A stretch of 64,000 nt of DNA from a virus: positions 1 through 64,000 of the IMG/VR virus record IMGVR_UViG_3300021088_000001, one strand, 5' to 3'. Each line of letters opens with the position of its first letter. The first letter of the stretch is position 1. This document shows positions 1-64,000 of this stretch, piece after piece. Position numbers and translations under genes: made by a program. The notes under the pieces are model-generated. The model was not told the DNA's origin and searched no databases. It was given only the letters and a program-made list of their open reading frames with translations.

Positions 1-177
1 AATCTTTCTACAAGTTCTATTGGAAATGTGAGTAGTAATAACCCTGTGACATTACCTATCACTGGAAATTCTAGTATGACAAACACTGGAATATTAGTAG
101 CCTCTGGTGGAGATGTGTTTGTTCTCAATATTGGAAGAACTGTGAAAATCTGGCCTGATACAAGACTTTCATTCTAG
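1..177 (+). CDS. C-terminal end of a virion or tail-fibre protein (partial)
   Basis: An open frame enters from the left edge and ends at TAG 175-177, giving 58 residues. The composition is rich in Ser, Thr, Asn and Gly, with short beta-strand-like stretches (VFVLNIGRTVKIWPDTRLSF at the end), as in phage fibre or receptor-binding domains. It is followed within 11 bases by three small genes of similar composition on the same strand, so it probably belongs to a tail-fibre cluster. The start lies outside the window, so size and identity cannot be given. Confidence 0.7.
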   Translation, partial: NLSTSSIGNVSSNNPVTLPITGNSSMTNTGILVASGGDVFVLNIGRTVKIWPDTRLSF

Positions 178-187
178 GAGTATTAAA

Positions 188-478
188 ATGATTTTAATAG
201 TGCAAACTGGCTATCAGACAATTCATGCTCAGGGTGCTAACCTAGATTATGGATTCGATTGGAGCCATTGGCTAACAGGAAATGAAACTATCGTCAACTC
301 CACTTGGACATTAGACCCCGGAATCACTGGAAATAATGCCGGGTGGAATAGCACCACAAGCTACACCTTCATACAAGGAGGTACTGCTGGAACAACCTAT
401 CGCGCCACAAACACGATAACAACCAGTAAAGCTAGAGTGGATGAACGTTCATACCTGTTAGTATGTCAAATAAGATAA
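188..478 (+). CDS. Small virion-associated protein, fibre cluster
   Basis: 96 aa. AGGAG lies seven bases upstream of the ATG. The protein has a WSHWL...STWTLDPGIT pattern with many Thr and Gly residues, reminiscent of small Ig-like or beta-sandwich virion proteins that sit beside tail fibres in many phages. There is no signal peptide or membrane segment. It lies between the partial fibre gene and another small beta-rich gene, so it is probably cotranscribed with them. The function is inferred from position and composition only. Confidence 0.65.
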   Translation: MILIVQTGYQTIHAQGANLDYGFDWSHWLTGNETIVNSTWTLDPGITGNNAGWNSTTSYTFIQGGTAGTTYRATNTITTSKARVDERSYLLVCQIR

Positions 479-488
479 GGAGCCTATA

Positions 489-761
489 ATGGCAGATACA
501 AGAAGTGATGTGGCAGTTCCTGCTGGCGTATGGACGGATTTATACGCAGGCTCTACTATCACAGTTGGTACAGCAGTGGACCTCTTCAACAAGGGGTCTT
601 ACCCCGCAAACATATGTGTGAAAGCAACAATTCCATCGGGGATTTCTATTGGGATTCCTATTGAAGTAGGAGCAGGTCATAACTACTTACATGTAACAGC
701 AGGCGAGAGTGGCTTGTGGGCATATAGTGCAAGTGGAACGTCTATTTTGGTGCAGGATTAA
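489..761 (+). CDS. Small structural protein, fibre cluster
   Basis: 90 aa, preceded by AAGGAG. The sequence alternates hydrophobic and small residues, as in a compact beta-sandwich, and lacks cysteine-rich, catalytic or membrane features. It sits ten bases after the preceding gene and three bases before the next, so the three are likely translated from one message. Probably a minor virion or fibre-associated protein; no family is recognised with confidence. Confidence 0.6.
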   Translation: MADTRSDVAVPAGVWTDLYAGSTITVGTAVDLFNKGSYPANICVKATIPSGISIGIPIEVGAGHNYLHVTAGESGLWAYSASGTSILVQD

Positions 762-763
762 TC

Positions 764-1090
764 ATGTCAGTTAGACCAAATCCACCACAGCCTGCGGGAG
801 CAGGCACAGGAGATGCACTAGTTGCAAATCCACTTAATCAGTTTGCTGCTACATCATCTTCACAATTTGCAACAGTGATTAATGATGAAACAGGAACAGG
901 TAAAGTGGCATTTGCAACAGGTCCGACATTGGCAAAGGTTACTCTTACAGCAGGTACAGCCACAGCAGGTACAGCCCCATTAAAGCTAACAAGTGGTACA
1001 AATCTCACAGTCGTAGAGAATGGCACATTTGAGTATGATGGCACCCATTTGTACTTTAGCGTAGGTGGAGTGAGAAACACTTTAGTGTAA
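764..1090 (+). CDS. Mini tail-fibre protein
   Basis: 108 aa. It contains the FATGPTL motif preceded by INDETGTG, and a C-terminal GTFEYDGTHLYFS segment; both are frequent in large phage tail-fibre and appendage proteins. Here they occur in a short free-standing gene, which looks like a shortened fibre module. A 15-bp tandem repeat lies inside the gene. A bidirectional terminator follows directly, closing the rightward cluster. Confidence 0.65.
   Translation: MSVRPNPPQPAGAGTGDALVANPLNQFAATSSSQFATVINDETGTGKVAFATGPTLAKVTLTAGTATAGTAPLKLTSGTNLTVVENGTFEYDGTHLYFSVGGVRNTLV
947..976 (+). repeat. 15-bp perfect tandem duplication inside the mini-fibre gene
   Basis: ACAGCAGGTACAGCC occurs twice head to tail (947-961 and 962-976), adding five residues in frame (TAGTA-type). 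It suggests slippage in a fibre gene. Confidence 0.9.
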
Positions 1091-1096
1091 AAGAAA

Positions 1097-1130
1097 AGCC
1101 CCTATCGTGAGATAGGGGCTTTGTTGTTTC
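1097..1130. terminator. Bidirectional intrinsic terminator
   Basis: A 10-bp stem AGCCCCTATC/GATAGGGGCT with a GTGA loop (1097-1120) is followed by TTTGTTGTTT on the plus strand. On the minus strand it is followed by a TTTTCTTTT-like tract. It lies between the convergent fibre cluster and the leftward operon ending at 1129. Confidence 0.85.
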
Positions 1131-1320
1131 AGTGAAGACTTTCATACACTCTAATTTCCATTCCAACTTTATCGCACATCTTCTTACAACTTTGCATAGA
1201 TAATTCTGCAGCTTCACGAGTTTTGTACACTTGAGGTTTGCTCCCATCATCAAGGCAATTCTTCCAGCCCTTCTTTGTGAGGAATTGCACTTCCCATCCG
1301 ATTGAGTTTTTAACTAGCAT
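1129..1320 (-). CDS. Hypothetical protein
   Basis: 63 aa, last gene of the leftward operon. Its ATG overlaps the TAA of the upstream gene by one base (TAATG), indicating coupled translation. The product is basic and mixed alpha/beta in appearance, with two cysteines near the middle. No known domain is recognised. Confidence 0.6.
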   Translation of the reverse strand: MLVKNSIGWEVQFLTKKGWKNCLDDGSKPQVYKTREAAELSMQSCKKMCDKVGMEIRVYESLH

Positions 1321-1514
1321 TAGTTTCTCCCAAGTTTTGTAAATTCGTAGCGTTTGCTTTGGTACTGTGGATGATCTTTATGATTACATCCCATCTTTAC
1401 GCTCCAGTCAGTAAATTCATTATTTAGCGCAACAAGCCCACAATACGAGCAGTATTGTTTACCACCCACTCTGTGCTCGAAGCTATGCGGTTCAAATTTA
1501 TATACATCAGCCAC
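1320..1514 (-). CDS. Small putative zinc-binding protein
   Basis: 64 aa with a GTG start; GGAGG lies five bases upstream, which decides the start. A CSYCG knuckle is followed by a later Cys and His (GCNHKDH), so a single zinc site is plausible. The protein is coupled to the downstream gene through a TAATG overlap. Role unknown; the zinc site is inferred from the Cys/His pattern. Confidence 0.6.
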   Translation of the reverse strand: MADVYKFEPHSFEHRVGGKQYCSYCGLVALNNEFTDWSVKMGCNHKDHPQYQSKRYEFTKLGRN

Positions 1515-1595
1515 GATTCCTCCAAGGACATTTCAAAGTTGAGTGTAGATTACTTCCACACAGTGTGCATTGGTGGCCTGCATATAATTTGTACA

Positions 1596-2255
1596 CTAGA
1601 ATCGTACAACAAGATTAGACACTGTGCAAGCACTCCAAACTCCACCACGTGCTGTTTTTGTTCCATTCATATTAAACTCCTTCGCAATTGCATTATAACT
1701 CATTCCAGCTTCTAGCATACGCTGGACAGATGTTTTCATTCGTGTGGCAAACTCGTCAGCCTTAGCCGTATTAGCAGCTCTTCCGATTAACCCTGCTTGT
1801 GAAAGGCTTTTTGGATTTCCTAACTTCACACCTTTAGCCTTCAATACTGCAAGAGCCGCCTTAGTACGCTCACCGATAATCTTGCGTTCATGTTCTGCCA
1901 TACATGCAAAAATATGTAGTGTGAGATTTTGAACATCTTCTCCAAGCTCTGTAACAATAAACCTAACCTTAGTTTCCATCAAGTTCAAAATGAAAGCAGC
2001 ATTTCGTGACAGACGGTCCAGTTTGCTAACAACAACCGTGGCTCCAGCTTTTAGCGCCTTAGATATTGCTGCATTTAACACTGGCCGTTCAGTAAGTCCT
2101 AGTTTTCCACTAGCCACTTCTGTGACAACTTCAATAATCTTGTAGTTGTTGTCTGCTGCGAATTTTTCAATAGCTGCTTGTTGAGCTTCAAGACCATTTC
2201 CTGCTTTACCTTGATCTTCAGTCGAAACCCTCAAGTAGCATACTAGCTCTTTCAT
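1596..2255 (-). CDS. Serine site-specific recombinase (resolvase/invertase family)
   Basis: 219 aa. The N-terminal catalytic domain has YLRVSTEDQ with the nucleophilic serine near residue 11, and the SKLDRLSRN motif with the conserved arginines. The AEHERKIIGERTKAAL long helix follows, then a C-terminal helix-turn-helix region (about 175-215). The length fits small serine recombinases of the resolvase/invertase class rather than large integrases. GGAGGAATT precedes the ATG. The gene has its own minus-strand promoter at 2284-2312. In known relatives the enzyme resolves multimers or inverts DNA. Here it sits next to the fibre cluster, but no invertible segment was demonstrated. Confidence 0.88.
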   Translation of the reverse strand: MKELVCYLRVSTEDQGKAGNGLEAQQAAIEKFAADNNYKIIEVVTEVASGKLGLTERPVLNAAISKALKAGATVVVSKLDRLSRNAAFILNLMETKVRFIVTELGEDVQNLTLHIFACMAEHERKIIGERTKAALAVLKAKGVKLGNPKSLSQAGLIGRAANTAKADEFATRMKTSVQRMLEAGMSYNAIAKEFNMNGTKTARGGVWSACTVSNLVVRF

Positions 2256-2283
2256 AATTCCTCCAAATGTCTACGATGGAAGA

Positions 2284-2312
2284 ACTATATCACTATAAAA
2301 TGTAGATGTCAA
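2284..2312 (-). promoter_or_regulatory. Sigma70-type promoter for the serine recombinase
   Basis: On the minus strand TTGACA (2312-2307), a 17-nt spacer and TATAGT (2289-2284) lie about 30 bases upstream of the recombinase ATG. The -35 overlaps the end of the upstream gene. Confidence 0.75.
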
Positions 2313-2596
2313 TAGTTTATATGAATAAGCCCCTTTTTAATTAATACACCTTCGACAATCCTTTCCCACTCTGCAACTTCTGGCTTAACACAATCTGGTT
2401 GACCTGTCTTACGATCATATTCCTCCATACACCTCTTAAGCTCTTGATAATGTTCCCAATCTTTTCTACTTATTGTCATATGCCAGTCGTAATCGTCAGG
2501 AACCATTGGGGCATATGGAGGAAAAGTCGGAGAAGTCCAAGGCTGAGGCCAAATCTTCTCTCTGTAGTAATCTGTCACCATTGATACTGCACACAT
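2309..2596 (-). CDS. Hypothetical protein, aromatic-rich N-terminus
   Basis: 95 aa, with AAGGAG upstream of ATG 2596. The N-terminal half is rich in Pro, Trp and Tyr (YYREKIWPQPW), followed by a helical acidic C-terminal half. It is soluble, with no membrane segment and no catalytic motif recognised. It lies in the leftward operon starting at the 3283-3311 promoter. Confidence 0.6.
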   Translation of the reverse strand: MCAVSMVTDYYREKIWPQPWTSPTFPPYAPMVPDDYDWHMTISRKDWEHYQELKRCMEEYDRKTGQPDCVKPEVAEWERIVEGVLIKKGLIHINY

Positions 2597-2607
2597 ATAA
2601 GTCTCCT

Positions 2608-2898
2608 TTAAACAGCAATCCCCATTTCAATCTTAGCTCTCTTAGCAGCCCTAGCATTTTCAAGAATCTCAGCCCTAGTCTGACGAAGCTTGGTAGGATT
2701 ACATGAATTAGCAAGTTTTTTTAAGTTAGCCACAGAGTCTTCATTTCGCATCAAAGACACAGTGAAGACATTTGCAAATGGGCTAGACTCTCCCGGCCCT
2801 GCAGGATTAATTTCCCATCCATCTAGAATCCTGTCTGCGATCTCATTCAAGAAAGTTTCCATGTGACTTTCTACAATATCAATAAAAATAGTTTCCAT
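2608..2898 (-). CDS. Hypothetical protein
   Basis: 96 aa, mostly predicted helical, with a basic C-terminal segment (RAAKRAK). The start ATG overlaps the stop of the 55-aa gene upstream (TAATG), so translation is probably coupled. No family recognised. Confidence 0.6.
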   Translation of the reverse strand: METIFIDIVESHMETFLNEIADRILDGWEINPAGPGESSPFANVFTVSLMRNEDSVANLKKLANSCNPTKLRQTRAEILENARAAKRAKIEMGIAV

Positions 2899-3065
2899 TA
2901 TTCACCCTTAGCTGGAATAACCAGTTCCACTGGATTACTATCATGTGCAATCTCTGCCAACTCTGGAATGTCTGCTAATGTGTCAGCCACTTCCTCATTT
3001 GTCAAAATATATCCAATAGTACCATCTTCACGCACGAATTTTTTCAAGATTTCCTGTGTTCCCAT
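2898..3065 (-). CDS. Small hypothetical protein (55 aa)
   Basis: A 55-aa reading frame from ATG 3065 to TAA 2898. AAGGAGA lies eight to ten bases upstream. The product begins MGTQEILKKFVREDGTIGY and is acidic overall. Its stop overlaps the next ATG. It also overlaps the 3' end of the upstream gene by 38 bases in another frame. The ribosome-binding site and coupling support it as a real gene. Confidence 0.6.
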   Translation of the reverse strand: MGTQEILKKFVREDGTIGYILTNEEVADTLADIPELAEIAHDSNPVELVIPAKGE

Positions 3066-3249
3066 TATTCTTTTCTCCTTTTATAAAAGCTAGTACTGGA
3101 AGGTTCCAGCCCTCACCCGATTGTGTCAAACTTTCCTTAACAAGCTCTATGGCCTCTTCATGTAAGATGCAGTCATTTACATCAATCCTGCCAAGAGTTT
3201 TATCTTGTTTACGAAAATATACAGGAATTATATCACAAGATTGTCCCAT
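3028..3249 (-). CDS. Hypothetical protein, first gene of the leftward operon
   Basis: 73 aa. AAGGAGGAAA lies ahead of ATG 3249, and the gene follows the minus-strand promoter at 3283-3311. It has a possible small beta-alpha fold and a Lys/Asn-rich tail that overlaps the next gene. No known domain. Confidence 0.6.
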   Translation of the reverse strand: MGQSCDIIPVYFRKQDKTLGRIDVNDCILHEEAIELVKESLTQSGEGWNLPVLAFIKGEKNNGNTGNLEKIRA

Positions 3250-3282
3250 TGTAAAGTTTCCTCCTTTTTGTTGTATTTACAC

Positions 3283-3311
3283 ATCATACTTTATAAATAT
3301 AGATTTGTCAA
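3283..3311 (-). promoter_or_regulatory. Sigma70-type promoter of the leftward operon
   Basis: TTGACA (3311-3306), a 17-nt spacer and TATGAT (3288-3283) on the minus strand, 35 bases upstream of ATG 3249. It is back to back with the plus-strand promoter at 3325. Confidence 0.85.
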
Positions 3312-3324
3312 GCTAAATTAGTGC

Positions 3325-3353
3325 TTGACATGTACTCACATGGCTGCTATTAT
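3325..3353 (+). promoter_or_regulatory. Extended -10 promoter for the peptidase-like gene
   Basis: TTGACA at 3325-3330, a 17-nt spacer, and TATTAT at 3348-3353 preceded by TGC, giving an extended -10. The same TGCTATTAT element recurs at 4787-4795. Confidence 0.85.
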
Positions 3354-3399
3354 AACACGTATAGTTTACATGTACGCAAACTCATTAAAGGAGAACACG

Positions 3400-4752
3400 A
3401 TGCCACTTGGATTAGCGGGAACAATTATCATCCCACCACCACCACCTATGCCAGTATTACTTATCGCGCCATCTGCGCCATACAGCGTAGATATTACGTA
3501 TTACGCAAGTCCTACAGCATATCAAGGGCAAGAAGGATCTTGTGACGAGAATGCTATTTACAACATGCTGCCAATCATGGCGCGTGAGGCAGGATTCACT
3601 GTAAATGGTGTTGCAATGCAAGGCCAAACTGTTGTGACAGGTAATTATAATGACATTGACAGAAATGCATTGTATTATAATGAACGTACACACCTTGGGC
3701 CGGGATATATTAATAAAGATACTGGAAGCAACACACAAGACACATTTAATGTGATGATGCACACAGGTACATCAGATCAGAAGATTGGTTTTAAATATGA
3801 CCCAAGTAATTTATTTCTCGCGCCATCAGCAGACTCTCAGGCTCAAGCGTCGCATCAGTTGTTGACAGGCTGGACAACTTTTGATACGTGTCAGAGTCCG
3901 AGCACATTAGCAGCTATTGTGGCAACGAATCTTTACGAAGGCCATCCAGTGATGATGGACTTTATGGTGTTTGAGGGACTTGAGCGTCAGACAGCGCCAA
4001 TCGGAGATCCCACTGGCGCATGCCTTGGAAATTTACTAGGAAGACATGATGCAGAAATCAGCGGTGTAGAATTTGATTCTACAGGTAAGGCTATCTTCGA
4101 TGTGCAATCATGGCAAGCAGGAATGACATATAGGATTTATGTATCTGATATGTTGAATATCTCAAAAGATCCTAATTTTCCATCGTGGAGTCTTAACGGA
4201 CTATACACAATGGGTGGTAATGATGGATTAGATCAAATGGTAACTCAGGGGCGTGAAAAAGCAGCTAGTGATTATGTAGCAGTGTTTGGGCGTAGCGCTG
4301 ATCATGGTGGAGCTGTTTATTTTGGAGATGCTATGACCAAAGGTCTTATTACAGAGACACAAGCAATTGGCTTCATGATGGGCAGTCAAGAGTATAAAAA
4401 TCTCTACGGCAATCTCTCTGATTCAGACTTCGTAGGATTATTCTATCATAATGTGCTAGGTCGCACAGTGGATGCTGGAGGATTGGCATATTGGGACAAT
4501 GTGTTGAAGACGAGTGGGCGTGATGTTGTCATGGGCGGAATTATTGCATGTGTGCGTGATCACTCTACTGATCTCCTTGCACATCAATTCTTCACTAATG
4601 CATCTATCGTCTCACTAACTGGTGCAATCACATATCAAGATGATGGCTCACATTATGCTGCAGATGTGTTAGCTGTTCACTCTGTAACTCAGGATATTAC
4701 AACGATTGGTATAGCTGAAACAAGCCTTCATCACATCTTGTTTGGAGCTTAA
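3400..4752 (+). CDS. Papain-like cysteine peptidase fused to DUF4214
   Basis: 450 aa from ATG 3400, chosen because AAAGGAG lies eight bases upstream; the in-frame extension to 3325 would overlap the promoter. After a proline-rich N-terminus, residues about 42-53 read QGQEGSCDENA, a papain/C39-like nucleophile motif with Cys48. A GRHDAEISGV segment (His216) and a later FDVQSW segment fit the His and Asp/Asn partners. Residues about 310-420 form a DUF4214-like repeat (VLGRTVDAGGLAYW). DUF4214 is known mainly from secreted or surface proteins of bacteria. There is no signal peptide. The gene has its own promoter and sits alone upstream of the packaging genes. It may be a virion-associated or host-acting protease; this is inference. 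Confidence 0.65.
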   Translation: MPLGLAGTIIIPPPPPMPVLLIAPSAPYSVDITYYASPTAYQGQEGSCDENAIYNMLPIMAREAGFTVNGVAMQGQTVVTGNYNDIDRNALYYNERTHLGPGYINKDTGSNTQDTFNVMMHTGTSDQKIGFKYDPSNLFLAPSADSQAQASHQLLTGWTTFDTCQSPSTLAAIVATNLYEGHPVMMDFMVFEGLERQTAPIGDPTGACLGNLLGRHDAEISGVEFDSTGKAIFDVQSWQAGMTYRIYVSDMLNISKDPNFPSWSLNGLYTMGGNDGLDQMVTQGREKAASDYVAVFGRSADHGGAVYFGDAMTKGLITETQAIGFMMGSQEYKNLYGNLSDSDFVGLFYHNVLGRTVDAGGLAYWDNVLKTSGRDVVMGGIIACVRDHSTDLLAHQFFTNASIVSLTGAITYQDDGSHYAADVLAVHSVTQDITTIGIAETSLHHILFGA

Positions 4753-4766
4753 ATGAAGGCCAAAGC

Positions 4767-4795
4767 TTGACAAAATAGTCATCTCATGCTATTAT
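4767..4795 (+). promoter_or_regulatory. Extended -10 promoter
   Basis: TTGACA 4767-4772, a 17-nt spacer, and TGC followed by TATTAT 4790-4795, 21 bases before ATG 4816 (AAGGAGG between). Confidence 0.85.
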
Positions 4796-4815
4796 GTATT
4801 CTTTAAGGAGGCATA

Positions 4816-5178
4816 ATGGCTGGACCGGGGCGACCAAGATTGACGGCTGTTGTGCAGCCTGTGTTTATCAAGAAGAAGCACGAACTTGATAAAGTGCTTA
4901 AGGCTATTGAGAAAGGTAGTGTTGACGCAGTAGAACTCCTTGTGAATACAATGAACAGTGAAGTGGAGGATGAATCTCAAAAAGGGTTCATTCCTCTTAC
5001 AAGGAGACTAGAGTGCGCCCAAGCATTGCTTAATCTGCAAGTTAAAGTGGCGGATGTTATTTCTAGAGATCAGTTTGCAAGGCAGATTGCTGAAGTGAAA
5101 GTTAAAGGTTTGCCTAATAACCTAGAGATTAGTGAGAAGAGAGCTAGGATTAATTTCACTGAGATACAGGATGTGTAG
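4816..5178 (+). CDS. Possible small terminase subunit or packaging-associated protein
   Basis: 120 aa, beginning with a basic MAGPGRPRL segment followed by helical stretches. AAGGAGG precedes the ATG. The start is typical of DNA-binding small terminase subunits, and the gene is the last protein gene of comparable size before the large terminase, although the RNA unit separates them. No diagnostic motif is visible, so the assignment rests on position, size and composition. It could equally be an unrelated DNA-binding protein. Confidence 0.5.
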   Translation: MAGPGRPRLTAVVQPVFIKKKHELDKVLKAIEKGSVDAVELLVNTMNSEVEDESQKGFIPLTRRLECAQALLNLQVKVADVISRDQFARQIAEVKVKGLPNNLEISEKRARINFTEIQDV

Positions 5179-5181
5179 GGG

Positions 5182-5210
5182 TTGACAAATAAGAGTTTGT
5201 GTGTAATAAT
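5182..5210 (+). promoter_or_regulatory. Promoter of the structured RNA/tRNA unit
   Basis: TTGACA at 5182-5187 and TAATAAT around 5204-5210 (16-17-nt spacer), four bases after the preceding stop codon. No ORF starts for more than 450 bases downstream, while RNA structures begin at 5211. Confidence 0.7.
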
Positions 5211-5473
5211 GTAGATACTATGTAATGCTTGGCACTCGGTAGCATGCAGTGTGCCCCTTAGCCGAAAAGTGGGCACTGCACATAGTACTTATAAGAATTG
5301 AAGTAGTAACAACCGTGGGTGTGCAACACGTTGGGGCAGCACACATCTGAACGAGGACTAACACGGCTGATGAAGCCAAAAGGCAGAAACCCGAAAGGGT
5401 TCCGTGGAGTGATCCTACCTCGTGAATAACTGATCACCTCCCGGAACGTTGCTGATAGGTAAGCTATCAACTT
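5211..5473 (+). ncRNA. 5' module of a large structured phage RNA
   Basis: No credible ORF, but dense pairing. ACTATGT/ACATAGT (5217-5223/5280-5286) closes a three-way junction. Its arms are ATGCT/AGCAT (5225-5229/5241-5245) and GCAGTG..GCCC/GGGCACTGC (5246-5279). Their loops share TCGG/CCGA complementarity, a possible kissing contact. Next, CAACcGTG/CACGTTG (5310-5333) and TGTGC/GCACA (5320-5324/5339-5343) form an H-type pseudoknot. The hammerhead-like fold 5351-5423 and the hairpin TGATAG/CTATCA near 5452-5468 follow. The unit then runs into tRNA-Gly. Large ornate phage RNAs near tRNAs (GOLLD, ROOL) are a known precedent; membership is not shown here. Confidence 0.65.
5351..5423 (+). ncRNA. 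Hammerhead-like ribozyme candidate (type I)
   Basis: Stem I: ACGAGG/CCTCGT (5351-5356/5418-5423), an internal loop, then CACGG/CCGTG (5362-5366/5402-5406). The core CTGATGA (5367-5373) is followed by stem II GCC-AAAA-GGC, GAAA (5386-5389), stem III CCC-GAAA-GGG and T5400-T5401. All invariant hammerhead core positions are present, including the A15.1-U16.1 pair and H17 = U (a GUU triplet). Cleavage is predicted between 5401 and 5402. The deviation is an A·A at 10.1/11.1, where a G-C pair is usual; this could lower or abolish activity. The stem I internal loop and loop II could make the usual tertiary contact. Confidence 0.5.
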
Positions 5474-5481
5474 ATAATAAA

Positions 5482-5556
5482 GCAGTCTTAGCTCAATGGT
5501 GGAGCGAGTGTTTTCCAAACACAAGGACGTGATATCGGTAATCACAGGCTGCTCCA
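5482..5556 (+). tRNA. tRNA-Gly (anticodon TCC)
   Basis: A cloverleaf with acceptor GCAGTCT/AGGCTGC, D stem GCTC/GAGC, anticodon loop TTTCCAA (TCC) on an AGTGT/ACACA stem with one A·A mismatch, and T stem GTGAT/ATCAC. CCA is encoded at 5554-5556. The T loop is ATCGGTA instead of a TTCRA-type loop, so the normal T54-A58 pair is lost. It reads GGA codons, which suit this AT-rich genome. Confidence 0.75.
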
Positions 5557-5562
5557 AAGTCA

Positions 5563-5647
5563 TGCAAGTTGGCAGAGTGAATTATTGCAAAGGCTGATCC
5601 CCGGAGGCTATTGACATAGCCCGCAGGTTTGAATCCTGCACTTGCGT
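5563..5647 (+). tRNA. Class II tRNA-like gene, anticodon unclear
   Basis: Acceptor TGCAAGT/ACTTGCG (5563-5569/5640-5646), a short D stem GCA/TGC, a long variable arm GGCTAT-TGAC-ATAGCC (5606-5621), and T arm GCAGG-TTTGAAT-CCTGC (5623-5639). The long variable arm is that of Ser/Leu/Tyr-type tRNAs. The expected anticodon stem (about 5590-5606) does not pair convincingly, so no anticodon is assigned. CCA is not encoded (the sequence reads TACA). It could be a degenerate tRNA or a tRNA-like domain of the surrounding RNA. Confidence 0.55.
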
Positions 5648-5681
5648 ACAAAAATTATTAATTTTACCAAAGGAAAACAAT

Positions 5682-5900
5682 ATGATTGATCAAGCACAAT
5701 TAGACGCAGATAAGCAAGCCCTCCAAGATGCAACAGTGAAGCTGGCATCCGACCAAGCAGCATATGATGCAGCACAGCCTCATCTGACAGTGTGGCAAGA
5801 AGTAGAAGCACATGCAGTGAAATGGGGTGGAGAAGCTGAAGCAGAGTTGAAAGTTCTCGTGGCAAAAGGCCGTGAGCTTGTTGCGAAGATGTTTGCATAA
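5682..5900 (+). CDS. Small helical protein inside the RNA unit
   Basis: 72 aa with AAAGGAAAAC before ATG 5682. Almost entirely predicted alpha-helix, rich in Ala, Asp, Glu and Lys, with heptad-like spacing and no membrane segment. It lies between the tRNA-like gene and the second structured module and ends before the RNA structure starts. Codon use resembles neighbouring genes, which argues for real translation. Function unknown. Confidence 0.6.
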   Translation: MIDQAQLDADKQALQDATVKLASDQAAYDAAQPHLTVWQEVEAHAVKWGGEAEAELKVLVAKGRELVAKMFA

Positions 5901-5910
5901 AGAATTTTTG

Positions 5911-6385
5911 TCCGTTCACTAGGTTCAGTTTTCTTGGCGGATTTCTTCCCTAGTGTCAAATCGCTACAAGTATTCGGATAGGTGTAGCGCTCAAGTTAGC
6001 ACGGGAATCGGCGTACCTGAAGAGGGACCAGCAGCTAATTAAATACTTAAAGATTTGCATCTTTCCACAGACGGCTATCGTTCACGAGTGGTTACATGCA
6101 AGAGATAGGTCCACTACTACCTAGACCAGAAAGTAGAAATTTCAGTGCAAAGCTGAAATAGCAGAAACCCTTTAGAACTTAGTGTGTCGTGGGTGTGTTT
6201 CTGCATAAGACGGAGAGGGCAAGCAGCAAGGCTTGTCGGCATAGAGCATCGGTTGGCTGGCGACTATGCATGCTGAGTAGGTAAATCATAAGATAATTCG
6301 TATGGGCAATTACGGAGTAATTAATTCTGTACTAAGCATAATGTAAGTATGCGAATCTTGTGGACTGCTCAGCCTCTATTATGTG
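5911..6385 (+). ncRNA. 3' module of the large structured RNA
   Basis: About 475 bases without a credible ORF and with many paired elements: CACTAGG/CCTAGTG (5917-5955); CGCTACA/TGTAGCG (5962-5989); AAAGAT-TTGC-ATCTTT (6049-6064); interleaved CCAC/GTGG and CTATC/GATAG (6065-6108), a pseudoknot; GGACC/GGTCC (6025-6112); ATTTCAG/CTGAAAT (6139-6159); GCAGAAAC/GTTTCTGC (6161-6204); GCAAGC/GCTTGT (6219-6236); GCATAG/CTATGC (6239-6269). GCTGAG/CTCAGC (6272-6373) encloses AAGAT..TCG/CGAATCTT and two hairpins. CGTGGGTGTG (6188-6197) also occurs at 5314-5323. The module ends at an intrinsic terminator. Confidence 0.7.
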
Positions 6386-6420
6386 GCCCCGTATTCTATG
6401 AATACGGGGCTTTGTTGTTT
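6386..6420 (+). terminator. Intrinsic terminator ending the RNA unit
   Basis: An 11-bp stem GCCCCGTATTC/GAATACGGGGC with a TAT loop (6386-6410), then TTTGTTGTTT. It isolates the RNA unit from the large terminase gene. Confidence 0.9.
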
Positions 6421-6437
6421 ATATCACGGAAAATAAT

Positions 6438-7868
6438 ATGGCAGAAGAAAAACAAGTAGTGCTAGGGCCATGTAGCCTTAAGCAACAGATGGCATTATTG
6501 GACAGGAGCGATATTCTTATAGTTGGTGGTGCAGCCGGGGCATCTAAATCCTATATGGCACTTTTAAAGGCATTAGACCACTGTTCCGATCCTGCAGCAC
6601 GTGTATTAATTGTCAGACGTTCATACCCAACACTTAAAGTAGTCGGTGGGCTTGTGGACGAATCAAAGAATATGTACAAACAATTTGGTGCAGTGTTTAA
6701 TTCTCAGCAATTGGAGTGGCGTTGGCCTAATGGTGCAGTAATAAAATTTATGGCAATGCCAGACGACTTGTCAGAATTACAAGGGGCTGCTGCAACCTTA
6801 ATTATCTGCGATGAAGGTACGGAACTTTCTGTCGAAGGTATTCTCATGTTAAAATCTCGCCTTCGTGGAGCAAGATTCAAAGGTGTGATGCAATTAGTTA
6901 TAACATGTAATCCAGATCGTCAGAGCTATTTATATGATTGGGTCAAATACTCACTAGACGAAGAAACAGGGATTCCTAAGTCTGGCACTGAGAAAATATT
7001 ACGATGGTTTGTTGTATTGAACAATAAAATATATTGGGCGAACTCTAAAGAGGAACTCTATAAAGAGCATGGAATGGGTTATACAGAGGGAGTAGATTTT
7101 ATTCCTAGCTCTCTAAGATTTATTGCAATGAATATTTACGATAACCCTGTTCTGATGAAGAATAATCCGGGGTATCTTGCAAATCTTTTATCAATGTCTA
7201 GAGTGAACCAGCAGCGATTTCTGAAAGGTTCTTGGACAGCAGTTATTGAAGGTAATAGTGTATTCAACAGATCTTGGGTACAATTTGTTGACAACCCTCC
7301 AGTTAATCCTACTTCCAAGGTCAGGTCGTGGGACTTGGCGTACAGCGTGCCTTCTGAGTCATACCCTAATCCCGATTGGACAGTAGGGGTATTAGTATCA
7401 AGAGATAGGTTTGGCACATATTGTATTGAAGATGTGAAGAGGTTCAGGAAGCTTACAGATGGTGTTGTCAAGGAGATAATCAAGACCTCTATTGATGATG
7501 GACAAGATATTCCAGTCACTATCCCAAAAGATAATGGTGGTGGTAAAGCTGCTTCTTCTATTTTCCTGCGCATGTTTGGAGAGGCTGGAATAAATGTGCG
7601 AGGAATTCCTATTACTAACCACAGCAGTAAAATGCAGAGATTCTTGCCATTTTGTACATATGCAGAATCTGGATCACTTACAATGGTTAAAGCCGATTGG
7701 AATGACGACTTTTTAACAGAGTTAGAGTATTTCTGTGGAAGTAGAAATCAGAAGGATGACCAAGTTGATGCTGTAGCAGATGCGTTCATAACATTGTCTA
7801 GGCAGGTTAATACTCCTGTCATAGCCCCTCCCTCAATGACCAAACCAAACCCTGTTCCCTCCATTTAG
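6438..7868 (+). CDS. terL: Terminase large subunit
   Basis: 476 aa. The N-terminal ATPase has a Walker A-like GGAAGASKS (residues about 30-38) and a Walker B TLIICDEGTE (about 120-129). The C-terminal RNase H-like nuclease has the first acidic residue in VRSWDLAYS and a later DDQVDAVADAF segment. It is the packaging motor that translocates DNA into the prohead and cuts the concatemer. A GGAAA sequence is the only ribosome-binding site. The gene follows a strong terminator with no clear promoter, so it may be read from upstream or by a non-canonical promoter. Confidence 0.93.
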   Translation: MAEEKQVVLGPCSLKQQMALLDRSDILIVGGAAGASKSYMALLKALDHCSDPAARVLIVRRSYPTLKVVGGLVDESKNMYKQFGAVFNSQQLEWRWPNGAVIKFMAMPDDLSELQGAAATLIICDEGTELSVEGILMLKSRLRGARFKGVMQLVITCNPDRQSYLYDWVKYSLDEETGIPKSGTEKILRWFVVLNNKIYWANSKEELYKEHGMGYTEGVDFIPSSLRFIAMNIYDNPVLMKNNPGYLANLLSMSRVNQQRFLKGSWTAVIEGNSVFNRSWVQFVDNPPVNPTSKVRSWDLAYSVPSESYPNPDWTVGVLVSRDRFGTYCIEDVKRFRKLTDGVVKEIIKTSIDDGQDIPVTIPKDNGGGKAASSIFLRMFGEAGINVRGIPITNHSSKMQRFLPFCTYAESGSLTMVKADWNDDFLTELEYFCGSRNQKDDQVDAVADAFITLSRQVNTPVIAPPSMTKPNPVPSI

Positions 7869-7898
7869 CATACAAAACAATCTTTGTCAAGTATTTTC

Positions 7899-7927
7899 TT
7901 GACAAATTGTTGTTAATGGTGTACAAT
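7899..7927 (+). promoter_or_regulatory. Promoter ahead of the GIY-YIG gene
   Basis: TTGACA 7899-7904, a 17-nt spacer and TACAAT 7922-7927, 28 bases before ATG 7956. It may also feed the portal gene. Confidence 0.7.
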
Positions 7928-7955
7928 GTTTGCATAACCTATAATAAGGAGTAAT

Positions 7956-8585
7956 ATGGCAGTTGTCTACTGGATACATTTAGCAGAACATACTGACATG
8001 TTCACGCAAGGATATATTGGAGTTAGTAAGAATACGGCTAAAGATAGGTTTAAGGTTCATAAACATCTTGCCACAAGCGGAAAAGGTATTTATGTAATAA
8101 ATAACGCTATTAGAAAATATGGCGACAGTATAAAACTCCAAACTTTAGTTGTGGCAGATTTGCAGTATTGCTACGATTTAGAAAGAAAGCTCCGTCCTGA
8201 GATAAATATCGGATGGAATATTGCTAGAGGCGGTGAGCAGCCTCCAATGACTGGCAGGAAACATTCAGATTACACTCGAAAAAAGATGAGTGACAGTTCT
8301 CACAGAATAAGAAAACCGCATTCAGAAGAGTTTAAAAATAGAATAAGAATTGCTAACAGTGGAAAGAAACCTTGGCAAAACTGTAAAGCTAGAAAACACA
8401 TCTGGTTAAAAGCTGCAGAAATAGCTGTGCTAGTCAGACAAAATCCTAAGTGGAGTTACAAAAGGCTCGACAAGATATTTAATGGCTCTACAGGCAGGGT
8501 CATAGATATGGCAAGAGCAGGTTGGTGGCCTGAAAAAGATCCCGCTTGGGTGGAATTTAAAACTGATGCGGAGAAAAGTTTATGA
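7956..8585 (+). CDS. GIY-YIG homing endonuclease with NUMOD3 motif
   Basis: 209 aa. The N-terminal GIY-YIG-like domain (about 1-90) has YWIHLAEHT...GYIGVSK, a downstream LERKLRP helix carrying the catalytic Glu, and NIARGG. A NUMOD3-type DNA-binding segment follows (MTGRKHSDYTRKKMSD and a second copy near HSEEFKNRI), then a C-terminal helical domain. AAGGAG precedes the ATG. It is a free-standing gene between terL and the portal; its TGA overlaps the portal ATG by four bases (ATGA). Such genes spread by cutting intronless or endonuclease-free alleles. Confidence 0.88.
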   Translation: MAVVYWIHLAEHTDMFTQGYIGVSKNTAKDRFKVHKHLATSGKGIYVINNAIRKYGDSIKLQTLVVADLQYCYDLERKLRPEINIGWNIARGGEQPPMTGRKHSDYTRKKMSDSSHRIRKPHSEEFKNRIRIANSGKKPWQNCKARKHIWLKAAEIAVLVRQNPKWSYKRLDKIFNGSTGRVIDMARAGWWPEKDPAWVEFKTDAEKSL

Positions 8586-10084
8586 CTAGAAAAAATACTA
8601 AAAGCTTGGATCCTGATATCGGAATTCCAATTCCTAGGCTTAGTAAGAGTGAGGTTGGATTCACAGGTTTAAGGGTATTAAATAAAGCTATATTAGAAGA
8701 GTCCAACCGCGCGTTTCGCTTCCCTGCTTTTTTGAAGACAGTCCAAGAAATGCGCACAGATGCAACAATCTGCGCAGTTCTCAACGTCTACCGCATGATG
8801 CTCACAAGAGTACCTTGGACAGTAACCCCTCCAGTTGACCCCACTCCTGCAGAAATCGACCGTGCGAAGTTTGTCCAAAGCTGCATGGACGATATGGAGA
8901 CAACTTGGAAACAATTTATCTCTGAAACATTGACATATCTTGAATATGGCTTCGCAGTAGAAGAGAAAGTATATCGAAGAAGATTAAATATCAACGGAAG
9001 TAAACACAATGATGGATTGATTGGCCTGCGCACAATTGCACCTCGTGGTCAAGACACTATTCGGCATTGGTACTTCTCGGATGATGGCAGAGAATTAGAA
9101 GGTGTTGGGCAGAGTCTCCGTAACATGGAGAATGGCTACAGATACCAAGTGCTTATTGATCAAGGTGCAGCTTCAAAAGACGGTTTGCTGAATATTGATA
9201 GAGATAAATTTCTACTGTTTACAGCAGACAGTGTAAAAGGTAATCCCGAAGGAAGAAGCATTCTGAAGAGTGTTTATCTTCCTTACAAACAGCTTACAAT
9301 GCTGAAAGATCAGCTATTCTTGGGCATAGCAAAAGATTTAGCCGCAGTGCCAATCGTCAAGCTTCCTTCTAAAGTTATGAATCCTGCTGGTTCTGCAGAA
9401 GAGATTGCAGCCTACACAGCATATCAGACATTGGTTAATAATGTCGCAGATGGGGTTCAGCGCGGAGTAGTAATTCCCTCTGATGTAGATCCTGAGACTA
9501 AAGCTGCATCCTACTCATTCGAGCTACTTGAGGCTAAGGGGCAGAGTAAATTTGATATCCCGGCTGTTATCAAAGCAATCCAGACGGATATACTTGTGGC
9601 ATTATCGGCTGATGTTATCACAGCCGTAGCTGATACGCAAGGATCTTTTTCGATTAAGGACAATTCCACCAATTTGCTCGCAATTGCTGTGGAGCACAGG
9701 CTGAATGAAATCAGAGATGTGCTGAATGGGGATCTAGTGCCGCAGATATTTGCACTGAATGGCTGGAGCCAAGATAGGCTTCCAACATTTGAGTATGGAG
9801 ATATTGTTGACACAGGGCAAGAAGAATTTTCTAAGGCCATTCAGCGTATGGCATCTGTTGGAATGATTGAGATTGATCGTGAGATTCTTAATAAGATTCG
9901 TACAGTACTCGGAGTTGACCCTAAGCCAGACGATGAACCTGTTAACTTCGAGGACCTGTCTGCTAATACCACCCGCGCCAGTGATGGCCTTGAGGCCGGA
10001 AGATCTGGAGACGGAACGTCAGTTATCGGCGGCGAGGGAAGTAAAGTAGACAGGTCAGCAGCCAATGCAGACAATGCAGCTTAA
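8582..10084 (+). CDS. Portal protein (DUF935-like)
   Basis: 500 aa. Size, position directly after terL plus the endonuclease, and sequence features fit the portal family. These features are the N-terminal MRTDATICAVLNVYRMMLTRVPW segment, the central GRSILKSVYLPYKQL segment and a C-terminal tail rich in Asp and Gly. The portal forms the dodecameric ring at one capsid vertex through which DNA passes. The ATG overlaps the upstream stop, so translation is coupled to the inserted endonuclease gene. Confidence 0.85.
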   Translation: MTRKNTKSLDPDIGIPIPRLSKSEVGFTGLRVLNKAILEESNRAFRFPAFLKTVQEMRTDATICAVLNVYRMMLTRVPWTVTPPVDPTPAEIDRAKFVQSCMDDMETTWKQFISETLTYLEYGFAVEEKVYRRRLNINGSKHNDGLIGLRTIAPRGQDTIRHWYFSDDGRELEGVGQSLRNMENGYRYQVLIDQGAASKDGLLNIDRDKFLLFTADSVKGNPEGRSILKSVYLPYKQLTMLKDQLFLGIAKDLAAVPIVKLPSKVMNPAGSAEEIAAYTAYQTLVNNVADGVQRGVVIPSDVDPETKAASYSFELLEAKGQSKFDIPAVIKAIQTDILVALSADVITAVADTQGSFSIKDNSTNLLAIAVEHRLNEIRDVLNGDLVPQIFALNGWSQDRLPTFEYGDIVDTGQEEFSKAIQRMASVGMIEIDREILNKIRTVLGVDPKPDDEPVNFEDLSANTTRASDGLEAGRSGDGTSVIGGEGSKVDRSAANADNAA

Positions 10085-10102
10085 ATATGAATAAGGATAA
10101 TT

Positions 10103-10903
10103 ATGGTAACTAAAACAGTAGGAGGATCAGAGCACGGTGCAAGTGATTTTGCATATGTTCCAGATCCCTCTGAACCATCCACTTGGAAACTTCCAATCTT
10201 TGATGCGAGACATGCAGCAGCAGCCGTTAGCGCGATTGGTAAGGGATTCCGAGGCAAGAAGGCGAAAATTCCTGCAGCAGATTTAGCTGGAGTGAAACGA
10301 AAGATTGCATCAGCCTATAAGAAATTCTTCCCCGACAAAGATCTCCCACCAATCCTCAAATCCCTTGATATTAAAGTCAATGACCAAGAACTTGATGGCA
10401 GCTTATACAATGCAGTGATCTCAGCCCTGTCAAGTTTCTTTAAGAATCAAGAGTGGGAAGATGACTACATTGACGACTGCGAAGAGTATGTTGAAGAGCA
10501 GCTTGAAGAGGCAGGGCTAATTGATCCTAGTGAAGCTACTGAAGATGAACCTGTGATGAAGTCTCTTAACGAAGAGAAGCGTCAAGGTACATATGTCGTC
10601 CTAGAGCCTAATAAGACAGATCTTCAAGGTGATATATATGATGCAGCCGAAGTAGCTAAAGGATGTCACAATTTCAACACTGAATGCAGAAAAGCTTTCT
10701 TGGATCACGCAACAGAAACTGATCAAGCATCAATTGTTGAAAGTTACATCGCTCCAACAGATTTGAATATCGATGGAAACACAGTTTCAAAAGGTACGTG
10801 GTTAGCTGTTGTGCAATTCAATGAAGAATTGTGGAAGTCAGCTAAGGATGGAAAATATAGTGGCCTTTCAATCGGGGCATGGGCTAAGACGGAGGAATTA
10901 TAA
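10103..10903 (+). CDS. XkdF-like prohead serine protease
   Basis: 266 aa. The N-terminal part has RHAAAAVSAIGKGFRG, seen in head-maturation protease fusions. The C-terminal half (about 155-264) matches the XkdF type: FLDHATETDQASIVESYIA, KGTWLAVVQF and the end segment SIGAWAK. The family cleaves scaffold and capsid precursors during head maturation. It lies between the portal and scaffold genes, as expected. The acidic linker (about 125-150) separates the two parts. Confidence 0.8.
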   Translation: MVTKTVGGSEHGASDFAYVPDPSEPSTWKLPIFDARHAAAAVSAIGKGFRGKKAKIPAADLAGVKRKIASAYKKFFPDKDLPPILKSLDIKVNDQELDGSLYNAVISALSSFFKNQEWEDDYIDDCEEYVEEQLEEAGLIDPSEATEDEPVMKSLNEEKRQGTYVVLEPNKTDLQGDIYDAAEVAKGCHNFNTECRKAFLDHATETDQASIVESYIAPTDLNIDGNTVSKGTWLAVVQFNEELWKSAKDGKYSGLSIGAWAKTEEL

Positions 10904-11455
10904 TTGGAACCTAAACGAAAACTTAGTGAATTTGATTTTAGTAAGAAGGGCGCACATATCTCATTAGTTGGGCCATCGCTTGGAGGTCCAGCAAACGGTA
11001 GGTCCGTTCTTACCCTTAAATCTTTATCCCCTGTTGGGGCAAACAACGACCCTAACGGGAAAGGAAATGTAATGAGTGAAATGATTGAAAAGAGTGCAGC
11101 AGACGCATTGATTCTCAAGGCTGTGGAAGCTGCCACAGAACCACTGAAGAAAGAACTCGCAGTTCTGAAGGCTGCAGAAATGGCACGCACTGAAGCTGTT
11201 CGTAAGAGTCAATTGAAAGCTGTTGTTGGCGACGCTAAAGCTGAAGAGACTTTCAATGCTCTTAAATCTCTGGATGACGCATCCTTCGAGATTATTGTCA
11301 AGAGCTATGCTAGTGCAAATGCTGCTGAAGGTAAAAGTAAAATGTTCGCCGAAAAAGGCGTAGATGGTAAAGCTGATGCTGAAAAAGTAGCTGCTGACAC
11401 ATTGAACAATGACACAGCTAAATATCTGAAGTCCAAATATCAAAAAGCTGCTTAA
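10904..11455 (+). CDS. Scaffold protein, probable (TTG start)
   Basis: 183 aa from TTG 10904; GGAGG seven to eight bases upstream decides this start. The central and C-terminal parts are helical and Ala/Lys/Glu-rich (about 55-180), typical of internal scaffolds, and the gene stands between protease and decoration genes. Function is inferred from composition and synteny. An internal ATG at 11071 could give a shorter form. Confidence 0.7.
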   Translation: MEPKRKLSEFDFSKKGAHISLVGPSLGGPANGRSVLTLKSLSPVGANNDPNGKGNVMSEMIEKSAADALILKAVEAATEPLKKELAVLKAAEMARTEAVRKSQLKAVVGDAKAEETFNALKSLDDASFEIIVKSYASANAAEGKSKMFAEKGVDGKADAEKVAADTLNNDTAKYLKSKYQKAA

Positions 11456-11482
11456 TCAACTCAATACACAAAGGAATAAATA

Positions 11483-12193
11483 ATGACTGTTCTTGCTACC
11501 GAAAGCCAGTATTCGCGTCTTGCGTCTCTGGTAAAATTCAGTGATACACCTGAATATTTTCAATTTCACACAAAGGCTGTAGTAGCCTATGAATCAGGTA
11601 CTCCAACCTACACCCTTGGCACTGTTATGGGAGCTTATGTAGATACTCCAGTTGGCACTGCTGGTACAACCGTAGGTACTGGTAATGGCGTGATGGGTGC
11701 CATCACTGTAACCTCTGTTCCCGGCCTAGAGCTTGGTACTTATACACTGAAGATCATCAAGGCCAATACTAATGCCGGTGATTTCCAATTGCGTTCACCC
11801 TCTGGCAAATTAGTTGGTAATGGTACTGTTGCTGTGGCGTTTGCTCAAGATGCATTTGCATTCACATTGGCCGATGGTTCTTCGGACTTCGTGGTTGGTG
11901 ACACAATTCCAATCGTCGTCACTGGCACTGTGCAATACAAAGCCGCTGTCGCAACTGCTACTGATGGTTCACAAATCCCTGTTGCATTGTACATGGGCGA
12001 TTCGTTCGGCGCTATCAAAGACACTGTGATGGTTGCTACCACTGCTACCAATATTATGGTTATTAATCGTGGCAAAGTTATTGTCTCGAAAGATGCCCTC
12101 GTTCTGGATACGTCCTACAGCACTACTGCAGCTAAGAATAATGCTTATGCTGCTCTGGGCGTCCAAGGTATCCTTGTTGAAGCAAGTAACTAA
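11483..12193 (+). CDS. Head decoration protein (lambda gpD-like)
   Basis: 236 aa with AAGGAA upstream. The C-terminal region (AKNNAYAALGVQGILVEAS) and the IPVALYMGD segment resemble gpD-type capsid-stabilising proteins. An inserted beta-rich domain (about 60-150) makes it longer than lambda gpD (110 aa). It precedes the capsid gene as in lambda. It would sit on the capsid exterior. Confidence 0.78.
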   Translation: MTVLATESQYSRLASLVKFSDTPEYFQFHTKAVVAYESGTPTYTLGTVMGAYVDTPVGTAGTTVGTGNGVMGAITVTSVPGLELGTYTLKIIKANTNAGDFQLRSPSGKLVGNGTVAVAFAQDAFAFTLADGSSDFVVGDTIPIVVTGTVQYKAAVATATDGSQIPVALYMGDSFGAIKDTVMVATTATNIMVINRGKVIVSKDALVLDTSYSTTAAKNNAYAALGVQGILVEASN

Positions 12194-12220
12194 TCTAACT
12201 ACATAATAAGGAGTATTACC

Positions 12221-13264
12221 TTGATTACACGCGACTTCACCGGCTCAGGTTTCGGAGTATCGGATTGGACCGAAGAACTTAACATCATCCCTAACCAATG
12301 GGGAACTATCAACAGCCTTGGCATCTTTGCCGAAGAAGGCGTTGCAGAACACGTCATCCAATTTGATGAAGTTATCAAAGATGGTGCATTGATCGTTGAC
12401 CGCATTCGTGGTGAACGTGCTAATGTTGGACGTGATTACAAACGTAAAATCCATTCGTTCAATGTGCCTCACTTCCCAATGGAAGATGCAATCTACCCGC
12501 AGGATATCCAAGGCAAGCGCGCCTATGGTTCTCCTACTGAGGCAGAAACATTTGATGCAGTGCGTGGCCGTAAGCTGGAACGTATTCGTCAGAATCATGC
12601 TTGGACATTGGAAGCTGCTCGTGCACAAGCTATCGTGTTGGGTACAGTATATGCGCCTAACTTGACAGTGGTTCAGGACTGGTATCAAGAGTTTACTCAG
12701 ACTACTCGCCCAACTACTATTGACTTCCTGTTTGGTACAAGCACCACTGATGTGATGGGCAAGATTGAAGCTAATATCGCCGCTATTCAGGATAACTCTG
12801 GCTCTGTTACCATCACTGGTATTGTTGCCCTTTGTGGACCAACATTCTTCCAGAGGTTGATCACTCATGCAACAGTGAAAACTGCATATCAGTATTATGC
12901 AGCCACTAACCAAGCAGGCAATGCTCAACCTCTACGTGATCGTATGGCTACTGGTGTTAATGCACCGCAGCACCGTATGTTCAACTTCGGTGGTGCTCTG
13001 TTCATTGAAATGCGTGATAAGTATGCTGGCACTGCCTTGATTGGTGCTGCAGATTGCTACTTCTTGCCAACTGGTACTGAGTTCTTCAAGACTTACTTCT
13101 CGCCTGCTAATCGTTTTGGCCTAGTTAACACAGTTGGTGAGCAAGTGTATGTGTTTGAGTCTATGGAGATGAATGGCACAGCTTACAAGTTGGAGAGTGA
13201 GTCCAATCATATTTCGGCACTGCTCAAACCACTCTTGGTTTCTGCATCAACTAGCTCTACCTAA
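12221..13264 (+). CDS. Major capsid protein (phage capsid E family)
   Basis: 347 aa from TTG 12221; AAGGAG seven bases upstream fixes the start. The sequence matches the lambda gpE type throughout. Characteristic parts are HFPMEDAIYPQDIQGKRAYG and the EAETFDAVRGRKLERIRQNHAWTLE helix (spread over about 95-135), and a C-terminal LVNTVGEQVYVFESMEMNG region. It builds the HK97-fold capsid. A TTG start for the most abundant virion protein is unusual and may tune the ratio to the scaffold, which also starts with TTG. Confidence 0.9.
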   Translation: MITRDFTGSGFGVSDWTEELNIIPNQWGTINSLGIFAEEGVAEHVIQFDEVIKDGALIVDRIRGERANVGRDYKRKIHSFNVPHFPMEDAIYPQDIQGKRAYGSPTEAETFDAVRGRKLERIRQNHAWTLEAARAQAIVLGTVYAPNLTVVQDWYQEFTQTTRPTTIDFLFGTSTTDVMGKIEANIAAIQDNSGSVTITGIVALCGPTFFQRLITHATVKTAYQYYAATNQAGNAQPLRDRMATGVNAPQHRMFNFGGALFIEMRDKYAGTALIGAADCYFLPTGTEFFKTYFSPANRFGLVNTVGEQVYVFESMEMNGTAYKLESESNHISALLKPLLVSASTSST

Positions 13265-13268
13265 TACT

Positions 13269-13319
13269 AATTTATTAGTCGAAGCAGCTTTTCGCAGAGG
13301 CTGCTTTAGCGAATAAATT
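13269..13319 (+). other. Long two-part hairpin after the capsid gene
   Basis: Outer arms AATTTATT/AATAAATT (13269-13276/13312-13319) and inner arms AAGCAGC/GCTGCTT (13282-13288/13300-13306). No U-tract follows the GC stem, so it is not a classic terminator. It may protect the capsid mRNA 3' end or serve as a processing site. Confidence 0.6.
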
Positions 13320-13335
13320 TACTACCGGAGAAATT

Positions 13336-13800
13336 ATGGCAATAGACTACAGTACTAATGAGGGAAAAGTTAGACTCCGGGTAGGCGACGCAGGAGATCT
13401 TCAAATCTTTCCTTCAGCCGTTTACACAGGCGCACTAACAGATTGCTCCAATAATCTGCCACGAACAGCGAAACTTGTGGCCCAATATATCCTTGGTGCA
13501 CTAACTGCACAGACACATCAAAAACTCGCACAAATCGAGGTCTTTGGTGGTGAGTGGTTTGATAACTATCTAGCATTTGTAAAAGCTACGATTCTCAATC
13601 CGAATTACATGGAGTACTGTCCTCTTCCATACACACCAATCACAGTAGATGCATGGGGTAATAAAATTGAAGTTCCTTTCATTCAGTTTCAGAAGGATTG
13701 GGAGGCCAATTACGTTGGGGGAACTCAATCCCAAGCTCTCCGCTGGACAGCTTACCCAAGCTACCCCGGATTCGGAGTACCAAGTGGAACTTACTTCTAA
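13336..13800 (+). CDS. Head-tail connector (adaptor) protein, probable
   Basis: 154 aa, first gene after the capsid. It starts with NEGKVRLRVGDAGD, resembling head-tail adaptor proteins of siphoviruses, followed by helices and a Tyr/Pro-rich C-terminus. The assignment rests on synteny (capsid, adaptor, stopper, completion, terminator, tail tube). The adaptor binds the portal and widens the channel. Confidence 0.65.
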   Translation: MAIDYSTNEGKVRLRVGDAGDLQIFPSAVYTGALTDCSNNLPRTAKLVAQYILGALTAQTHQKLAQIEVFGGEWFDNYLAFVKATILNPNYMEYCPLPYTPITVDAWGNKIEVPFIQFQKDWEANYVGGTQSQALRWTAYPSYPGFGVPSGTYF

Positions 13801-13809
13801 GGAGCTTAT

Positions 13810-14190
13810 ATGGCAGCATATGACCCTTTCCTAAGAGTAGTTTCCAATATGCTCTCTCGATATGGAGGAGACGGAGTGCTTATATCGAGAGGTGATACTC
13901 CCTACAATTACTCTACTTCCACTCAAGAACAACGTGAAGACTGTTATCCTTTGAGAATGCTGGCATTTGACTTCCTGCAAAAGAAGGATGGAGATAGGCC
14001 AATGCAGAACACTCTTATTCAAAGTGGCGACAAGCAAATTTATATGTCTGCAGGCAGTTGGGTTCCTAGACCAATAGCAGGAGTTGACGAGATAGTCTAT
14101 AACAGCAGAGTGTACTCCATTGTCACTGTTAAGGAGTTAAACCCTTCTGGCAGCACTACAGTGTACACTGAAATGTTTATAAGAGAATAG
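13810..14190 (+). CDS. Head closure (stopper) protein, probable
   Basis: 126 aa with AAGGAG upstream. Small and beta-rich, lying second in the connector block. Position and size fit a neck stopper that closes the filled head. No diagnostic motif; the assignment is by gene order. Confidence 0.55.
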   Translation: MAAYDPFLRVVSNMLSRYGGDGVLISRGDTPYNYSTSTQEQREDCYPLRMLAFDFLQKKDGDRPMQNTLIQSGDKQIYMSAGSWVPRPIAGVDEIVYNSRVYSIVTVKELNPSGSTTVYTEMFIRE

Positions 14191-14191
14191 T

Positions 14192-14617
14192 ATGGGATTT
14201 GCCGATTCAATCAAGCTTGCTGCAAGCAAGATGCAATCCCAAGTTAACGCCAAGATAGACGAAGTGGCTACAGATCTATTCACCACAATTGTTAACAAAT
14301 CCCCAATATTAACTGGCAACTTATCTAACAATTGGTATGTAGGTTTAGGCTCTGGAAACTATAACTACTCTTATTCGATGTCCACTAACAAAGATGGTGT
14401 GCAGAGTAGGAATCAAATTTCTCTCTTGCGAAATGTCACAGAGTTCTTAGGTAAAGATGGTGAAGTGAGTTTCACAAACTCTACGCCATATGGCAGAAAT
14501 GCTGAGTATCTTGGTTGGCCAACACCACAGTGGTCTGGAAGAGTTGGACCATATGCAATGGTGAGAAATAGCCTGCTTGAAGTGGCTACCAAATATAAAG
14601 GAGTAAATCAAGCATGA
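14192..14617 (+). CDS. Tail completion / neck protein (HK97 gp10-like), probable
   Basis: 141 aa. The segment SPILTGNLSNNWYVG and the C-terminal PYAMVRNSLLEV resemble the gp10-type completion family, in which a T-G-x-L-x-x-S/N motif is typical. It starts one base after the previous stop and its stop overlaps the next ATG (ATGA). It joins the tail tube to the head. Confidence 0.65.
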   Translation: MGFADSIKLAASKMQSQVNAKIDEVATDLFTTIVNKSPILTGNLSNNWYVGLGSGNYNYSYSMSTNKDGVQSRNQISLLRNVTEFLGKDGEVSFTNSTPYGRNAEYLGWPTPQWSGRVGPYAMVRNSLLEVATKYKGVNQA

Positions 14618-15009
14618 CAGCACGAAGTGAAATTGAGAATAGGCTGCTTGCTTGGGCCAATAGTAAATCCCCTCCAATTCCTATTGCATCTGAGAATTCT
14701 AAGTTCAAGAAGCCAACAGATGGCTCATGGTTAGAATTTGTGATGCTGAATGGTGTTCCTACAAATAGAAATGTTGCAGCAGCAGGTTATAGGCTACGAG
14801 GCCAATTCCAGATAAATATATATGGCCCTGCAGGAATAGGGGCTGGAGGAATAGAGGAGTTGGCAAATGAGATTGTGAATATCTTCCCTGTCATTCCTAA
14901 GATTGGAACAGTGAGTATTGAACAGCCTCTTAGTCCAGCACCTTTGATCACAACAATTGGAACTTCGGTATGTATGCCGATTACAGGGAAGTATCGCATT
15001 GAATATTAA
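14614..15009 (+). CDS. Tail terminator protein (DUF4128-like)
   Basis: 131 aa. The YRLRGQFQINIYGPAG segment and ELANEIVNIF helix match phage DUF4128/tail-terminator proteins. Coupled to the preceding gene by ATGA. These proteins cap the tail tube when it reaches the tape-measure length. Confidence 0.7.
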   Translation: MTARSEIENRLLAWANSKSPPIPIASENSKFKKPTDGSWLEFVMLNGVPTNRNVAAAGYRLRGQFQINIYGPAGIGAGGIEELANEIVNIFPVIPKIGTVSIEQPLSPAPLITTIGTSVCMPITGKYRIEY

Positions 15010-15063
15010 ATTAGGCATGAAGCCGCTAACAAGCCGTAAGGCTATCACTAAAAGGAAATAGAC

Positions 15064-15426
15064 ATGACAGTCGCAGTAGCAATTACGGCACGTGGTGCTG
15101 GTCCGTTTGCAGTAACAAACACTACCCTTACCACTGGTCCAGATACTCTGGCGTATGTTGCTGGTAACGGGATGATCCTAGAGTTGGAGAACACCACAGT
15201 TGGTAGCATCACTACTACACTGCTTGGCTCTACATCTAGTGCTACATATTCAGTTCCGGGAGCTGGTGCAACTACGATCAATGCTGCAGCAGGTTTGGCA
15301 GTTGTTGTAGCTGCTGGTGCAAAGTATTGGGTGGAATTGGATAAGATTCAGGCATACCTCCAAGGAGCAGTGACACTAACATCTACAGCAAGCGGTATGA
15401 CGGCAGTTTGCGTCAAAGGCCAATAA
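15064..15426 (+). CDS. Beta-rich virion protein before the tail tube
   Basis: 120 aa, Ala/Gly/Thr-rich with alternating strand-like segments and no cysteines except one near the end. AAAGGAA precedes the ATG. It lies between tail terminator and tail tube genes and is probably a minor structural or Ig-like decoration protein. No family recognised. Confidence 0.55.
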   Translation: MTVAVAITARGAGPFAVTNTTLTTGPDTLAYVAGNGMILELENTTVGSITTTLLGSTSSATYSVPGAGATTINAAAGLAVVVAAGAKYWVELDKIQAYLQGAVTLTSTASGMTAVCVKGQ

Positions 15427-15451
15427 TTTAACATATAACAAGGAGTATTAA

Positions 15452-15913
15452 ATGACAGCTTCATTGGTCCGCACCAGTGCTGGTAGCACCATCTCTATTT
15501 GCGCTGCTACACTTCCGGCGACATATGATTTGACAGGTTTTGCAGCTTTAACTTACACACTTATCAATGAGATTTCTGATCTGGGTGCATTTGGTAAGAA
15601 ATATAATCTCGTAACATTTATGCCGCTTGGTAGTCGTCAGGTAATTAAGCGCAGAGGTTCATATAATAATGGCTCTATGTCTCTTAAAATGGGCCAGAGC
15701 GTCACTGATGCAGGCCAACTAGCATTAGCGACAGGTCTTGCTTCGGACACATCCAGTTCGTTTAAAGTTGTTACTCAGTCTGGTAGTACGTACTACTTCA
15801 CTGCGCAGATTCTGAGCACAGTGACAACCATTGGTACAGTGGATGTTATTACTGAACAGAGTGTAGATTTGGAGCTTGACAATTCCGTGGTCTTAGGCGC
15901 ACAAATCGCTTGA
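15452..15913 (+). CDS. Major tail tube protein
   Basis: 153 aa with AAGGAG upstream. The N-terminal NEISDLGAFGKKYNLV segment and KRRGSYNNGSMSL resemble siphovirus tail-tube subunits. It lies just before the tail chaperone genes and tape measure, as is usual. A terminator follows, consistent with a highly expressed gene ending a transcript. Confidence 0.8.
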   Translation: MTASLVRTSAGSTISICAATLPATYDLTGFAALTYTLINEISDLGAFGKKYNLVTFMPLGSRQVIKRRGSYNNGSMSLKMGQSVTDAGQLALATGLASDTSSSFKVVTQSGSTYYFTAQILSTVTTIGTVDVITEQSVDLELDNSVVLGAQIA

Positions 15914-15940
15914 TGCTATAAACTTATTAAATTAATCTCT

Positions 15941-15974
15941 AAGCCACCATTAAATTGGTGGCTTTTATTTTATC
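15941..15974 (+). terminator. Intrinsic terminator after the tail tube gene
   Basis: A 9-bp stem AAGCCACCA/TGGTGGCTT, TTAAAT loop (15941-15964), followed by TTATTTTAT. Confidence 0.88.
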
Positions 15975-15977
15975 TAC

Positions 15978-16006
15978 TTGACACATAACCTTACTTGTGT
16001 TATACT
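15978..16006 (+). promoter_or_regulatory. Extended -10 promoter of the chaperone/tape-measure operon
   Basis: TTGACA 15978-15983, a 17-nt spacer, and TGT then TATACT 16001-16006, directly after the terminator. Confidence 0.82.
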
Positions 16007-16067
16007 AACAAAGTTACAATCATAAAATAACATTAGCATAAGCTAAATTACCATAAGGAAATATAAC

Positions 16068-16463
16068 ATGTTTGATGTAAAAAGTCTAGCCATTCGTGAC
16101 ACATTTGTTCTTCATTTGAAACACCCTGTCACAGAGGATAACCTCTATGCAGATGAAGCTAAGAAACAACCTATCACTATCACACTGTCTTCTACGGCCT
16201 CTAAAGCATATCGCAAATTCGTGAATGCAATGCATGAACGTGCAATCAAGCGCGGCGTTAAGAAGCAGTCTGCAGAAGAGAAGCGCGCAGAAGGTGTAGA
16301 ACTCTTGGTAGCCGTCTGTATCAGCTCTGAAAATCTTGTCTACAATAAACAGCCTGTGCAAACAGAGGCTGACTTCCGTGCATTGCTTAGCGATGATACA
16401 GTAAGCTGGATCAAAGAGCAAGTAGATAATGCTCTTGGAGATAAAGAGCTTTTCATCGGCTAG
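16068..16463 (+). CDS. Tail assembly chaperone (gpG-like)
   Basis: 131 aa with AAGGAAA upstream. Position between tail tube and tape measure, size and helical C-terminus (SWIKEQVDNALGDKELF) fit the first of two tail chaperones, which bind the tape measure during assembly. The following ORF lies in the -1 frame relative to it, the classical gpG/gpGT arrangement. Confidence 0.75.
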   Translation: MFDVKSLAIRDTFVLHLKHPVTEDNLYADEAKKQPITITLSSTASKAYRKFVNAMHERAIKRGVKKQSAEEKRAEGVELLVAVCISSENLVYNKQPVQTEADFRALLSDDTVSWIKEQVDNALGDKELFIG

Positions 16464-16486
16464 TTGTTGATGAGTTAATTCTCTAT

Positions 16487-17008
16487 GTGAGGCAGGAGGC
16501 GTATTATAACTCTATTCCTCACAAATGTAAAATAACTCGTGCGGAGCAAATAGAGCGCCTGAATAATGGATTAGAAGAAACAATAGAAAAAAAGAGCGAC
16601 GACGACTTCGAGGAAGAAATCAATGCTCCAAAAGTTACAATACTAGAGAGACAAGAAATTCCTATGCCAGAGATCACTTCAGGCGCGGAATATCTTGTCT
16701 CTCTTTTACATTCTGCTGGACAGGCTAAGCCTACAGGAATGGGACTTGTTGGACTTGATTGGACAGATATTAAAGCTTGGGCAGATTGCTGTGATCTATG
16801 GGATACAGTTACGCCAAGAGATTTACAAACGGTATTCACATTGAGCAGAGCTTATGCAAATGAATGCACAGCAGCTACTCAAGAGGGAGCAAAACCTCCT
16901 TATTCACCACCAATTGAAAAAGAACAGCTTGAAGAAATGCGCGATGTTGTGAGTGACAGCATTGATGATATTTTTGCAGGTATGATTGCAGCACAACCTA
17001 CTAAATAA
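16487..17008 (+). CDS. Second tail chaperone ORF, probably expressed by -1 frameshift (gpGT-like)
   Basis: Open frame of 173 codons from GTG 16487, but the frame is open from 16445, overlapping the end of the chaperone gene in the -1 register. No Shine-Dalgarno sequence precedes the GTG and no in-frame ATG lies near the start. A slip within the CTTTTC run (16449-16454) would fuse both ORFs; it is not a perfect X-XXY-YYZ heptamer. The product has an acidic linker and a C-terminal domain resembling tail chaperone extensions (GLVGLDWTDIKAW). If fused, the protein would be about 300 aa. Confidence 0.65.
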   Translation: MRQEAYYNSIPHKCKITRAEQIERLNNGLEETIEKKSDDDFEEEINAPKVTILERQEIPMPEITSGAEYLVSLLHSAGQAKPTGMGLVGLDWTDIKAWADCCDLWDTVTPRDLQTVFTLSRAYANECTAATQEGAKPPYSPPIEKEQLEEMRDVVSDSIDDIFAGMIAAQPTK

Positions 17009-17019
17009 TAGGAAATAAA

Positions 17020-17742
17020 ATGGCTAGGCGTGGAAATTTGCAAGTTTGGATTGAAAAGTCTATCACAGTACACGGAAAGAAATATGATTACAGCAAGTCT
17101 GTGTATGCCAGAGCAAAATCTCCTATATTAATAGGTTGTCCATTACATGGAGATTTCTTTCAGACCCCTCAAGATCATGCAAGTGGTTCTGAATGTAGTA
17201 TTTGTGCTTACTCTAAAAGAGGCGGAAGAAAAATAAACACAACTGAGTGGTTTATTTCTGAAGCTACAAAGATCCATGGGAATAAATACGAATATAACTC
17301 ATCTGTATACCTAGGAGATAAAATACCAGTAAAGGTTATCTGCAACTTACATGGAGAGTTTCTAATTAGACCTTGTAGCCATTTAAGAGGGTTTTCTGGG
17401 TGTGGAGGCTGCGAGAAGTGCGGATACAAGAAAGAGAAACCAGCGACATTCTATGTACTTGAGTCTGGTAATATTGTAAAAGTTGGAATTACTAACAGAT
17501 TGCTACCAAAACGTCTCTGGCAAATAAATAGAAGCAGCAAACTTGATTTTGCAGTTATATCATCTATCACATGTGAAGATGGTAATAAGATATTTGAGTT
17601 AGAAAAGAGGGTACTTAAGAAGTTAAGAGCAACTCATGATAACCCCATAAATAGATTTGACGGCCATACAGAGTGTTTTGTAGATGTAAATTTAACTGAG
17701 CTAGAAATATTAATCACAGAGATATATAAGGAGCTTACATGA
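17020..17742 (+). CDS. Two DUF723-like zinc modules plus GIY-YIG-like domain; homing endonuclease
   Basis: 240 aa. Two repeats (about 8-70 and 75-140) each read HGxKYxYxxSVY, an I.CxxHGxFxxxP core, and a CxxC pair, the DUF723 pattern of phage endonuclease-linked zinc modules. The C-terminal part (about 145-240) begins TFYVLESGNIVKVGITN, a GIY-YIG/T5orf172-like nuclease start, with LEKRVLKKL carrying a candidate catalytic Glu. It is inserted between the tail chaperones and the tape measure, and its TGA overlaps the tape-measure ATG. Confidence 0.75.
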   Translation: MARRGNLQVWIEKSITVHGKKYDYSKSVYARAKSPILIGCPLHGDFFQTPQDHASGSECSICAYSKRGGRKINTTEWFISEATKIHGNKYEYNSSVYLGDKIPVKVICNLHGEFLIRPCSHLRGFSGCGGCEKCGYKKEKPATFYVLESGNIVKVGITNRLLPKRLWQINRSSKLDFAVISSITCEDGNKIFELEKRVLKKLRATHDNPINRFDGHTECFVDVNLTELEILITEIYKELT

Positions 17743-20700
17743 GCGAGGACATCTCAACGCTGATAATGCGCGTAATAAGTGATGGCATTAAGGATGGAAC
17801 TAGCCAACTTAATGATCTCACTAAGGCTGCTGCATTGGCTGAAGGGGCTGCTAATAAGCTGGCCTCTACAACTATTTCTGCTGGAGCTGCTACCAAGGGT
17901 GCCACTGCTGCTCAAACATCTGCTACAGCGGCTGTACAAGCTTCTACAGAGGTATTACGACAGCAGGCTATTCAGCAGGCGAGGGATATAGAACTCCATA
18001 ATCTCGCCGGGAAAGCCTATGCAGCAGAAGCTGCTGAAGCTTATAAAATGAACGCGGCTATTGACGCTGCCGCTAAAGGGCATACCTCTCTGGCTGGAGT
18101 CACTAGAGAAGTGATGGTATCTGTGCATGAAATTGCTATAGGGTCATTTAAACGGCTAGGTGGCACTTTAATGGTGCTTGCTAATCAGTTTGGGCTTTTG
18201 GGCGCTGCAGTAGCAACATTCGGAGTAGTCACAATAGGTGCATTCGTGGCAATAGCTGCAGCAATCGGCTTATTTGCTTTTGCAGCATACAAAGGTTATT
18301 CTGAATTAAAAACATTCAATGACCACTTGGCCCTCACTGGAAATTATGCAGGAGTCACTGCCAGCGGAATTGCTGAAATGGCTAAAACTATTTCCTTGCG
18401 TACTGGAGAGTCCACTGTAGATGTGCGTAAGATGGGCATGGCAATGGCTGAAACTGGTGTGTTCACTGAGTCCAGTATCAAAGTCGGTATGGGGGCTCTA
18501 ACTACATATGCAAGACTCTCTGGCAAAACAGAGGAAGAAGTAGTGGCACATTTTGCTGGCATGAAAGATGGCGTCGCTAAGTGGATGATGGAGGAGGAGA
18601 AAACTGTTCCTGCTTTCACTGCTACCACTCTTGCTAAAGTAATGGATCTTGAGAAACTTGGCGAACATGCTAAGGCTGTAGAGTTAGCTATGACTGAGAT
18701 GGGCGATTTTGTAGAGAAGAACAAACCTAAACTAAATGCTTTTGGAGAAGCTGTAAAATTTGTCGCCGATATGTTTAAAGATTTGTGGCAAGGTATGAAA
18801 GACCTCACAAATGATGACTCTTTAGAAAAACAACTTGATAGAGCTAAAAAGCTTGCAGATGGATATTATACATTTGGAATAAAGTTTAGTGATGTGTCGA
18901 CTAAATTAGCAAGTGCTGCTAAAGATAGTATCTCGAATATGCAGGATCAGATAGATGGACAGGGCGTGCTAAACGCCTTGATTGCAGATGAAACGGCCCA
19001 TAAAAAAGAGGCACTAGACATAGCTGGCAAAGTACGAACTGCTGAAGATAAGAGAAACCTAGATCTAGAAACCAGAGTTGATTTGATGAAGCGGATAAAT
19101 ACAGAGCTGGATAAAGAGGACACTGGAGCACTAACAGCCTTTCAGAAACAAGAGTACCTTAGAGAGCAACTCAAGCGATACGATGCTGCTCACAAAGTAG
19201 CTAAAGAAAAGGGAATGGACGATTCTAAGGCTCTCCGCGATATAGAACTTGAGCGCAATAAGCAATACTTTGCAGAAATTGCCCGTCAAGAGGATATGGA
19301 TATTGCTCACTCCCTTTCTGTCGCAAACAAACAGCATGGCGACCAAGAGTACGAACTCACACAACGTGAAGCATTGTACGATAAGCGCATTGAAGATTTA
19401 AAAACAATGCACGATAAAGAGAAAGCTATCACTGATGCCTATGCTAATGAGAAACACACTCCTGTAGAACTTGCTCAGAATGCCCTTAAGGCTGAGCGTG
19501 AACTTAGCATATTCCAAGCTGCAAATGACGCTGTGGAGGCTCGTAGACAAGCTGATGAAGACTCTGTGGCTGCTAAAGAAACTCAGAGGCATGACCAAGC
19601 CATGAAGCACATTGAGTCTACCACTGGAGCTGAGCAGAAGAAACTTGAAGAAGAACTTAAGAATGACAAGCTCAAGGAACAAAGTATTGGGCAACTCAAG
19701 AGTGTGCAATTAGCTGCTCGTCAAGAGATGGAAATTACTCAGAACAAAGACTTAGCATTTAGAATAGAGATTGCAAAATTTGCGCAAGAAGAGGCAATTT
19801 TGAATGGTAAGTTATCTCAAAATGAGATATCTGAAACCAATACACAAATTGCAGCTATGCAGAAGCTACTAGGAGTGCGTGAAGAAATTATCACATCTCT
19901 TGGTAAGCAGGTAGGACTTGAACAAGGTGTAGAGGCTTCTGCACGGATGACCAAAGATATTGACGATGCTCTCGCTAATGCTAAGCGTTTTGAAAAAGGA
20001 ATGACTGCTGCATTTGGAAGTGTTGGCAAAGCAATTGGTGCAATGTCAGTTGCATTCCAGCAGCTTGCTAAAGATCAGGATATTGCACATCAGCAGTTCT
20101 TGAAAGCTTCTAAGGAAGATATTGCGTCTGGCAAAGCTAAGGCCGATTTACAAGCTGCAACAGCAGATGCACAAATCACTGGATATGCTAATATCGCTCA
20201 AGCGGCTCAAGGAATGTTCGATAGTAACTCTAAGGGTTACGCTGCAATGGGTGCAATCTCTAAAGTGTTCCATATAGCTGAGGCTATTATGAACGCTGAG
20301 AGAATGATTCAATTGGGTATTACTGCTGTCTTGAATCAAGGCCAAGGTGATCCATATTCTGCATTTGCACGTATGGCTGCAATGGCTGCAATTGTTGCAG
20401 GGCTAGGAGTTGCAATAGGTGGTGCTGGAGGTGGTGGCAATGCTCCAGACTCACATGCTGCAGCACAAGTTCAAGCAGCTCAAGGAACTGGTACAGTATT
20501 TGGAGACACTACAGCTAAATCTAACTCTATCGCCGACTCTCTGAAATTATTGCAAGCTAATTCAAACCTGATGTTGCCATTGACTCAAAGCATGACTGGC
20601 TCATTGAAGAATATTGAGACATCAATGACAGGGCTGACTAATTTGATTATCAGAACTGCGGGTATTGCTAGTGGTACTAACATGGGTATTGAAACTGGCA

Positions 20701-22976
20701 AGAAGTCTAATCTCACCGGAGCACTTGGAAAGTTATTGAATCTGACACCACTTCAAGATCCTCTAATGAGAATGTTATTTGGGTCTTCAACAACGTCGAT
20801 TACTGACTCTGGCATTCAATTCGGTGGTTCATTAGCTAACTTGCAGCAAGGTAAGGGTTATCAACAATACGCTAACGTGAACACACAGTCGTCTTCATTA
20901 TTTGGCCTTGTCCATAGTAGCTCTGACAGCACTCAAACTGCAGCACTAAGTGCAGAAGTATCAAATCAGTTTGGATTAATATTCAAGAACTTGCAGACTA
21001 CATTAGTCTCTGTTGCCGCAGGACTTGGAAAGAACGCGACTGATGTTTCTAATACTCTTAACAACTTGGTCATTAGCACACAGACAGCATCACTGAATGG
21101 ACTGAAAGGCCCAGAGCTGCAGACGGCAATTAACAATGTTATCTCTGCTACGATGGATACGATTGCACAAGCTGCATTCCCATCTATGGGAGCTTTCCAG
21201 CAAGTTGGTGAAGGCTATGCACAAACTGTATTGCGTGTGGCCTCTGATACAGAGATAGCCACTACCGCATTAAAGACCCTCGGAATCACTGCCATTAACT
21301 TCAATGACATTGTGAATAAATCAGGAGATGTGGCACTTCAGATTGAACAGCAGAGTATTGCATTGAAAGAGGGCACAACTGGAGTAAATGAGATTGTGCA
21401 AGCTTTCACTGGAACTGCTGCAGATTTGATTACTCAGTATCAGCAATTAGTGGCTGCAAGACAAGCCATGCAAAATATGGGGCTTGGTGGAGGACTCAAT
21501 GCTGCCACAGTTCAGGGTGCTGGAGGATTAGCAAACTTAACCACAGCATTAACTGACTATCAGTCTAAATACTTCACAACTGCTGAGCAATTGCAATCTG
21601 AGACAAATGATGTGAGTAAGCAGTTTGCCGATCTAGGTAAGCAACTTCCAACAAGTCGTGACCAATTGAGAAGCTGGATTGAAGCTGCTGAGAAGATTGG
21701 CGATCAAAAGATGGTTGGGCAATTACTTGCCCTGACAGGTAACTTTGATAAATTGTTTACAGCGATGGGTAGTGTCAATGGTCTTACCTCTGAAGTAGCT
21801 ATAGCATTCCAGAAGCTTAAGGATGTTGTAGCTGCACAGAAGTCCACCATTGAGGCTAACTTTTCGACAGCTTCTACAGCGCTCAGCACACAACATGCTA
21901 TAGCAATGGGAAGCATCGCTCAAAGTGCTACTGCTGAAATGACGGCTCTTGATCAAACAAGAGAAGCCAGAACAGCAGCTATGATGGAGTACATGGCACA
22001 AGAGCAGCAGAAGTTAGCTATTGTCACTGCTAATGTAGCTGCTGAGACTTTAGCTGTGTCTGGACTCCAATCCATCTTAGGATCTTTGAACACTGCAATC
22101 ACTGCTACTACAACTTTGACACAATCTCAACTGAGAGAGAATGCGCAGTCAACTCTGCAAACAGCTACAACATCCGCAGATATTGCCAATGTACCGGGTC
22201 TTGCCGATGCTATCAAGGAAATCCAGAAGCCGTCTGAGAATCTGTATAAGACTTTTGCAGAATACCAGCATAGTCAAGCCGAGGCGTCTAGCGCATTACA
22301 GACCATAAAGGACAAAGGTGCTGTACAATTGACAGCTCTGCAACAGCAACTTGCTGCAGACACAGCCACTAAAGATGCCATTACTGCAGAATCTGCAGCA
22401 CTCCAAACATCTTTGTTGAATGTATCTGCATCTGATAAAGCTGCTGTAGCTGCTCAAACAGCTATTCAACAAGCTGCTGAGAATGATAGATTTAACACTG
22501 CCCAGAGCGCATTGCAGACACAACACGATGCACAAATAGCAGTATTAGATCAGCAGCTTAACATTGCACAGATGGAAGTTAATGCGATAGGTCAAGTTAA
22601 CAGCTCAGTAGTATCTTTAGGGGCTGCTATGCTAACATTCAGAAGTGCTGTTGGTAACACCCCAAGTGCTCCAGATATGATGAATTTGAATATTCCTCAT
22701 TATGATGTTGGAACACCATTTGTCACTGCTGATACTGTAGCAATGGTGCATAAGGGTGAACGTATTATTCCAGCTTCAGATAACATTGAGATAACTCGCA
22801 GGCTGAAGTCTTCTGGTGAGGCTGCTAATGATCCAGAGTTGATGGCTAAAGTACAAGAGTTAATTGAAGTTATGCAAATTGGAGATGCCGCTAATGTAAG
22901 AAAATCTAACGATATGTATCGAATTGTTAGGCAATGGGAAAATAATGGCATGCCTCCAACAAGAGCTGTATTGTAA
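17739..22976 (+). CDS. Tail tape measure protein
   Basis: 1745 aa, the longest gene in the window. Mostly helical, with long Ala/Gln/Glu/Lys-rich coiled-coil stretches (about 330-780 and 1350-1640). A hydrophobic segment lies near 145-190 (LLGAAVATFGVVTIGAF) and another near 880-905. The C-terminus carries HYDVGTPFVTADTVAMVHKG, typical of tape-measure ends. By analogy with other phages, 1745 residues correspond to a tail of roughly a quarter of a micrometre. A terminator follows the stop codon. Confidence 0.93.
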   Translation: MSEDISTLIMRVISDGIKDGTSQLNDLTKAAALAEGAANKLASTTISAGAATKGATAAQTSATAAVQASTEVLRQQAIQQARDIELHNLAGKAYAAEAAEAYKMNAAIDAAAKGHTSLAGVTREVMVSVHEIAIGSFKRLGGTLMVLANQFGLLGAAVATFGVVTIGAFVAIAAAIGLFAFAAYKGYSELKTFNDHLALTGNYAGVTASGIAEMAKTISLRTGESTVDVRKMGMAMAETGVFTESSIKVGMGALTTYARLSGKTEEEVVAHFAGMKDGVAKWMMEEEKTVPAFTATTLAKVMDLEKLGEHAKAVELAMTEMGDFVEKNKPKLNAFGEAVKFVADMFKDLWQGMKDLTNDDSLEKQLDRAKKLADGYYTFGIKFSDVSTKLASAAKDSISNMQDQIDGQGVLNALIADETAHKKEALDIAGKVRTAEDKRNLDLETRVDLMKRINTELDKEDTGALTAFQKQEYLREQLKRYDAAHKVAKEKGMDDSKALRDIELERNKQYFAEIARQEDMDIAHSLSVANKQHGDQEYELTQREALYDKRIEDLKTMHDKEKAITDAYANEKHTPVELAQNALKAERELSIFQAANDAVEARRQADEDSVAAKETQRHDQAMKHIESTTGAEQKKLEEELKNDKLKEQSIGQLKSVQLAARQEMEITQNKDLAFRIEIAKFAQEEAILNGKLSQNEISETNTQIAAMQKLLGVREEIITSLGKQVGLEQGVEASARMTKDIDDALANAKRFEKGMTAAFGSVGKAIGAMSVAFQQLAKDQDIAHQQFLKASKEDIASGKAKADLQAATADAQITGYANIAQAAQGMFDSNSKGYAAMGAISKVFHIAEAIMNAERMIQLGITAVLNQGQGDPYSAFARMAAMAAIVAGLGVAIGGAGGGGNAPDSHAAAQVQAAQGTGTVFGDTTAKSNSIADSLKLLQANSNLMLPLTQSMTGSLKNIETSMTGLTNLIIRTAGIASGTNMGIETGKKSNLTGALGKLLNLTPLQDPLMRMLFGSSTTSITDSGIQFGGSLANLQQGKGYQQYANVNTQSSSLFGLVHSSSDSTQTAALSAEVSNQFGLIFKNLQTTLVSVAAGLGKNATDVSNTLNNLVISTQTASLNGLKGPELQTAINNVISATMDTIAQAAFPSMGAFQQVGEGYAQTVLRVASDTEIATTALKTLGITAINFNDIVNKSGDVALQIEQQSIALKEGTTGVNEIVQAFTGTAADLITQYQQLVAARQAMQNMGLGGGLNAATVQGAGGLANLTTALTDYQSKYFTTAEQLQSETNDVSKQFADLGKQLPTSRDQLRSWIEAAEKIGDQKMVGQLLALTGNFDKLFTAMGSVNGLTSEVAIAFQKLKDVVAAQKSTIEANFSTASTALSTQHAIAMGSIAQSATAEMTALDQTREARTAAMMEYMAQEQQKLAIVTANVAAETLAVSGLQSILGSLNTAITATTTLTQSQLRENAQSTLQTATTSADIANVPGLADAIKEIQKPSENLYKTFAEYQHSQAEASSALQTIKDKGAVQLTALQQQLAADTATKDAITAESAALQTSLLNVSASDKAAVAAQTAIQQAAENDRFNTAQSALQTQHDAQIAVLDQQLNIAQMEVNAIGQVNSSVVSLGAAMLTFRSAVGNTPSAPDMMNLNIPHYDVGTPFVTADTVAMVHKGERIIPASDNIEITRRLKSSGEAANDPELMAKVQELIEVMQIGDAANVRKSNDMYRIVRQWENNGMPPTRAVL

Positions 22977-22983
22977 TAAAGCA

Positions 22984-23012
22984 AGCCCCACTCTCAGAGT
23001 GGGGCTTTTCTA
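22984..23012 (+). terminator. Intrinsic terminator after the tape measure gene
   Basis: A 10-bp stem AGCCCCACTC/GAGTGGGGCT, loop TCA (22984-23006), followed by TTTC. Confidence 0.88.
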
Positions 23013-23041
23013 TTGACAGGATATGATATGTATGATATAAT
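23013..23041 (+). promoter_or_regulatory. Consensus extended -10 promoter for distal tail genes
   Basis: TTGACA 23013-23018, a 17-nt spacer, and TGA then TATAAT 23036-23041. It begins at the end of the preceding terminator. Confidence 0.9.
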
Positions 23042-23078
23042 TACCATTAGACGACATCATTTATAAAAAGGAAATAAA

Positions 23079-24722
23079 ATGCGAATAATTCGTCCTATTG
23101 ATGTCATTGATACGGGTTCATTTACACGAGCATCAGCAGCAAGGTATTTCGACAGTCTTGGTGTTATACAATCAGCAACAACAGATACACCTAGGTTTGG
23201 GTACAATCCTGCGAATCTTGCCGCTGGCCCGACACTACTACAAGAAGCTGCAGCTACGAATCTTCTGCTACGCAGTCAAACATTTGATAATGCTGCTTGG
23301 GCTAAGACTCATGCAACAGCTACAGCAGCATCTACATCAGCTCCAGATGGTACAACCACTGGAGAATTATTAGCTGAAGACAACACAACTAATGTGCACA
23401 CAGTTGATCAAGCTGCAGGAAGTCAAGCGGCTGGAACATACACTTTCAGCTTTTATGCTAAGGCAAGCACAAGAAGTCAGATTTTAGCGCAACAAACAGC
23501 CACCACTACATACGGTGGAGTGTTTGATCTGGTGGCATTAACTTTCACACCAACTGCTGGCGGCGCTACTGGAACTCTAACAGCTATTGCTGTCACAGGG
23601 TGGTATTTATGTGCAATGACATTTACTACTGTCGCTACCATCACTCTAGATATGTCCCTCGGGCTGTACAATGGTGCAGCTTCTTACGCAGGCGACGGAG
23701 TTAGTGGCCTATATATTTGGGGCAGTCAACTAGAAACAGGAAGTGTTGCCACAAGTTATATTGTAACCACCTCTGCCACAGTGGCTAGAGCTGCAGATGT
23801 GAACACAGAGATGTTTGTCTCTAATGTACCAGAGACTGATTATGCTTTGTATAATGCAGGAACAACTTATGCGTTAGGGGATTTCGTTCTTTCTCTGACA
23901 GCGCCAACAGCACATAACATTTACCAATCTGCTGCAGCGAGTAACACTGGTAATGCCCTTACAAACACAGCTAAGTGGACGTTAGTAAGTTCTGATAATA
24001 GATGGAAGTTATTTGACAATGTTGTATCGAATCAAAGCACACAAGCTACCAGTATCTGTGCTGCTATAACTCCAGTGAACTCTGTCCTAGAGAGATTTGA
24101 TTCTGTTGCAGGATTCAATTGCTCTGCTACCTCAGTCACTGTGAACATGGTTGACCCTACATACGGTAATGTTTATAGCAATACAGTGTCAATGGTGTCT
24201 ACTTCAGGTATCACGGATTGGTTTGCATATTATTTCGAACCTATTGTATTCTTAGTGGACTTTGTTGTAGAAGATATGCCAATCACTTATCCACATTCAA
24301 CAGTCACTGTGTGCTTCTCTGCACCATCTGGAACAGCAGAGTGTGGAGAGTTAGTACTCGGACTGTCTAAAGAGTTAGGATTCACAGAATACGGATCTAC
24401 TTTCAGTATAACAGACTATAGTGTAAAAACACAAGATGTGTTTGGAAATTACAATATTGTTCCAAGAAGCTTTAGTAAGCGCGCTGAGTTTTATATTCAA
24501 GTGCCTAACACTTCTGTAGACTTCTTCCAGAATCTGCTTGCTACATACAGGAACACTCCAGTTGTGTATGTTGGATCTAACTCAACTGACAGCATCGCTG
24601 GAAGCAGCACTCCCCAACAATTCCAAGTGGCAGCTATTTATGGTTTCTGGAAAGACTTCACGACAACAATTGCTTACCCATTATATTCTCAGTGTGACCT
24701 ACAAATTGAAGGACTAAATTAA
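23079..24722 (+). CDS. Distal tail / carbohydrate-binding-like tail protein
   Basis: 547 aa with AAAGGAAA upstream. The N-terminal third carries RYFDSLGVIQSA...PRFGYNP, a LLQEAAATNLLL segment and an SQTFDNAAWAKT region, a pattern common in phage tail proteins with a concanavalin/carbohydrate-binding-like domain. The C-terminal half is beta-rich (about 250-540). It lies where distal tail or tail-tip proteins follow the tape measure. The exact role (tip, receptor binding) is inferred. Confidence 0.65.
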   Translation: MRIIRPIDVIDTGSFTRASAARYFDSLGVIQSATTDTPRFGYNPANLAAGPTLLQEAAATNLLLRSQTFDNAAWAKTHATATAASTSAPDGTTTGELLAEDNTTNVHTVDQAAGSQAAGTYTFSFYAKASTRSQILAQQTATTTYGGVFDLVALTFTPTAGGATGTLTAIAVTGWYLCAMTFTTVATITLDMSLGLYNGAASYAGDGVSGLYIWGSQLETGSVATSYIVTTSATVARAADVNTEMFVSNVPETDYALYNAGTTYALGDFVLSLTAPTAHNIYQSAAASNTGNALTNTAKWTLVSSDNRWKLFDNVVSNQSTQATSICAAITPVNSVLERFDSVAGFNCSATSVTVNMVDPTYGNVYSNTVSMVSTSGITDWFAYYFEPIVFLVDFVVEDMPITYPHSTVTVCFSAPSGTAECGELVLGLSKELGFTEYGSTFSITDYSVKTQDVFGNYNIVPRSFSKRAEFYIQVPNTSVDFFQNLLATYRNTPVVYVGSNSTDSIAGSSTPQQFQVAAIYGFWKDFTTTIAYPLYSQCDLQIEGLN

Positions 24723-26140
24723 TGACAACTATAACACAGGTTATCGCTGCACTACCAACCGCCCCTAATAGAAGTATGGTGGCTACAGTGTATGTGCCAA
24801 CTGCTGATGCATGGGTAGCTGCGTTACCTACATTTGGCACACAGATGAATACAGTGGCTACCCAGATGAACACAGTGGCAGGGGAGGTTAGCACAAATGC
24901 TACGAATGCTGCAGCAAGTGCCACTGCTGCTGCTACGAGTGCTAGTGCTGCTGCAGCTTCTGCCACTGCTGCTTTGTCTACAGCAAATGCTACAATCTGG
25001 GCTGGAGCTACAGCATACACAGCAGGACAAAATGTAATTAGTCCAATAACCTATGGGACTTACCGCAGGCTAATCAGTGGTACAACTGCTACAGATCCTT
25101 CGGCAGACACTACAAATTGGCTACTAGTTAGTTTACCATCTCCTGCGAGTCATACGAATCAGTTCTTACAGAGCACTGGAACAAGCTATCAATGGGCTTC
25201 TACTATAGGGCTGCCAACTGCACAAGGAAGACTTACACTCACGACGCTTACACCGATCATGGTAGCAGACGCCACTGCACAATCCACAGTATACTACACT
25301 CCATACATTGGAAATGAATTTCAATTATATAATGGTACTGCTTTTGTTAGCACTGTATTTGCAGAGACATCTCTTGCGCTTGACAGTAATGCAGGACATA
25401 CAAACTATCATCAATCTGGTAAGCTGTTTGATTTGTATATGTATAGTGACAGTGGTACAATTAGACTTGGTACAGGCCCTGCTTGGACATCTAGCACAGC
25501 TCGTGGCACTGGCGCAGGAACAACAGAATTGCAGATGCTGCTAGGAATCTGGACTAATAAGAATTCCATTACACTGCGCTTCGGAAGCGTATCAGGTAAT
25601 ACAACTGTTGTTGCGGCCAATCAAGCTACATATGTTGGTACGATGTATGCCACAGCAGACGGACAAACAGGAATGGCATTTAAGCCTGCTGGAGTTAGCA
25701 GTGGTAATAGTTGCTTTCTAGGTTTATACAATTCATATAACAGAGTCAAGACTGTATCAGTCTGCACAGACAGTAGTGCTTGGTCTTATACCACAAATAC
25801 TTGGCGCAGTGCGCACGGAAGCAGCTCAAACAGGATTTCATTTGTAGATGGGCTTGCACAATCTCCTATTGTATCTAAATACGTTACTACTGCCACAGGT
25901 TCAAGTGGCGCAGCTAAAGGGATAGGATTAAATTTTGACAGCACTTCTGCCACTCCTTTATATGTAGGTGGTACTGTCGATTCCAGCGGTTCAGGTCCAT
26001 CAGTATCCGCCGAAGAATTTTTTCAAGCTTCATTAGGATTACATTATATCCAAGCAATGGAAGTTGGTGCCGCTGGAGGCGCATTTGGTACAGTTGCAAA
26101 TATAGCACTTTCAAATATAAGTATCTCCCTAGACATGTAA
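24722..26140 (+). CDS. Tail fibre protein
   Basis: 472 aa. Its ATG overlaps the previous TAA (TAATG). Residues about 40-90 form an Ala/Thr/Ser-rich coiled-coil-like repeat (ATNAAASATAAATSASAAAA), then a carbohydrate-binding-type AYTAGQNVI segment and a long beta-rich C-terminal domain. This architecture is typical of side or tip fibres that bind the host surface. Confidence 0.75.
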   Translation: MTTITQVIAALPTAPNRSMVATVYVPTADAWVAALPTFGTQMNTVATQMNTVAGEVSTNATNAAASATAAATSASAAAASATAALSTANATIWAGATAYTAGQNVISPITYGTYRRLISGTTATDPSADTTNWLLVSLPSPASHTNQFLQSTGTSYQWASTIGLPTAQGRLTLTTLTPIMVADATAQSTVYYTPYIGNEFQLYNGTAFVSTVFAETSLALDSNAGHTNYHQSGKLFDLYMYSDSGTIRLGTGPAWTSSTARGTGAGTTELQMLLGIWTNKNSITLRFGSVSGNTTVVAANQATYVGTMYATADGQTGMAFKPAGVSSGNSCFLGLYNSYNRVKTVSVCTDSSAWSYTTNTWRSAHGSSSNRISFVDGLAQSPIVSKYVTTATGSSGAAKGIGLNFDSTSATPLYVGGTVDSSGSGPSVSAEEFFQASLGLHYIQAMEVGAAGGAFGTVANIALSNISISLDM

Positions 26141-26173
26141 TAATTTATCAACCCTTAACATAAGGAAAACAAA

Positions 26174-26293
26174 ATGAAGTTAACACTAGACACAGGTGGC
26201 GGTCATATTCCAACAGGGCATGCTCCAGTACTTCCAGTAGAACCTCCAGTAAAACCTCTCAAACCAGAAGATCTGGAAAACACTGAAGACTAA
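26174..26293 (+). CDS. Short proline-rich protein (39 aa)
   Basis: 39 aa with AAGGAAAAC before ATG 26174. Glycine-rich start (DTGGGHIPTG), then a VEPPVKPLKPEDLE tail. Its TAA is immediately followed by the ATG of the next gene, indicating coupling. Function unknown; similar Pro-rich peptides occur near fibre genes. Confidence 0.6.
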   Translation: MKLTLDTGGGHIPTGHAPVLPVEPPVKPLKPEDLENTED

Positions 26294-26719
26294 ATGCTTC
26301 TTGCCTACATATTGTTGGCAATAGCACTTGCCCTAACTATATGGGATAGGAATTCTCTGCTGCTCACACTTGCTGTGGGCTGTAGTTATTTCCTCCCTGT
26401 GGAGCTTATCACATCTAGGCCGTTGTGGGTAGCGGCTTGTATTGTATCTGAACTCACTGTGCTTTCTATTGCTTTGTACTTACAGACACAAGCAACTAAA
26501 GCTGTCGGATGCATGTGCGGACTTCTAGTCCTGTGCCATTTACTTGGATGGTATTTTAGTGGATTTGACACTAGTACTTATGCGAGTATTGTGTATCAAA
26601 CGATTGAACCATATCTAGAGTATATGGAGATATTGGCATGTATAGTGTTTTCTAAACCAGTGATTGATAAAATATTTAAGGGGACAAAATGTCTACTGAA
26701 GTTTGGGTTTGGTGTCTAA
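26294..26719 (+). CDS. Integral membrane protein
   Basis: 141 aa with about four hydrophobic segments (1-18, 20-40, 45-65, 70-90) and a weaker C-terminal one. It starts directly after the stop of the 39-aa gene without its own ribosome-binding site, so it relies on coupling. It opens the lysis block; it could assist lysis or be a holin-like protein, but its length and topology are not diagnostic. Confidence 0.65.
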   Translation: MLLAYILLAIALALTIWDRNSLLLTLAVGCSYFLPVELITSRPLWVAACIVSELTVLSIALYLQTQATKAVGCMCGLLVLCHLLGWYFSGFDTSTYASIVYQTIEPYLEYMEILACIVFSKPVIDKIFKGTKCLLKFGFGV

Positions 26720-27045
26720 CAGGAGTAATGTCACTTGTGACAGTTTTAAGCGCCACCATTTGGAAGATGTTACGAGACGAATCTAAGAAGCAAGCAGAAG
26801 CTATTGAAAAGAAAGCCGACCAAGAGAGATTGCACGAAGTAGAGGGCAGATGGAGAGAAGAACTTAACACTGTGCGAGAGAATCATAAAGAACTCCTCGT
26901 GAATCAAGACAGACGACACGAGCGTGATCTAGATCAAATGTCAATTCGCCTCGGGGACCAAATAAGAAATTCTGAATCAAATATTTTGGCACAAATCAAG
27001 CTGATGATAGAAGTCTTGAAGCCATCAAATAAGTTCAATCAATAA
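26689..27045 (+). CDS. Membrane-anchored coiled-coil protein
   Basis: 118 aa with AAGGGG upstream; overlaps the previous gene by 31 bases. One N-terminal transmembrane segment (about 5-25) is followed by a charged coiled coil (about 28-110) rich in Glu, Arg and Lys. The layout resembles small phage proteins near holins; role in lysis is possible but unproven. Confidence 0.65.
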   Translation: MSTEVWVWCLTGVMSLVTVLSATIWKMLRDESKKQAEAIEKKADQERLHEVEGRWREELNTVRENHKELLVNQDRRHERDLDQMSIRLGDQIRNSESNILAQIKLMIEVLKPSNKFNQ

Positions 27046-27069
27046 CAAGCTTGCCCACGGAGAAACAAT

Positions 27070-27591
27070 ATGACAGAAGAACAATTGAAACAGATTTATA
27101 AATATGCAAGTGATATTACCATTAGTACCTTCTACGATTCATTTTGTGCGGCTATGGCTGAGTTTGAAATTAACACACCACTTAGACAAGCTGCATTCGT
27201 GGCTCAAGTCGGCCATGAGTCAGGTGAATTTAGATACACGATAGAATTGGCATCAGGAAATGACTACGAGGGAAGAAAAGATTTAGGAAATATATATCCG
27301 GGAGATGGGATTAGGTTTAAAGGAAGAGGTCTTATCCAGATTACTGGAAGAGCTAATTATGCAGAAGTTGGAAAAGCATTAGATATTGACTGTGTAAATA
27401 ACCCACATCTATTGCAAGCTCCAGTATGCGCATGCAGATCTGCCGGTTATTTCTGGAAGAAGCACGGACTCAACGAATTAGCCGATGCAGAGGAATTTAT
27501 CTCTATCACTAAACGAATTAATGGTGGAACTACAGGAGAAGCAGAGAGGGAACAGATTTACATGTTAGCCAAAGCTGTTTTAAATGCATGA
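27070..27591 (+). CDS. Endolysin, glycoside hydrolase 19 (chitinase-like)
   Basis: 173 aa, a single GH19-type catalytic domain. The catalytic Glu lies in VGHESGEF, a second in the FKGRGLIQITGRANY region typical of the family, and a C-terminal NGGT motif is present. It cleaves peptidoglycan glycan strands. There is no signal peptide, so release through a holin is expected; two small membrane genes adjoin it. Its TGA overlaps the next ATG. Confidence 0.9.
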   Translation: MTEEQLKQIYKYASDITISTFYDSFCAAMAEFEINTPLRQAAFVAQVGHESGEFRYTIELASGNDYEGRKDLGNIYPGDGIRFKGRGLIQITGRANYAEVGKALDIDCVNNPHLLQAPVCACRSAGYFWKKHGLNELADAEEFISITKRINGGTTGEAEREQIYMLAKAVLNA

Positions 27592-27857
27592 AGCTCCTAC
27601 ATAGAGTACTGAAAGATCTTTCAACAGGAGTTGATGGAGAGACATATGATCCGGGCAGAGTAGTTGGGTATAGTCTATGCATTCTAGGAGTAGTGGGATT
27701 TATTTTCTGTGAAACATGGACAGCAATGCATGGCACAGCATTTAGTGCTGAAGGCTTCGGAATAGGCTTTGGAGCCTTAATGACAAGCTTCTTGTCGGTA
27801 GCAGGCGGATTGAAATTAAAAGAATCTATGGAGCCTGTAGAACAAAAGGAGAAATAA
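27588..27857 (+). CDS. Putative holin
   Basis: 89 aa with two hydrophobic segments (about 25-45 and 55-75) and a charged C-terminus, coupled to the endolysin by an ATGA overlap. Size, topology and place between endolysin and spanins fit a class II-type holin that forms membrane holes. Its exact identity is inferred. Confidence 0.7.
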   Translation: MKLLHRVLKDLSTGVDGETYDPGRVVGYSLCILGVVGFIFCETWTAMHGTAFSAEGFGIGFGALMTSFLSVAGGLKLKESMEPVEQKEK

Positions 27858-27858
27858 A

Positions 27859-28368
27859 ATGAACCCATTAGCAATTAAGGGTATAGCAACATTACTGTTT
27901 GTATTAGCAATATTCATGGCAGGGCATCATCAGGGAGCTAAGTCAGTTCAAGGTGAATGGGATGCAGCGAAAGTAGTTCAACTAGCTGAAACAAATAAAA
28001 TCATAGCAGACAATGCTGCACGAGTTGAACAGTTACAACAGGCTTACACGGAAACTAATAGAAAGGTATCAAATGATTACCAAACAGAGAAATCTAAGAT
28101 CGAGGCTGAGCGCGATGCTGCCATTACTAATTCTAGTAAGCCTACTCAGCGCCTGTACATCACAGCAGCTTGTGGTAAAGCCCCTGCCAGTGGACCCAAA
28201 GCCGCAAGTATCAGCGGACCTGATGCAACCGCTTCCAGCACCATCGCACTTCCTCAGCAAACTTCAGACGATCTTTTCCGACTCGCAGCCGAAGCAGACG
28301 AAGTAGTTGCTCAAGCTAAAGCTCTCCAAGAGTGGATTAAAGATAATGGGTTTTATACTACAAAGTGA
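27859..28368 (+). CDS. Rz: i-spanin (Rz-like)
   Basis: 169 aa with an N-terminal membrane anchor (about 7-22) and a long periplasmic coiled coil (about 30-90). A Pro/Ala/Ser-rich linker and another helix follow. It is one base after the holin gene. An Rz1-type lipoprotein gene is nested in the +1 frame, the hallmark of spanin pairs that fuse inner and outer membranes at lysis of Gram-negative cells. Confidence 0.85.
   Translation: MNPLAIKGIATLLFVLAIFMAGHHQGAKSVQGEWDAAKVVQLAETNKIIADNAARVEQLQQAYTETNRKVSNDYQTEKSKIEAERDAAITNSSKPTQRLYITAACGKAPASGPKAASISGPDATASSTIALPQQTSDDLFRLAAEADEVVAQAKALQEWIKDNGFYTTK
28073..28306 (+). CDS. Rz1: o-spanin lipoprotein (Rz1-like), nested in Rz
   Basis: 77 aa from ATG 28073, which has AAAGG upstream. 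It supplies the basic n-region (ITKQRNLRSR) before the hydrophobic core and lipobox LLSAC. After the lipidated Cys the mature part is Pro-rich (VKPLPVDPKPQ), as in Rz1. It lies entirely inside the spanin gene in another frame. Confidence 0.8.
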   Translation: MITKQRNLRSRLSAMLPLLILVSLLSACTSQQLVVKPLPVDPKPQVSADLMQPLPAPSHFLSKLQTIFSDSQPKQTK

Positions 28369-28462
28369 TTGCATCGAGTATAATGCAAATACACATAAAT
28401 ACCTAAAAGTGCACTATATACACTGCATTTAAGCAGGTTACAGGTTTTCCCGTGGTAAGCTT

Positions 28463-28492
28463 GCCTCTCCGTTTTAAGGGAGAGGCTTTTTT
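28463..28492 (+). terminator. Intrinsic terminator of the lysis operon
   Basis: Stem GCCTCTCC/GGAGAGGC (28463-28486) followed by six T. The 28369-28462 stretch ahead holds a TTGCAT/ATGCAA inverted repeat near 28373-28390 and no ORF. Confidence 0.9.
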
Positions 28493-28543
28493 ACGTCCGT
28501 ACTCTACGGAGTGCCTATCCTCTCATGTCAGCCACTCATGACA

Positions 28544-28572
28544 TTGCGACAAGTTTAATCAGGTGAGATAAT
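28544..28572 (+). promoter_or_regulatory. Probable extended -10 promoter
   Basis: TTGCGA 28544-28549, a 17-nt spacer, and TGA then GATAAT 28567-28572, about 70 bases before ATG 28643. The ATGTCA/TGACAT hairpin lies just upstream. Confidence 0.6.
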
Positions 28573-28642
28573 CCTTATAGCACAGAGCATATTACAAGTA
28601 TGACCTCTCGTGCAGAAATAAATTTCAATAAGGAGAATGCTT

Positions 28643-29746
28643 ATGGATGAACCCATAACATTGCAACAACACGAGGATAATTCAATTTCTCGTGCTGCAG
28701 ATTTATCAAATCAAATTAAACAAATGACAAAGGATGGTAAAATGACTACTGTAGCAGATGGTACACCTGTGAACATTTTTCACAGCGGATTGGGCGGTGG
28801 TGGCGCTGTGGGCGCTGGTATGGGTGCAGGTTTGGGCGCTGGCGTCTTGGGTGGCGTGTTGGGCGGTGCGCTGATGGGCCGCAGAGGCTTGTTTGGTGGG
28901 GATGGTGTAGATGGAGTTGTTGCACCAGTTGTGACTCCTGCATTCCTATCTTCGGAACTTAATCGTATTCAGGAAAATCAAAATGCCACTATTGCAGCTT
29001 CTGAACGCCTTAATATGGCGCGTTTTGACGCAGATGCTCAGCGTTCTATTGAAGCCGCTATTGAGCGCACTGCCGCAGCAACTCAATTGGCTCAAGCAGT
29101 TGGTAATGCCGCAATCGGTGTAGAGGTAGCTAAAAATGCTGGCGAATTAAATACTCAAGCAGCTTTGAATGCTGCGGCATTGGGTGTTCAAGTTCAGAAA
29201 ACTGCTGGTGATACACAAACTCAAATTGCAACTCAAACTGCAGCATTGGGTGTGCAAGCTGAGAAGACAGCAGCAGCAAATGCTTTGGCTACAGCGATGG
29301 CTCTGAAGGATTCTGTCATCATCGCTGATGCACATCATGCTTCTACTGCGTCGCATATTGCAGAGAGTAAGTACGCTCTGTCAAATGCGATTAAAGCTGA
29401 TGGAGATTTGACTCGTGCACTGATCATCAAGAACAATGATGATGAGCTGAACCGTAGATTAGTGATACAAGCAAATGAAATTACAGAACTTCGCAACGAG
29501 GGCCGTAGACGTGCTGACAATGATGGATTGCGTCTAGAGATTAATAACGTGAATACTGCTGTGGCAAGTCAAGCTCAAGCACAGGCAATGCAGCAACAGC
29601 AACAACAGTTAAATGTTCTGAATCAATTGGCTACAGGTATTAACACACTTGTCAGTCAAAATCAAGTTGTGCACAATGGAATCGTCAATTTAGGTTCCAT
29701 GATTGCATCTGGTAATCCTACAAGCGCTAACACTCGTGTAATGTAA
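28643..29746 (+). CDS. Glycine-zipper, helical repeat protein of unknown role
   Basis: 367 aa from ATG 28643; AAGGAG is seven bases upstream, whereas ATG 28637 would be too close. Residues about 45-80 are almost only Gly, Ala, Val, Leu and Met (glycine-zipper-like). The rest is helical and Ala/Gln-rich, with a repeated ALGVQ.....TA module near 165-200 and a poly-Gln stretch near 310. Similar genes in other phages are often annotated as structural; here it has its own promoter and terminator. Membrane insertion or a virion pilot role is possible. Confidence 0.65.
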   Translation: MDEPITLQQHEDNSISRAADLSNQIKQMTKDGKMTTVADGTPVNIFHSGLGGGGAVGAGMGAGLGAGVLGGVLGGALMGRRGLFGGDGVDGVVAPVVTPAFLSSELNRIQENQNATIAASERLNMARFDADAQRSIEAAIERTAAATQLAQAVGNAAIGVEVAKNAGELNTQAALNAAALGVQVQKTAGDTQTQIATQTAALGVQAEKTAAANALATAMALKDSVIIADAHHASTASHIAESKYALSNAIKADGDLTRALIIKNNDDELNRRLVIQANEITELRNEGRRRADNDGLRLEINNVNTAVASQAQAQAMQQQQQQLNVLNQLATGINTLVSQNQVVHNGIVNLGSMIASGNPTSANTRVM

Positions 29747-29762
29747 AAGTAATAGGCAATAA

Positions 29763-29787
29763 AAAGCCCACCTTCTAGGTGGGCTTT
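29763..29787. terminator. Bidirectional terminator between convergent genes
   Basis: An 11-bp stem AAAGCCCACCT/AGGTGGGCTTT with a TCT loop. T-rich on both sides; it serves the rightward gene 28643-29746 and the leftward HNH gene. Confidence 0.9.
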
Positions 29788-29789
29788 AT

Positions 29790-30284
29790 TTAGCCGTAAT
29801 TTGCAAATTCTCCATGTAATTCTGCACGAAGCTTATTTATAGCTTTTTCAGCATCTGATAAATCTATGAAGAAACCTGCACTATACAACTTCTTATCTTT
29901 GTGGATATATGTATCCCATTTGCCACCTTTGGCATTCCAGCAGACTCCCTTGATTCCACTAGAGTTATTGCAATTCAATTTTCTATTTCTCTGATTCTGA
30001 AACTTAGAGGCTAATCTTAAATTACAGAATCTGTTATCATTTCGTATTCCATTAACATGGTCAATCTCCATTTTACTTGCTGGCATTGCTCCTGTCATAT
30101 AAAGCCATGCTAACCTGTGTGCAGGATAATCTCTATTAAGAACTTTTATTACATGGTATCCTTGGACACTTACCCACCCTACAGGTAACCCAATACGTGC
30201 AGCAGTTGGTGACCAAATCCTTTTAAATTCACCTGTCTCTGGATCATACTCTAAAACTTTCTTTACTGTTTCTTGCGTTAACAT
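29790..30284 (-). CDS. HNH homing endonuclease with AP2 domain
   Basis: 164 aa. The central HNH motif reads MEIDHVNGIRNDNRFCNLRL (about 72-91), preceded by YPAHRLAW. A C-terminal AP2-like DNA-binding segment (about 108-160) contains SGIKGVCWNAKGGKW. This is the standard architecture of free-standing HNH-AP2 endonucleases. It has its own consensus promoter and terminator, so it forms an autonomous cassette at the border of the late region. Confidence 0.9.
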   Translation of the reverse strand: MLTQETVKKVLEYDPETGEFKRIWSPTAARIGLPVGWVSVQGYHVIKVLNRDYPAHRLAWLYMTGAMPASKMEIDHVNGIRNDNRFCNLRLASKFQNQRNRKLNCNNSSGIKGVCWNAKGGKWDTYIHKDKKLYSAGFFIDLSDAEKAINKLRAELHGEFANYG

Positions 30285-30372
30285 TTCTTTTCCTTGTCTT
30301 TAGATGTCATAATAAAATACGTGGAAGCCATTGACAAGATGGTGTTCAGATGCCTCCTATCCACGTATCATT

Positions 30373-30401
30373 ATTATACACCAAACAGACAACTAAGTCA
30401 A
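30373..30401 (-). promoter_or_regulatory. Promoter of the HNH-AP2 cassette
   Basis: TTGACT (30401-30396), a 17-nt spacer and TATAAT (30378-30373) on the minus strand, about 90 bases upstream of ATG 30284. Confidence 0.85.
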
Positions 30402-30411
30402 TGCACATAAA

Positions 30412-30543
30412 TTATTAGATAACAGAGTTACCATTAAATAGCAAAATGCACTATAACCAGCACTACAGTATCCAATAATCTTTTACAATTCCCCACATAC
30501 AACTATATGTATGGGAGAAAGCCTAGCAAGAGCTAAGCGAGAG
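30412..30543 (+). other. Non-coding stretch before an orphan plus-strand terminator
   Basis: No ORF in either direction. It contains a CATACA/TGTATG hairpin near 30496-30513 and leads into a strong plus-strand terminator, although all flanking genes are leftward. A short plus-strand RNA is therefore possible; no clear plus-strand -35 was found. Confidence 0.35.
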
Positions 30544-30580
30544 AAGCCCCAACTTTGGAAGTTGGGGCTTTTTCTTTTTA
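30544..30580 (+). terminator. Strong plus-strand terminator with no upstream gene
   Basis: A 12-bp stem AAGCCCCAACTT/AAGTTGGGGCTT, loop TGG (30544-30570), followed by TTTCTTTTTA. On the minus strand the stem is not followed by a U-tract, so it acts on rightward transcripts. Confidence 0.85.
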
Positions 30581-30611
30581 TAGGCTATACATTATAATTA
30601 CCATTTATAAC

Positions 30612-30827
30612 TTATGCCTTATAAGCACTCTGTAACTTCTTAACGTCCGTTGTATGGTCGTAGAATGCAGTGAGGAATGTTTGCAATGCTTGCTGTCCTG
30701 CTACAGACTTAATAAATATTGGAGCATGTTCTACATTCTCATGTAGCCACTTCTTCTGCGGATCTCCAAGCACATTCATGAAAGCTTCTGCTGTCGGAAT
30801 GTATTTTTGTAATGCTAGTAGATTCAA
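30612..30827 (-). CDS. Hypothetical protein (TTG start)
   Basis: 71 aa from TTG 30827, five to six bases after AAGGAGG; the stop of the upstream gene lies within this site, so translation is coupled. Mostly helical (TAEAFMNVL, QQALQTFLTAFYD). No domain recognised. It is the last gene of the leftward run before the HNH cassette. Confidence 0.55.
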   Translation of the reverse strand: MNLLALQKYIPTAEAFMNVLGDPQKKWLHENVEHAPIFIKSVAGQQALQTFLTAFYDHTTDVKKLQSAYKA

Positions 30828-31022
30828 TTAAGCCTCCTTGATGACCAGATACCGTGAACTCGTGATATAACAATCATCCCCTGTCATACATGTTGGATAG
30901 TCTAGATTAGTTGTTTTAACCAAAGTATCTGGACTTCCTGTAGGATAACCTTTTTCCCAAGTTTCTACTACAACTTTGTAATTTGCATTGTCCGCATTCT
31001 CTACTCGAATTTTCTTTGTCAT
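30828..31022 (-). CDS. Hypothetical protein
   Basis: 64 aa, beginning [20 protein letters not shown] with an alternating beta-strand pattern. Two cysteines occur in [16 protein letters not shown] precedes the ATG. It follows tRNA-Leu on the minus strand. No family recognised. Confidence 0.6.
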
Positions 31023-31038
31023 AATTTCCTTTTTAAAT

Positions 31039-31124
31039 TGGTGCCTGAGAAGGGACTCGAACCCTTACGCCCATACGGACAACAGATTTTAAGTCTGTTC
31101 TGTCTACCATTCCACCACTCAGGC
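31039..31124 (-). tRNA. tRNA-Leu (anticodon TAA)
   Basis: A class II cloverleaf on the minus strand: acceptor GCCTGAG/CTCAGGC, D arm GTGGTGGAATGGTAGAC, anticodon arm CAGACTTAAAATCTG (TAA), a long variable arm, T loop TTCGAGT, and an encoded CCA (31039-31041). It reads TTA codons. Confidence 0.95.
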
Positions 31125-31132
31125 TTTGTTAG

Positions 31133-31384
31133 TTAATAGTGCATGTTGCTTGCAACTTCAATCAAAGGCTTCTCAGCCTTCTTTACAGCCTCTTGAAGTC
31201 CACAATCAACAGCGATGGTGTTCCCATGCTGGCTAATCTTCTTAATGCTCAGCAGAGTGGTTTCTGAGCCTTCTGTGTCAGCTATAATCCCCACTTTGAC
31301 ATCTGAGAGGACAATTCCTTCATTACGAATGTCTCGAAGATAGTTTAGTAGATCTTGTGCTGTGGCACCTGTATGTTTAGTCAT
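31133..31384 (-). CDS. Hypothetical protein
   Basis: 83 aa with helix-strand alternation. The ATG overlaps the upstream stop by one base. It has a C-terminal LQEAVKKAEKPLIEV helix and no membrane segment. Function unknown. Confidence 0.6.
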   Translation of the reverse strand: MTKHTGATAQDLLNYLRDIRNEGIVLSDVKVGIIADTEGSETTLLSIKKISQHGNTIAVDCGLQEAVKKAEKPLIEVASNMHY

Positions 31385-31674
31385 TATTTCGCCTCATAAA
31401 CTATTGTTAGAATTTCTTTAGGCACAACTTCGTATACCTCGGGTGGGCAATAATTATAATCTGTGTGATAGCTACCACTACGTGCTTGAGATACAGCAAA
31501 ATAGTTTCCATCTGAGTCTTTGTAGATGCTCTGACAGAATTCATATTTGCCATCAGAGGTATAGTTACCTTCCTCTACGCACAGCAAATCATCAGGAAGT
31601 TTATCTGGACTTACATGCCATTCACTATCATCAAATACACGATCTACAACATCTTTAACTTCATCTAGCTTCAT
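31384..31674 (-). CDS. Hypothetical acidic protein
   Basis: 96 aa, rich in Asp, Glu and Tyr. The start overlaps the stop of the upstream coiled-coil gene (ATGA type). It includes SGSYHTDYNY, suggestive of a small beta fold. No family recognised. Confidence 0.6.
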   Translation of the reverse strand: MKLDEVKDVVDRVFDDSEWHVSPDKLPDDLLCVEEGNYTSDGKYEFCQSIYKDSDGNYFAVSQARSGSYHTDYNYCPPEVYEVVPKEILTIVYEAK

Positions 31675-32084
31675 TTTAGCATCTCCTCAAGTGTGTCAAA
31701 CTTCTCACCTTTGTCAATCACTTTCTCCACAGCATCTTCTTTGGCACGGGCAGTAAAGTAAGCTTTCAACTCTGCTGGCTTAAAATCACAAACCTTACTA
31801 GCAGCCTTAACCGCGAGTTTCAAATCCTCTTCCAATTCCTTAATCCGACGAATAATCTCTTGGCTACCCTCATTAGAGTCCAAGAATAATTTCAAGTCAG
31901 CTTGAGAGTTGGACAAATTCTCTGATAACTCGATAGCCTTCTCGTTAGACTCTTTGAAATCTTTCAAGAGTTCTTTCTGATACAAAAGATCTCGAATCAT
32001 AGGACCAATCTCTCGCGAGTATGCAAGCAATGCTTTACTGTCATTTGGCTTCTTATCTGGGGAATCAATTACTGTTGCTGTCAT
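31671..32084 (-). CDS. Coiled-coil protein
   Basis: 137 aa, nearly all helix with heptad patterns between about 40 and 105 (KELLKDFKESNEKAIEL, IIRRIKELEEDLKLAV). AGGA upstream. A structural or DNA-metabolism accessory role is possible; nothing diagnostic is visible. Confidence 0.6.
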   Translation of the reverse strand: MTATVIDSPDKKPNDSKALLAYSREIGPMIRDLLYQKELLKDFKESNEKAIELSENLSNSQADLKLFLDSNEGSQEIIRRIKELEEDLKLAVKAASKVCDFKPAELKAYFTARAKEDAVEKVIDKGEKFDTLEEMLK

Positions 32085-32246
32085 TTAGTCCTCCATAATA
32101 ACTACTAGATCTTGATCTATATCATTCTCAACACTATCCCAGAACTCGATATCTATATCACAGAGTTCATCATTACTATTATACACCTGAACAATCGTTT
32201 CACCTGAGTATCCGTGAAGATGTTGTATTAATTCATACACTGTCAT
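32085..32246 (-). CDS. Small acidic protein (53 aa)
   Basis: 53 aa, ATG 32246 to TAA 32085. Starts MTVYELIQHLHGYSGET, a pattern common in small phage proteins, and is strongly acidic at the C-terminus. GGAGA lies upstream, within the end of the preceding gene (14-base overlap). Confidence 0.65.
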   Translation of the reverse strand: MTVYELIQHLHGYSGETIVQVYNSNDELCDIDIEFWDSVENDIDQDLVVIMED

Positions 32247-32508
32247 TATTTCTCCTTAATTTGTGGCAAGCGTCTGGTAAGATGATTAAAACCTTTCCAT
32301 AAAATGTCTGTGTTGCAATCTTATCCCCATCTGCATAGGGAAACCCTTGTTCATTGAGTTTACTCACAACGACAATATCTTTGATATCATCCGCTGTATG
32401 TACATATTTCATCTCAACCCCGTTGAGAAATACTTTTGTACCGAAATACTCATCTTTCCATGACTGGAAAGCGATATCGCCTGTTGTAGTGATATTAATT
32501 TTACTCAT
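32233..32508 (-). CDS. Hypothetical protein
   Basis: 91 aa, beta-rich N-terminal half (KINITTTGDIAFQSW, TKVFLNGVEMKYV). AGGA upstream, start directly adjoining the macro-domain stop. No catalytic motif recognised. Confidence 0.6.
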   Translation of the reverse strand: MSKINITTTGDIAFQSWKDEYFGTKVFLNGVEMKYVHTADDIKDIVVVSKLNEQGFPYADGDKIATQTFYGKVLIILPDACHKLRRNNDSV

Positions 32509-32961
32509 TTATTCCTCCTGTAAATACAACGTTGCATCAATCTCATGAAAAGCTGCGGAGAATATAGCAATTAATCTCCGCTTATCTCCCCTAGCTAATC
32601 CAGCTCCTATTAATGGTAAAGCTACAGGAATGTTATTCTCCTTGGAATACTTAGCCACAGCTTGCATACATATTACCACAGAATCATAATCTACATACAC
32701 TTTATTTTCTCTGCCATAGAATTCTTGTGTGACACATGATGCAATTACAACAGGCGAAGTTTCTGATGTGCTGAAGATTGTCTGGCCTAAGTGTAAGCGG
32801 TGCTTTTGCATAAGATAGTCTTGATAGGCATAGTTGTAGTATTTCTTCACCAGTGCAGCCACTCCAGCACCCATCACAGCTTGCGCGTTCACACCATGCG
32901 CAAGCACAACTCTCTGCCCCTTCATAGCATTGAATAAATCTCTATATTCAATTGTTAGCAT
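32509..32961 (-). CDS. Macro-domain protein (ADP-ribose binding/hydrolysis)
   Basis: 150 aa from ATG 32961, chosen because GGAA lies seven bases upstream; ATG 32973 has no such site. The macro fold signature is visible: VVLAHGVNAQAVMGAGVAAL (about 15-34) forms the ADP-ribose loop, and LPLIGAGLARGDKRRL (about 115-130) the phosphate loop. Macro domains bind or hydrolyse ADP-ribose derivatives. A phage copy could reverse host ADP-ribosylation or process NAD-derived signals; that is inference. The gene overlaps the end of the preceding one by 14 bases. Confidence 0.85.
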   Translation of the reverse strand: MLTIEYRDLFNAMKGQRVVLAHGVNAQAVMGAGVAALVKKYYNYAYQDYLMQKHRLHLGQTIFSTSETSPVVIASCVTQEFYGRENKVYVDYDSVVICMQAVAKYSKENNIPVALPLIGAGLARGDKRRLIAIFSAAFHEIDATLYLQEE

Positions 32962-33142
32962 TAGTAATTCCATTGAAGTAGTCTAGACATTCTTTCACGA
33001 GTGCATCTGAATTCACACTGTAACAATTTCTTAATGATATCATACGGAGCTTAGTTCTGAAATGTCTGCCAAGCCTGTATGTCTTTCCAGCATACCACCC
33101 TTCCCGTGTATTCCGGCTAATAGAAGTCTTAATAGGCTGCAT
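32948..33142 (-). CDS. Small basic hypothetical protein
   Basis: 64 aa from ATG 33142 with GGAGG nine bases upstream; a longer frame to 33229 lacks a ribosome-binding site and overlaps the neighbour by 100 bases. Basic, with an RLGRHFRTKLRM segment. Function unknown. Confidence 0.55.
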   Translation of the reverse strand: MQPIKTSISRNTREGWYAGKTYRLGRHFRTKLRMISLRNCYSVNSDALVKECLDYFNGITNANN

Positions 33143-33320
33143 ATTCAAAATCCTCCACAGGAAACCAGAATCCATCGAGCCATTGTAATACTTCAGTGGG
33201 ATGTCTAGTAGTATCAAGTAATGTTGCAAGACCTTTTTCTACAGCTTCAAAAGCTCCTGCAGGAATGTCATTAGAGCGAATTGTAGCTGACAAGTCATCT
33301 TCAAAAATTAGAATGTACAT
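33129..33320 (-). CDS. Small acidic hypothetical protein
   Basis: 63 aa, AGGAGGAATA upstream of ATG 33320. Acidic, aromatic-rich C-terminus (WLDGFWFPVEDFEY). Overlaps the next gene by 14 bases. No family recognised. Confidence 0.6.
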   Translation of the reverse strand: MYILIFEDDLSATIRSNDIPAGAFEAVEKGLATLLDTTRHPTEVLQWLDGFWFPVEDFEYAAY

Positions 33321-33329
33321 TATTCCTCC

Positions 33330-33509
33330 TTAATAAGCATCATGCACTATTTGTCCAAAGCCTGCAACAATAAGCATCAGGGCCACCGTAATAAATCTAC
33401 CTTGCACGAGCCAATTTGATATATTGAAGTCTGCACAAATAAACGCTGCCGCTAGATAGACCAAAGCTGCTGGAACTATGCTATATAGGCCACGAGTAGG
33501 AAGTTTCAT
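33330..33509 (-). CDS. Small membrane protein (59 aa)
   Basis: 59 aa from ATG 33509 with GAGGAG upstream. Two hydrophobic segments (about 10-27 and 37-53) around a short polar loop. It fills the gap between two neighbouring genes and ends ten bases before ATG 33320. Confidence 0.65.
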   Translation of the reverse strand: MKLPTRGLYSIVPAALVYLAAAFICADFNISNWLVQGRFITVALMLIVAGFGQIVHDAY

Positions 33510-33523
33510 AAATATTTATCTCC

Positions 33524-33820
33524 TCAAATAAAATGTCTAGAATTATCATCGAACATAATTGCCATTGGCATGTCATCAATCCACACATCAATACGCATTC
33601 CTTGGTCAAACATAAATTTCTGCTTAGCCTTCCTTCCTGTAAAATACATTGCATCAACTTTTGCATCTAATGCAACTTTAACGGGCTCTGCTTCATAGCC
33701 ATTACATCTCCAAGAGACAATATACACCTTGTGCCCACGGCTTCGGAATAACTTGATGAATACATCCCACGCTTCTGGATCTCGTGTATATGTGTCATCG
33801 TAGTCGAGGGAAATTATCAA
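33524..33820 (-). CDS. HAD-like phosphatase / 5'-nucleotidase-type
   Basis: 98 aa. HAD motif I reads SLDYDDTYTRD (catalytic Asp at residue 6, second Asp at 8), followed by a VYIVSWR strand with motif II-like Ser and a C-terminal DVWIDDMP acidic motif. Short for the superfamily, lacking a large cap. Similar small HAD proteins are common in phages, probably acting on nucleotides or nucleic acid ends. It is the first gene after the promoter at 33850-33878. Confidence 0.75.
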   Translation of the reverse strand: MIISLDYDDTYTRDPEAWDVFIKLFRSRGHKVYIVSWRCNGYEAEPVKVALDAKVDAMYFTGRKAKQKFMFDQGMRIDVWIDDMPMAIMFDDNSRHFI

Positions 33821-33849
33821 TTGTACCTCCTGTTCTTTATTTAGAGTGA

Positions 33850-33878
33850 ATCATAGCTCACATTAGTATCTATGTCAA
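33850..33878 (-). promoter_or_regulatory. Sigma70-type promoter
   Basis: TTGACA (33878-33873), a 17-nt spacer and TATGAT (33855-33850) on the minus strand, just after a terminator. Confidence 0.87.
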
Positions 33879-33897
33879 GCATTATTTCAAAATAAAA

Positions 33898-33920
33898 GCT
33901 CCCTATCTTTGATAGGGAGC
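33898..33920 (-). terminator. Minus-strand terminator
   Basis: A 10-bp stem GCTCCCTATC/GATAGGGAGC with an AAA loop (minus sense), followed on the minus strand by TTTTATTTTG. It closes the RNR transcript. Confidence 0.88.
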
Positions 33921-33927
33921 CGCTATT

Positions 33928-34176
33928 TTAATATTTCTTCTTCGGAGGAATAAATCCTTCCAGCTTAACGCCTCTTTCTTCAATCATAGCAATGTTACTA
34001 CGTTTATTTATTGCAAAATCGCCATAGCTTCGCTTAATTGTTTCAACCAACACAGAAGGTGCTCCTGATGTATCAATAATTCTATATACACATTGGTTAG
34101 CGCTGCGGCCTGAGACTAATGCATAAGCAATGTAGTCACCGTCTTTTACTTCTGTTCCGAACATATCTGTTACCAT
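33928..34176 (-). CDS. Hypothetical protein downstream of RNR
   Basis: 82 aa from ATG 34176 with AAGGAA upstream; the in-frame extension lacks such a site. Small beta-rich start (DMFGTEVKDGDYIAYAL) reminiscent of small SH3-like phage proteins, and a Lys-rich end. It is 17 bases downstream of the RNR stop, so cotranscribed. Confidence 0.6.
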   Translation of the reverse strand: MVTDMFGTEVKDGDYIAYALVSGRSANQCVYRIIDTSGAPSVLVETIKRSYGDFAINKRSNIAMIEERGVKLEGFIPPKKKY

Positions 34177-34192
34177 TGAGTTCCTTGTTAAA

Positions 34193-36338
34193 TTACTTGA
34201 TTGGACACATGCCACCAGCACACTCTTCTCCTCCAATAAATTCAGCACTACTAATAGAGGTTATTAGTTTAACAGATGCCAGCAGTTGCTCATATACCTC
34301 TTTTGTAACAGCCTCAAATGGGGCCTGTTTAAATCCGTGGTCACTGTGCAGAAGGAACGACAGAGATTTATGATTTGCCTTGTAATTCTTTGTAAGGTAT
34401 TTCTTAATCTCAGGAAGTTCTTCTTTTTTATAATAAACAGTGCAAGATACAGAATTGTCACTCCAGACTTCTTGCATGTGTTTCACAGCAGCTAATTGAT
34501 CTAATGCACTCATATCATTTGCCATTACTGTTCCCTCTGGATAGCTGAAGGGAAATGCTACTACTACTGTACTCCTATCTTCTGAGCCATCGAAGTTCTG
34601 CTGATACTCGACAGGGTATCCATGGTCTCTACAAACCTGCACAAGAGGATGATCTGACATGATACGAATACGCCTAATCATGTACTGTGAGTACGCTGGA
34701 TGGATGCCGGGAGTTACGCCGGGAAGGAGAGATAGCGTTCCACTCGGCTTCACAGTAGTTAACTTTACACTAACATTCAATCCATGTTTTTCTGAGTACT
34801 CTTTGTCAAACTTACGCAACTCTACATATGCATCTTTAAGCCATCCTCGCTGCTCTTCTGAAGCTTGTAGAATACCTGTCATACCAATACCCATGCGCAT
34901 ATTTTTATGCACAATAGCTTCTGTCTCCTTAGCATGGCATGAGAGGAGTAAGCTATGTTTACACACACGATAGAGCAGTTGTATCACATCATTTAGTTCT
35001 TCCTTGGATTCTATATTAGGAAGAAATACTTCAGCTAGACAGCATGTTTCATGATTTGCCAAACCTTGTTCTGCACCTTATTTGTTACTCTGATTTATCA
35101 GGGACTAGTCATTTCTGCTAATCTCTATATGTCCCCATATAGAACGGACTGTATCATAGCAGGATCTTCTGCTTCCTTGTCAGTCTCTCGCGCCTCTATA
35201 GCTATTTACAGCCAGTGTTGCGACGGGATTATCTGTTCTAGATTTCCCCCGTAATTCGGATTATTCAAAAAGAGTTCCCTCTTTAGGCCGCTAACATTAA
35301 CGGATTGTAGCCTTGCACATCTGGGTCAGGATACTCTGTCTCTCCGAGTCTTCCCATCTTCCGTGACAACTTCAAATTGATCAACCCGTAGGGTTCACCT
35401 TTACCCTCATAACCATCCCAAAAATAGTCATGAAGATCTTTGACGTCATTACATACTACAGAATTATTACTCATTGCACGCCATGAAGGAATGCTACCCA
35501 TGTCCCAACGCTTAGCTAGAAGGTACTCAACATCATCAGCATCTCCAATTGCGATTTGGGCCGATCTTCGGACGTTTCCTGCCACTACTACTGCGCCAAT
35601 GATATTCATGATATCTAGGGCATCAATTGGCCTAATTTTCTTTCCTGCACGCTTCATCAGCACATCACTAATTCTATTAATACCCCAACATAAATCTTCT
35701 GGGCCTGATGCCGTACCTCCAAAGCCTTTGATTGGAGCACCCTTACCACGGATCAATTGAGTTGAATATGAAAATGCAGGCTCTTCTTTAGTGCTGAGGA
35801 ATGCAGCCTTCAATGTCTTAGCCAACAATGCAATCCATCCTTGGCGCGTGTCTGGAACAATATAATCAGCCCCTGCTTCATCAGTTCTCACTGGAGCTTT
35901 AAATTCTTGATTCACCATTGGAAGCTTGTCAACATTGACTTTTTGTAAATTGTAGCCAACGCCAGAACCTAACATTAACATATCCATTGCCCAAGTGAAA
36001 GGCCTTACAGGCTCATCAATTACTACAAAACTACAATTTTGCAAACTTGCAAGTCCTAGACTATCCACTGTTGATGTTCCGAGTTGCCATAAGAATCTCC
36101 CAGCCACTGTTCCTTTCAGCCCTAACATATATTTGCGCAATCGGTCTTCTTCATCTTCTGTGAAGCCTACACCTAATTGTGTATTAGATGCCTTAATAAC
36201 CCGCTCTACAGTGTCTTTAAACTCTTCTGTGGGGCTGTTAATATCTTGCTCATCTAGTCGTCTTGCGTAAGTCCTCTTGTATGTCAAATAACCTACTGTA
36301 GAGAATGGCGTTACTACATCTTGTTTTTCTGTTGTCAT
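34193..36338 (-). CDS. nrdJ: Class II (B12-dependent) ribonucleotide reductase, interrupted by a group I intron
   Basis: Joined exons 36338-35300 and 35076-34193 give exactly 641 codons (640 aa). It reduces ribonucleoside triphosphates to dNTP precursors using adenosylcobalamin. Exon 1 has FLWQLGTSTVDSLGLASLQNC, an early catalytic Cys region, and GSGVGYNL, and ends GYNP. The junction codon T|GT restores Cys347 in GYNP-C-AEQGLANHETC, the expected thiyl-radical Cys motif. Exon 2 ends CAGGMCPIK, the C-terminal redox Cys pair. Unspliced mRNA gives a 351-aa truncated product. Slightly shorter than bacterial class II enzymes (about 700-750 aa). Confidence 0.9.
35077..35299 (-). ncRNA. Group I intron (223 nt, no ORF) in the RNR gene
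   Basis: The 5' exon ends CCGT, and the intron's GCGG (35291-35288) pairs with it, leaving the U·G wobble at the splice site (P1). P7 is GACTG/CAGTC (35185-35181/35151-35147) with ATGATACAGTCC close to the conserved S element. ACGGG/CCCGT with an inner ATCT/AGAT hairpin fits P4-P5. CTATATG-GGGA-CATATAG (35142-35125) is a terminal hairpin. The intron ends with G (35077). Exact removal restores the RNR frame. It carries no endonuclease, so mobility would need a gene elsewhere. Confidence 0.9.
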
Positions 36339-36357
36339 AATTCCCTTTAGAAAACAA

Positions 36358-36378
36358 AGGCCGACTGTAAGTCGGCCT
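36358..36378 (-). terminator. Terminator or attenuator just upstream of RNR
   Basis: An 8-bp stem AGGCCGAC/GTCGGCCT, followed on the minus strand by TTGTTTTC. It lies between a promoter-like sequence (36395-36423) and the RNR start, so RNR expression would depend on readthrough. Confidence 0.75.
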
Positions 36379-36394
36379 CATTAATCGAACTATA

Positions 36395-36423
36395 ATTATA
36401 CCACTAAACCACAATATTTGCAA
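36395..36423 (-). promoter_or_regulatory. Promoter-like site in front of the RNR attenuator
   Basis: TTGCAA (36423-36418), a 17-nt spacer, and TGG then TATAAT (36400-36395) on the minus strand. It overlaps the end of the upstream gene. Confidence 0.6.
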
Positions 36424-36958
36424 CACTTTTCTTACGGCGCTTACCATCTGGCTCCAGAGTATTCGCCTCATGAAATAATTTCAAACTGCCGTCATTCTTA
36501 TTAGGATTCCCTCGTGCAAGAAATAACAAATCCTTAAGAATTTGAATCTGAGCAAGTATTTCTTTCTCGTCAGGATTGCACAATTCAGGAGGAAAGCCTT
36601 CTTGCAAAGAATCTCCATAGTCCCGGCTTGATGTTTGGGACAGGCCAAGTTCTTGTGCAAGGCTTAGATCTCGATAGGCTGCAGCAATAATACGGTCTTC
36701 TACAGAGGCAAAGCTGCTGCTTAGGAAAGAGTCATTGCATTCTACGCTTCCTACAAGTTGATATGAAACAACAACCTTGCCTTGCAGAGTCCTGTGTTGA
36801 CAAGCAATAAACTCAATTGGAAATTCCATATCCATTCCAATGATCTTCAGAAATGGTGCTATCAAGTCTGCATTCTTTGGGTCAATAAAGTCTAAGGTTC
36901 TGAGATGTGACAACTCTGGAATCAACTTGAGATCTTCTACAGAGATAATCTTAGACAT
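36404..36958 (-). CDS. Hypothetical protein
   Basis: 184 aa from ATG 36958, which has AAGGAGG upstream. The N-terminal part is mixed, the C-terminal part helical with a basic end (RRKKSVANIVV). Position upstream of RNR and downstream of the metallophosphatase block gives no clear role. No family recognised. Confidence 0.6.
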   Translation of the reverse strand: MSKIISVEDLKLIPELSHLRTLDFIDPKNADLIAPFLKIIGMDMEFPIEFIACQHRTLQGKVVVSYQLVGSVECNDSFLSSSFASVEDRIIAAAYRDLSLAQELGLSQTSSRDYGDSLQEGFPPELCNPDEKEILAQIQILKDLLFLARGNPNKNDGSLKLFHEANTLEPDGKRRKKSVANIVV

Positions 36959-36959
36959 A

Positions 36960-37235
36960 TCAAGCCTCCTTCGGAAGCAAGTCACTCAAATCAAGTCCAT
37001 CAAATGTTGGTGGTGTATTAGTATTAGCTCGTGCAATAGCTTCTGTTGTATTGTAGCCAAGCTCGTTAAGCATCATTAGAAGCGCTGTGGCCGTTCCATA
37101 GAGATTCCCTGCCCCACGTAGCAACTCTTCCTTATCGTTGTCCTCAAAGGCTGTAATCGCGTCTGAGAGCATCTCAAATGCAAGGCCAAGCTGATTGTCC
37201 ACATTTTCTTCTGTTACGTGTGTTTCTTCTGTCAT
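36960..37235 (-). CDS. Hypothetical acidic helical protein
   Basis: 91 aa, AAGGAAC upstream. Strongly acidic, with two long helices (QLGLAFEMLSDAITAFE, NLYGTATALLMMLNEL). One base separates its stop from the next ATG. Function unknown. Confidence 0.6.
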   Translation of the reverse strand: MTEETHVTEENVDNQLGLAFEMLSDAITAFEDNDKEELLRGAGNLYGTATALLMMLNELGYNTTEAIARANTNTPPTFDGLDLSDLLPKEA

Positions 37236-37250
37236 ATTTGTTCCTTTATA

Positions 37251-37544
37251 CTATGCGAACGTTGGAAATATTAGTTGCTGCTGGATAAGCCAGTTCTTGA
37301 AAATTGGCATCTCATTAGCAAGATAGGGCACTCCATATTGGTAATCTTGTTTATCTTCAATATTCTTTTCAAATAGACTAAAGCCTTCATTGTCAAACAT
37401 GCTACTAATACCGCCAATGTAATATTCGATTAATGTTGTCATTCCTGTATGGCTTTTTATTTCCACTCTTCCGTCAGAACGGAAGAAGGCTGTAGCCGGA
37501 AATGAATGGCCTATTTGAATTGCAGCTTGAAGAATTGTCTCCAT
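37251..37544 (-). CDS. Hypothetical protein
   Basis: 97 aa, soluble mixed alpha/beta. It starts two bases after the stop of the Lys/Pro-tailed gene. No recognised motif. Confidence 0.6.
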   Translation of the reverse strand: METILQAAIQIGHSFPATAFFRSDGRVEIKSHTGMTTLIEYYIGGISSMFDNEGFSLFEKNIEDKQDYQYGVPYLANEMPIFKNWLIQQQLIFPTFA

Positions 37545-37546
37545 GA

Positions 37547-37804
37547 TTACTTCTTTGCAATAGGCTTTTTGGGTGCAGGTTTCTTTACAACAGGTTTCTT
37601 AGCCGCTGGTGTCTTTGGTTGAAACCAAATCTCCTTAGCCTTTTGCAATGCTAGGATAAAGCCATCTAATTCTTCAGCTGAGATACAAGAATCTGGAAAG
37701 CCCACTCCACCTTCATATTTCTCAATTGCATCTCCACCTTTTTCATAGATAATTTCTGTGATATCTTTATTGTCTAGTGGTCCCACTACACTAATACTTG
37801 CCAT
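37547..37804 (-). CDS. Hypothetical protein with Lys/Pro/Ala tail
   Basis: 85 aa, AGGAGAACAAA upstream. Residues 1-60 look globular; residues about 62-85 are repeats of KKPVVKKPAPKKPIAKK type. Such tails often bind nucleic acid non-specifically. Function unknown. Confidence 0.6.
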   Translation of the reverse strand: MASISVVGPLDNKDITEIIYEKGGDAIEKYEGGVGFPDSCISAEELDGFILALQKAKEIWFQPKTPAAKKPVVKKPAPKKPIAKK

Positions 37805-37819
37805 TTTGTTCTCCTTTAG

Positions 37820-37999
37820 TTATTCATCAAACAAACGATGCTTCCAACCCTCTGTTCCAAAGTAATCATCCATATCTGTTTCATTCAGCATCTCTTCCAT
37901 TTTCTCGACAATCGCAATGAATTGCTGTGCTGTGTGATCAGATAGACATTTGGTTGCACCAAGAAGTGCTAGAGCTTTGTTGTATTCTTTTTCAGTCAT
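37820..37999 (-). CDS. Small acidic protein (59 aa)
   Basis: 59 aa from ATG 37999; GGAGG lies six bases upstream, so the longer frame to 38071 is rejected. Helical (LALLGATKCLS, QQFIAIVEKMEEML). Overlaps the end of the metallophosphatase gene by eight bases. Confidence 0.6.
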   Translation of the reverse strand: MTEKEYNKALALLGATKCLSDHTAQQFIAIVEKMEEMLNETDMDDYFGTEGWKHRLFDE

Positions 38000-38975
38000 T
38001 TGTTCCTCCATATTCTCGTTCAAGCCAATCCAAACTAATAAACAATGGATCATAGCTTCCATTTCGCACATTGTGCTTCAAGATGATTCCACGCCAGTGC
38101 TTATTTCCCTGCACTCCCTTATAATGCTCATCGTGTGGATACCCTGCTCCTGCAATCAAACCCCACTGCTGACTTCCATCCGTAGGCAAGAACCTAGTTG
38201 TGACATCTAATGTCTGTCTATGTCCCATTGTAAATGATTTACCAATAGTTTTCAACATATTTTGTGCAGTACCTGTCATAGCCTTTCCAGTCATGACATT
38301 AGGAAAATAATGGCAGTAATTCACACCATCGATTTCAATAGGGGTTAAGAATGGTACTGTCTCCCATCCAGCCTCTTCATACCCTAATGACTCTAAATTC
38401 AGAAAACCGTACATCTCTGGGTTCGCATCTACATGCCTGCTAATCCTGTCCTCATGATTACCATACAAAATTATCTTCCGAGGATTGTACACACTCTCTC
38501 CTGCTGCTTTTTGTTTAGCTTGAAGTGCCTTTAGTGGAGCTAGAAGAATTTTGATAGCTTCTTTTGTACACTCAATATCAGCTTGTATGCGCTTACCTTC
38601 AGCAGAACGTTTACCTTTATCATAGCTACTCAAACTTTCCATATCCCCAAAGTCACCAAGGTGAACAATAACATCAGGTCGTTTACGCACAATGTACATG
38701 CCAATCCAATGAAGGAAGTCTAGTTTTATTCCCGGCCTAACTTGGCTGTCTGGAATTACTAGGTGAGTAACACCTTTCTCTTGCTTAGGAGTAGTGATAG
38801 ACTGCACAACCTCCTCATTAGCAGCTTCTTCCTTCATCTTAAAATACTCACGCAAAAAATCCGACACAGTACTTCGGGGCATCTTAAGAAGCTTAGCAAT
38901 CTGCCTCCAGCTAGGAACACCTGTCTTCGCTAAAGTTATTGCATCATTTTGCCATTCTTTGTATTCATTTTGCAA
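37992..38975 (-). CDS. Metallophosphoesterase with N-terminal helix-turn-helix
   Basis: 327 aa. Residues about 20-45 (SWRQIAKLLKMPRSTVSDFL) form a clear helix-turn-helix. The calcineurin-like domain follows with VIPDSQV, HLGDFGD, LYGNHEDR and a C-terminal MGHRQ metal-ligand motif. Enzymes of this fold hydrolyse phosphodiesters; the HTH fusion suggests DNA as substrate or target. It lies upstream of RNR and downstream of nuclease genes. Confidence 0.85.
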   Translation of the reverse strand: MQNEYKEWQNDAITLAKTGVPSWRQIAKLLKMPRSTVSDFLREYFKMKEEAANEEVVQSITTPKQEKGVTHLVIPDSQVRPGIKLDFLHWIGMYIVRKRPDVIVHLGDFGDMESLSSYDKGKRSAEGKRIQADIECTKEAIKILLAPLKALQAKQKAAGESVYNPRKIILYGNHEDRISRHVDANPEMYGFLNLESLGYEEAGWETVPFLTPIEIDGVNYCHYFPNVMTGKAMTGTAQNMLKTIGKSFTMGHRQTLDVTTRFLPTDGSQQWGLIAGAGYPHDEHYKGVQGNKHWRGIILKHNVRNGSYDPLFISLDWLEREYGGTND

Positions 38976-38987
38976 TGTTGGCTCCTT

Positions 38988-39644
38988 TTAGTTAGAATCC
39001 TTCAGCTTACAATATTCTTGATAGACTTTCTCTTTAGCTTGTGAAATCTCAACAATCTGGTTTTCAAGTCTGTCATATTCAGTTGACAGTGCGTTGAGTT
39101 TATGCTTCTTTTCCTGCGCGGCTTCAACCTCAAAGTCTACATATTTCCAGATAAGCTCGTCATAGCCAACAATTTCACTATTCAGTAGGCGAGAATTGTA
39201 CCTGACTTTGTAAACTTCAACAATATTACTTTGAGACGTATTGGTCACATCAAATGTAATACTATTCCAGTCCACATAGCTAGTATAGAACAATTGCAAA
39301 CCACTCCAAGGCGAATCTTCTTGTACACTATGTAATATAACTCCAACATCACCTTTTGCAGTCTTCACTCTCATACCATATTTCAAATCATCAGTCCCGA
39401 AATGAATTTTATTTCCATTGGTGTCTACTCCATTAGGAGGAGGGCACATTTCATATTCTTCGCTATTGAGCCATTTACATACTTTTGCAACAGGATAATC
39501 CATATGGCGCAGGAAATTCTCGCTGCCAGCTTGCCATGTACAAAATACACGCCCATTATCTGTGTTAGCCCTAGTTACTGTATTTGTATTTAGATTCTTA
39601 AACTTGAATTCCTTCGGCAAATTCTCTTCCGTGTAAACCATCAA
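38988..39644 (-). CDS. Hypothetical protein with C-terminal coiled coil
   Basis: 218 aa. The N-terminal 150 residues are mixed; about 175-215 is a coiled coil (LSTEYDRLENQIVEI). Start overlaps the stop of the HNH gene upstream. No known family. An alternative start is the second Met. Confidence 0.6.
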   Translation of the reverse strand: MMVYTEENLPKEFKFKNLNTNTVTRANTDNGRVFCTWQAGSENFLRHMDYPVAKVCKWLNSEEYEMCPPPNGVDTNGNKIHFGTDDLKYGMRVKTAKGDVGVILHSVQEDSPWSGLQLFYTSYVDWNSITFDVTNTSQSNIVEVYKVRYNSRLLNSEIVGYDELIWKYVDFEVEAAQEKKHKLNALSTEYDRLENQIVEISQAKEKVYQEYCKLKDSN

Positions 39645-40189
39645 TTCTCTCCTTTTAATATTTTAGTCACTAAGGCTTTCCTTTTAGCTATGTTGCTTAC
39701 TGATGTTTCACTATAGCCATGTTTAGCTAGAAAGTCAAGCAAATCTTTTGATTTCATTAAAGAAATTATCTCTTTCTCGATCCTAGCTTCTTCAAAGCTA
39801 CTTCCTATTTTTTGACTGTGGCTTACAATTTTGTGACAAGGTTTACACACTAGCCTAAGAGACTCAAAATCCACTAAGAATAAGTGCGCTATATATTTCT
39901 CTACGTCAGAGAGTCCTCTAAAAGTTCCTGCATCCCCTTTATGGTCAACTTCTAATTCGCTCTGTGCAAAATCTTTGTGGCATATTTCACACTCTCCTCC
40001 CCATACCTCTGGGAATCTTTTTCTGGAATCCGCTTTAGGGTTAGTAATGCGCTTTCTGTGATTCTTAATATATTCTAGCTTGACAGGGTGTTTGGACCAA
40101 CCTTTGCGCAACACTCCGCGCACCCAACTCCAGAAAGCAGCTTCAGTTTTCCAAGGAACTCCTTCTACTTTCCATGGCTCTTTATTCAT
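39641..40189 (-). CDS. HNH endonuclease
   Basis: 182 aa. It has a zinc knuckle CEICHKDF, an HNH-type LEVDHKGDAGTF (about 90-101), and a second CKPCHKI pair (about 128-134). Similar HNH proteins accompany T7-like replication genes. It overlaps the exonuclease gene by eight bases. Either a recombination/packaging nuclease or a homing-type element. Confidence 0.8.
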   Translation of the reverse strand: MNKEPWKVEGVPWKTEAAFWSWVRGVLRKGWSKHPVKLEYIKNHRKRITNPKADSRKRFPEVWGGECEICHKDFAQSELEVDHKGDAGTFRGLSDVEKYIAHLFLVDFESLRLVCKPCHKIVSHSQKIGSSFEEARIEKEIISLMKSKDLLDFLAKHGYSETSVSNIAKRKALVTKILKGEN

Positions 40190-41252
40190 GAGAGATTCCC
40201 ATCTTAGTTAACACATCTTTTAAATCAACAGAATCATCTTTCCATCTAAGCATTCTCGCTAATTGGAACATCTCATTCATTACAAAATACCAATTTATTT
40301 TAACTTCTCCTTTGCAGCCAGTGATGACTTTTGGTTCTGGGTACATTCGTTTGAATACTCTGACCATCGCCTCAAACGCCTGCTTGTCGTTGGTGCAATC
40401 CTTGAGGTCTTTATAAGCTGCTTTTTCGCCATATGTAACATCACTAAAACAATTAGCTTTATAATTATCTGCTTGGTCGCCAGATAACATTTGCCAATAT
40501 AGAAATACACGTCCGCCACCGTCTACATCTCCTTTTTCATCAAGCCACAAACTACCAAATCCTTCAATAAGATATGGACCGTCATCTTTACTTATATTAT
40601 ACAGCCAGCCTTCAACTTGTTTCATATCTTTATCAACTCCACAAGCAATTACCATATCCTTATCATCTCTAGACTTCTTCCACTTCTTATAGCCTTCAAC
40701 AGTGGCAATGCTTACTACATCATCGGCCTCCAAATAAGTAACCATCTCACAGTGATGCCTATCAATCACATACTGCTTCAACTCGCTAAGCAACAAAGGG
40801 CGCATAGTAGATCTCTGCCCCTTGTATGGAAGTAAAGTAGCCAACTCAGTTCTAAATGTGTCACCTGTACCTGTGTATCCGAAATAATCATAACAATTAA
40901 GTTTCTCACAAATATCACTAATCTTCTTGTCGATAATATTCTTAGCACAACTTAGCGCAGAGAATGGCTTGACATTAGATCCACCATAGCCCTTGGTAAC
41001 TGTGAACTCTTTCAAACGTTGACCATCCACTATCTCAAAGTCATCAGCTTTGTACACAACACTACCAAGTAGCTCATTCTGTGCTGCAATAAATCCTCCA
41101 TCCTTCTTTCGCCACGAGCCATACAGCTCAGTACGATTAGCAAGTTCCATCACTTTTCCAGTTGGCACATGCATAGCTGTTATGAATCTGTCCTCTACTG
41201 CAGAGGCTGCATCATACAAAATTGAGTCGATATCGAATACCAAGCGTGTCAT
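40182..41252 (-). CDS. 5'-3' exonuclease (T7 gp6 / FEN-like)
   Basis: 356 aa. N-terminal MTRLVFDIDSILYDA gives the first metal Asp residues. The central TYLEADDVVSIA motif and VDKDMKQV supply the other acidic clusters, and LSGDQADNY is the H3TH-associated segment. The enzyme removes RNA primers and processes ends in replication and recombination. Its stop overlaps the HNH gene; the gene sits between SSB and the nuclease block. Confidence 0.85.
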   Translation of the reverse strand: MTRLVFDIDSILYDAASAVEDRFITAMHVPTGKVMELANRTELYGSWRKKDGGFIAAQNELLGSVVYKADDFEIVDGQRLKEFTVTKGYGGSNVKPFSALSCAKNIIDKKISDICEKLNCYDYFGYTGTGDTFRTELATLLPYKGQRSTMRPLLLSELKQYVIDRHHCEMVTYLEADDVVSIATVEGYKKWKKSRDDKDMVIACGVDKDMKQVEGWLYNISKDDGPYLIEGFGSLWLDEKGDVDGGGRVFLYWQMLSGDQADNYKANCFSDVTYGEKAAYKDLKDCTNDKQAFEAMVRVFKRMYPEPKVITGCKGEVKINWYFVMNEMFQLARMLRWKDDSVDLKDVLTKMGISHE

Positions 41253-41440
41253 TTAACTTCCTTCAAGACACCGACAGCATATCCCTTATTATCCCAAAAA
41301 TAATCAAAACTTCCGTGGTCAATATCGCATGGAGTGTCAATGAAGTAGGATTGAAGGTACTGGCTAGGCTCCGATGTATATCTATAGCACTCTAATCGCT
41401 TAGGGCACTCAACACTCTGGCATTTACTGATGTCAGGCAT
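41249..41440 (-). CDS. Small Cys-rich protein (63 aa)
   Basis: 63 aa from ATG 41440, with AAAGGAA upstream. The start MPDISKCQSVECPKRLECYRY carries three to four Cys in a CxxxxCxxxxxC arrangement, a pattern of small phage zinc-type proteins. ATGA-type coupling to the exonuclease gene. Role unknown. Confidence 0.6.
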   Translation of the reverse strand: MPDISKCQSVECPKRLECYRYTSEPSQYLQSYFIDTPCDIDHGSFDYFWDNKGYAVGVLKEVK

Positions 41441-41462
41441 ATGTATTCCTTTCAAAAGAAAT

Positions 41463-41488
41463 GCCCGTTACCCTTACGAGTAACGGGC
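41463..41488 (-). terminator. Minus-strand terminator after SSB
   Basis: A 9-bp stem GCCCGTTAC/GTAACGGGC followed on the minus strand by ATTTCTTTT. It would reduce transcription into the exonuclease operon. Confidence 0.85.
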
Positions 41489-41511
41489 TGTAAATTATTT
41501 ACTATTCAATA

Positions 41512-42546
41512 TCAAAACGGCGCTTCGCTAAGATCCTCTTCTTCGACAACAGCAGGCTTCTTACTCTCCACTTTCTTCTCTACACTCTTAGCAGGCTTAA
41601 CACTACCGCCAAATGCTTCAGGATGCTTATCCTTAATCTCATTGAGGTCTTTATCATTCTCAATATTCTTCTGATGAATTTCCTTAGCTTTTTCAATAAG
41701 TTCTTTCTCGTCCATTCGTTCTTGAATGGCTTCTTGCATCTTAGTGCCAGCATAGTCGTCAGCCAACACAATCTTCCGCAAATCAGCCAAACGAATCAAA
41801 TCAAACTTAGCAACATTCCCGAGTTCTTCCTTGACTTCCAGCAGGTCTTCATCATCGAACCCAATTGAAATAGCAGGAATAAGAGCTTCTGGAGCATTCA
41901 TACCCTTCATCAAAGGTACTGGTGATTTAAGCTTGACATTGACATATTTATTATCTTCTTTTGTAGTCTCAGTAACTTCTACATTGTACATGAATGGCTT
42001 GCCAAGCAACAAATCAATGTTGTTGTGATTAGGATTCTTGTAATCAGCTTTAAAAATTTTATCTGAAAGCTTATTTCCTGATTCGTCTTTAGCGCTATCT
42101 GCAATCTTCTTCCAGATAGAAGTAGAAGCAAGACTCCAAGGTTTTCCCTTGATATACTCACCATCTGGTGTACGAGGAGCCACTGTGACAAAGTTAACAC
42201 CTTCACTCACTCCGCGCATCACTTGATGCAATGGCAAGCGAATATTCTTGACACCAATGTCACCTTCATAGTCGTGCGTCTGTGTAAGCAAGTCTACATA
42301 CACTCCAACACGTTGCTCAAGGTCTTTTCCTTCTTTGGGAAAGAGAATCTTGTCATTTCCATCTTCATCTTGTTCCCGTTTTCCATTAGAATCTTTTGCA
42401 AACTTTGGCAGCTTCTTGTGCATTCCTAGATTGACAAGCAAGCCTACGTGCACTGGCTGCAGGCCATCTTCTGGAGTGATTGTTACGAATGGTTTACGAT
42501 CTGCTGGATCTGTTTCTGGTCTATTTGACTTCGGTGTAAATGCCAT
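41512..42546 (-). CDS. Single-stranded DNA-binding protein (gp2.5-like), probable
   Basis: 344 aa from ATG 42546, with AAAGGAAAAC upstream. A central OB-like region is followed by a helical segment and a Lys-rich linker (SVEKKVESKKPAVV). The C-terminus is acidic and ends in Phe (EEEDLSEAPF), the hallmark of phage SSBs that recruit replisome partners. The neighbours are exonuclease and DNA polymerase. The fold cannot be proven here, so family placement is by tail and context. Confidence 0.7.
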   Translation of the reverse strand: MAFTPKSNRPETDPADRKPFVTITPEDGLQPVHVGLLVNLGMHKKLPKFAKDSNGKREQDEDGNDKILFPKEGKDLEQRVGVYVDLLTQTHDYEGDIGVKNIRLPLHQVMRGVSEGVNFVTVAPRTPDGEYIKGKPWSLASTSIWKKIADSAKDESGNKLSDKIFKADYKNPNHNNIDLLLGKPFMYNVEVTETTKEDNKYVNVKLKSPVPLMKGMNAPEALIPAISIGFDDEDLLEVKEELGNVAKFDLIRLADLRKIVLADDYAGTKMQEAIQERMDEKELIEKAKEIHQKNIENDKDLNEIKDKHPEAFGGSVKPAKSVEKKVESKKPAVVEEEDLSEAPF

Positions 42547-42836
42547 AGTGTTTTCCTTTATGTTAGTGTGCATAATCAGCACGGATGTTATTGTCGTTGG
42601 ACAATGTTGAATTTAAATCAGATGGCAGGTACTGTAATTCCTGCATCCTGTGTTAATTGAAGGAGATGCGTATTCTCTCTACATCAGGTCCAGTTCCCAA
42701 TGCCAATTTCGAATTACTTAGAGTATATATAGATAAGAAAACAAGGGTTACACTGGCTCTACTTGTTTATCCCTCCTTATACTGCTCTCACAGGTCAATC
42801 TTACTCGTGTATCAGTCTACACATTCATCTGAAGCT
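42547..42836 (-). other. Non-coding leader between the tRNAs and SSB
   Basis: No ORF with a ribosome-binding site. It contains hairpin ATTGTC-GTTG-GACAAT (42590-42605) and a GCAGG/CCTGC hairpin near 42635-42655. It is transcribed leftward from the tRNA promoter and may hold signals for tRNA processing or SSB control. Confidence 0.4.
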
Positions 42837-42913
42837 TGGTGGGCCTTGCTGGACTTGAACCAGCACTCTCCGAATTATGAGTTCGATACATTCACCAATT
42901 ATGTTAAAGGCCC
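42837..42913 (-). tRNA. tRNA-Met/Ile2 (anticodon CAT)
   Basis: Minus-strand cloverleaf: acceptor GGGCCTT/AAGGCCC, anticodon stem TCGAA/TTCGG with loop CTCATAA (CAT), T loop TTCAAGT, CCA encoded. The G1-C72 pair argues against an initiator. Elongator Met or a lysidine-modified Ile tRNA cannot be told apart here. Confidence 0.92.
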
Positions 42914-42919
42914 AAATAT

Positions 42920-42994
42920 TGGCAGGACTGACAGGACTCAAACCTGCATGCTATCGAGTAGAAATCGATTGCTGTTTCATTCAGCTACAGTCCT
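42920..42994 (-). tRNA. tRNA-Arg (anticodon TCT)
   Basis: Minus-strand cloverleaf: acceptor AGGACTG/CAGTCCT, D stem GCTG/CAGC, anticodon stem ATCGA/TCGAT with loop TTTCTAC (TCT), T loop TTTGAGT, CCA encoded. It reads AGA, rare in many enterobacterial hosts and frequent in this AT-rich phage. Confidence 0.93.
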
Positions 42995-43015
42995 ATATTA
43001 GTTCCTTGTCTTGCT

Positions 43016-43044
43016 ATTATACTTCAATTTATTTCCCGTGTCAA
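43016..43044 (-). promoter_or_regulatory. Perfect-consensus promoter for tRNA-Arg, tRNA-Met and SSB
   Basis: TTGACA (43044-43039), a 17-nt spacer and TATAAT (43021-43016) on the minus strand, about 15 bases before tRNA-Arg. Confidence 0.92.
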
Positions 43045-43054
43045 GCTAAATATT

Positions 43055-43339
43055 TTATTTCTTTCGAGGAATATAAAAGACATTCTCGGAATTCTGTATT
43101 TTGTCTCCATCATACAATTCTGCATGTTTCAGTGCTTTAATCGGAATGTATCTTCCGTTGTAAACTGTACTTCCCTCTGAATAAGGGCCATGCGATAGCC
43201 GTTTATCAAGGTTTATATTGTCAACAATAAATGTTTCTCCAATGAGCTTATTGTCATCAATAGTTTTCTTGCTGATACCTGCTGCTATTAGGACTTCGTA
43301 GTTTGCAATAGCAACTATGTCGTCTAGGTTAATCCTCAC
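43055..43339 (-). CDS. Hypothetical protein
   Basis: 94 aa, soluble, with a helix-rich start (INLDDIVAIANYEVLIAAG) and a beta-rich end. ATGA-type overlap with the acidic gene upstream. No family recognised. Confidence 0.6.
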   Translation of the reverse strand: MRINLDDIVAIANYEVLIAAGISKKTIDDNKLIGETFIVDNINLDKRLSHGPYSEGSTVYNGRYIPIKALKHAELYDGDKIQNSENVFYIPRKK

Positions 43340-43563
43340 TCTAGGTAGTCTCCGATGTCTGTGTTTTCATAATCGTGGTAATACCCACTCCACGTAGTCT
43401 GCCAATGAGTGTCATACTCTGGTTTCTCATAAGAAGCACCTTCTGCATCAAGCCATCCATCAGTCCAGTCATCATACTCTTCAGTGCCTTTCTCATACCC
43501 GTTATCTTCATACGCAACACCATCCTCGAAGTCTTGAACTCCTTCATTATAAGCATCTGACAT
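43336..43563 (-). CDS. Acidic Rmf/CrpP-like small protein
   Basis: 75 aa, AGGAGATAAT upstream. The pattern AYNEGVQDFEDG...YEKGTEEYDDWTDGWLDAE matches the spacing of Rmf/CrpP-type proteins (A-Y-x-x-G, then W-x-x-G-W), although it is very acidic. Rmf dimerises ribosomes; phage relatives are of unknown function. The similarity is by eye. Confidence 0.5.
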   Translation of the reverse strand: MSDAYNEGVQDFEDGVAYEDNGYEKGTEEYDDWTDGWLDAEGASYEKPEYDTHWQTTWSGYYHDYENTDIGDYLE

Positions 43564-43572
43564 ATTATCTCC

Positions 43573-43640
43573 TAATTTATGCGTCTAACATCATATTCTA
43601 ATGAACTTGTGGTAATTTATGTGCCAATACGCATAAATTA
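43573..43640. repeat. 12-bp inverted repeat with an extra direct copy
   Basis: TAATTTATGCGT (43573-43584) and ACGCATAAATTA (43629-43640) are perfect complements 44 bases apart. TAATTTATGTG recurs at 43613-43623. It lies between two leftward genes and may be an operator-like site. Confidence 0.6.
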
Positions 43641-43970
43641 ATCTTCAAACATTCGCTCAAGTTTCCTAAACTCTCGCTCAAATTTTGTTGTGTATCTAAT
43701 CAACATAGCTGTATCATACTCTGAATATTTATGTTTGTAAAGCCAATCTAGTAATTTTGTTGCAGGAAGTTTCCACACTGCTGTGGTTTCTGTTCGCTCA
43801 ACTCTCTTCTTAGCAGGAAAATCCTTTGCAAATTCCACTCCGTTATTGAATTCAAACAGCACATACTCTGGTTTTCCTGATTTACCTTGCCTAGCTCTAC
43901 ACTCTAACACAACTTCTGTTGCTGCAGCAAGCATTTTTGCGGCTGTTGCTTTTCTAAGACGTTTTTTCAT
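43638..43970 (-). CDS. Basic hypothetical protein
   Basis: 110 aa from ATG 43970, which overlaps the upstream stop (ATGA). Basic N-terminus (MKKRLRKATAAKML), then a WKLPATKLLDWLYKHKYSE helix and an acidic end. Possibly nucleic-acid binding. No family recognised. Confidence 0.6.
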   Translation of the reverse strand: MKKRLRKATAAKMLAAATEVVLECRARQGKSGKPEYVLFEFNNGVEFAKDFPAKKRVERTETTAVWKLPATKLLDWLYKHKYSEYDTAMLIRYTTKFEREFRKLERMFED

Positions 43971-44140
43971 AGGTGCATAATATAACAAATAATTAGTAGA
44001 ACAGTTCCGGCTAGAATCGTATTAACAGAGCACTTATAAAACTTGCACGATTGCTCACTGTATGGCATCACGTTTGCTATGTTGATGCCAAAGATGCCTA
44101 CTATAACAAGTATCACTGCGAAGTTGTCTAAGTGTTCCAT
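43967..44140 (-). CDS. Small membrane protein (57 aa)
   Basis: 57 aa from ATG 44140, with AGGAG upstream; the longer frame is rejected. Two hydrophobic segments (about 7-23 and 38-55) flank a Cys-containing loop. Function unknown. Confidence 0.6.
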   Translation of the reverse strand: MEHLDNFAVILVIVGIFGINIANVMPYSEQSCKFYKCSVNTILAGTVLLIICYIMHL

Positions 44141-44188
44141 TACTACTCCTGTTCTAAACTTAAGATTATAGAGGTGCCGACCCAAATA

Positions 44189-44557
44189 TTATACTCCAAA
44201 ATACGTTCTAGCATATTTGTAACCACTTTCAAATTCATGATACAGGAATGGCTCTATATTTCTATTATATGGGTTAGATTCAAATCTGTACACATAAGAA
44301 TTGTAACCTCTTCCATAAGCCACTTTTTTCATCTTATCGGATAACTCCAGAGATCCATCCACAGATGGTAACACATTAGCATCAGTATTGTCAAGGTCAT
44401 TTTGTTTACCTTTGCCCCAAAGTAAGTCCCATCCTGATGCGTAATTGCTTTGACCATCTGTTCGTGTCTTGATCAAAGCTCCTGTGATGTCATTTGTAGC
44501 TGTGAAATGCTTAGGGTATTCAAATTTGTTTAGTGTTGGTACGTCAATTTTGCTCAT
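44189..44557 (-). CDS. Hypothetical protein
   Basis: 122 aa, soluble, Tyr/Asn/Gly-rich C-terminal half. AAGGA upstream. No recognised domain. It lies between the 51-aa gene and a membrane-protein gene in the polymerase operon. Confidence 0.6.
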   Translation of the reverse strand: MSKIDVPTLNKFEYPKHFTATNDITGALIKTRTDGQSNYASGWDLLWGKGKQNDLDNTDANVLPSVDGSLELSDKMKKVAYGRGYNSYVYRFESNPYNRNIEPFLYHEFESGYKYARTYFGV

Positions 44558-44565
44558 GGAAGTCC

Positions 44566-44721
44566 TTATTGATAGTCAAATTTATAGTCGGATTGTGCTT
44601 GGCGGAAGCCTGCAACAAATTCCTCCCGTTCGTACTCTGATAATGTAGAGGGGAAGTCGTACATTGATTTTCCTGCTTCATAGCTTCTATATCCAAGGGT
44701 GTAAAAATCTACATATGCCAT
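44566..44721 (-). CDS. Small protein (51 aa), Rmf-like spacing
   Basis: 51 aa, ATG 44721 to TAA 44566, with AGGAGAAC upstream. The GYRSYEAGKSMYDFPST and FVAGFRQAQ segments recall the Y-x-x-G/W-x-x-G spacing of the 43336-43563 product. It follows the polymerase C-terminal ORF by ten bases. Confidence 0.6.
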   Translation of the reverse strand: MAYVDFYTLGYRSYEAGKSMYDFPSTLSEYEREEFVAGFRQAQSDYKFDYQ

Positions 44722-44731
44722 TTAGTTCTCC

Positions 44732-45319
44732 TCAATGAATATCTGAATATTTTTTTCCAAAATTTATTTCACAAGCTAACTCACGATTCAATTTTAACTG
44801 ATCATTTACTTTTTGAAGCGAGTCTGCAACAAGTTGCCTATACACCTCTTGCTTATCTTCATCAATAGAAAGGACTAGCTCATCGTGTGCTTGAAATGCT
44901 AAATTATACTCCAGACCCCTCTGCTTTGCAAGCCTTTCGCAATAGTATAGCCACAAATCTAGAATATACGCACCAGTTCCCTGAATCAGCGTTGAAAACC
45001 TATCCTTATCTGCGCGTAATGAATAGTACATCTTAGAAATAGGATTATATTGCCACATGCCCGAAGATGTATTCACAACATGAGTCATCTTCGATATTTG
45101 TCCAATACTCCAATTCAACTTATGATACCCTGCATGAAGCTGTTTTGCAAGAGACGTTTCAATCTTAGCTGTTCTGGCAAGAGTTTTTACTCCACTGCCA
45201 TATTGGCACGCATAATTTGTGGATTTTCCTGTAGCCCTCACTGCATCAAGCCTCTTGAATAATTCTTCTTGCTCTTTCTCAGGAAGATTGGTCATATCTG
45301 ATAATGTAAGTGCTGTCAT
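44732..45319 (-). CDS. DNA polymerase family A, C-terminal part (motifs B and C)
   Basis: 195 aa. RATGKSTNYACQYGSG is the O-helix motif B (K..NY..YG), and FQAHDELVLSI is motif C with the catalytic His-Asp-Glu. It lacks the exonuclease and motif A, which are in the upstream ORF. Its ATG overlaps the TGA of that ORF (ATGA), so both parts are made from one message by coupled translation. The two chains should assemble into one active site, as reported for split PolA of LUZ24-type phages. Confidence 0.88.
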   Translation of the reverse strand: MTALTLSDMTNLPEKEQEELFKRLDAVRATGKSTNYACQYGSGVKTLARTAKIETSLAKQLHAGYHKLNWSIGQISKMTHVVNTSSGMWQYNPISKMYYSLRADKDRFSTLIQGTGAYILDLWLYYCERLAKQRGLEYNLAFQAHDELVLSIDEDKQEVYRQLVADSLQKVNDQLKLNRELACEINFGKKYSDIH

Positions 45320-46698
45320 TTATGTTTCCTCTTATACCATTTATAGAATTCCATCTCGGCTGGAGACATCAAACCTGCAGCCACAGCAATCGTCATATGT
45401 GGGTCAAATCCATCCTCCATCTGAGTTTTCACATACTTGGGATCAATCGGCATCTGAAAATGGTGCTTGAGCCTGTCTTCTAAGGATGATAGATCTGAAC
45501 CAAGTAACACTTTACCGGAACGTGCAATTAGTAGCCCTCGAATCTCTTCTCCATATTTCACACGAACACTTGGCAGATTCACGATTTGGCGATGCTGAAT
45601 TCTTAAAGTATTTGTCAGACCACCAATATCTGCAAAAAGTTCACCGTCAATTTGATCTCGCAAGAATCCTTTTACAAGGCTATTCCTATGGTTAAGAATT
45701 CCCAATCCTGCAATATACTCTATTCCTGCACATTTAGGAAGCAGATCTTTGACAGACTGGCAAATCTCCCCACCTTTGAGATTGATCTGTGGGATATTCC
45801 TCACTTCGCCATCGTCATCTTTAACATATTTGAATGTTTCTGGAATCCACCCTAGCGAATCTAGCCAAGCTTTCATTTGTGTATGGCTAGAGGGATTACC
45901 AATCTTATAAGAAAGAACGACTTCTATATCATCTTTATGCTCAAATGGAAGCCCTAAGCCCTCTGTCAGAGCCTTCCAATTCTCTCCTGATGCTGAGAGA
46001 TCACCATTCTTTTTAAATGGTTTGGCAGGCCGTTTACGCTTAGCTGTGACAGGAACTTTAGGCATCACTTCTTTCAGAGCTTCCACCTTAATCTCAATCT
46101 CTTTCTCAAGCTGCAATTGCAATTCTTCCGCAGCCGTAACGTCTAGTGTAAACTTGTTCACTTGCTGCTGACGATATTCTTCCATCTTTTGCATGAGATA
46201 ATTGATAATACGATCAAAGTCTCTCTGATCGTCGCCAATAATTTGCTTCAATCGTTTGACTTGTCTAATCCAGAGCATTTTCTGAATCTTGCAGTCTTCT
46301 TTGACACGATGATTATATTCTTCCTGAGTTTGATTCTCCCAATCTTCAATTACAAGCTTAGGAATTCCAAATTCTTCACCATACTCACCAAGGCCATGTT
46401 TTATGCGAGTTGGTTCTAGATACCAGCTAAGTGCCAGTGTGTCAATTATTTTGATCTTACTAATATCATATCCAAGAAGGGTTAAAGCTTCGCCATCAAA
46501 CATCTTACCATTATGTATGATAAACGTGTGCCCTTGGTCAAGCCAATTCTGCACAGCATTCTTGTCAGAGCCTTCAATTAAAATGCATTCATTAGAGTCA
46601 ATTGCTAAGCTGCAGATGTTATGCAGCTTAGGGTTTTCCTGCTTCTTCATATCCTCCAACAAACCACTTGTTTCTATATCCGAGGCATAAAAAGCCAT
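45316..46698 (-). CDS. DNA polymerase family A, N-terminal part (exonuclease and motif A)
   Basis: 460 aa. The 3'-5' exonuclease motifs are ASDIETSG (Exo I), IIHNGKMFD (Exo II) and YNHRVKEDC (Exo III). The polymerase region includes LRIQHRQIVNLPS and motif A LLGSDLSSLEDR. The ORF stops after FYKWYKRKHK, in the linker between motif A and motif B of T7-like enzymes. No frame restoration is needed because the second part starts with its own overlapping ATG. Confidence 0.9.
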   Translation of the reverse strand: MAFYASDIETSGLLEDMKKQENPKLHNICSLAIDSNECILIEGSDKNAVQNWLDQGHTFIIHNGKMFDGEALTLLGYDISKIKIIDTLALSWYLEPTRIKHGLGEYGEEFGIPKLVIEDWENQTQEEYNHRVKEDCKIQKMLWIRQVKRLKQIIGDDQRDFDRIINYLMQKMEEYRQQQVNKFTLDVTAAEELQLQLEKEIEIKVEALKEVMPKVPVTAKRKRPAKPFKKNGDLSASGENWKALTEGLGLPFEHKDDIEVVLSYKIGNPSSHTQMKAWLDSLGWIPETFKYVKDDDGEVRNIPQINLKGGEICQSVKDLLPKCAGIEYIAGLGILNHRNSLVKGFLRDQIDGELFADIGGLTNTLRIQHRQIVNLPSVRVKYGEEIRGLLIARSGKVLLGSDLSSLEDRLKHHFQMPIDPKYVKTQMEDGFDPHMTIAVAAGLMSPAEMEFYKWYKRKHK

Positions 46699-46854
46699 CT
46701 ACTCCTCCTCTTCTCCATCCTCCACAACCTCATAATATGGCCGATTATTCCACCAATCAGCTCCCAATGCAATGACTAATCCTGCAGTGAATGTGATAAC
46801 TGGAGGACTAACCAGAAGACACGCTAACAGCCAAACAACGCTAATTATAATCAT
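46699..46854 (-). CDS. Small membrane protein (51 aa)
   Basis: 51 aa, ATG 46854 to TAG 46699, with AGGAGC upstream. One or two hydrophobic segments (about 2-32) followed by WWNNRPYYEVV and a poly-acidic end (EDGEEEE). It is directly upstream of the polymerase gene. Function unknown. Confidence 0.65.
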   Translation of the reverse strand: MIIISVVWLLACLLVSPPVITFTAGLVIALGADWWNNRPYYEVVEDGEEEE

Positions 46855-46862
46855 GTTTGCTC

Positions 46863-47405
46863 CTAATGTAATGTAGTCATGTAGCGCTGGTTAGTAAGTT
46901 CATAGTACCTTTTAAGGAATTCCTCTCGTGCTTTTTTAGGACTCCAAGGTTTGAGCTTTACATCCCAAATAAATGTACCGTCCAAAAAATCCCAATGTTC
47001 GCTTGGAGGTTTAAAATTAAGCACTTCAACCAAAAGTGCCTCTCTATCTGCAATGTGTACTTCAGGTCGCATTGGGTACTCAAGATTGTAACGCCTGAAA
47101 ATTTCCTTCTCGTGAATCTTTTCTAATTCACGATAGTCTTTCAATAGTGCTTTGAGCGGCGAGGGCAGATCCGTTAGAAACGCTTCACTTGCGTCATGTA
47201 AAAGTCCATCCAACGCATAAGCAGGATCAATTATCTCACTAACAAACACGCAATGCTGAGCAATCGAAAAAAACTTATCTACATGGCCTGCATATCTTGA
47301 CTGATTGGAGAGTGCAAGAGCTACATCCTCAATTTCCCAACAATTTTTCTCTGGCTCCAGATAATCATAAAATTGCCCAGACTGTAAAAGTATCCCGCTT
47401 CGCAT
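46863..47405 (-). CDS. HD-domain nucleotide phosphohydrolase (YfbR/DatZ-like)
   Basis: 180 aa. HD metal ligands are in FSIAQHCVFVSEII, LLHDASEAFLTDLPSPLK and a later HIADREA. The family includes 5'-deoxynucleotidases and the dATP triphosphohydrolase DatZ of 2-aminoadenine phages; family position cannot be settled by eye. It sits beside DNA polymerase and close to MazG and DUF5664 genes, so a dNTP-pool role is likely. Confidence 0.8.
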   Translation of the reverse strand: MRSGILLQSGQFYDYLEPEKNCWEIEDVALALSNQSRYAGHVDKFFSIAQHCVFVSEIIDPAYALDGLLHDASEAFLTDLPSPLKALLKDYRELEKIHEKEIFRRYNLEYPMRPEVHIADREALLVEVLNFKPPSEHWDFLDGTFIWDVKLKPWSPKKAREEFLKRYYELTNQRYMTTLH

Positions 47406-47407
47406 AG

Positions 47408-48004
47408 TTATTCCTTTCCGTGGCGTTCTGTGTAACCTGCTCCAAGGCGATTCATTTCATCTATAGCGGATTGCCTTGCATTTACCGCCATCTTTATTGC
47501 TGCGTCTTTTCCATACTTCTTAAATGAAAATGATTTGCTTCTTTTATTTCCATCGAGGTCATACCATTCTGTTCTTGCGCTTTTATATACATTATTACCT
47601 CGGACATCTGAGCGTAAGTATGTTCCTGTAATGCCTGATGAGTTGTTGATAGACCTGTGTTTATTTCTTCCATTTACTGCTTGTGTCACAATTCTCAGAT
47701 TAGTTATTGTGTTATCAGCAGCATTTTTATTAATGTGGTCCACAACAAATCCATTCGCAATTTTTCCATTGTGCATTTCATATATAACTCTATGAACCTG
47801 TCTAGTCTTTGAAAATAATTTTACTCTCCAATATTTTTGATTTGGCAAATCTTTGAGATTTCTTTGGCATCCTGCTATACTGTCTTTCAATGTAGCTATC
47901 TGCCTATAGGATCTTCCCTTGTGGCGAGTTATCTTCCACCTCAAACAAGAAGGACTTGTCTCGTCGTAATAAAACCAATCGTGCCAATTAATATCTTCGC
48001 TCAT
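47408..48004 (-). CDS. HNH homing endonuclease
   Basis: 198 aa from ATG 48004, overlapping the stop of the MazG gene. The HNH motif is VVDHINKNAADNTITNLRI (about 88-106), preceded by VHRVIYEMHNG. A C-terminal AP2-like segment (SSGITGTYLRSDVRG) follows. It interrupts the nucleotide-metabolism cluster as a free-standing mobile gene. Confidence 0.88.
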   Translation of the reverse strand: MSEDINWHDWFYYDETSPSCLRWKITRHKGRSYRQIATLKDSIAGCQRNLKDLPNQKYWRVKLFSKTRQVHRVIYEMHNGKIANGFVVDHINKNAADNTITNLRIVTQAVNGRNKHRSINNSSGITGTYLRSDVRGNNVYKSARTEWYDLDGNKRSKSFSFKKYGKDAAIKMAVNARQSAIDEMNRLGAGYTERHGKE

Positions 48005-48387
48005 CAATACTTCTTCCCACCCTCAGCTTCACGAGATTCTTTCTTGTGGTCTAGTCGCTTCTTATTGTATTCCATCTTCTCAGCCATAGCTCCTCCAATA
48101 TCAAATCCATATGCTCCAGCAAGATCAAAGATACGAATAAGCGCATCAGCAAGTTCTACCTCTGAACAAAGCCTATGTGGCAAATGTTTATCCCTCTCCC
48201 CTGTTCTATCTCCTTCGAGAGCCTCTGATAACTCTGAATGACAAAGTGCAATTTTATTACTAAACATAAGAGGCTCATATGCTAGAAATTTCCCATCTTT
48301 GTCGTGCCACCATCCTGCAGCATGAGAAGCTTCATAACACAGGAATTGTAAATGATTTGCAAAATTCTTAATTGTAAGTTTATCCAT
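48004..48387 (-). CDS. MazG-like NTP pyrophosphohydrolase
   Basis: 127 aa from ATG 48387, with AAGGAAT upstream; the longer frame is rejected. The helical MazG core has CHSELSEALEGDR and EVELADALIRIFDLAG, providing the EExxE and ExxD metal ligands. Such enzymes convert (d)NTPs to monophosphates; phage relatives also act on alarmones or dGTP (MazZ). Overlaps the DUF5664 gene by eight bases. Confidence 0.82.
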   Translation of the reverse strand: MDKLTIKNFANHLQFLCYEASHAAGWWHDKDGKFLAYEPLMFSNKIALCHSELSEALEGDRTGERDKHLPHRLCSEVELADALIRIFDLAGAYGFDIGGAMAEKMEYNKKRLDHKKESREAEGGKKY

Positions 48388-49798
48388 TATATTCCTTATT
48401 ATCCTTGATCGTATAATGACGTGGCGTTTTATCTGCATGCAACTTCTGTACACTTTGTGCAATCTTAGACAATGCTTCAGATTCTTGGTTATACCCACCA
48501 CTAATTTGTCGATCATCAATAAGACTGCCCACAGAACGTGCCTCCAACAAAATCGCTACATTTGCCAATACAGCCCCAAGATGAGGGACTCCATCAGCAG
48601 GATCATATTCTTGCCCCTCCATCCAAGCACTAAAATGTCGCTGGATTGCTGCAATATAAATAGAAGCTGGAACAGGGGTTGCTTTGAAATTGCCGTATCC
48701 ATATTTGCCGCCGTTCAACATTCCCAGAGATCCATAAGCTGTCGCAAGAGGCGACCACAGATGAAGTGGAAGCTTCGCTTGTCCAAAAGCTGTCTTAGGA
48801 TTAACTGGCATTACATTTAATGCTTCTTCATAAGCATTAGATTCCTCTGGTGTCCCTAAGTATTCCTCAGCCACAAACGGAGTGAAATTCTCCTTATGCA
48901 CAGCATCTCCATCCTCAATCATCTTATCCACCATCTCGTCAATTGTCAAGGAGTTATTCTGCATAGGTTGTTCTTCTACGATACGATAGGATGTGATTTC
49001 CTGTTCTCTATTTTCAAAATCAAAACTACACCAATGGAAATCTTCAGCACGATATGAAGTATCAGTGTAAAGATTTCCATTCAGATATACTTGCACCAAA
49101 GTGTCAGGTGGTACAGGACACTCACTACCCTCAGTAGCATTCCATTCAATCCAACCGTCCTTGTCAGCTTTAGATTTCTTAACCTTCTTTGGAAGCATTC
49201 CTGCTGCCTCGAATAATGCTATTTGGAAGGCTTGCTTATATTCTGTGTTCCACACAGGCTTGATAGCATTATTCGAGAAACTCAAACTGCCATCTCGGTT
49301 AACGCTAATCGCAATAGGATAATTCTCGTTATAAAAAGTTTTTTCCTGTTTGCCAAAACCCCACTCTAATCCTAATGTAAATAAAGCCCTCTGCACCATA
49401 TCACTCTCTTCTTTATTCTCAACAACAAAATAGCATCCTGCAAATCGCGCCAAGCGTTTCGCAGCTTTGTGGGCTTTGTAATCAGTTTTCTTTTTCTCTT
49501 TGAAGGCTTTGGCACACGTAAGTAAGAATCCAAGACTATATGATGTTAAATTTTTGTAACTATTACAAGTGTCTGAATCATGGAATTTCTCACTTGAATA
49601 CGTCATCTTGCAATTCTCATCAGAGTAAATATAACCCTGCTTATAAATAATATTATTTTTATCTTCAGAAAGAAATTGGCGTTGTTCGCCCGGAGTGTGA
49701 TCTGCCCAATAATGCCCAAGTGTAAAAAGAGCTTGTTGTGCTTGTTCACACTCTAATGGTGTGGTAAAGTAGATCTTCGTATTCTTAAACTCTGACAT
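48380..49798 (-). CDS. Multidomain protein with C-terminal DUF5664 (dGTP diphosphohydrolase N-type) domain
   Basis: 472 aa. The N-terminal 300 residues contain two related segments beginning with TPLECEQAQQALFTLGHYW (about 13) and KEESDMVQRALFTLGLEWG (about 130), a probable internal duplication. The C-terminal 120 residues match the DUF5664 pattern: KTAFGQAKLPLHLWSPLATA, GKYGYGNFKA, AIQRHFSAWMEGQEYDPADG. That domain is linked to dATP/dGTP diphosphohydrolases. Catalysis is not proven. Confidence 0.75.
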   Translation of the reverse strand: MSEFKNTKIYFTTPLECEQAQQALFTLGHYWADHTPGEQRQFLSEDKNNIIYKQGYIYSDENCKMTYSSEKFHDSDTCNSYKNLTSYSLGFLLTCAKAFKEKKKTDYKAHKAAKRLARFAGCYFVVENKEESDMVQRALFTLGLEWGFGKQEKTFYNENYPIAISVNRDGSLSFSNNAIKPVWNTEYKQAFQIALFEAAGMLPKKVKKSKADKDGWIEWNATEGSECPVPPDTLVQVYLNGNLYTDTSYRAEDFHWCSFDFENREQEITSYRIVEEQPMQNNSLTIDEMVDKMIEDGDAVHKENFTPFVAEEYLGTPEESNAYEEALNVMPVNPKTAFGQAKLPLHLWSPLATAYGSLGMLNGGKYGYGNFKATPVPASIYIAAIQRHFSAWMEGQEYDPADGVPHLGAVLANVAILLEARSVGSLIDDRQISGGYNQESEALSKIAQSVQKLHADKTPRHYTIKDNKEYNG

Positions 49799-49829
49799 TC
49801 ATTTCTCCTGTGTGTAATCTGATGTTTGT

Positions 49830-49858
49830 ATTCTATATTTAATTGTTGAGGATGTCAA
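49830..49858 (-). promoter_or_regulatory. Promoter for the DUF5664/MazG/polymerase operon
   Basis: TTGACA (49858-49853), a 17-nt spacer and TAGAAT (49835-49830) on the minus strand, overlapping the end of the primase-helicase gene. Confidence 0.8.
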
Positions 49859-51636
49859 GCTTTGTTTGGTTTGAATGTCTCGCTTCCAAATGACATACCT
49901 TTCAATCCAAGCCAGTCATCTTTATCATACAAGGTATGAGTAGCATTATCATAGTAGTATTGGCCAACCATTCCTGTATTTCCAGACCAGCGACATTTAG
50001 TCATCTTCATGTAAGTTGTGTTCTTTTCTAGATCTTCATCGGCCTCTTTATTTCGAGTGAACAGGAGATTACATGCTGCACTTTTGAATATGCTAGAACT
50101 TCCAAGAAAGTCTTCTTCATGTAAGTCTGCACCAGTGCTTCCTTGCTTACCACCTTGTGGTGTTTTTCTCGTGTGATTAATATTGATAAATGTCACCCCA
50201 TGAGATTTCAAGATACCCTTCATCCATCTCTGGAACACTGCCTGCTCTTCATTACTCAATCCGTCCATCAAATCTTGAAGAGGGTCAATGATAATCACCT
50301 TACATTCGCAAGACACAATCAATTCCATGATAAGAGATTTAATTGATTCTAATCCGCCATCCCTATCTTCAATAAGATGCCAACGATCTGTGCCATCGGG
50401 CTGCTTCCACAACTCTTCCTCCCTCCTCAACACTTCAGGAGAGTTAAGGAACGAAAGCTTATCTTCAACAGACTCAATAAGGTCTATCTTCCTACCGACA
50501 TGGCGAGACAGTATCTTTGTGCCATATTGCCCACTATCAGATTCTAGTGAGAGTACACCAATTTTATGTGGACTATTAAACACCCAGAAATATGCGCATT
50601 CATCTGCAATTGTACTCTTTCCTGTCCCCGAAGCACTTCCGAGATTGACAATAACTCCTAGTGGTATTCCTGCTGCCATAGCTTTCTGTACTTTGTGCAT
50701 AAATGGTGGCAATGGTATTTTAGGAATTGCGGCTGCTTCACGAATCTTCTGTCCTAAACTACTACTACCCACAATACCATCTGGACTGTAGGGTACGGCA
50801 TCAAAGAAAGCTCGAAGGAATTGCTTCTCTTTACCTTTAGTAAGATACTCATTAGCATCTTTAAGGGTAAGTTTCATAACAAACATCTTATTCTTCGGCA
50901 ACACATCTACAAGCTTTTTAACAGCCTCTCTGCCAGCATCGTCATTATCGTAGCACACCACAATACGCTGTGCCTGATTAAGCCATGCATATTGTAATTG
51001 TACTTGTTTAAAACTTCCAGATTCACCGATAGCGCTAGAAACTACTGGAGTGGCATCAAAATCACTTCCCTTGCCAACACGGTAATTCTCAAGCATCTGG
51101 AATGCACTCATTGCATCAATCTCACCAGCACACAACAACACATATTTAGCCTGATGGTCTTTCCATTTCCATTGGCCAAATAATTCTGAATTCTTACCAA
51201 TCTTTCCTACTGAATAGAAATCCTTAACGGGCGTAGACCGTACTTTGAAGCCTGCAGCCTTGTAATCTTGTGTGTAAGGATAATAGTGCTCAACAACTTC
51301 TGCAGTCTCTTCGTTGTATTTAAATCGGCAAGCATAAGCCTTGTATGTCTCGTCAGTAATCCCTCGTTGTCCTTTTCCTGATGTGCCAGTATACTCCTTG
51401 ATTGCTTCTATTTCTTCTGGAGTGATAATTTCTTTAGTACTCACTTCGGAGTCCTGATATTCATATTTGTCAATCCCTTTCTGTTCTTTTTGTTCGTCAG
51501 ATAACTCTGTATAAAAGCAGGCATGACAATAGCCTCCTAATCCTTCGCCATAATAGTGAAAGTTATTTCCAGAGGTATCACGTCCATTTTTACGACAACG
51601 TTTGCAAGGATTTTTTCCGACTATGTACTTTGTCAT
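49855..51636 (-). CDS. Primase-helicase (T7 gp4-like)
   Basis: 593 aa from ATG 51636. N-terminal zinc finger CKRCRKNG...GYCHACFY; TOPRIM with VLLCAGEIDAMSAF and VVCYDNDDAGREAV. The RecA-like helicase has Walker A GSASGTGKST, Walker B VIIIDPLQDL and a C-terminal FININHTRK sensor. It unwinds DNA and makes primers at the fork. No strong ribosome-binding site; the start is 15 bases after the upstream stop, suggesting reinitiation. Confidence 0.92.
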   Translation of the reverse strand: MTKYIVGKNPCKRCRKNGRDTSGNNFHYYGEGLGGYCHACFYTELSDEQKEQKGIDKYEYQDSEVSTKEIITPEEIEAIKEYTGTSGKGQRGITDETYKAYACRFKYNEETAEVVEHYYPYTQDYKAAGFKVRSTPVKDFYSVGKIGKNSELFGQWKWKDHQAKYVLLCAGEIDAMSAFQMLENYRVGKGSDFDATPVVSSAIGESGSFKQVQLQYAWLNQAQRIVVCYDNDDAGREAVKKLVDVLPKNKMFVMKLTLKDANEYLTKGKEKQFLRAFFDAVPYSPDGIVGSSSLGQKIREAAAIPKIPLPPFMHKVQKAMAAGIPLGVIVNLGSASGTGKSTIADECAYFWVFNSPHKIGVLSLESDSGQYGTKILSRHVGRKIDLIESVEDKLSFLNSPEVLRREEELWKQPDGTDRWHLIEDRDGGLESIKSLIMELIVSCECKVIIIDPLQDLMDGLSNEEQAVFQRWMKGILKSHGVTFININHTRKTPQGGKQGSTGADLHEEDFLGSSSIFKSAACNLLFTRNKEADEDLEKNTTYMKMTKCRWSGNTGMVGQYYYDNATHTLYDKDDWLGLKGMSFGSETFKPNKA

Positions 51637-51650
51637 ACAATATATACCAT

Positions 51651-51860
51651 TCAGTCTCCCCAATTATACTCAAAACCATAATCCCACTCTTGGCATAAGT
51701 AGTCGATAGCCTCATCATCTTCAACGGAAATACCCTCTTCTTTAGTTTCTTCAGTGGGGTAAATTATTCCGCCCTTACTGACGAGAAAATTTCCAGCTAA
51801 TTGCGCCCACGCTGAGCATTCGTCCCATCTACTACTTAGATACTCATTTGCTTGTGGCAT
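51651..51860 (-). CDS. Hypothetical acidic protein
   Basis: 69 aa, AGGAAATA upstream, first gene after a consensus promoter. Trp-containing N-terminus and very acidic C-terminal half (EDDEAIDYLCQEWDYGFEYN). Coupled to the primase-helicase gene. No family recognised. Confidence 0.6.
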   Translation of the reverse strand: MPQANEYLSSRWDECSAWAQLAGNFLVSKGGIIYPTEETKEEGISVEDDEAIDYLCQEWDYGFEYNWGD

Positions 51861-51877
51861 ATTTCCTCCAAAATTCG

Positions 51878-51906
51878 ATTATAACTTACCTCGTGGCACT
51901 TGTCAA
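51878..51906 (-). promoter_or_regulatory. Perfect-consensus promoter of the primase-helicase operon
   Basis: TTGACA (51906-51901), a 17-nt spacer and TATAAT (51883-51878) on the minus strand. Confidence 0.92.
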
Positions 51907-51932
51907 TGTCAGAGTGTTAATCCTCAGTATAA

Positions 51933-52910
51933 TCACTCCATTCTGTCGTGGTTCTCTCCATCAATAAGCTTTCTATATTGAATCCAGCCTTTAAGTGGTC
52001 CACTCCACAGTTGCTCATTCCTGTCCATATGGCTAATTCCTTTTTCCCATGTGCTAGGATATGATGGAATATTGACACAGCCTGACAACAATTTATGCAA
52101 TACTCTCTTCTGACATGGATTAGCCTGATGCTCAAATGCACTAGCATGCTTCCTATCAGAGCCAACAAGCTTATCATACACTTCAATACACTTTGCCAGA
52201 CTATAATCTTCGTTCCTGTAACTCACTGCAGCACAGCGTGCACAGGATACTTTAATTGCGTCATCTAGACTGATTGGCACACCATCTCCGAGATGGAATG
52301 TCTGTCCTTTATAACCTAATGACGGATTAAAGCTATCTACATATGGCAGATGCCATTCTCCAGCTTTTAGAAATTGTGGAGTAGAAGTAGCCATAGCTGC
52401 TTTCATACATCGTGCTAATTCTTCCAAACTAGGATCTGCAGCATTGTGATTACGCAGCCAAAAGAAGTTAGCCCACTCTGTGCCGCTAATCACTGTCTTC
52501 ATCATCTGCCAAGGCTCTGTGAGGCGGTTAAAAATTTGCTTACTGTAGCCAGCTTCATAGAATGACCTAGACACCTTTATAGCCTCCAGTTTAGCCTCAT
52601 GCCATGCAACTACTGGCGTGCTTCCATATGTGTCGTTATACACATATGCATCATGATCTCCACCATCCCGCATTCCCGGATTAGCTGCTCCAAATCGTAC
52701 AGGCATTCCTGTAAGCTGCTTCTGCATCTTCTCGAATGGAATAGCTCTACTGGATGCAGAGTTCTTTGGTAACATCCGATGCGTATTTAGCTCAGATAGT
52801 ATTATCCGAGGATACTCAATTTCCATTGTAGTAAAACGAATTCTTGCCTCTGAAATGCTATCACAGAGTATTGTGGCTTTGATGCCAACTCTACCTTCGA
52901 TTGTGATCAA
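51933..52910 (-). CDS. thyX: Flavin-dependent thymidylate synthase-like protein (ThyX)
   Basis: 325 aa. The phage-type ThyX signature is ELNTHRMLPKNSASSRAIP (about 40-58), followed by WHEAKLEAIKVSRSFYEAG and C-terminal SAFEHQANPC and WIQYRKL segments. It methylates dUMP to dTMP using FAD and folate. Its ATG adjoins the upstream gene stop. It works with the class II RNR to supply dNTPs. Confidence 0.85.
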   Translation of the reverse strand: MITIEGRVGIKATILCDSISEARIRFTTMEIEYPRIILSELNTHRMLPKNSASSRAIPFEKMQKQLTGMPVRFGAANPGMRDGGDHDAYVYNDTYGSTPVVAWHEAKLEAIKVSRSFYEAGYSKQIFNRLTEPWQMMKTVISGTEWANFFWLRNHNAADPSLEELARCMKAAMATSTPQFLKAGEWHLPYVDSFNPSLGYKGQTFHLGDGVPISLDDAIKVSCARCAAVSYRNEDYSLAKCIEVYDKLVGSDRKHASAFEHQANPCQKRVLHKLLSGCVNIPSYPSTWEKGISHMDRNEQLWSGPLKGWIQYRKLIDGENHDRME

Positions 52911-53129
52911 TTACTTATCCTTTCCGGTAATCTTCTTAAGCTCATTAAGAGCCTTAATCATATAATCGATATCTTCAATAAGAATTGATATCTCCTCATT
53001 GCCATCAATAACACTAAACCAATCAGATGACGCCCGGTCATAATGTAGAATCTCCTCTGAAGTTCCAAACTGAATTTCAGTAATATCCTCATCAGTTGGA
53101 AGCATAGCTCTTATATTAATATATGCCAT
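52911..53129 (-). CDS. Hypothetical protein
   Basis: 72 aa, GGAGAAATA upstream. Acidic, beta-strands then a C-terminal helix (DIDYMIKALNELKKI). The start overlaps the stop of the upstream gene by one base. No family recognised. Confidence 0.6.
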   Translation of the reverse strand: MAYINIRAMLPTDEDITEIQFGTSEEILHYDRASSDWFSVIDGNEEISILIEDIDYMIKALNELKKITGKDK

Positions 53130-53350
53130 TATTTCTCCAATTTCTCATAAAGTTTATACAACGAAACACTCTCAGAATAATATCCATTACTCTTTCCAAG
53201 CCACCAGATATCTACATAACCTTTAATCGTAGCAAGCTTATAGAATGTCCATGTTGTTTTAATGCTACTCCTGATGATCTTCTGAATATCTCTAGTAAAA
53301 TACTTCTTTACCTCTCTGATAAGGCTTAATCCTCCCATCCAAAAGAGCAT
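53129..53350 (-). CDS. Basic hypothetical protein
   Basis: 73 aa from ATG 53350 (AGAGG upstream); the exact start is uncertain because it overlaps the nucleotidyltransferase-like gene by 59 bases. Basic, Tyr/Lys-rich, with [19 protein letters not shown]. No recognised domain. Confidence 0.45.
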
Positions 53351-54221
53351 TAGAAAACCTCTGAAAATAATCATCTAAATACAATTGCCTAACAGCATCA
53401 TAATTTTCATAAGCAAATTCTCTCCACCAACCTGATGAGATGCTCGTACAGCATTTGAAAAGTGCATAGTCAAATGCTTCTCTGGGCGTCATACTTCCTG
53501 TATAGGGTACTAAACTACGCTCAATTGCCAATACCATCGACTCTTCCACTACACTGAGCAATTTAATATTTTCATCGGAGGCTTCAAATTTATTTTTGCT
53601 ACATTGCACTTCAGCTTCATCTACTTTAAAATACATGTATGCTGGCTTATCTAAATGTTTTATTGCCACGTGGATAGAGTCATGGTCATAGATGTATGGC
53701 ACATTATCTGTGAAGAATTCATCCTTAGATTTATTCAATTTAGGATGTGAGTAGTTATAAGTATCTTTCATACGTTGATTGTAGAACTCATAAGCACTCT
53801 CTGGTATGAATGCTCCATGTTGTCTCATCAACTTAATATCTTGTCGTGTCTTCTCGAAGTGGGGAGAATTCTTAAGATAGCGGTGAGACATCTTGAGCAT
53901 ATAAAGACAGTTCAGACTTGGAATTAATGCATCAGTACCATTTAGCACAACTTGCTCAAAACCTTCCTCCATATGCACAAACTCTTTAAGTCTCTCAGCC
54001 ATACTGTCAGGCCAAGCCACTTCAGCTTCAATAATACGTCTATCTGTTTTTACATAGACTGTCTTACCACTATTTATAGGATATTGTGCTAACACTTTCT
54101 CACCAAGATTATTGATGAATTCTTGGATTTCATCATACGAGCCAACGAGGTCTAGATCAGCAGGTTTTCGTGGCAAATCAATATGATAAGCTAATGCACA
54201 GCTTCCGATTAGTACTAGCAC
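53292..54221 (-). CDS. Nucleotidyltransferase-like protein
   Basis: 309 aa. The start [27 protein letters not shown] resembles the NTase-fold GSxAL...R.P.DLDL motif with a probable catalytic Asp pair. A helical region follows ([19 protein letters not shown]). Related phage proteins lack an agreed function. The substrate could be tRNA, nucleotides or protein; not decidable here. Confidence 0.65.
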
Positions 54222-54234
54222 AATTTCTCCTTAA

Positions 54235-54483
54235 TTAACAACTTTGATTACTTGGATGCCAACCTTTATCGCCCCACGGAGAATCATCGGTTGGACAATA
54301 GAAGCCACCAACACTGTAACCCTCTTCATATGAGTTTCCTTCTCCACCCCATGGAAGCTCAAACACTATATTAAATTCGTTAGAGAGTTTGATACACTCG
54401 TCAAATAATTCACGAAGTTGTGCACATTTTGACGACAGCAAAGCTGCTGCAGCTTCTTGTGTATGGTCCATATTAACAATCAT
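54235..54483 (-). CDS. Hypothetical protein
   Basis: 82 aa from ATG 54483, inside the end of the upstream gene. Helical N-terminal half; the C-terminal half (GGFYCPTDDSPWGDKGWHP) is a motif seen in many small phage proteins of unknown role. Confidence 0.6.
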   Translation of the reverse strand: MIVNMDHTQEAAAALLSSKCAQLRELFDECIKLSNEFNIVFELPWGGEGNSYEEGYSVGGFYCPTDDSPWGDKGWHPSNQSC

Positions 54484-54745
54484 ACGAAGAGCTATTCCAC
54501 TCAGGATGCAGCTCTTCAACAGCCTCAAAATCATACTTCAACTCTCGCAAGTCTATAGTAATTCCAGACAGTGTAACAAGTTCTTTGATCTCTGTCAATA
54601 GAAGTTTGATAGACTGAATCTTTGCAGCGCAGTCAATTGAAGCTTGCTTCTGGATGATGAGTTTCTGACGCGCAAACTCTTTCAGATCAATTGTTGGCAG
54701 CTCTACCAATTCTGCAGGGTTGGCTTTCTTTTTGATTTCATTCAT
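54473..54745 (-). CDS. Helical hypothetical protein
   Basis: 90 aa, AAGGAGATAG upstream. Nearly all helix with heptad patterning (IQSIKLLLTEIKELV). ATGA overlap with the SpoT-like gene. No family recognised. Confidence 0.6.
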   Translation of the reverse strand: MNEIKKKANPAELVELPTIDLKEFARQKLIIQKQASIDCAAKIQSIKLLLTEIKELVTLSGITIDLRELKYDFEAVEELHPEWNSSSYDC

Positions 54746-55230
54746 TTTACTATCTCCTTAGCTAAATTTAACAAACGTTTATCTGCTCTAGTAAGAACTT
54801 CAAGCAGCTTTATTTTTTCTTCCAAATATATTACTGCAAATTTCGGGTCGTGTCTACAAATACTTGATGTATTACTTATCAAATCTGCACATTTAATTGT
54901 TTGGATATGTGCTGGAGCTTCTGATAATCTCGCACAAGCTGCAGCCTTCCTTTGTGCCCGATTACCTACTTCCATATCCGATAGCCACCAAACACCTTTA
55001 GCAACAGTGAAACCGAAATGTGCCAATAGGACATCATATTGCACACCTTGATCCTCCATGCAGTCATGTAGCCACGCTGTCGCTATACATTGTTCACACT
55101 CAGACACACTGGCTGTGATAGCAGCCACTTCTGCTAGATGTGTAATGTAAGGCTCTCCTGTGTATTTTCTAACTTGGTTTTTATGTTTATCTCGTGCAAA
55201 CATCATTGCATTATATACTATATCACTCAT
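54742..55230 (-). CDS. SpoT/MESH1-like HD hydrolase, putative alarmone hydrolase
   Basis: 162 aa from ATG 55230 (ATGA overlap with the gene upstream). The (p)ppGpp hydrolase pattern is present: AMMFARDKHKNQVRKYTGEPYITH with His metal ligand, then TAWLHDCMEDQGVQYD containing HD, and KCADLISN. The family removes 3'-diphosphate from ppGpp or acts on related substrates. A phage enzyme could blunt the stringent response or alarmone-dependent defence; that is inference. Confidence 0.82.
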   Translation of the reverse strand: MSDIVYNAMMFARDKHKNQVRKYTGEPYITHLAEVAAITASVSECEQCIATAWLHDCMEDQGVQYDVLLAHFGFTVAKGVWWLSDMEVGNRAQRKAAACARLSEAPAHIQTIKCADLISNTSSICRHDPKFAVIYLEEKIKLLEVLTRADKRLLNLAKEIVK

Positions 55231-55508
55231 TTGTCTACCCGCCAACCAATATACCATCCACCACCCTTATCATGATTTAAACACATACTAAATGTGTTAT
55301 TAGCTTCAGCTTCCTGAGCATTCACACAAGCATCCATCCAATATCCATTTACGAATTTTGCATAATATACAATAGTGTTAAATCCTTGTATCTGGTACAC
55401 GCTATTGTACAGTGGCTTGATTGCAAATGAAGTCCAATTGAAGCCTGCGGGACCGTTTAGGGCACGTTCTGCTTCAGAGGGGTTGGTCCAATCTGTGATC
55501 TTCAACAT
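55227..55508 (-). CDS. Hypothetical protein
   Basis: 93 aa from ATG 55508, with AGGAGG upstream. Aromatic-rich with beta-strands and two cysteines. ATGA coupling to the SpoT-like gene. No domain recognised. Confidence 0.6.
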   Translation of the reverse strand: MLKITDWTNPSEAERALNGPAGFNWTSFAIKPLYNSVYQIQGFNTIVYYAKFVNGYWMDACVNAQEAEANNTFSMCLNHDKGGGWYIGWRVDK

Positions 55509-55519
55509 TTCGCTTCCTC

Positions 55520-55972
55520 CTAGTAATAGAAAAGATGACGCCCAACTCTCTTGCAAAATTTCAAATGCCACTTAGGATGAACATATACAGCATGAAAGCT
55601 GCTACATCCCTCCACAACAGGCTCCATATTAATCAACATTTCTAACTCTGTCAACTGTTCAATTGTAACACGAAGCTTTGTGTGTTTAGTGAACCCGCTA
55701 AATTGAAAGGGTTCCTTTAGCACTTGGCATGCTGTCATATTTCTTTGTCTCATGCGTGTTAGAATTACGTCGATTATTGCTCTTTTGCCCTTCACAGGTT
55801 CTCCTCCTGCTTCAGATTTCACAGTCCAAGCAATGCATATTGCATCTTCGGACATCGGTAGCCCACCCTCCACAATTCCTTGTGGAAATGTAATAATTTC
55901 TGGCAGGCTTTCTGAAGCTAGGCAAATTGATGCTAGTGACAATAGGAAGCCTATCAGAAGGTTTTTAATCAT
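55520..55972 (-). CDS. Exported SleB-like cell wall hydrolase
   Basis: 150 aa from ATG 55972 (overlapping the RNA ligase stop). An N-terminal signal peptide (MIKNLLIGFLLSLASICLAS) is visible. The mature part has the SleB/hydrolase_2 pattern WTVKSEAGGEPVKGKRAI with the catalytic Glu, and ILTRMRQRN. It probably acts on peptidoglycan in the periplasm. Being in the replication cluster, not the lysis cassette, it may act early or assist superinfection exclusion or lysis timing. Confidence 0.78.
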   Translation of the reverse strand: MIKNLLIGFLLSLASICLASESLPEIITFPQGIVEGGLPMSEDAICIAWTVKSEAGGEPVKGKRAIIDVILTRMRQRNMTACQVLKEPFQFSGFTKHTKLRVTIEQLTELEMLINMEPVVEGCSSFHAVYVHPKWHLKFCKRVGRHLFYY

Positions 55973-57246
55973 GCAGCATCTTCTCGGTCTAGACTTTCGC
56001 AAATTCCTTCCATCACTTTGAAGAAATAACTCTTACTCTTCAGAAAATATGGAGTGTGCTTGCCAGTATCAATCCGCAGGATAACTCCCTCACTAGGATG
56101 ACTACCATCAATCACATCATCTCCAAGCGTCTCAGAACGCTCTGTGAGGCCATCAACAAGCTTCTGCAAGCTCTCTGTATCACCGTCATAAACAATAGCA
56201 GGATGCACCTCTACAGGCCCTAGAATCTGCCTATCAGCGCACCATTGATCAAGCTGCTTCTGTGTGAAGTCTATATTAACACCATTCACATCTGCCTGAG
56301 TGATACGGTATACATGGAAGCGGTATTCATGCTCTTTGCAGCCATATTTGTAGATAATACTCTCTCCATATTTCTTCTGGAAAGCTTTATCTTTTGTAGC
56401 CTTAGCAGAGTGAACAGCCATAATTGGCTTACCATTAGCATAGCCTGCAATCTCACCATAGACTGTCATACCATTTACCATATGTGGTTTCAGCATCTCG
56501 GCTACATCAAAGCGAAATTGCTCACTTCCGTGAAATCCATCTTTCTTCTCTGTTAGCACTGTGTTGCGTGTACCAACAACATGTGTGTACTCTGTGTTAG
56601 GAAATACATTTGCAAACTTATTCACAACCTGCTTCCACTTAGGTAGTTCTATATTTGTCAGTGTCAATCCTGAGCGATGACTTGTACCATGAACTTTAGC
56701 ATGGAAGTGAATCAAAGCACCTTTAGGAATCAATCCTACATTGTGCTTGAATTGATCACTATCTACATGCTTAGCAAACAATGGTGTCACAGACACTTTA
56801 GCTTGCTTAGGACGATTTTGTCGCGCAATACTATCTCGTGTTGCTTGGCTAATGTATTTGCAGCAGATTGGAAACTCATTCACTGTGTCAAATGTCTCTC
56901 CAAGAGTTCGATAACCATCACGTCCTGTATAGAACAAGCTAGACAATGGTGCAAAATACCCTTGGCTCTTCACCTTCAAGAATGGCTGCACTCGTACACG
57001 CCGATTCTCGTCAAAGAATCCAGATTTTGTTGTATCAGAATTCAATTCACTCCGACGAAAAAGATTATTCTGTTTGCAATACTCTTCAGAGAGTTGTGTA
57101 TCTGCGGGGAAGAACACACCAATGTATCCTACTCCTGTGTCTTTGCTAACGATAACATTCTCACCAAGCACAACAGCTACGTGAATCTTGTCTGCTCCCG
57201 GAATAGGAGTGACAGAAGTGATTGCTGCAATAATTGCTTTACTCAT
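55969..57246 (-). CDS. RNA ligase (DRB0094/Rnl5-like)
   Basis: 425 aa. The N-terminal OB-like region (1-160) precedes a nucleotidyltransferase core: HFHAKVHGTSHRSG (motif I, Lys about 184), MTVYGEIAG and SEGVILRID (motif IV). The fold joins RNA ends with ATP. In phages RNA ligases repair tRNAs cut by host anticodon nucleases; this genome's tRNAs make that plausible. Confidence 0.82.
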   Translation of the reverse strand: MSKAIIAAITSVTPIPGADKIHVAVVLGENVIVSKDTGVGYIGVFFPADTQLSEEYCKQNNLFRRSELNSDTTKSGFFDENRRVRVQPFLKVKSQGYFAPLSSLFYTGRDGYRTLGETFDTVNEFPICCKYISQATRDSIARQNRPKQAKVSVTPLFAKHVDSDQFKHNVGLIPKGALIHFHAKVHGTSHRSGLTLTNIELPKWKQVVNKFANVFPNTEYTHVVGTRNTVLTEKKDGFHGSEQFRFDVAEMLKPHMVNGMTVYGEIAGYANGKPIMAVHSAKATKDKAFQKKYGESIIYKYGCKEHEYRFHVYRITQADVNGVNIDFTQKQLDQWCADRQILGPVEVHPAIVYDGDTESLQKLVDGLTERSETLGDDVIDGSHPSEGVILRIDTGKHTPYFLKSKSYFFKVMEGICESLDREDAA

Positions 57247-57248
57247 AG

Positions 57249-57458
57249 TTAATCCCTATACCCGGCCTCAAGCCGACGAATTTTATGTTTCAGATTATAA
57301 ATTGTGGCGATATCATACTCGTTGCTATTACGTGATACACGAAAAGAAATACCATTGAATGCGCAATCTAGAAATTCAACGCGCAGTATGCCACAGTGAT
57401 TCTTAGCACGCTCAACTATATCATGGATAGTTCCACCAGCAGTCTCAGTTATCTCCAT
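57249..57458 (-). CDS. Hypothetical protein
   Basis: 69 aa, soluble, with a basic C-terminal helix (YNLKHKIRRLEAGYRD). Two bases before the ligase gene. Overlaps the upstream gene by 14 bases. No family recognised. Confidence 0.6.
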   Translation of the reverse strand: MEITETAGGTIHDIVERAKNHCGILRVEFLDCAFNGISFRVSRNSNEYDIATIYNLKHKIRRLEAGYRD

Positions 57459-57720
57459 AACTTACCTTTCCGGTTTCAAAGAGAATTTGGCATACTCTTA
57501 TATGTCTTGAAATGCGCTCACTAGAGTCTTCATCTTGATGGTAAATATTAGTAGCTCGCGTCTGTGTGTTCCAATTATACTCCCATACCATTGTTTCTGA
57601 AAATCTACCACCATCTATGCAAGACGATTCTCTATCAATCGTACTAACAAAGAAACAACGGTCATTGTGCCATACATAACTTTTAATTAAGTCCTTGTCT
57701 GGCATGTAGTATTCACTCAT
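57445..57720 (-). CDS. Hypothetical protein
   Basis: 91 aa from ATG 57720 (GAGGG upstream). Starts MSEYYMPDKDLIKSYVW; beta-rich with two cysteines. Overlaps the upstream gene end by eight bases. No family recognised. Confidence 0.6.
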   Translation of the reverse strand: MSEYYMPDKDLIKSYVWHNDRCFFVSTIDRESSCIDGGRFSETMVWEYNWNTQTRATNIYHQDEDSSERISRHIRVCQILFETGKVSYGDN

Positions 57721-58264
57721 CAAATTGTCCCTCAACAAGTGTTACTTCCATCTTCATACAAGATACACGATTCTCATCTTTCCAAATATCTGCAGCTTCA
57801 CGAGTGGGATGTAATTCTCCTGCAACAAGTTTTCCAGCATGTTTACACACGTTTACATATCGTGCCACGGTAGTTGCTTTCTCTGGCACATTCTGGAGAT
57901 CAAGTGGATGTAGCACATTATGCCCTACATAATAACCATCTGTAGTGTAACTAGTTAAGTTTTCATGATCGCTAACATACCCTACAACTGGATAATTTCC
58001 ACGCGCACAAGAACTAAACAATTCAAATGGATTTCCAGACTTAGTTTGGAGAGGTTTTGACCAATCAATAGCCTGTGGCTCTTCTACAAGCTGGAATCGT
58101 GATGCAAGAATTTCTACAGTATCATACACAACAATATAATCTTCTTCCTTGCCATCACATTTGAATACTCTTTCAAGTACCGTGTAAATCTCATTTTCTG
58201 TCAGTGCGCTCCAACTCGGAGCATCTACGCATTTCACTCTGTCCCCAATTTTAAATTTAGACAT
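57713..58264 (-). CDS. Hypothetical protein, SH3-like start
   Basis: 183 aa from ATG 58264, with AAGGAGAGG upstream; the longer frame is rejected. FKIGDRVKCVDAPSWSALTENE at the N-terminus resembles SH3-like phage modules, and a second small domain follows. Role unknown. Confidence 0.6.
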   Translation of the reverse strand: MSKFKIGDRVKCVDAPSWSALTENEIYTVLERVFKCDGKEEDYIVVYDTVEILASRFQLVEEPQAIDWSKPLQTKSGNPFELFSSCARGNYPVVGYVSDHENLTSYTTDGYYVGHNVLHPLDLQNVPEKATTVARYVNVCKHAGKLVAGELHPTREAADIWKDENRVSCMKMEVTLVEGQFDE

Positions 58265-58286
58265 ATTCCTCTCCTTAGAGTTATCC

Positions 58287-58658
58287 TTAAAGTTGTTTCT
58301 CAATAGCAGTAGCAATCTTCTTGAATGATACGCCGCTGTCATTATGGTTATACAGTGTGTCAAATGTACCTTCGAGCTTTACGCTAGCATCTCCTGACAA
58401 TCCGGCCCATTTATACACTTCTTCAGGAGGAAGCTGCTCTTCTCCACCATACTCAAAGTTATAATCTCCAGACAGACATTCATCTTGCACGACATTATTC
58501 TGCTTACTGGCAAACTCTGGATGATGCTTAGCATGAATATTACAAAGCACTCCGAGGCAACAGAATTTGTTATCACTACTCCGCAAGACACATCGCCCTT
58601 GTTTATACTTTCCACTGCGCAATTCAGCAACCCACTCAGCTTTGATTTTTGCATACAT
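58287..58658 (-). CDS. Hypothetical protein of a common phage/bacterial family
   Basis: 123 aa, AGGAGAACT upstream. The pattern WVAELRSGKYKQG..VLR...KFCCLGVLCN (split here) is widespread in phage and prophage proteins, with a C-terminal helix. Its function is unknown in the family. First gene after the promoter at 58690-58718. Confidence 0.7.
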   Translation of the reverse strand: MYAKIKAEWVAELRSGKYKQGRCVLRSSDNKFCCLGVLCNIHAKHHPEFASKQNNVVQDECLSGDYNFEYGGEEQLPPEEVYKWAGLSGDASVKLEGTFDTLYNHNDSGVSFKKIATAIEKQL

Positions 58659-58689
58659 TTTAGTTCTCCTAATTCGTTAATATGAAGCG

Positions 58690-58718
58690 ATTATAGATTA
58701 GATTTTATGTAGTGTCAA
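58690..58718 (-). promoter_or_regulatory. Perfect-consensus promoter
   Basis: TTGACA (58718-58713), a 17-nt spacer and TATAAT (58695-58690) on the minus strand; the -35 overlaps the end of the upstream gene. Confidence 0.92.
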
Positions 58719-58939
58719 GAGATTTCAATCTCCACCTTGTCAAAAGCCTTCTGTGGAGTGGCCACAAATGGTCCTGTCACTGTGCCCTCGAAACCTCTAA
58801 TATTTAAATTACACCCAACTCCTAATGGCATATCTGCTGAAAATGTTCCTACAACATCTTGCCCATTTTTAAATACAATTTCGATATCTCCCTTACAAAC
58901 GTGAAGAATACTGATGCTGTCCCATTCTCTCGTATTCAT
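58715..58939 (-). CDS. Hypothetical beta-rich protein
   Basis: 74 aa, short strands with Gly turns (DIEIVFKNGQDVVG, IRGFEGTVTGP). Coupled by ATGA to the 59-aa gene upstream. No family recognised. Confidence 0.6.
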   Translation of the reverse strand: MNTREWDSISILHVCKGDIEIVFKNGQDVVGTFSADMPLGVGCNLNIRGFEGTVTGPFVATPQKAFDKVEIEIS

Positions 58940-59115
58940 TCCACATACTCCAGTGCTTCCTCAAGGGCTTCCATAAATTTCTCTGGGTCTAGATATTCAA
59001 TACATTTTTCAGCAGTTTCTGCCGATCCAAATCTTACATCTGTTACAACTAGCGTGGTCATAAAAGAGCGTCTAATTGCATATAGCATTGCTGCTAGAAA
59101 TTCTTGTTTTGTCAT
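58936..59115 (-). CDS. Small helical protein (59 aa)
   Basis: 59 aa, ATG 59115 to TGA 58936. Helices MTKQEFLAAMLYAIRR and FMEALEEALEYVE. It overlaps both neighbours by four bases (ATGA at each side), strong evidence for translation. Confidence 0.65.
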   Translation of the reverse strand: MTKQEFLAAMLYAIRRSFMTTLVVTDVRFGSAETAEKCIEYLDPEKFMEALEEALEYVE

Positions 59116-59297
59116 TTCAGTTTTCCTTCCTTTTTAAGATTTTCTATATCAGCAGCTATAAATGCAAATGGTAGGCATGTTACTCCAAAAAAGATAATAG
59201 CAAATAACCACGGAGAATAATTTATAATAGCAATAATTCCATAAAAAGCACCAATTACTCCAAAGAATATAATCAGAAACCATTTAATAATAATCAT
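59112..59297 (-). CDS. Small membrane protein (61 aa)
   Basis: 61 aa from ATG 59297 (a GTG at 59300 is an alternative). Two hydrophobic segments (about 2-25 and 30-48) and a Lys-rich cytoplasmic-type tail. Coupled to both neighbours. Confidence 0.6.
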   Translation of the reverse strand: MIIIKWFLIIFFGVIGAFYGIIAIINYSPWLFAIIFFGVTCLPFAFIAADIENLKKEGKLK

Positions 59298-59461
59298 CAC
59301 AGCACCCCAAATATACGTTTAAAACTTTCCCACAAGCTAGGCTTGAAATAGCCATAAGGAATCTCACTCATTCGTTTGCTACTGTTAATTGGAGTGCAAG
59401 CAAAGCGGATACCTTTACTTTGAAGTTTATCCATTCGATTATTGAAAGCGTGGTCAGTCAT
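59297..59461 (-). CDS. Small basic protein (54 aa, start uncertain)
   Basis: 54 aa from ATG 59461 with AAAGGAAG upstream. An in-frame ATG at 59533 also has AAGGAAA and would give 78 aa, so two forms are possible. Basic and Phe-rich at the end (SLWESFKRIFGVL). No family recognised. Confidence 0.5.
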   Translation of the reverse strand: MTDHAFNNRMDKLQSKGIRFACTPINSSKRMSEIPYGYFKPSLWESFKRIFGVL

Positions 59462-59587
59462 ATTTATCTTCCTTTTGTGAGTTTTTAATATTCTAGGTTC
59501 AATTCCTTGACTTCTAGGGCTTATAATGAACATTTTGTATTTCCTTTTCATTTAGAAAGCATGCTTATTTATTTAGAAAGAGAGCCT

Positions 59588-59616
59588 AGTTTAGATTATT
59601 TTAGATTTCTTGTCAA
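59588..59616 (-). promoter_or_regulatory. Sigma70-type promoter
   Basis: TTGACA (59616-59611), a 17-nt spacer and TAAACT (59593-59588) on the minus strand, overlapping the end of the upstream gene. Confidence 0.7.
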
Positions 59617-59969
59617 TACTCTAGAGCTTCGTAATGCAAAATAAGTTTATCAACAAGTTTTAGACGTTCTTTCTGTATTCTAACAGGCGTAGCACTTAGT
59701 GGCACTTTACCACTACTGCGTAGATATACAGCGTAGTCATCATATTTTCCAAGATGTCCCTTGACTAGATCTACCAGTTCATCTTTCACATCTATATATC
59801 CTATCATACAACTATCTGAATATTTGGAGTGGTATTTGCATATAGCAGATCTAATGGCGAAACAAATATATTCTTCGTAAGTCTCGTCCCAGTCATCACT
59901 GTCAACGCCATCCCACAACATTATTCTTACACAGTGCAGCACATCTAGATGCTTTTTATAATCACTCAT
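59613..59969 (-). CDS. Hypothetical protein, paralogue of 59962-60321
   Basis: 118 aa from ATG 59969 (overlaps the upstream TGA). The segments YEEYICFAIRSAICKY and RLKLVDKLILHYE align with EEYVCFAVTKATD and RWMLIEALIDYYE of the adjacent gene, so the two are tandem paralogues. Helical, acidic. Function unknown. Confidence 0.6.
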   Translation of the reverse strand: MSDYKKHLDVLHCVRIMLWDGVDSDDWDETYEEYICFAIRSAICKYHSKYSDSCMIGYIDVKDELVDLVKGHLGKYDDYAVYLRSSGKVPLSATPVRIQKERLKLVDKLILHYEALEY

Positions 59970-60321
59970 TTTCCATATCCTCATAATAGTCAATCAGGGC
60001 TTCAATAAGCATCCAGCGTTGGCATTGGACTTCATAAAAGTTATAGTCAGGTCCGAGGTTTAAAATTCGTTTACTAATAAGAAGGTCATCATAATATGCA
60101 TATGCTTTCAACACACTTTTAATCTTATTCTCTATCTTGAATGAAGCTTCATAGACCTCAAGAGAATTAATATGTGTTAAAGAACGTGTAATCATATCTG
60201 TTGCTTTAGTCACTGCAAAGCAAACATACTCTTCTTTAGATTTATCTTCAAGACTGCCATCTGCTAATAGCTCTTTTGCTGTCTCAAGTATCTCTCTGTA
60301 TACTGAATAACTCTTCTTCAT
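59962..60321 (-). CDS. Hypothetical protein, paralogue of 59613-59969
   Basis: 119 aa, AAGGAGGG upstream of ATG 60321. It is among the first genes of the leftward early region. Helical, with the same EEYxCFA and C-terminal L(I/D)xYYE pattern as its neighbour. No known domain. Confidence 0.6.
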   Translation of the reverse strand: MKKSYSVYREILETAKELLADGSLEDKSKEEYVCFAVTKATDMITRSLTHINSLEVYEASFKIENKIKSVLKAYAYYDDLLISKRILNLGPDYNFYEVQCQRWMLIEALIDYYEDMENE

Positions 60322-60437
60322 ATCGCCCTCCTTAAATTAGTAGCCCTAATTATTTCATATATTTTTGTAATTGTAAAGTGTTTTATTAGGATATATGTAA
60401 TTTGTAAAATATACTTTACATTATGTAGCTTGAAATT

Positions 60438-60527
60438 TTAACCCCTTTCAAATTTGAACAAGAAAAGTACCCAAAAATATAATTTCATAATTCTCTTAGC
60501 CAACCCGGTACGCAAAGTCATTTTCAT
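60438..60527 (-). CDS. Micro-ORF: 29-aa basic hydrophobic peptide
   Basis: 29 aa, ATG 60527 to TAA 60438. Basic N-terminal half (MTLRTGLAKRIMK) and an aromatic hydrophobic end (LYFWVLFLFKFERG). No good ribosome-binding site; it follows the 46-aa ORF by 12 bases. Could be a small membrane-active peptide or chance. Confidence 0.3.
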   Translation of the reverse strand: MKMTLRTGLAKRIMKLYFWVLFLFKFERG

Positions 60528-60539
60528 TTCTGGTCTACC

Positions 60540-60680
60540 CTATCTAGGTAGAGTGACAACATTCTTTAAAGAAAGATTACCAGAATAAAACATTTCTGGA
60601 TTACAAGATTGCTTCCAGATAACACTATCGGTTTCTGGTTTCAATAGGAAATTCCTATCGTAGCTGGCGAGCATTGGCAT
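60540..60680 (-). CDS. Small ORF (46 aa) in the early leader
   Basis: 46 aa, ATG 60680 to TAG 60540, with AAGGGAG eight bases upstream. Sequence begins MPMLASYDRNFLLKPETDS and has no repeats. It is the first translatable ORF after the leftward promoter 60802-60830. It contains the palindromic ATAGGAA/TTCCTAT. Coding status is probable but unproven. Confidence 0.45.
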   Translation of the reverse strand: MPMLASYDRNFLLKPETDSVIWKQSCNPEMFYSGNLSLKNVVTLPR

Positions 60681-60801
60681 AAGGTAACTCCCTTCGGTAG
60701 TTCTTTCATTTTGGCAATAGTGGGTTATACCTACAATTTTGTAGGTATATTATAAAGTAAGCGCGCAGGGGGTACGCTCGGTCGCTTTGCTCCGTGAAAG
60801 A

Positions 60802-60830
60802 ATAATAGCTTAGCTAGTGAACTAAGTCAA
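60802..60830 (-). promoter_or_regulatory. Leftward early promoter
   Basis: TTGACT (60830-60825), a 17-nt spacer and TATTAT (60807-60802) on the minus strand, leading into the 46-aa ORF and the whole leftward region. Confidence 0.75.
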
Positions 60831-61060
60831 CATGTATTTTGTGGAAGTTTTACAACAGAAAGTCATTTAGCCATAGCTCGGCGCTCGCGAGACGAAGCCC
60901 GTATTGCAAGAGTAGGAGATAGTGCGAAGGCTGTCAAGCGTTATTTACTGCACAGCGAATAACATACTTTTGCATAGTAACTACATGCATGTTATCGTGC
61001 ACTATATAGACTAACCTCCGGCATAAAATTAACATTTGTGAATTTGTACCGAAATACAGC

Positions 61061-61089
61061 TTGCATTCTGTCTGAAAGTGTTCTATCAT
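61061..61089 (+). promoter_or_regulatory. Possible rightward early promoter
   Basis: TTGCAT 61061-61066, a 17-nt spacer and TATCAT 61084-61089. Weaker than others here, but the only spaced pair before the rightward genes. It would leave a leader of about 270 bases. Confidence 0.4.
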
Positions 61090-61367
61090 TCCCTTACTCG
61101 CTCCACGGAGTGAATAGAAACAAGCAGACAAGTAAGCTAGTAAGACATGGAAGCCGTCTTTTAATTCACGTTACGGGCCTAGCTGAAAGAATGAATGTTT
61201 CGAGAGCAGTTTGTTAGCATATGCACTATCATTGAAGCTTGCATAGAGTCGTCAACAAATAGGTACTATTATGTGAATCTTGAGAGGTGGCAACCTAAAG
61301 TTGCGAACATGATGCTGTTGCCCGATCAGCGCAGAAAACGGGTATCTTTTTCTAATTGGAGTTAATT

Positions 61368-61550
61368 ATGCAAACACACGGCTTGACTCACTATCTTGTA
61401 AAATGGGAGATTGATGTATGGGCATATGACCCAACTAGCGCGGCAATTGAGGCTCTTCAGATTCAACGTGATGCAGACTCAAGCGCTACAGTATTTGAAG
61501 TAGTGACAGGTAACACAAGTGTCGCTGTTGATTTGGAGGGCTATGTATAA
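61368..61550 (+). CDS. Small hypothetical protein, first rightward gene
   Basis: 60 aa from ATG 61368, with GGAGTTAATT upstream (start at 61356 rejected). The pattern LVKWEIDVWAYDPTSAAIEAL is that of small phage proteins with a beta-alpha fold. Function unknown. Confidence 0.65.
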   Translation: MQTHGLTHYLVKWEIDVWAYDPTSAAIEALQIQRDADSSATVFEVVTGNTSVAVDLEGYV

Positions 61551-61731
61551 ACTTCGATTCCTAAATGGCCTATGGCGCGTGCTATCTGTCACAAGTGACA
61601 GGATTCAATTTTCTAGTGCTAGTCGAAAGACGGCAAGAGAATGGCTAGATGCTAATGAGCCATTACCAATGACTGCGCATGATATTCTTAACAAAGAAAT
61701 TGGTTATAATATTTGGAGTAAGCCTGTATGA
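61543..61731 (+). CDS. Small basic hypothetical protein
   Basis: 62 aa from ATG 61543, eight-base overlap with the previous gene; GGAGG sits just upstream. Basic N-terminal half, Trp-containing. ATGA overlap with the next gene. No family recognised. Confidence 0.55.
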   Translation: MYKLRFLNGLWRVLSVTSDRIQFSSASRKTAREWLDANEPLPMTAHDILNKEIGYNIWSKPV

Positions 61732-62105
61732 AAATCATTTGTTCGGCGTTTAGAGAAAAATGTAATTCTAGTGCAAATGCCTTGTGCACAGCTGATTTGA
61801 TTCAGTTATTCGCCGATGAATACCAAGCGAGTGTTGAACTGTGTATTGGGCATTATTGTGGGAAGAAAGAAATTTCACTGATTATCACAAATCTAACTGA
61901 AGTTAGATTATCTTGCGCAGCCAAGGAAATTTGCAAGAAATTTCATCAAGAATATTGCTATTGCGAAGTCAATGGAGATAGCTATATTTATTGGGCAGAT
62001 AAAGAGATTGTGCAAGGGCTCGGCAAAGAATATATAGGCCCCGATAACGGTTATCAAGGCAACAGAACAGAGCTACTAGACGGCAGAATTATTTATTGCG
62101 CATAG
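61728..62105 (+). CDS. Cys-rich hypothetical protein
   Basis: 125 aa, coupled to the preceding gene. About ten cysteines spread over the sequence, a C-terminal GLGKEYIGPDNGYQGNRTE segment. No zinc pattern is clear. Function unknown. Confidence 0.6.
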   Translation: MKIICSAFREKCNSSANALCTADLIQLFADEYQASVELCIGHYCGKKEISLIITNLTEVRLSCAAKEICKKFHQEYCYCEVNGDSYIYWADKEIVQGLGKEYIGPDNGYQGNRTELLDGRIIYCA

Positions 62106-62107
62106 GC

Positions 62108-62136
62108 TTGACAAGGAATAGTCAATAGCCTATATT
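62108..62136 (+). promoter_or_regulatory. Sigma70-type promoter
   Basis: TTGACA 62108-62113, a 17-nt spacer and TATATT 62131-62136, just after the stop of the previous gene and 32 bases before ATG 62168. Confidence 0.82.
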
Positions 62137-62167
62137 GAAGCATCACAACACACTTTGAAAGAATCGA

Positions 62168-62350
62168 ATGTTCTCACTCTTTAATAACCTAGCACCCTAT
62201 GTTGTCAGGAATGACCAATTCTCTAAACAGCATCATTGCTGGACATACCAGAGTGCCCTAGAATGGCTTAAATGCTACGATAGCACTGTTTTCGGGCAAA
62301 CGTGCATACACACATCTAATGGCGAACTAATCGCCTCTAAGGAGCATTAA
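62168..62350 (+). CDS. Small hypothetical protein
   Basis: 60 aa. GAAAG is the only upstream purine run. HHCWTYQSALEWLKCYD helix in the middle. Its stop abuts the next ATG. Function unknown. Confidence 0.55.
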   Translation: MFSLFNNLAPYVVRNDQFSKQHHCWTYQSALEWLKCYDSTVFGQTCIHTSNGELIASKEH

Positions 62351-62557
62351 ATGAGCTTGAGTGATGAAATCAGGTATGATGCAGAGCGTGTTAAGATTTC
62401 TACAATTGGTGTTGAAAATATGTCTGATGATGTTTTCAAAGTGCTATGTAGCTATAAGGCTCTAGGTTTAAATGTCAAAGAATATCTGTGTGAGATGACA
62501 CTAAGTCAATTGCAACTACTCATGCTCTTTGTTGCAGAAGCTGAAGAGTCATGCTAA
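62351..62557 (+). CDS. Small acidic helical protein
   Basis: 68 aa, AAGGAG upstream. Helical, acidic. Overlaps the next gene by seven bases. No family recognised. Confidence 0.6.
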   Translation: MSLSDEIRYDAERVKISTIGVENMSDDVFKVLCSYKALGLNVKEYLCEMTLSQLQLLMLFVAEAEESC

Positions 62558-62751
62558 TCCACGCAATGCCAAATTTCATTGACTTCGCCTCTGCAATGCG
62601 CTATTATGCAGCTATGGGATTTACAAAGGATGATGTGCAGAATAAAATCATCCTGCGAGAAATCTACATTGGCAAGCCTTCAATGCCGAAAGACGGATTC
62701 ATTACGTTAAACAAAGCTGGACAATATGAGGTGTGTTATAATGAAGCATGA
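62551..62751 (+). CDS. Small hypothetical protein
   Basis: 66 aa, start overlapping the previous stop; GAAGAG is upstream. Mixed fold with a C-terminal FITLNKAGQYEV strand. Overlaps the next gene by 11 bases. Confidence 0.55.
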   Translation: MLIHAMPNFIDFASAMRYYAAMGFTKDDVQNKIILREIYIGKPSMPKDGFITLNKAGQYEVCYNEA

Positions 62752-62926
62752 CAAAGATAATGACATTTCCATTAGCATCAAGGGAAATTCTGTGCAAAGT
62801 AACTCTGGTGCAATTCAGTCAGAGCGCCGGATTGTGAAACTTAGGAAAGAGCGGGAATATACAGAAAGCCAAGGGAAGAGATGGAAACGTACAGATAAGC
62901 GTCAACAATTTAATGAGGATGAATAA
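62741..62926 (+). CDS. Small highly charged protein
   Basis: 61 aa from ATG 62741 with GAGGTG upstream. Lys/Arg/Glu-rich, probably disordered at the ends (KRWKRTDKRQQFNEDE). May bind nucleic acid. Confidence 0.6.
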   Translation: MKHDKDNDISISIKGNSVQSNSGAIQSERRIVKLRKEREYTESQGKRWKRTDKRQQFNEDE

Positions 62927-62927
62927 C

Positions 62928-63086
62928 ATGACAATTGCAGATGTGAGAGATGCTTTTAGCGAGTGGTATTTTAAGCGATATCATGTTGCGCCAGATTTGA
63001 CAGACACAAAGGATAAAAGCTTGTATGCAGCATATTTAGCTGGATGCTCATTGATTATCAATAACATTGACAAGATTGGAGCATAG
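62928..63086 (+). CDS. Small protein (52 aa)
   Basis: 52 aa, ATG 62928 to TAG 63086. GAGGATG is upstream, inside the previous gene's end. It begins MTIADVRDAFSEWYFKRY, a helix typical of small phage proteins. One base precedes the next ATG. Confidence 0.6.
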   Translation: MTIADVRDAFSEWYFKRYHVAPDLTDTKDKSLYAAYLAGCSLIINNIDKIGA

Positions 63087-63087
63087 T

Positions 63088-63282
63088 ATGATAGAATGCA
63101 TTTGGCTAGTGTTTGTTATTTGCACAGCGCAATTGTTGTATGCGTTAAATATCTTGCGGACAAGTAAGGTAGGGCCATTTGAATGGGAAGCTGTGCGAGA
63201 TGCATTAGCAATTTCACAAATTGCATTTCCATTGTTTATTGTTTCACTTCTTTCATTAGTGATTTATTACATTTGGGGTTAA
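63088..63282 (+). CDS. Small membrane protein (64 aa)
   Basis: 64 aa from ATG 63088 with GGAGCATAGT upstream. Two hydrophobic segments (about 2-20 and 42-62) around a charged loop. Function unknown; early phage membrane proteins may alter host envelope functions. Confidence 0.6.
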   Translation: MIECIWLVFVICTAQLLYALNILRTSKVGPFEWEAVRDALAISQIAFPLFIVSLLSLVIYYIWG

Positions 63283-63283
63283 A

Positions 63284-63454
63284 ATGTTGCATAAGAATTT
63301 CAAAGTGTTTGTTCCGGCTGATGTACGTGAGAAATTACATGCATTAGCTGAATTAGGAATTGATTTTATTAATGATGCAGCCCGTGAGAAGTTGGCTAGC
63401 GCAGAGGATGTGCATGTTATCGTGAGAAATACGCCAAGGATTTATATTGCTTGA
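63284..63454 (+). CDS. Small protein (56 aa)
   Basis: 56 aa, ATG 63284 to TGA 63454, GGGG upstream. Starts MLHKNFKVFVPADVREKLHAL; beta-alpha-beta appearance with a C-terminal VIVRNTPRIYIA strand. Begins one base after the previous stop. Confidence 0.6.
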   Translation: MLHKNFKVFVPADVREKLHALAELGIDFINDAAREKLASAEDVHVIVRNTPRIYIA

Positions 63455-63479
63455 CAATTAGTGTAGATGATTTTATGCT
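63451..63479 (+). promoter_or_regulatory. Sigma70-type promoter
   Basis: TTGACA 63451-63456, a 17-nt spacer and TATGCT 63474-63479, ahead of ATG 63533. The TTG also opens a 26-codon frame to 63531; the promoter reading is preferred. Confidence 0.65.
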
Positions 63480-63532
63480 TATGTCTAATCAAGAAATTAT
63501 TGACAATGTTACATTGAAAAGGAATGTGTGAA

Positions 63533-63955
63533 ATGTCTAACCAAATTAGCAATACAGATGATGTGATTGATAGCCGCGATGTTATTCGGCGGATAGAGGA
63601 GCTTGAAGAGGAGTTGACAGCTTTGCAAGGTGTATATGACGATACAGATTCCAGAGAAGCCCAAACTGATGTCGAAACATGGTTAAATGATAACAATGAA
63701 GAGTTGCAAACATTAAAGGCTCTTGCTGAAGAGTGCAAAGGCTATGGCGATTGGGAACACGGAGAAACATTGATACATCGTGATTATTTTGTCAAGTATA
63801 TCGAGGAACTTATTGATGATTGTTATAGACTACCTAAGCAAGATGGATGGCCTTATTACCATTTGATAATGGATTATGAAGCTGCTGCTAGGGAAGCTGA
63901 GCAGGGTTATAATTGTGTGGAGTTTGATGGACAGGAATACTTGATTAGGGCTTAG
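63533..63955 (+). CDS. Hypothetical protein of a widespread phage family
   Basis: 140 aa from ATG 63533 with AAGG upstream. N-terminal coiled coil (RRIEELEEELTALQ) and a C-terminal domain with GDWEHGETLIHRDYFVKYIEE (split here) and AAREAEQGYNCVEFDGQEY, a pattern found in many phage hypothetical proteins. Acidic. No function is established. The last 45 bases of the window hold no feature I can support. Confidence 0.65.
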   Translation: MSNQISNTDDVIDSRDVIRRIEELEEELTALQGVYDDTDSREAQTDVETWLNDNNEELQTLKALAEECKGYGDWEHGETLIHRDYFVKYIEELIDDCYRLPKQDGWPYYHLIMDYEAAAREAEQGYNCVEFDGQEYLIRA

Positions 63956-64000
63956 GACTCGAATACAAGCTCTAGGCTGCGTTAATTCAGGTGAGTTGAT

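Follow-up and report, generated by a model that had tools for sequence, protein, structure and literature searches.

The put RNA of phage HK022 comprises two stem-loops in about 70 nt and suppresses transcription termination far downstream (PMC9378689). It works in the early operons of a temperate lambdoid phage by binding the beta-prime zinc-binding domain of RNA polymerase. Pseudomonas phage PAK_P3 makes two RNAs of about 100 nt, sRNA1 and sRNA2, which were proven by RNA-seq and are late and abundant, with late/early ratios of 91- and 12-fold (PMC4933390). The same paper cites T4 band C/D as small RNAs of a virulent phage without known function. GOLLD and ROOL, also without known function, are phage-borne RNAs often found near tRNA islands (PMC12286853). 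Here we describe a predicted RNA family located ahead of the terminase large subunit gene (terL), starting from a 64,000-nt stretch of viral DNA (positions 1 to 64,000 of IMG/VR record IMGVR_UViG_3300021088_000001), hereafter the window. The window RNA resembles put in being phage-encoded, in having two adjacent hairpins, and in standing ahead of terminators and operons (PMC9378689). GOLLD and ROOL, in contrast, are much larger and oligomeric.

All window features given below between 4816 and 7868 lie on the plus strand. Upstream of the RNA unit is a 120-aa ORF (4816-5178), a candidate for the small terminase subunit (TerS). It had no accepted match of its own in Pfam or PHROG, and the support is indirect: tblastn relatives with 33-45% identity are located upstream of terL in nine related loci, and the homologue in locus L041 matches PHROG 641, terminase small subunit, with E 0.016. 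Just upstream of the TerS candidate, a 475-aa ORF (3325-4752) contains a DUF4214 domain (Pfam E 2e-16). A further ORF on the minus strand (1596-2255) reads, by sequence, as a resolvase/invertase-type serine recombinase.

A first-pass annotation had framed the unit by a promoter at 5182 and a terminator at 6386-6410, and both were recovered. The sigma-70-type promoter (5182-5210; TTGACA-17-AATAAT) matches at 11 of 12 positions and is plausible, not proven, because chance alone would give about 3.7 promoter-like sites over the same distance. Where the tRNA unit of L020 begins, 31 nt are 84% identical to this promoter region. The intrinsic terminator (6385-6411) has a 12-bp stem with 7 GC and a T-rich tail, and its U-tract begins 26 nt ahead of the start codon of terL (6438-7868; PHROG 979, E 6e-136; Pfam Terminase_6N/6C). 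Enclosed by these signals are module 1, the leader RNA of the tRNA unit (5211-5481), a tRNA-Gly (UCC; 5482-5553), a class II tRNA-like gene (5563-5647), a 72-aa ORF (5682-5900), and module 2, whose 5' part (5901-6160) is lineage-specific. The annotated tRNA-Gly was confirmed with the Rfam tRNA model (47.6 bits; cut-off, 29), whereas the class II gene is weak, scoring 26.4 bits with this model against the gathering cut-off of 29. The ORF is present as annotated, belongs to no known family, and gave no family matches in PHROG or Pfam. ARAGORN does not report the tRNA-Gly, whose T-loop departs from the usual UUCRAxx. This program misses many tRNA-like genes, both in the window (5482-5647) and in the islands of L018, L021, L022, L032, L041, and L068. 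The missed genes have odd T-loops or D-arms, as in the window tRNA-Gly, and include Trp-like genes immediately upstream of terL whose anticodon loops read CUCCAAA. The 1.2 kb as a whole is a tRNA-island transcription unit, as is usual ahead of terL among these phages.

The same annotation had described two dense structure modules within the unit, likened it to GOLLD and ROOL without claiming membership, and suggested that it may be a new class of phage RNA. The folding energies are ordinary, with a minimum free energy z of -1.70 for module 1 (11 of 200 shuffles as good) and -1.62 for 5901-6420, which spans module 2 (7 of 100 shuffles as good). At curated scores, no Rfam 15 family except tRNA was found in the unit; at E up to 10, there were only chance-level matches and a weak hammerhead, and neither GOLLD nor ROOL appeared. 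The decamer CGTGGGTGTG, reported as common to both modules, is near chance as a repeat (about 0.1 chance occurrences are expected between 263 and 475 nt), and the covariance model found no second copy of the conserved RNA in module 1; the module 2 copy is, however, part of a conserved hairpin. About 80 loci contained no noteworthy relative of module 1, and no homologues of 5901-6160 were found in the related loci compared, apart from the stretch 6143-6256. Homologues were likewise lacking for the parts in which the annotation had paired pseudoknots and a possible kissing loop. By sequence comparison, the conserved part of the unit is 6161-6268 only. What stands of the proposed new class is an uncatalogued structured RNA of 60-110 nt at this position, not an ornate unit of 1.2 kb.

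When the unit or member cores served directly as DNA queries against about 50,000 phage records, only chance pieces were returned. The TerL protein alone as a query led to one RNA-bearing relative, L001 (TerL 63% identical), and an alignment of two TerLs led to four distant relatives. The major capsid protein and its alignment were the productive bait and yielded about 60 further loci, many of which hold terL with a tRNA island upstream. L001 has a promoter-RNA-terminator gene of about 215 nt ahead of terL without tRNAs, and the 3' part of this RNA gene aligns with window positions 6161-6268. The same core was recognized by eye before terL in L018, L020, L041, L046, L052, L056, L065, and L071. 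Exact patterns (GCAAGG..TCGG..GCATCGGTTGG and GCATCGGTTGG..ACTATG) gave only one real match, L004, which is on the same contig as L001; the matches in L005-L008 and L013-L015 lie in coding DNA and were dismissed as chance.

A covariance model, R1, was built from nine aligned cores with two hairpins (P2, 7 bp; P3, 6+3 bp) and searched against 1 Mb in 69 sources. Beyond its training set, R1 detected L076/L081 (E 8e-11), L074, L047, L042, and L064 (3e-4), with weak matches in L063 and L027. Every new member was on the terL strand in the interval upstream of terL. A match in L017 (E 0.04) was rejected as false, as it was seen by eye to lie inside coding sequence. A 16-member model, R2, was then applied to 43 whole records; significant copies occurred singly in a genome, and L062 was added as a member. 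A motif-only DNA pattern, in which pairing was not demanded, identified six more phages scoring 47-57 bits, whereas the 80 pattern matches retrieved from genomes of bacteria and archaea scored 19.3 bits or less and provide a useful negative control. L020 was excluded from the models for an insertion in P3; it keeps GGAGAGG, P2, and GGTTGG at the same place. The family was found in at least 23 diverged phages, in which the other TerLs are 33-64% identical to that of the window. R2 gave no significant copy in the whole records G004-G006, G013, G016, G017, G034, and G035, of which the uncultured ones are possibly incomplete, and no significant match in Limnohabitans DC31, Curvibacter P26059A, ventosus, PA10, vB_PseuGesM_254, or PAK_P3.

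The core in the window (6210-6268) scores 59.4 bits with R1 and 50.7 bits with R2 (E about 1e-11 to 2e-11). Its order follows the family consensus of GUGGAGARR, P2, a spacer of 1-4 nt, and P3. GUGGAGARR, represented in the window by GGAGAGG at 6212-6218, is unpaired and nearly invariant. P2 (6218-6224/6231-6237) has a freely varying stem and a loop of AGCAAG, as in the window, or ANNNNUG. P3 (6240-6244/6264-6268, with an inner GC/GC and a GGUUGG region) also varies in its stem, with an apex of GCA..GGUUAGCGUGGC, or of GCAUCGGUUGGNNGC in the window's clade. P1, a lineage-specific extra hairpin, precedes the core in the window, L001, L018, L041, L042, and, by eye, L137. In the window it spans 6161-6204 (GCAGAAAC/GTTTCTGC, with inner CCCUUU...CGUGGG), and CGTGGGTG of the first-pass annotation is its 3' side. 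The P1 interior is near-constant (CCYUUUNGACCUAAUUCGUCGUGGGNG), though less so in the window, and its stems differ yet pair (GCAGAAAC/GUUUCUGC, GGAAGC/GCUUCC, GCCAG/CUGGC, GGCAG/CUGUC, and GGCAG/CUGCC). The smallest members of the family are about 60-215 nt. Long hairpins were also noted by eye directly before the core in L027 (1350-1434), L047 (2880-3019), and L062 (3860-3960); their pyrimidine-rich loops, UCUCUCUCC and CUUUCUCC, may pair with GGAGARG as a putative pseudoknot. No reading frame or peptide is shared across the core, and stops fall in different frames.

A lack of covariation in diverged homologues was named by the first-pass annotation as a refutation, and the result of this check favours an RNA. 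In seven members outside R2, 98.1% of the predicted pair cells were paired, and 13 of the 16 pairs had double changes. The covariation score of this held-out set was 0.979, compared with 0.236 after shuffling and 0.06-0.16 with one strand slid. For all 23 members, 91.7% of the cells were paired, with a covariation of 0.866 versus 0.206 shuffled. The held-out and slid controls are the safer figures because the alignments were fitted to the model. RNAalifold recovered the same two helices from the aligned set. G-U pairs make up about 10% of the paired cells of all 23 members, which indicates that the RNA is read in the direction of terL, since the opposite strand would have A.C mismatches at these places. 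These results show that the predicted P2 and P3 are maintained by compensatory changes in the terL-sense strand, and, on this comparative evidence, the RNA family is almost certainly real. In Rfam, the conserved core had no match at gathering score and none credible at E 10, and the same was true of the cores of L001, L056, and six other loci. No Rfam 15 family or open-access paper was found that describes the 6161-6268 RNA, and absence there is not proof. The family is new; its kind is not, since tRNA islands of phages were already known to carry structured RNAs other than tRNAs.

The RNA is usually the last one of the tRNA island. It lies 3' of all tRNAs in 17 of the 18 members with recognized tRNAs in the fetched locus (by ARAGORN, with the window tRNAs from Rfam), and the core of L046 and L124 begins about 8 nt downstream of a tRNA. 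L063 and L081 have a tRNA or tRNA-like gene 3' of the RNA. A terminator follows the core in 13 of 24 loci by script (L020 counted) and in four more by eye, at a distance of 8-45 nt in nearly all cases and 116 nt in the window. The next start codon, which is usually that of terL, comes 20-35 nt after the beginning of the U-tract in ten cases. No obvious terminator was seen 3' of the RNA in L052, L139, L141, and L123. No sigma-70-like site was found on the plus strand between the RNA and terL in the window, L001, and L041. In L001 and L041, a 12/12 promoter stands ahead of the RNA with no tRNA from promoter to terL, and L052 is arranged similarly by eye. In L139 and L141 (TerL 33%), the RNA follows a small ORF in the TerS position, without significant similarity to the window TerS candidate, and is itself followed by other genes and then terL. 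These arrangements show that the predicted RNA lies at the end of the tRNA-island unit, just ahead of the packaging/virion genes.

By eye, terL is interrupted near its 5' end by group I intron-like sequence in L027, L047, L048, L064, and L074, and other relatives have homing-endonuclease-like genes between the RNA and terL. The window encodes a homing endonuclease at 7956-8585 (PHROG 314, E 3e-18), between terL and portal, with relatives in L025 and, further downstream, in L020. A second conserved RNA, termed RNA B (GGUUGGCCGUAGA...GAACGGCGUGAUG-NNNC-UAAA-GNNN-AUG), was observed in the tRNA islands of six relatives (L018, 2515-2600; L021, 2675-2750; L022, 2680-2750; L041, 3990-4085; L045, 775-850; and L068, 4000-4075). 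It stands just before tRNA-Ile, with a covariation of 0.46 versus 0.18 shuffled, and was not seen by eye in the window.

As for function, we tentatively favour, at somewhat less than even confidence, a put-like role in which the 6161-6268 RNA gates read-through into terL. This reading is favoured because the RNA stands where the tRNA unit ends and the packaging operon begins, with the terminator squeezed against the terL start. The RNA would act from inside the transcript, at this junction. RNA polymerase starting from the upstream promoter would transcribe the RNA and then reach the terminator 20-35 nt before the terL start codon, so close that there would be no space for another canonical promoter. 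A stop at the terminator would yield the tRNAs and a small RNA, and read-through would yield the packaging/virion mRNA. The RNA would control read-through via RNA polymerase or a bound factor, as the two-hairpin put RNA does. Like put, it has two stem-loops within about 70 nt, as P2 and P3 occupy 61 model positions and are supported by covariation. Put was compared by description only, and the window family is marked by its conserved GUGGAGARR leader and P3 apex; put also differs in its setting, early operons as against the position before terL. Several observations weigh against cis gating. A terminator also directly precedes terL in L021 and L068, which lack the RNA, so the RNA is not the sole way past the terminator. 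Some members have no obvious terminator after the RNA (the four named above), and two have a tRNA or tRNA-like gene downstream of it. Late promoters of phages may look unlike sigma-70 sites, and the promoter-RNA-terminator units of L001 and L041 fit a small RNA gene equally well. Attenuation through pairing between RNA and terminator was considered and is unlikely, as the terminators differ among members while the RNA is conserved.

Those units are among the evidence for a trans-acting stable small RNA, which would end at the terminator, be released from the adjacent tRNA by normal tRNA processing, and accumulate late in infection. We rate this only slightly below cis gating. Such an RNA might base-pair through the Shine-Dalgarno-like GUGGAGARR or bind a host protein at the conserved P3 apex, and the strong conservation of unpaired bases speaks for a trans-acting RNA. 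Furthermore, PAK_P3 makes its two abundant late small RNAs in the same pre-terL interval (PMC4933390). These resemble the window RNA in lying in a tRNA-bearing interval from a DUF5681 gene to terL beside a related terminase, with a TerL 38.6% identical to that of the window. However, nothing significant was found when the PAK_P3 interval was compared with R2 with filters off, so its RNAs are positional analogues only. Unlike the window RNA, sRNA2 looks tRNA-like. By eye, it reads as an expanded tRNA-like RNA (L113, 6313-6432) with acceptor GCTGTGT/ACACAGC, T-arm loop TTCGATT, and a CCA end; this would account for the 11 nt that, as published, are identical to tRNA T-loops. A trans-acting RNA is also harder to reconcile with a location that is tighter than it needs, never elsewhere in the genome and almost always last in the tRNA unit, and with the several members that have no adjacent terminator.

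A packaging RNA serving the neighbouring terminase, as phi29 pRNA does, would suit the location between the TerS candidate, or an ORF in its place, and TerL in many members. This is improbable, given that the RNA does not accompany the packaging motor throughout: relatives that share the TerL family and measure about 80-94 kb (for example, G004, G006, G017, G034, and G035, possibly incomplete) have no significant match, so the RNA seems non-essential for this terminase. Also, no pRNA-style intermolecular loop-loop complementarity was apparent by eye. Still less probable is a DNA element, a pac/cos-like terminase site with inverted repeats. Its placement at the terminase genes would be natural, but G-U, which suits RNA of a single strand only, accounts for about one-tenth of the retained pairs, the stems vary freely while unpaired bases are conserved, and promoters and terminators frame the RNA. 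A large ornate RNA like GOLLD or ROOL, suggested by the nearby tRNAs and the long non-coding stretch, is scarcely credible with 60-110 nt conserved, ordinary folding energy, and no Rfam match.

Module 1 contains a hammerhead-ribozyme-like motif at 5362-5406, detected by descriptor search and, short of the 52-bit cut-off, by Rfam HH9 (20.4 bits; E 0.003). Stem I (CACGG/CCGUG) is followed by CUGAUGA, stem II (GCC-AAAA-GGC) is closed by an A.A mismatch and followed by GAAA, and stem III is CCC-GAAA-GGG with U5400. The CUGANGA...GAA core, A15.1-U16.1, the NUH triplet, and stems I-III are thus all present, and the 10.1-11.1 base pair is replaced by A.A. Natural U-U mismatches at 10.1-11.1 are known, and U-U was reported as the most active mispair (PMC3088659); an A-A mispair is not reported in that paper. 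The descriptor, which permitted the A.A mismatch after the motif had been seen, matched once in the window, not at all in 1.26 Mb of other loci, and three times in 273 Mb of random sequence. From this sequence, hammerhead-like cleavage would be expected after U5401. A wider proposal, that virulent phages have in this family their first widespread put-like RNA antiterminator, protein-free or factor-assisted and set as a gate between tRNA island and packaging operon, and that a hammerhead-like ribozyme processes the same window transcript, is unlikely to hold in full.

The band C/D RNAs of T4 lie in the T4 tRNA operon. They and the PAK_P3 small RNAs are small structured RNAs of phage tRNA islands that remain without known function, and a family with covariation offers a handle on such RNAs. 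With 23 diverged members, a model of two helices, conserved bases outside the helices, and minimal genes that stand alone with their own promoters (L001 and L041), this family makes the predicted pairs accessible to mutational tests. If the RNA does gate the packaging operon, it would represent a new way of timing the expression of late genes; a trans-acting RNA would be a new conserved regulator in phages.
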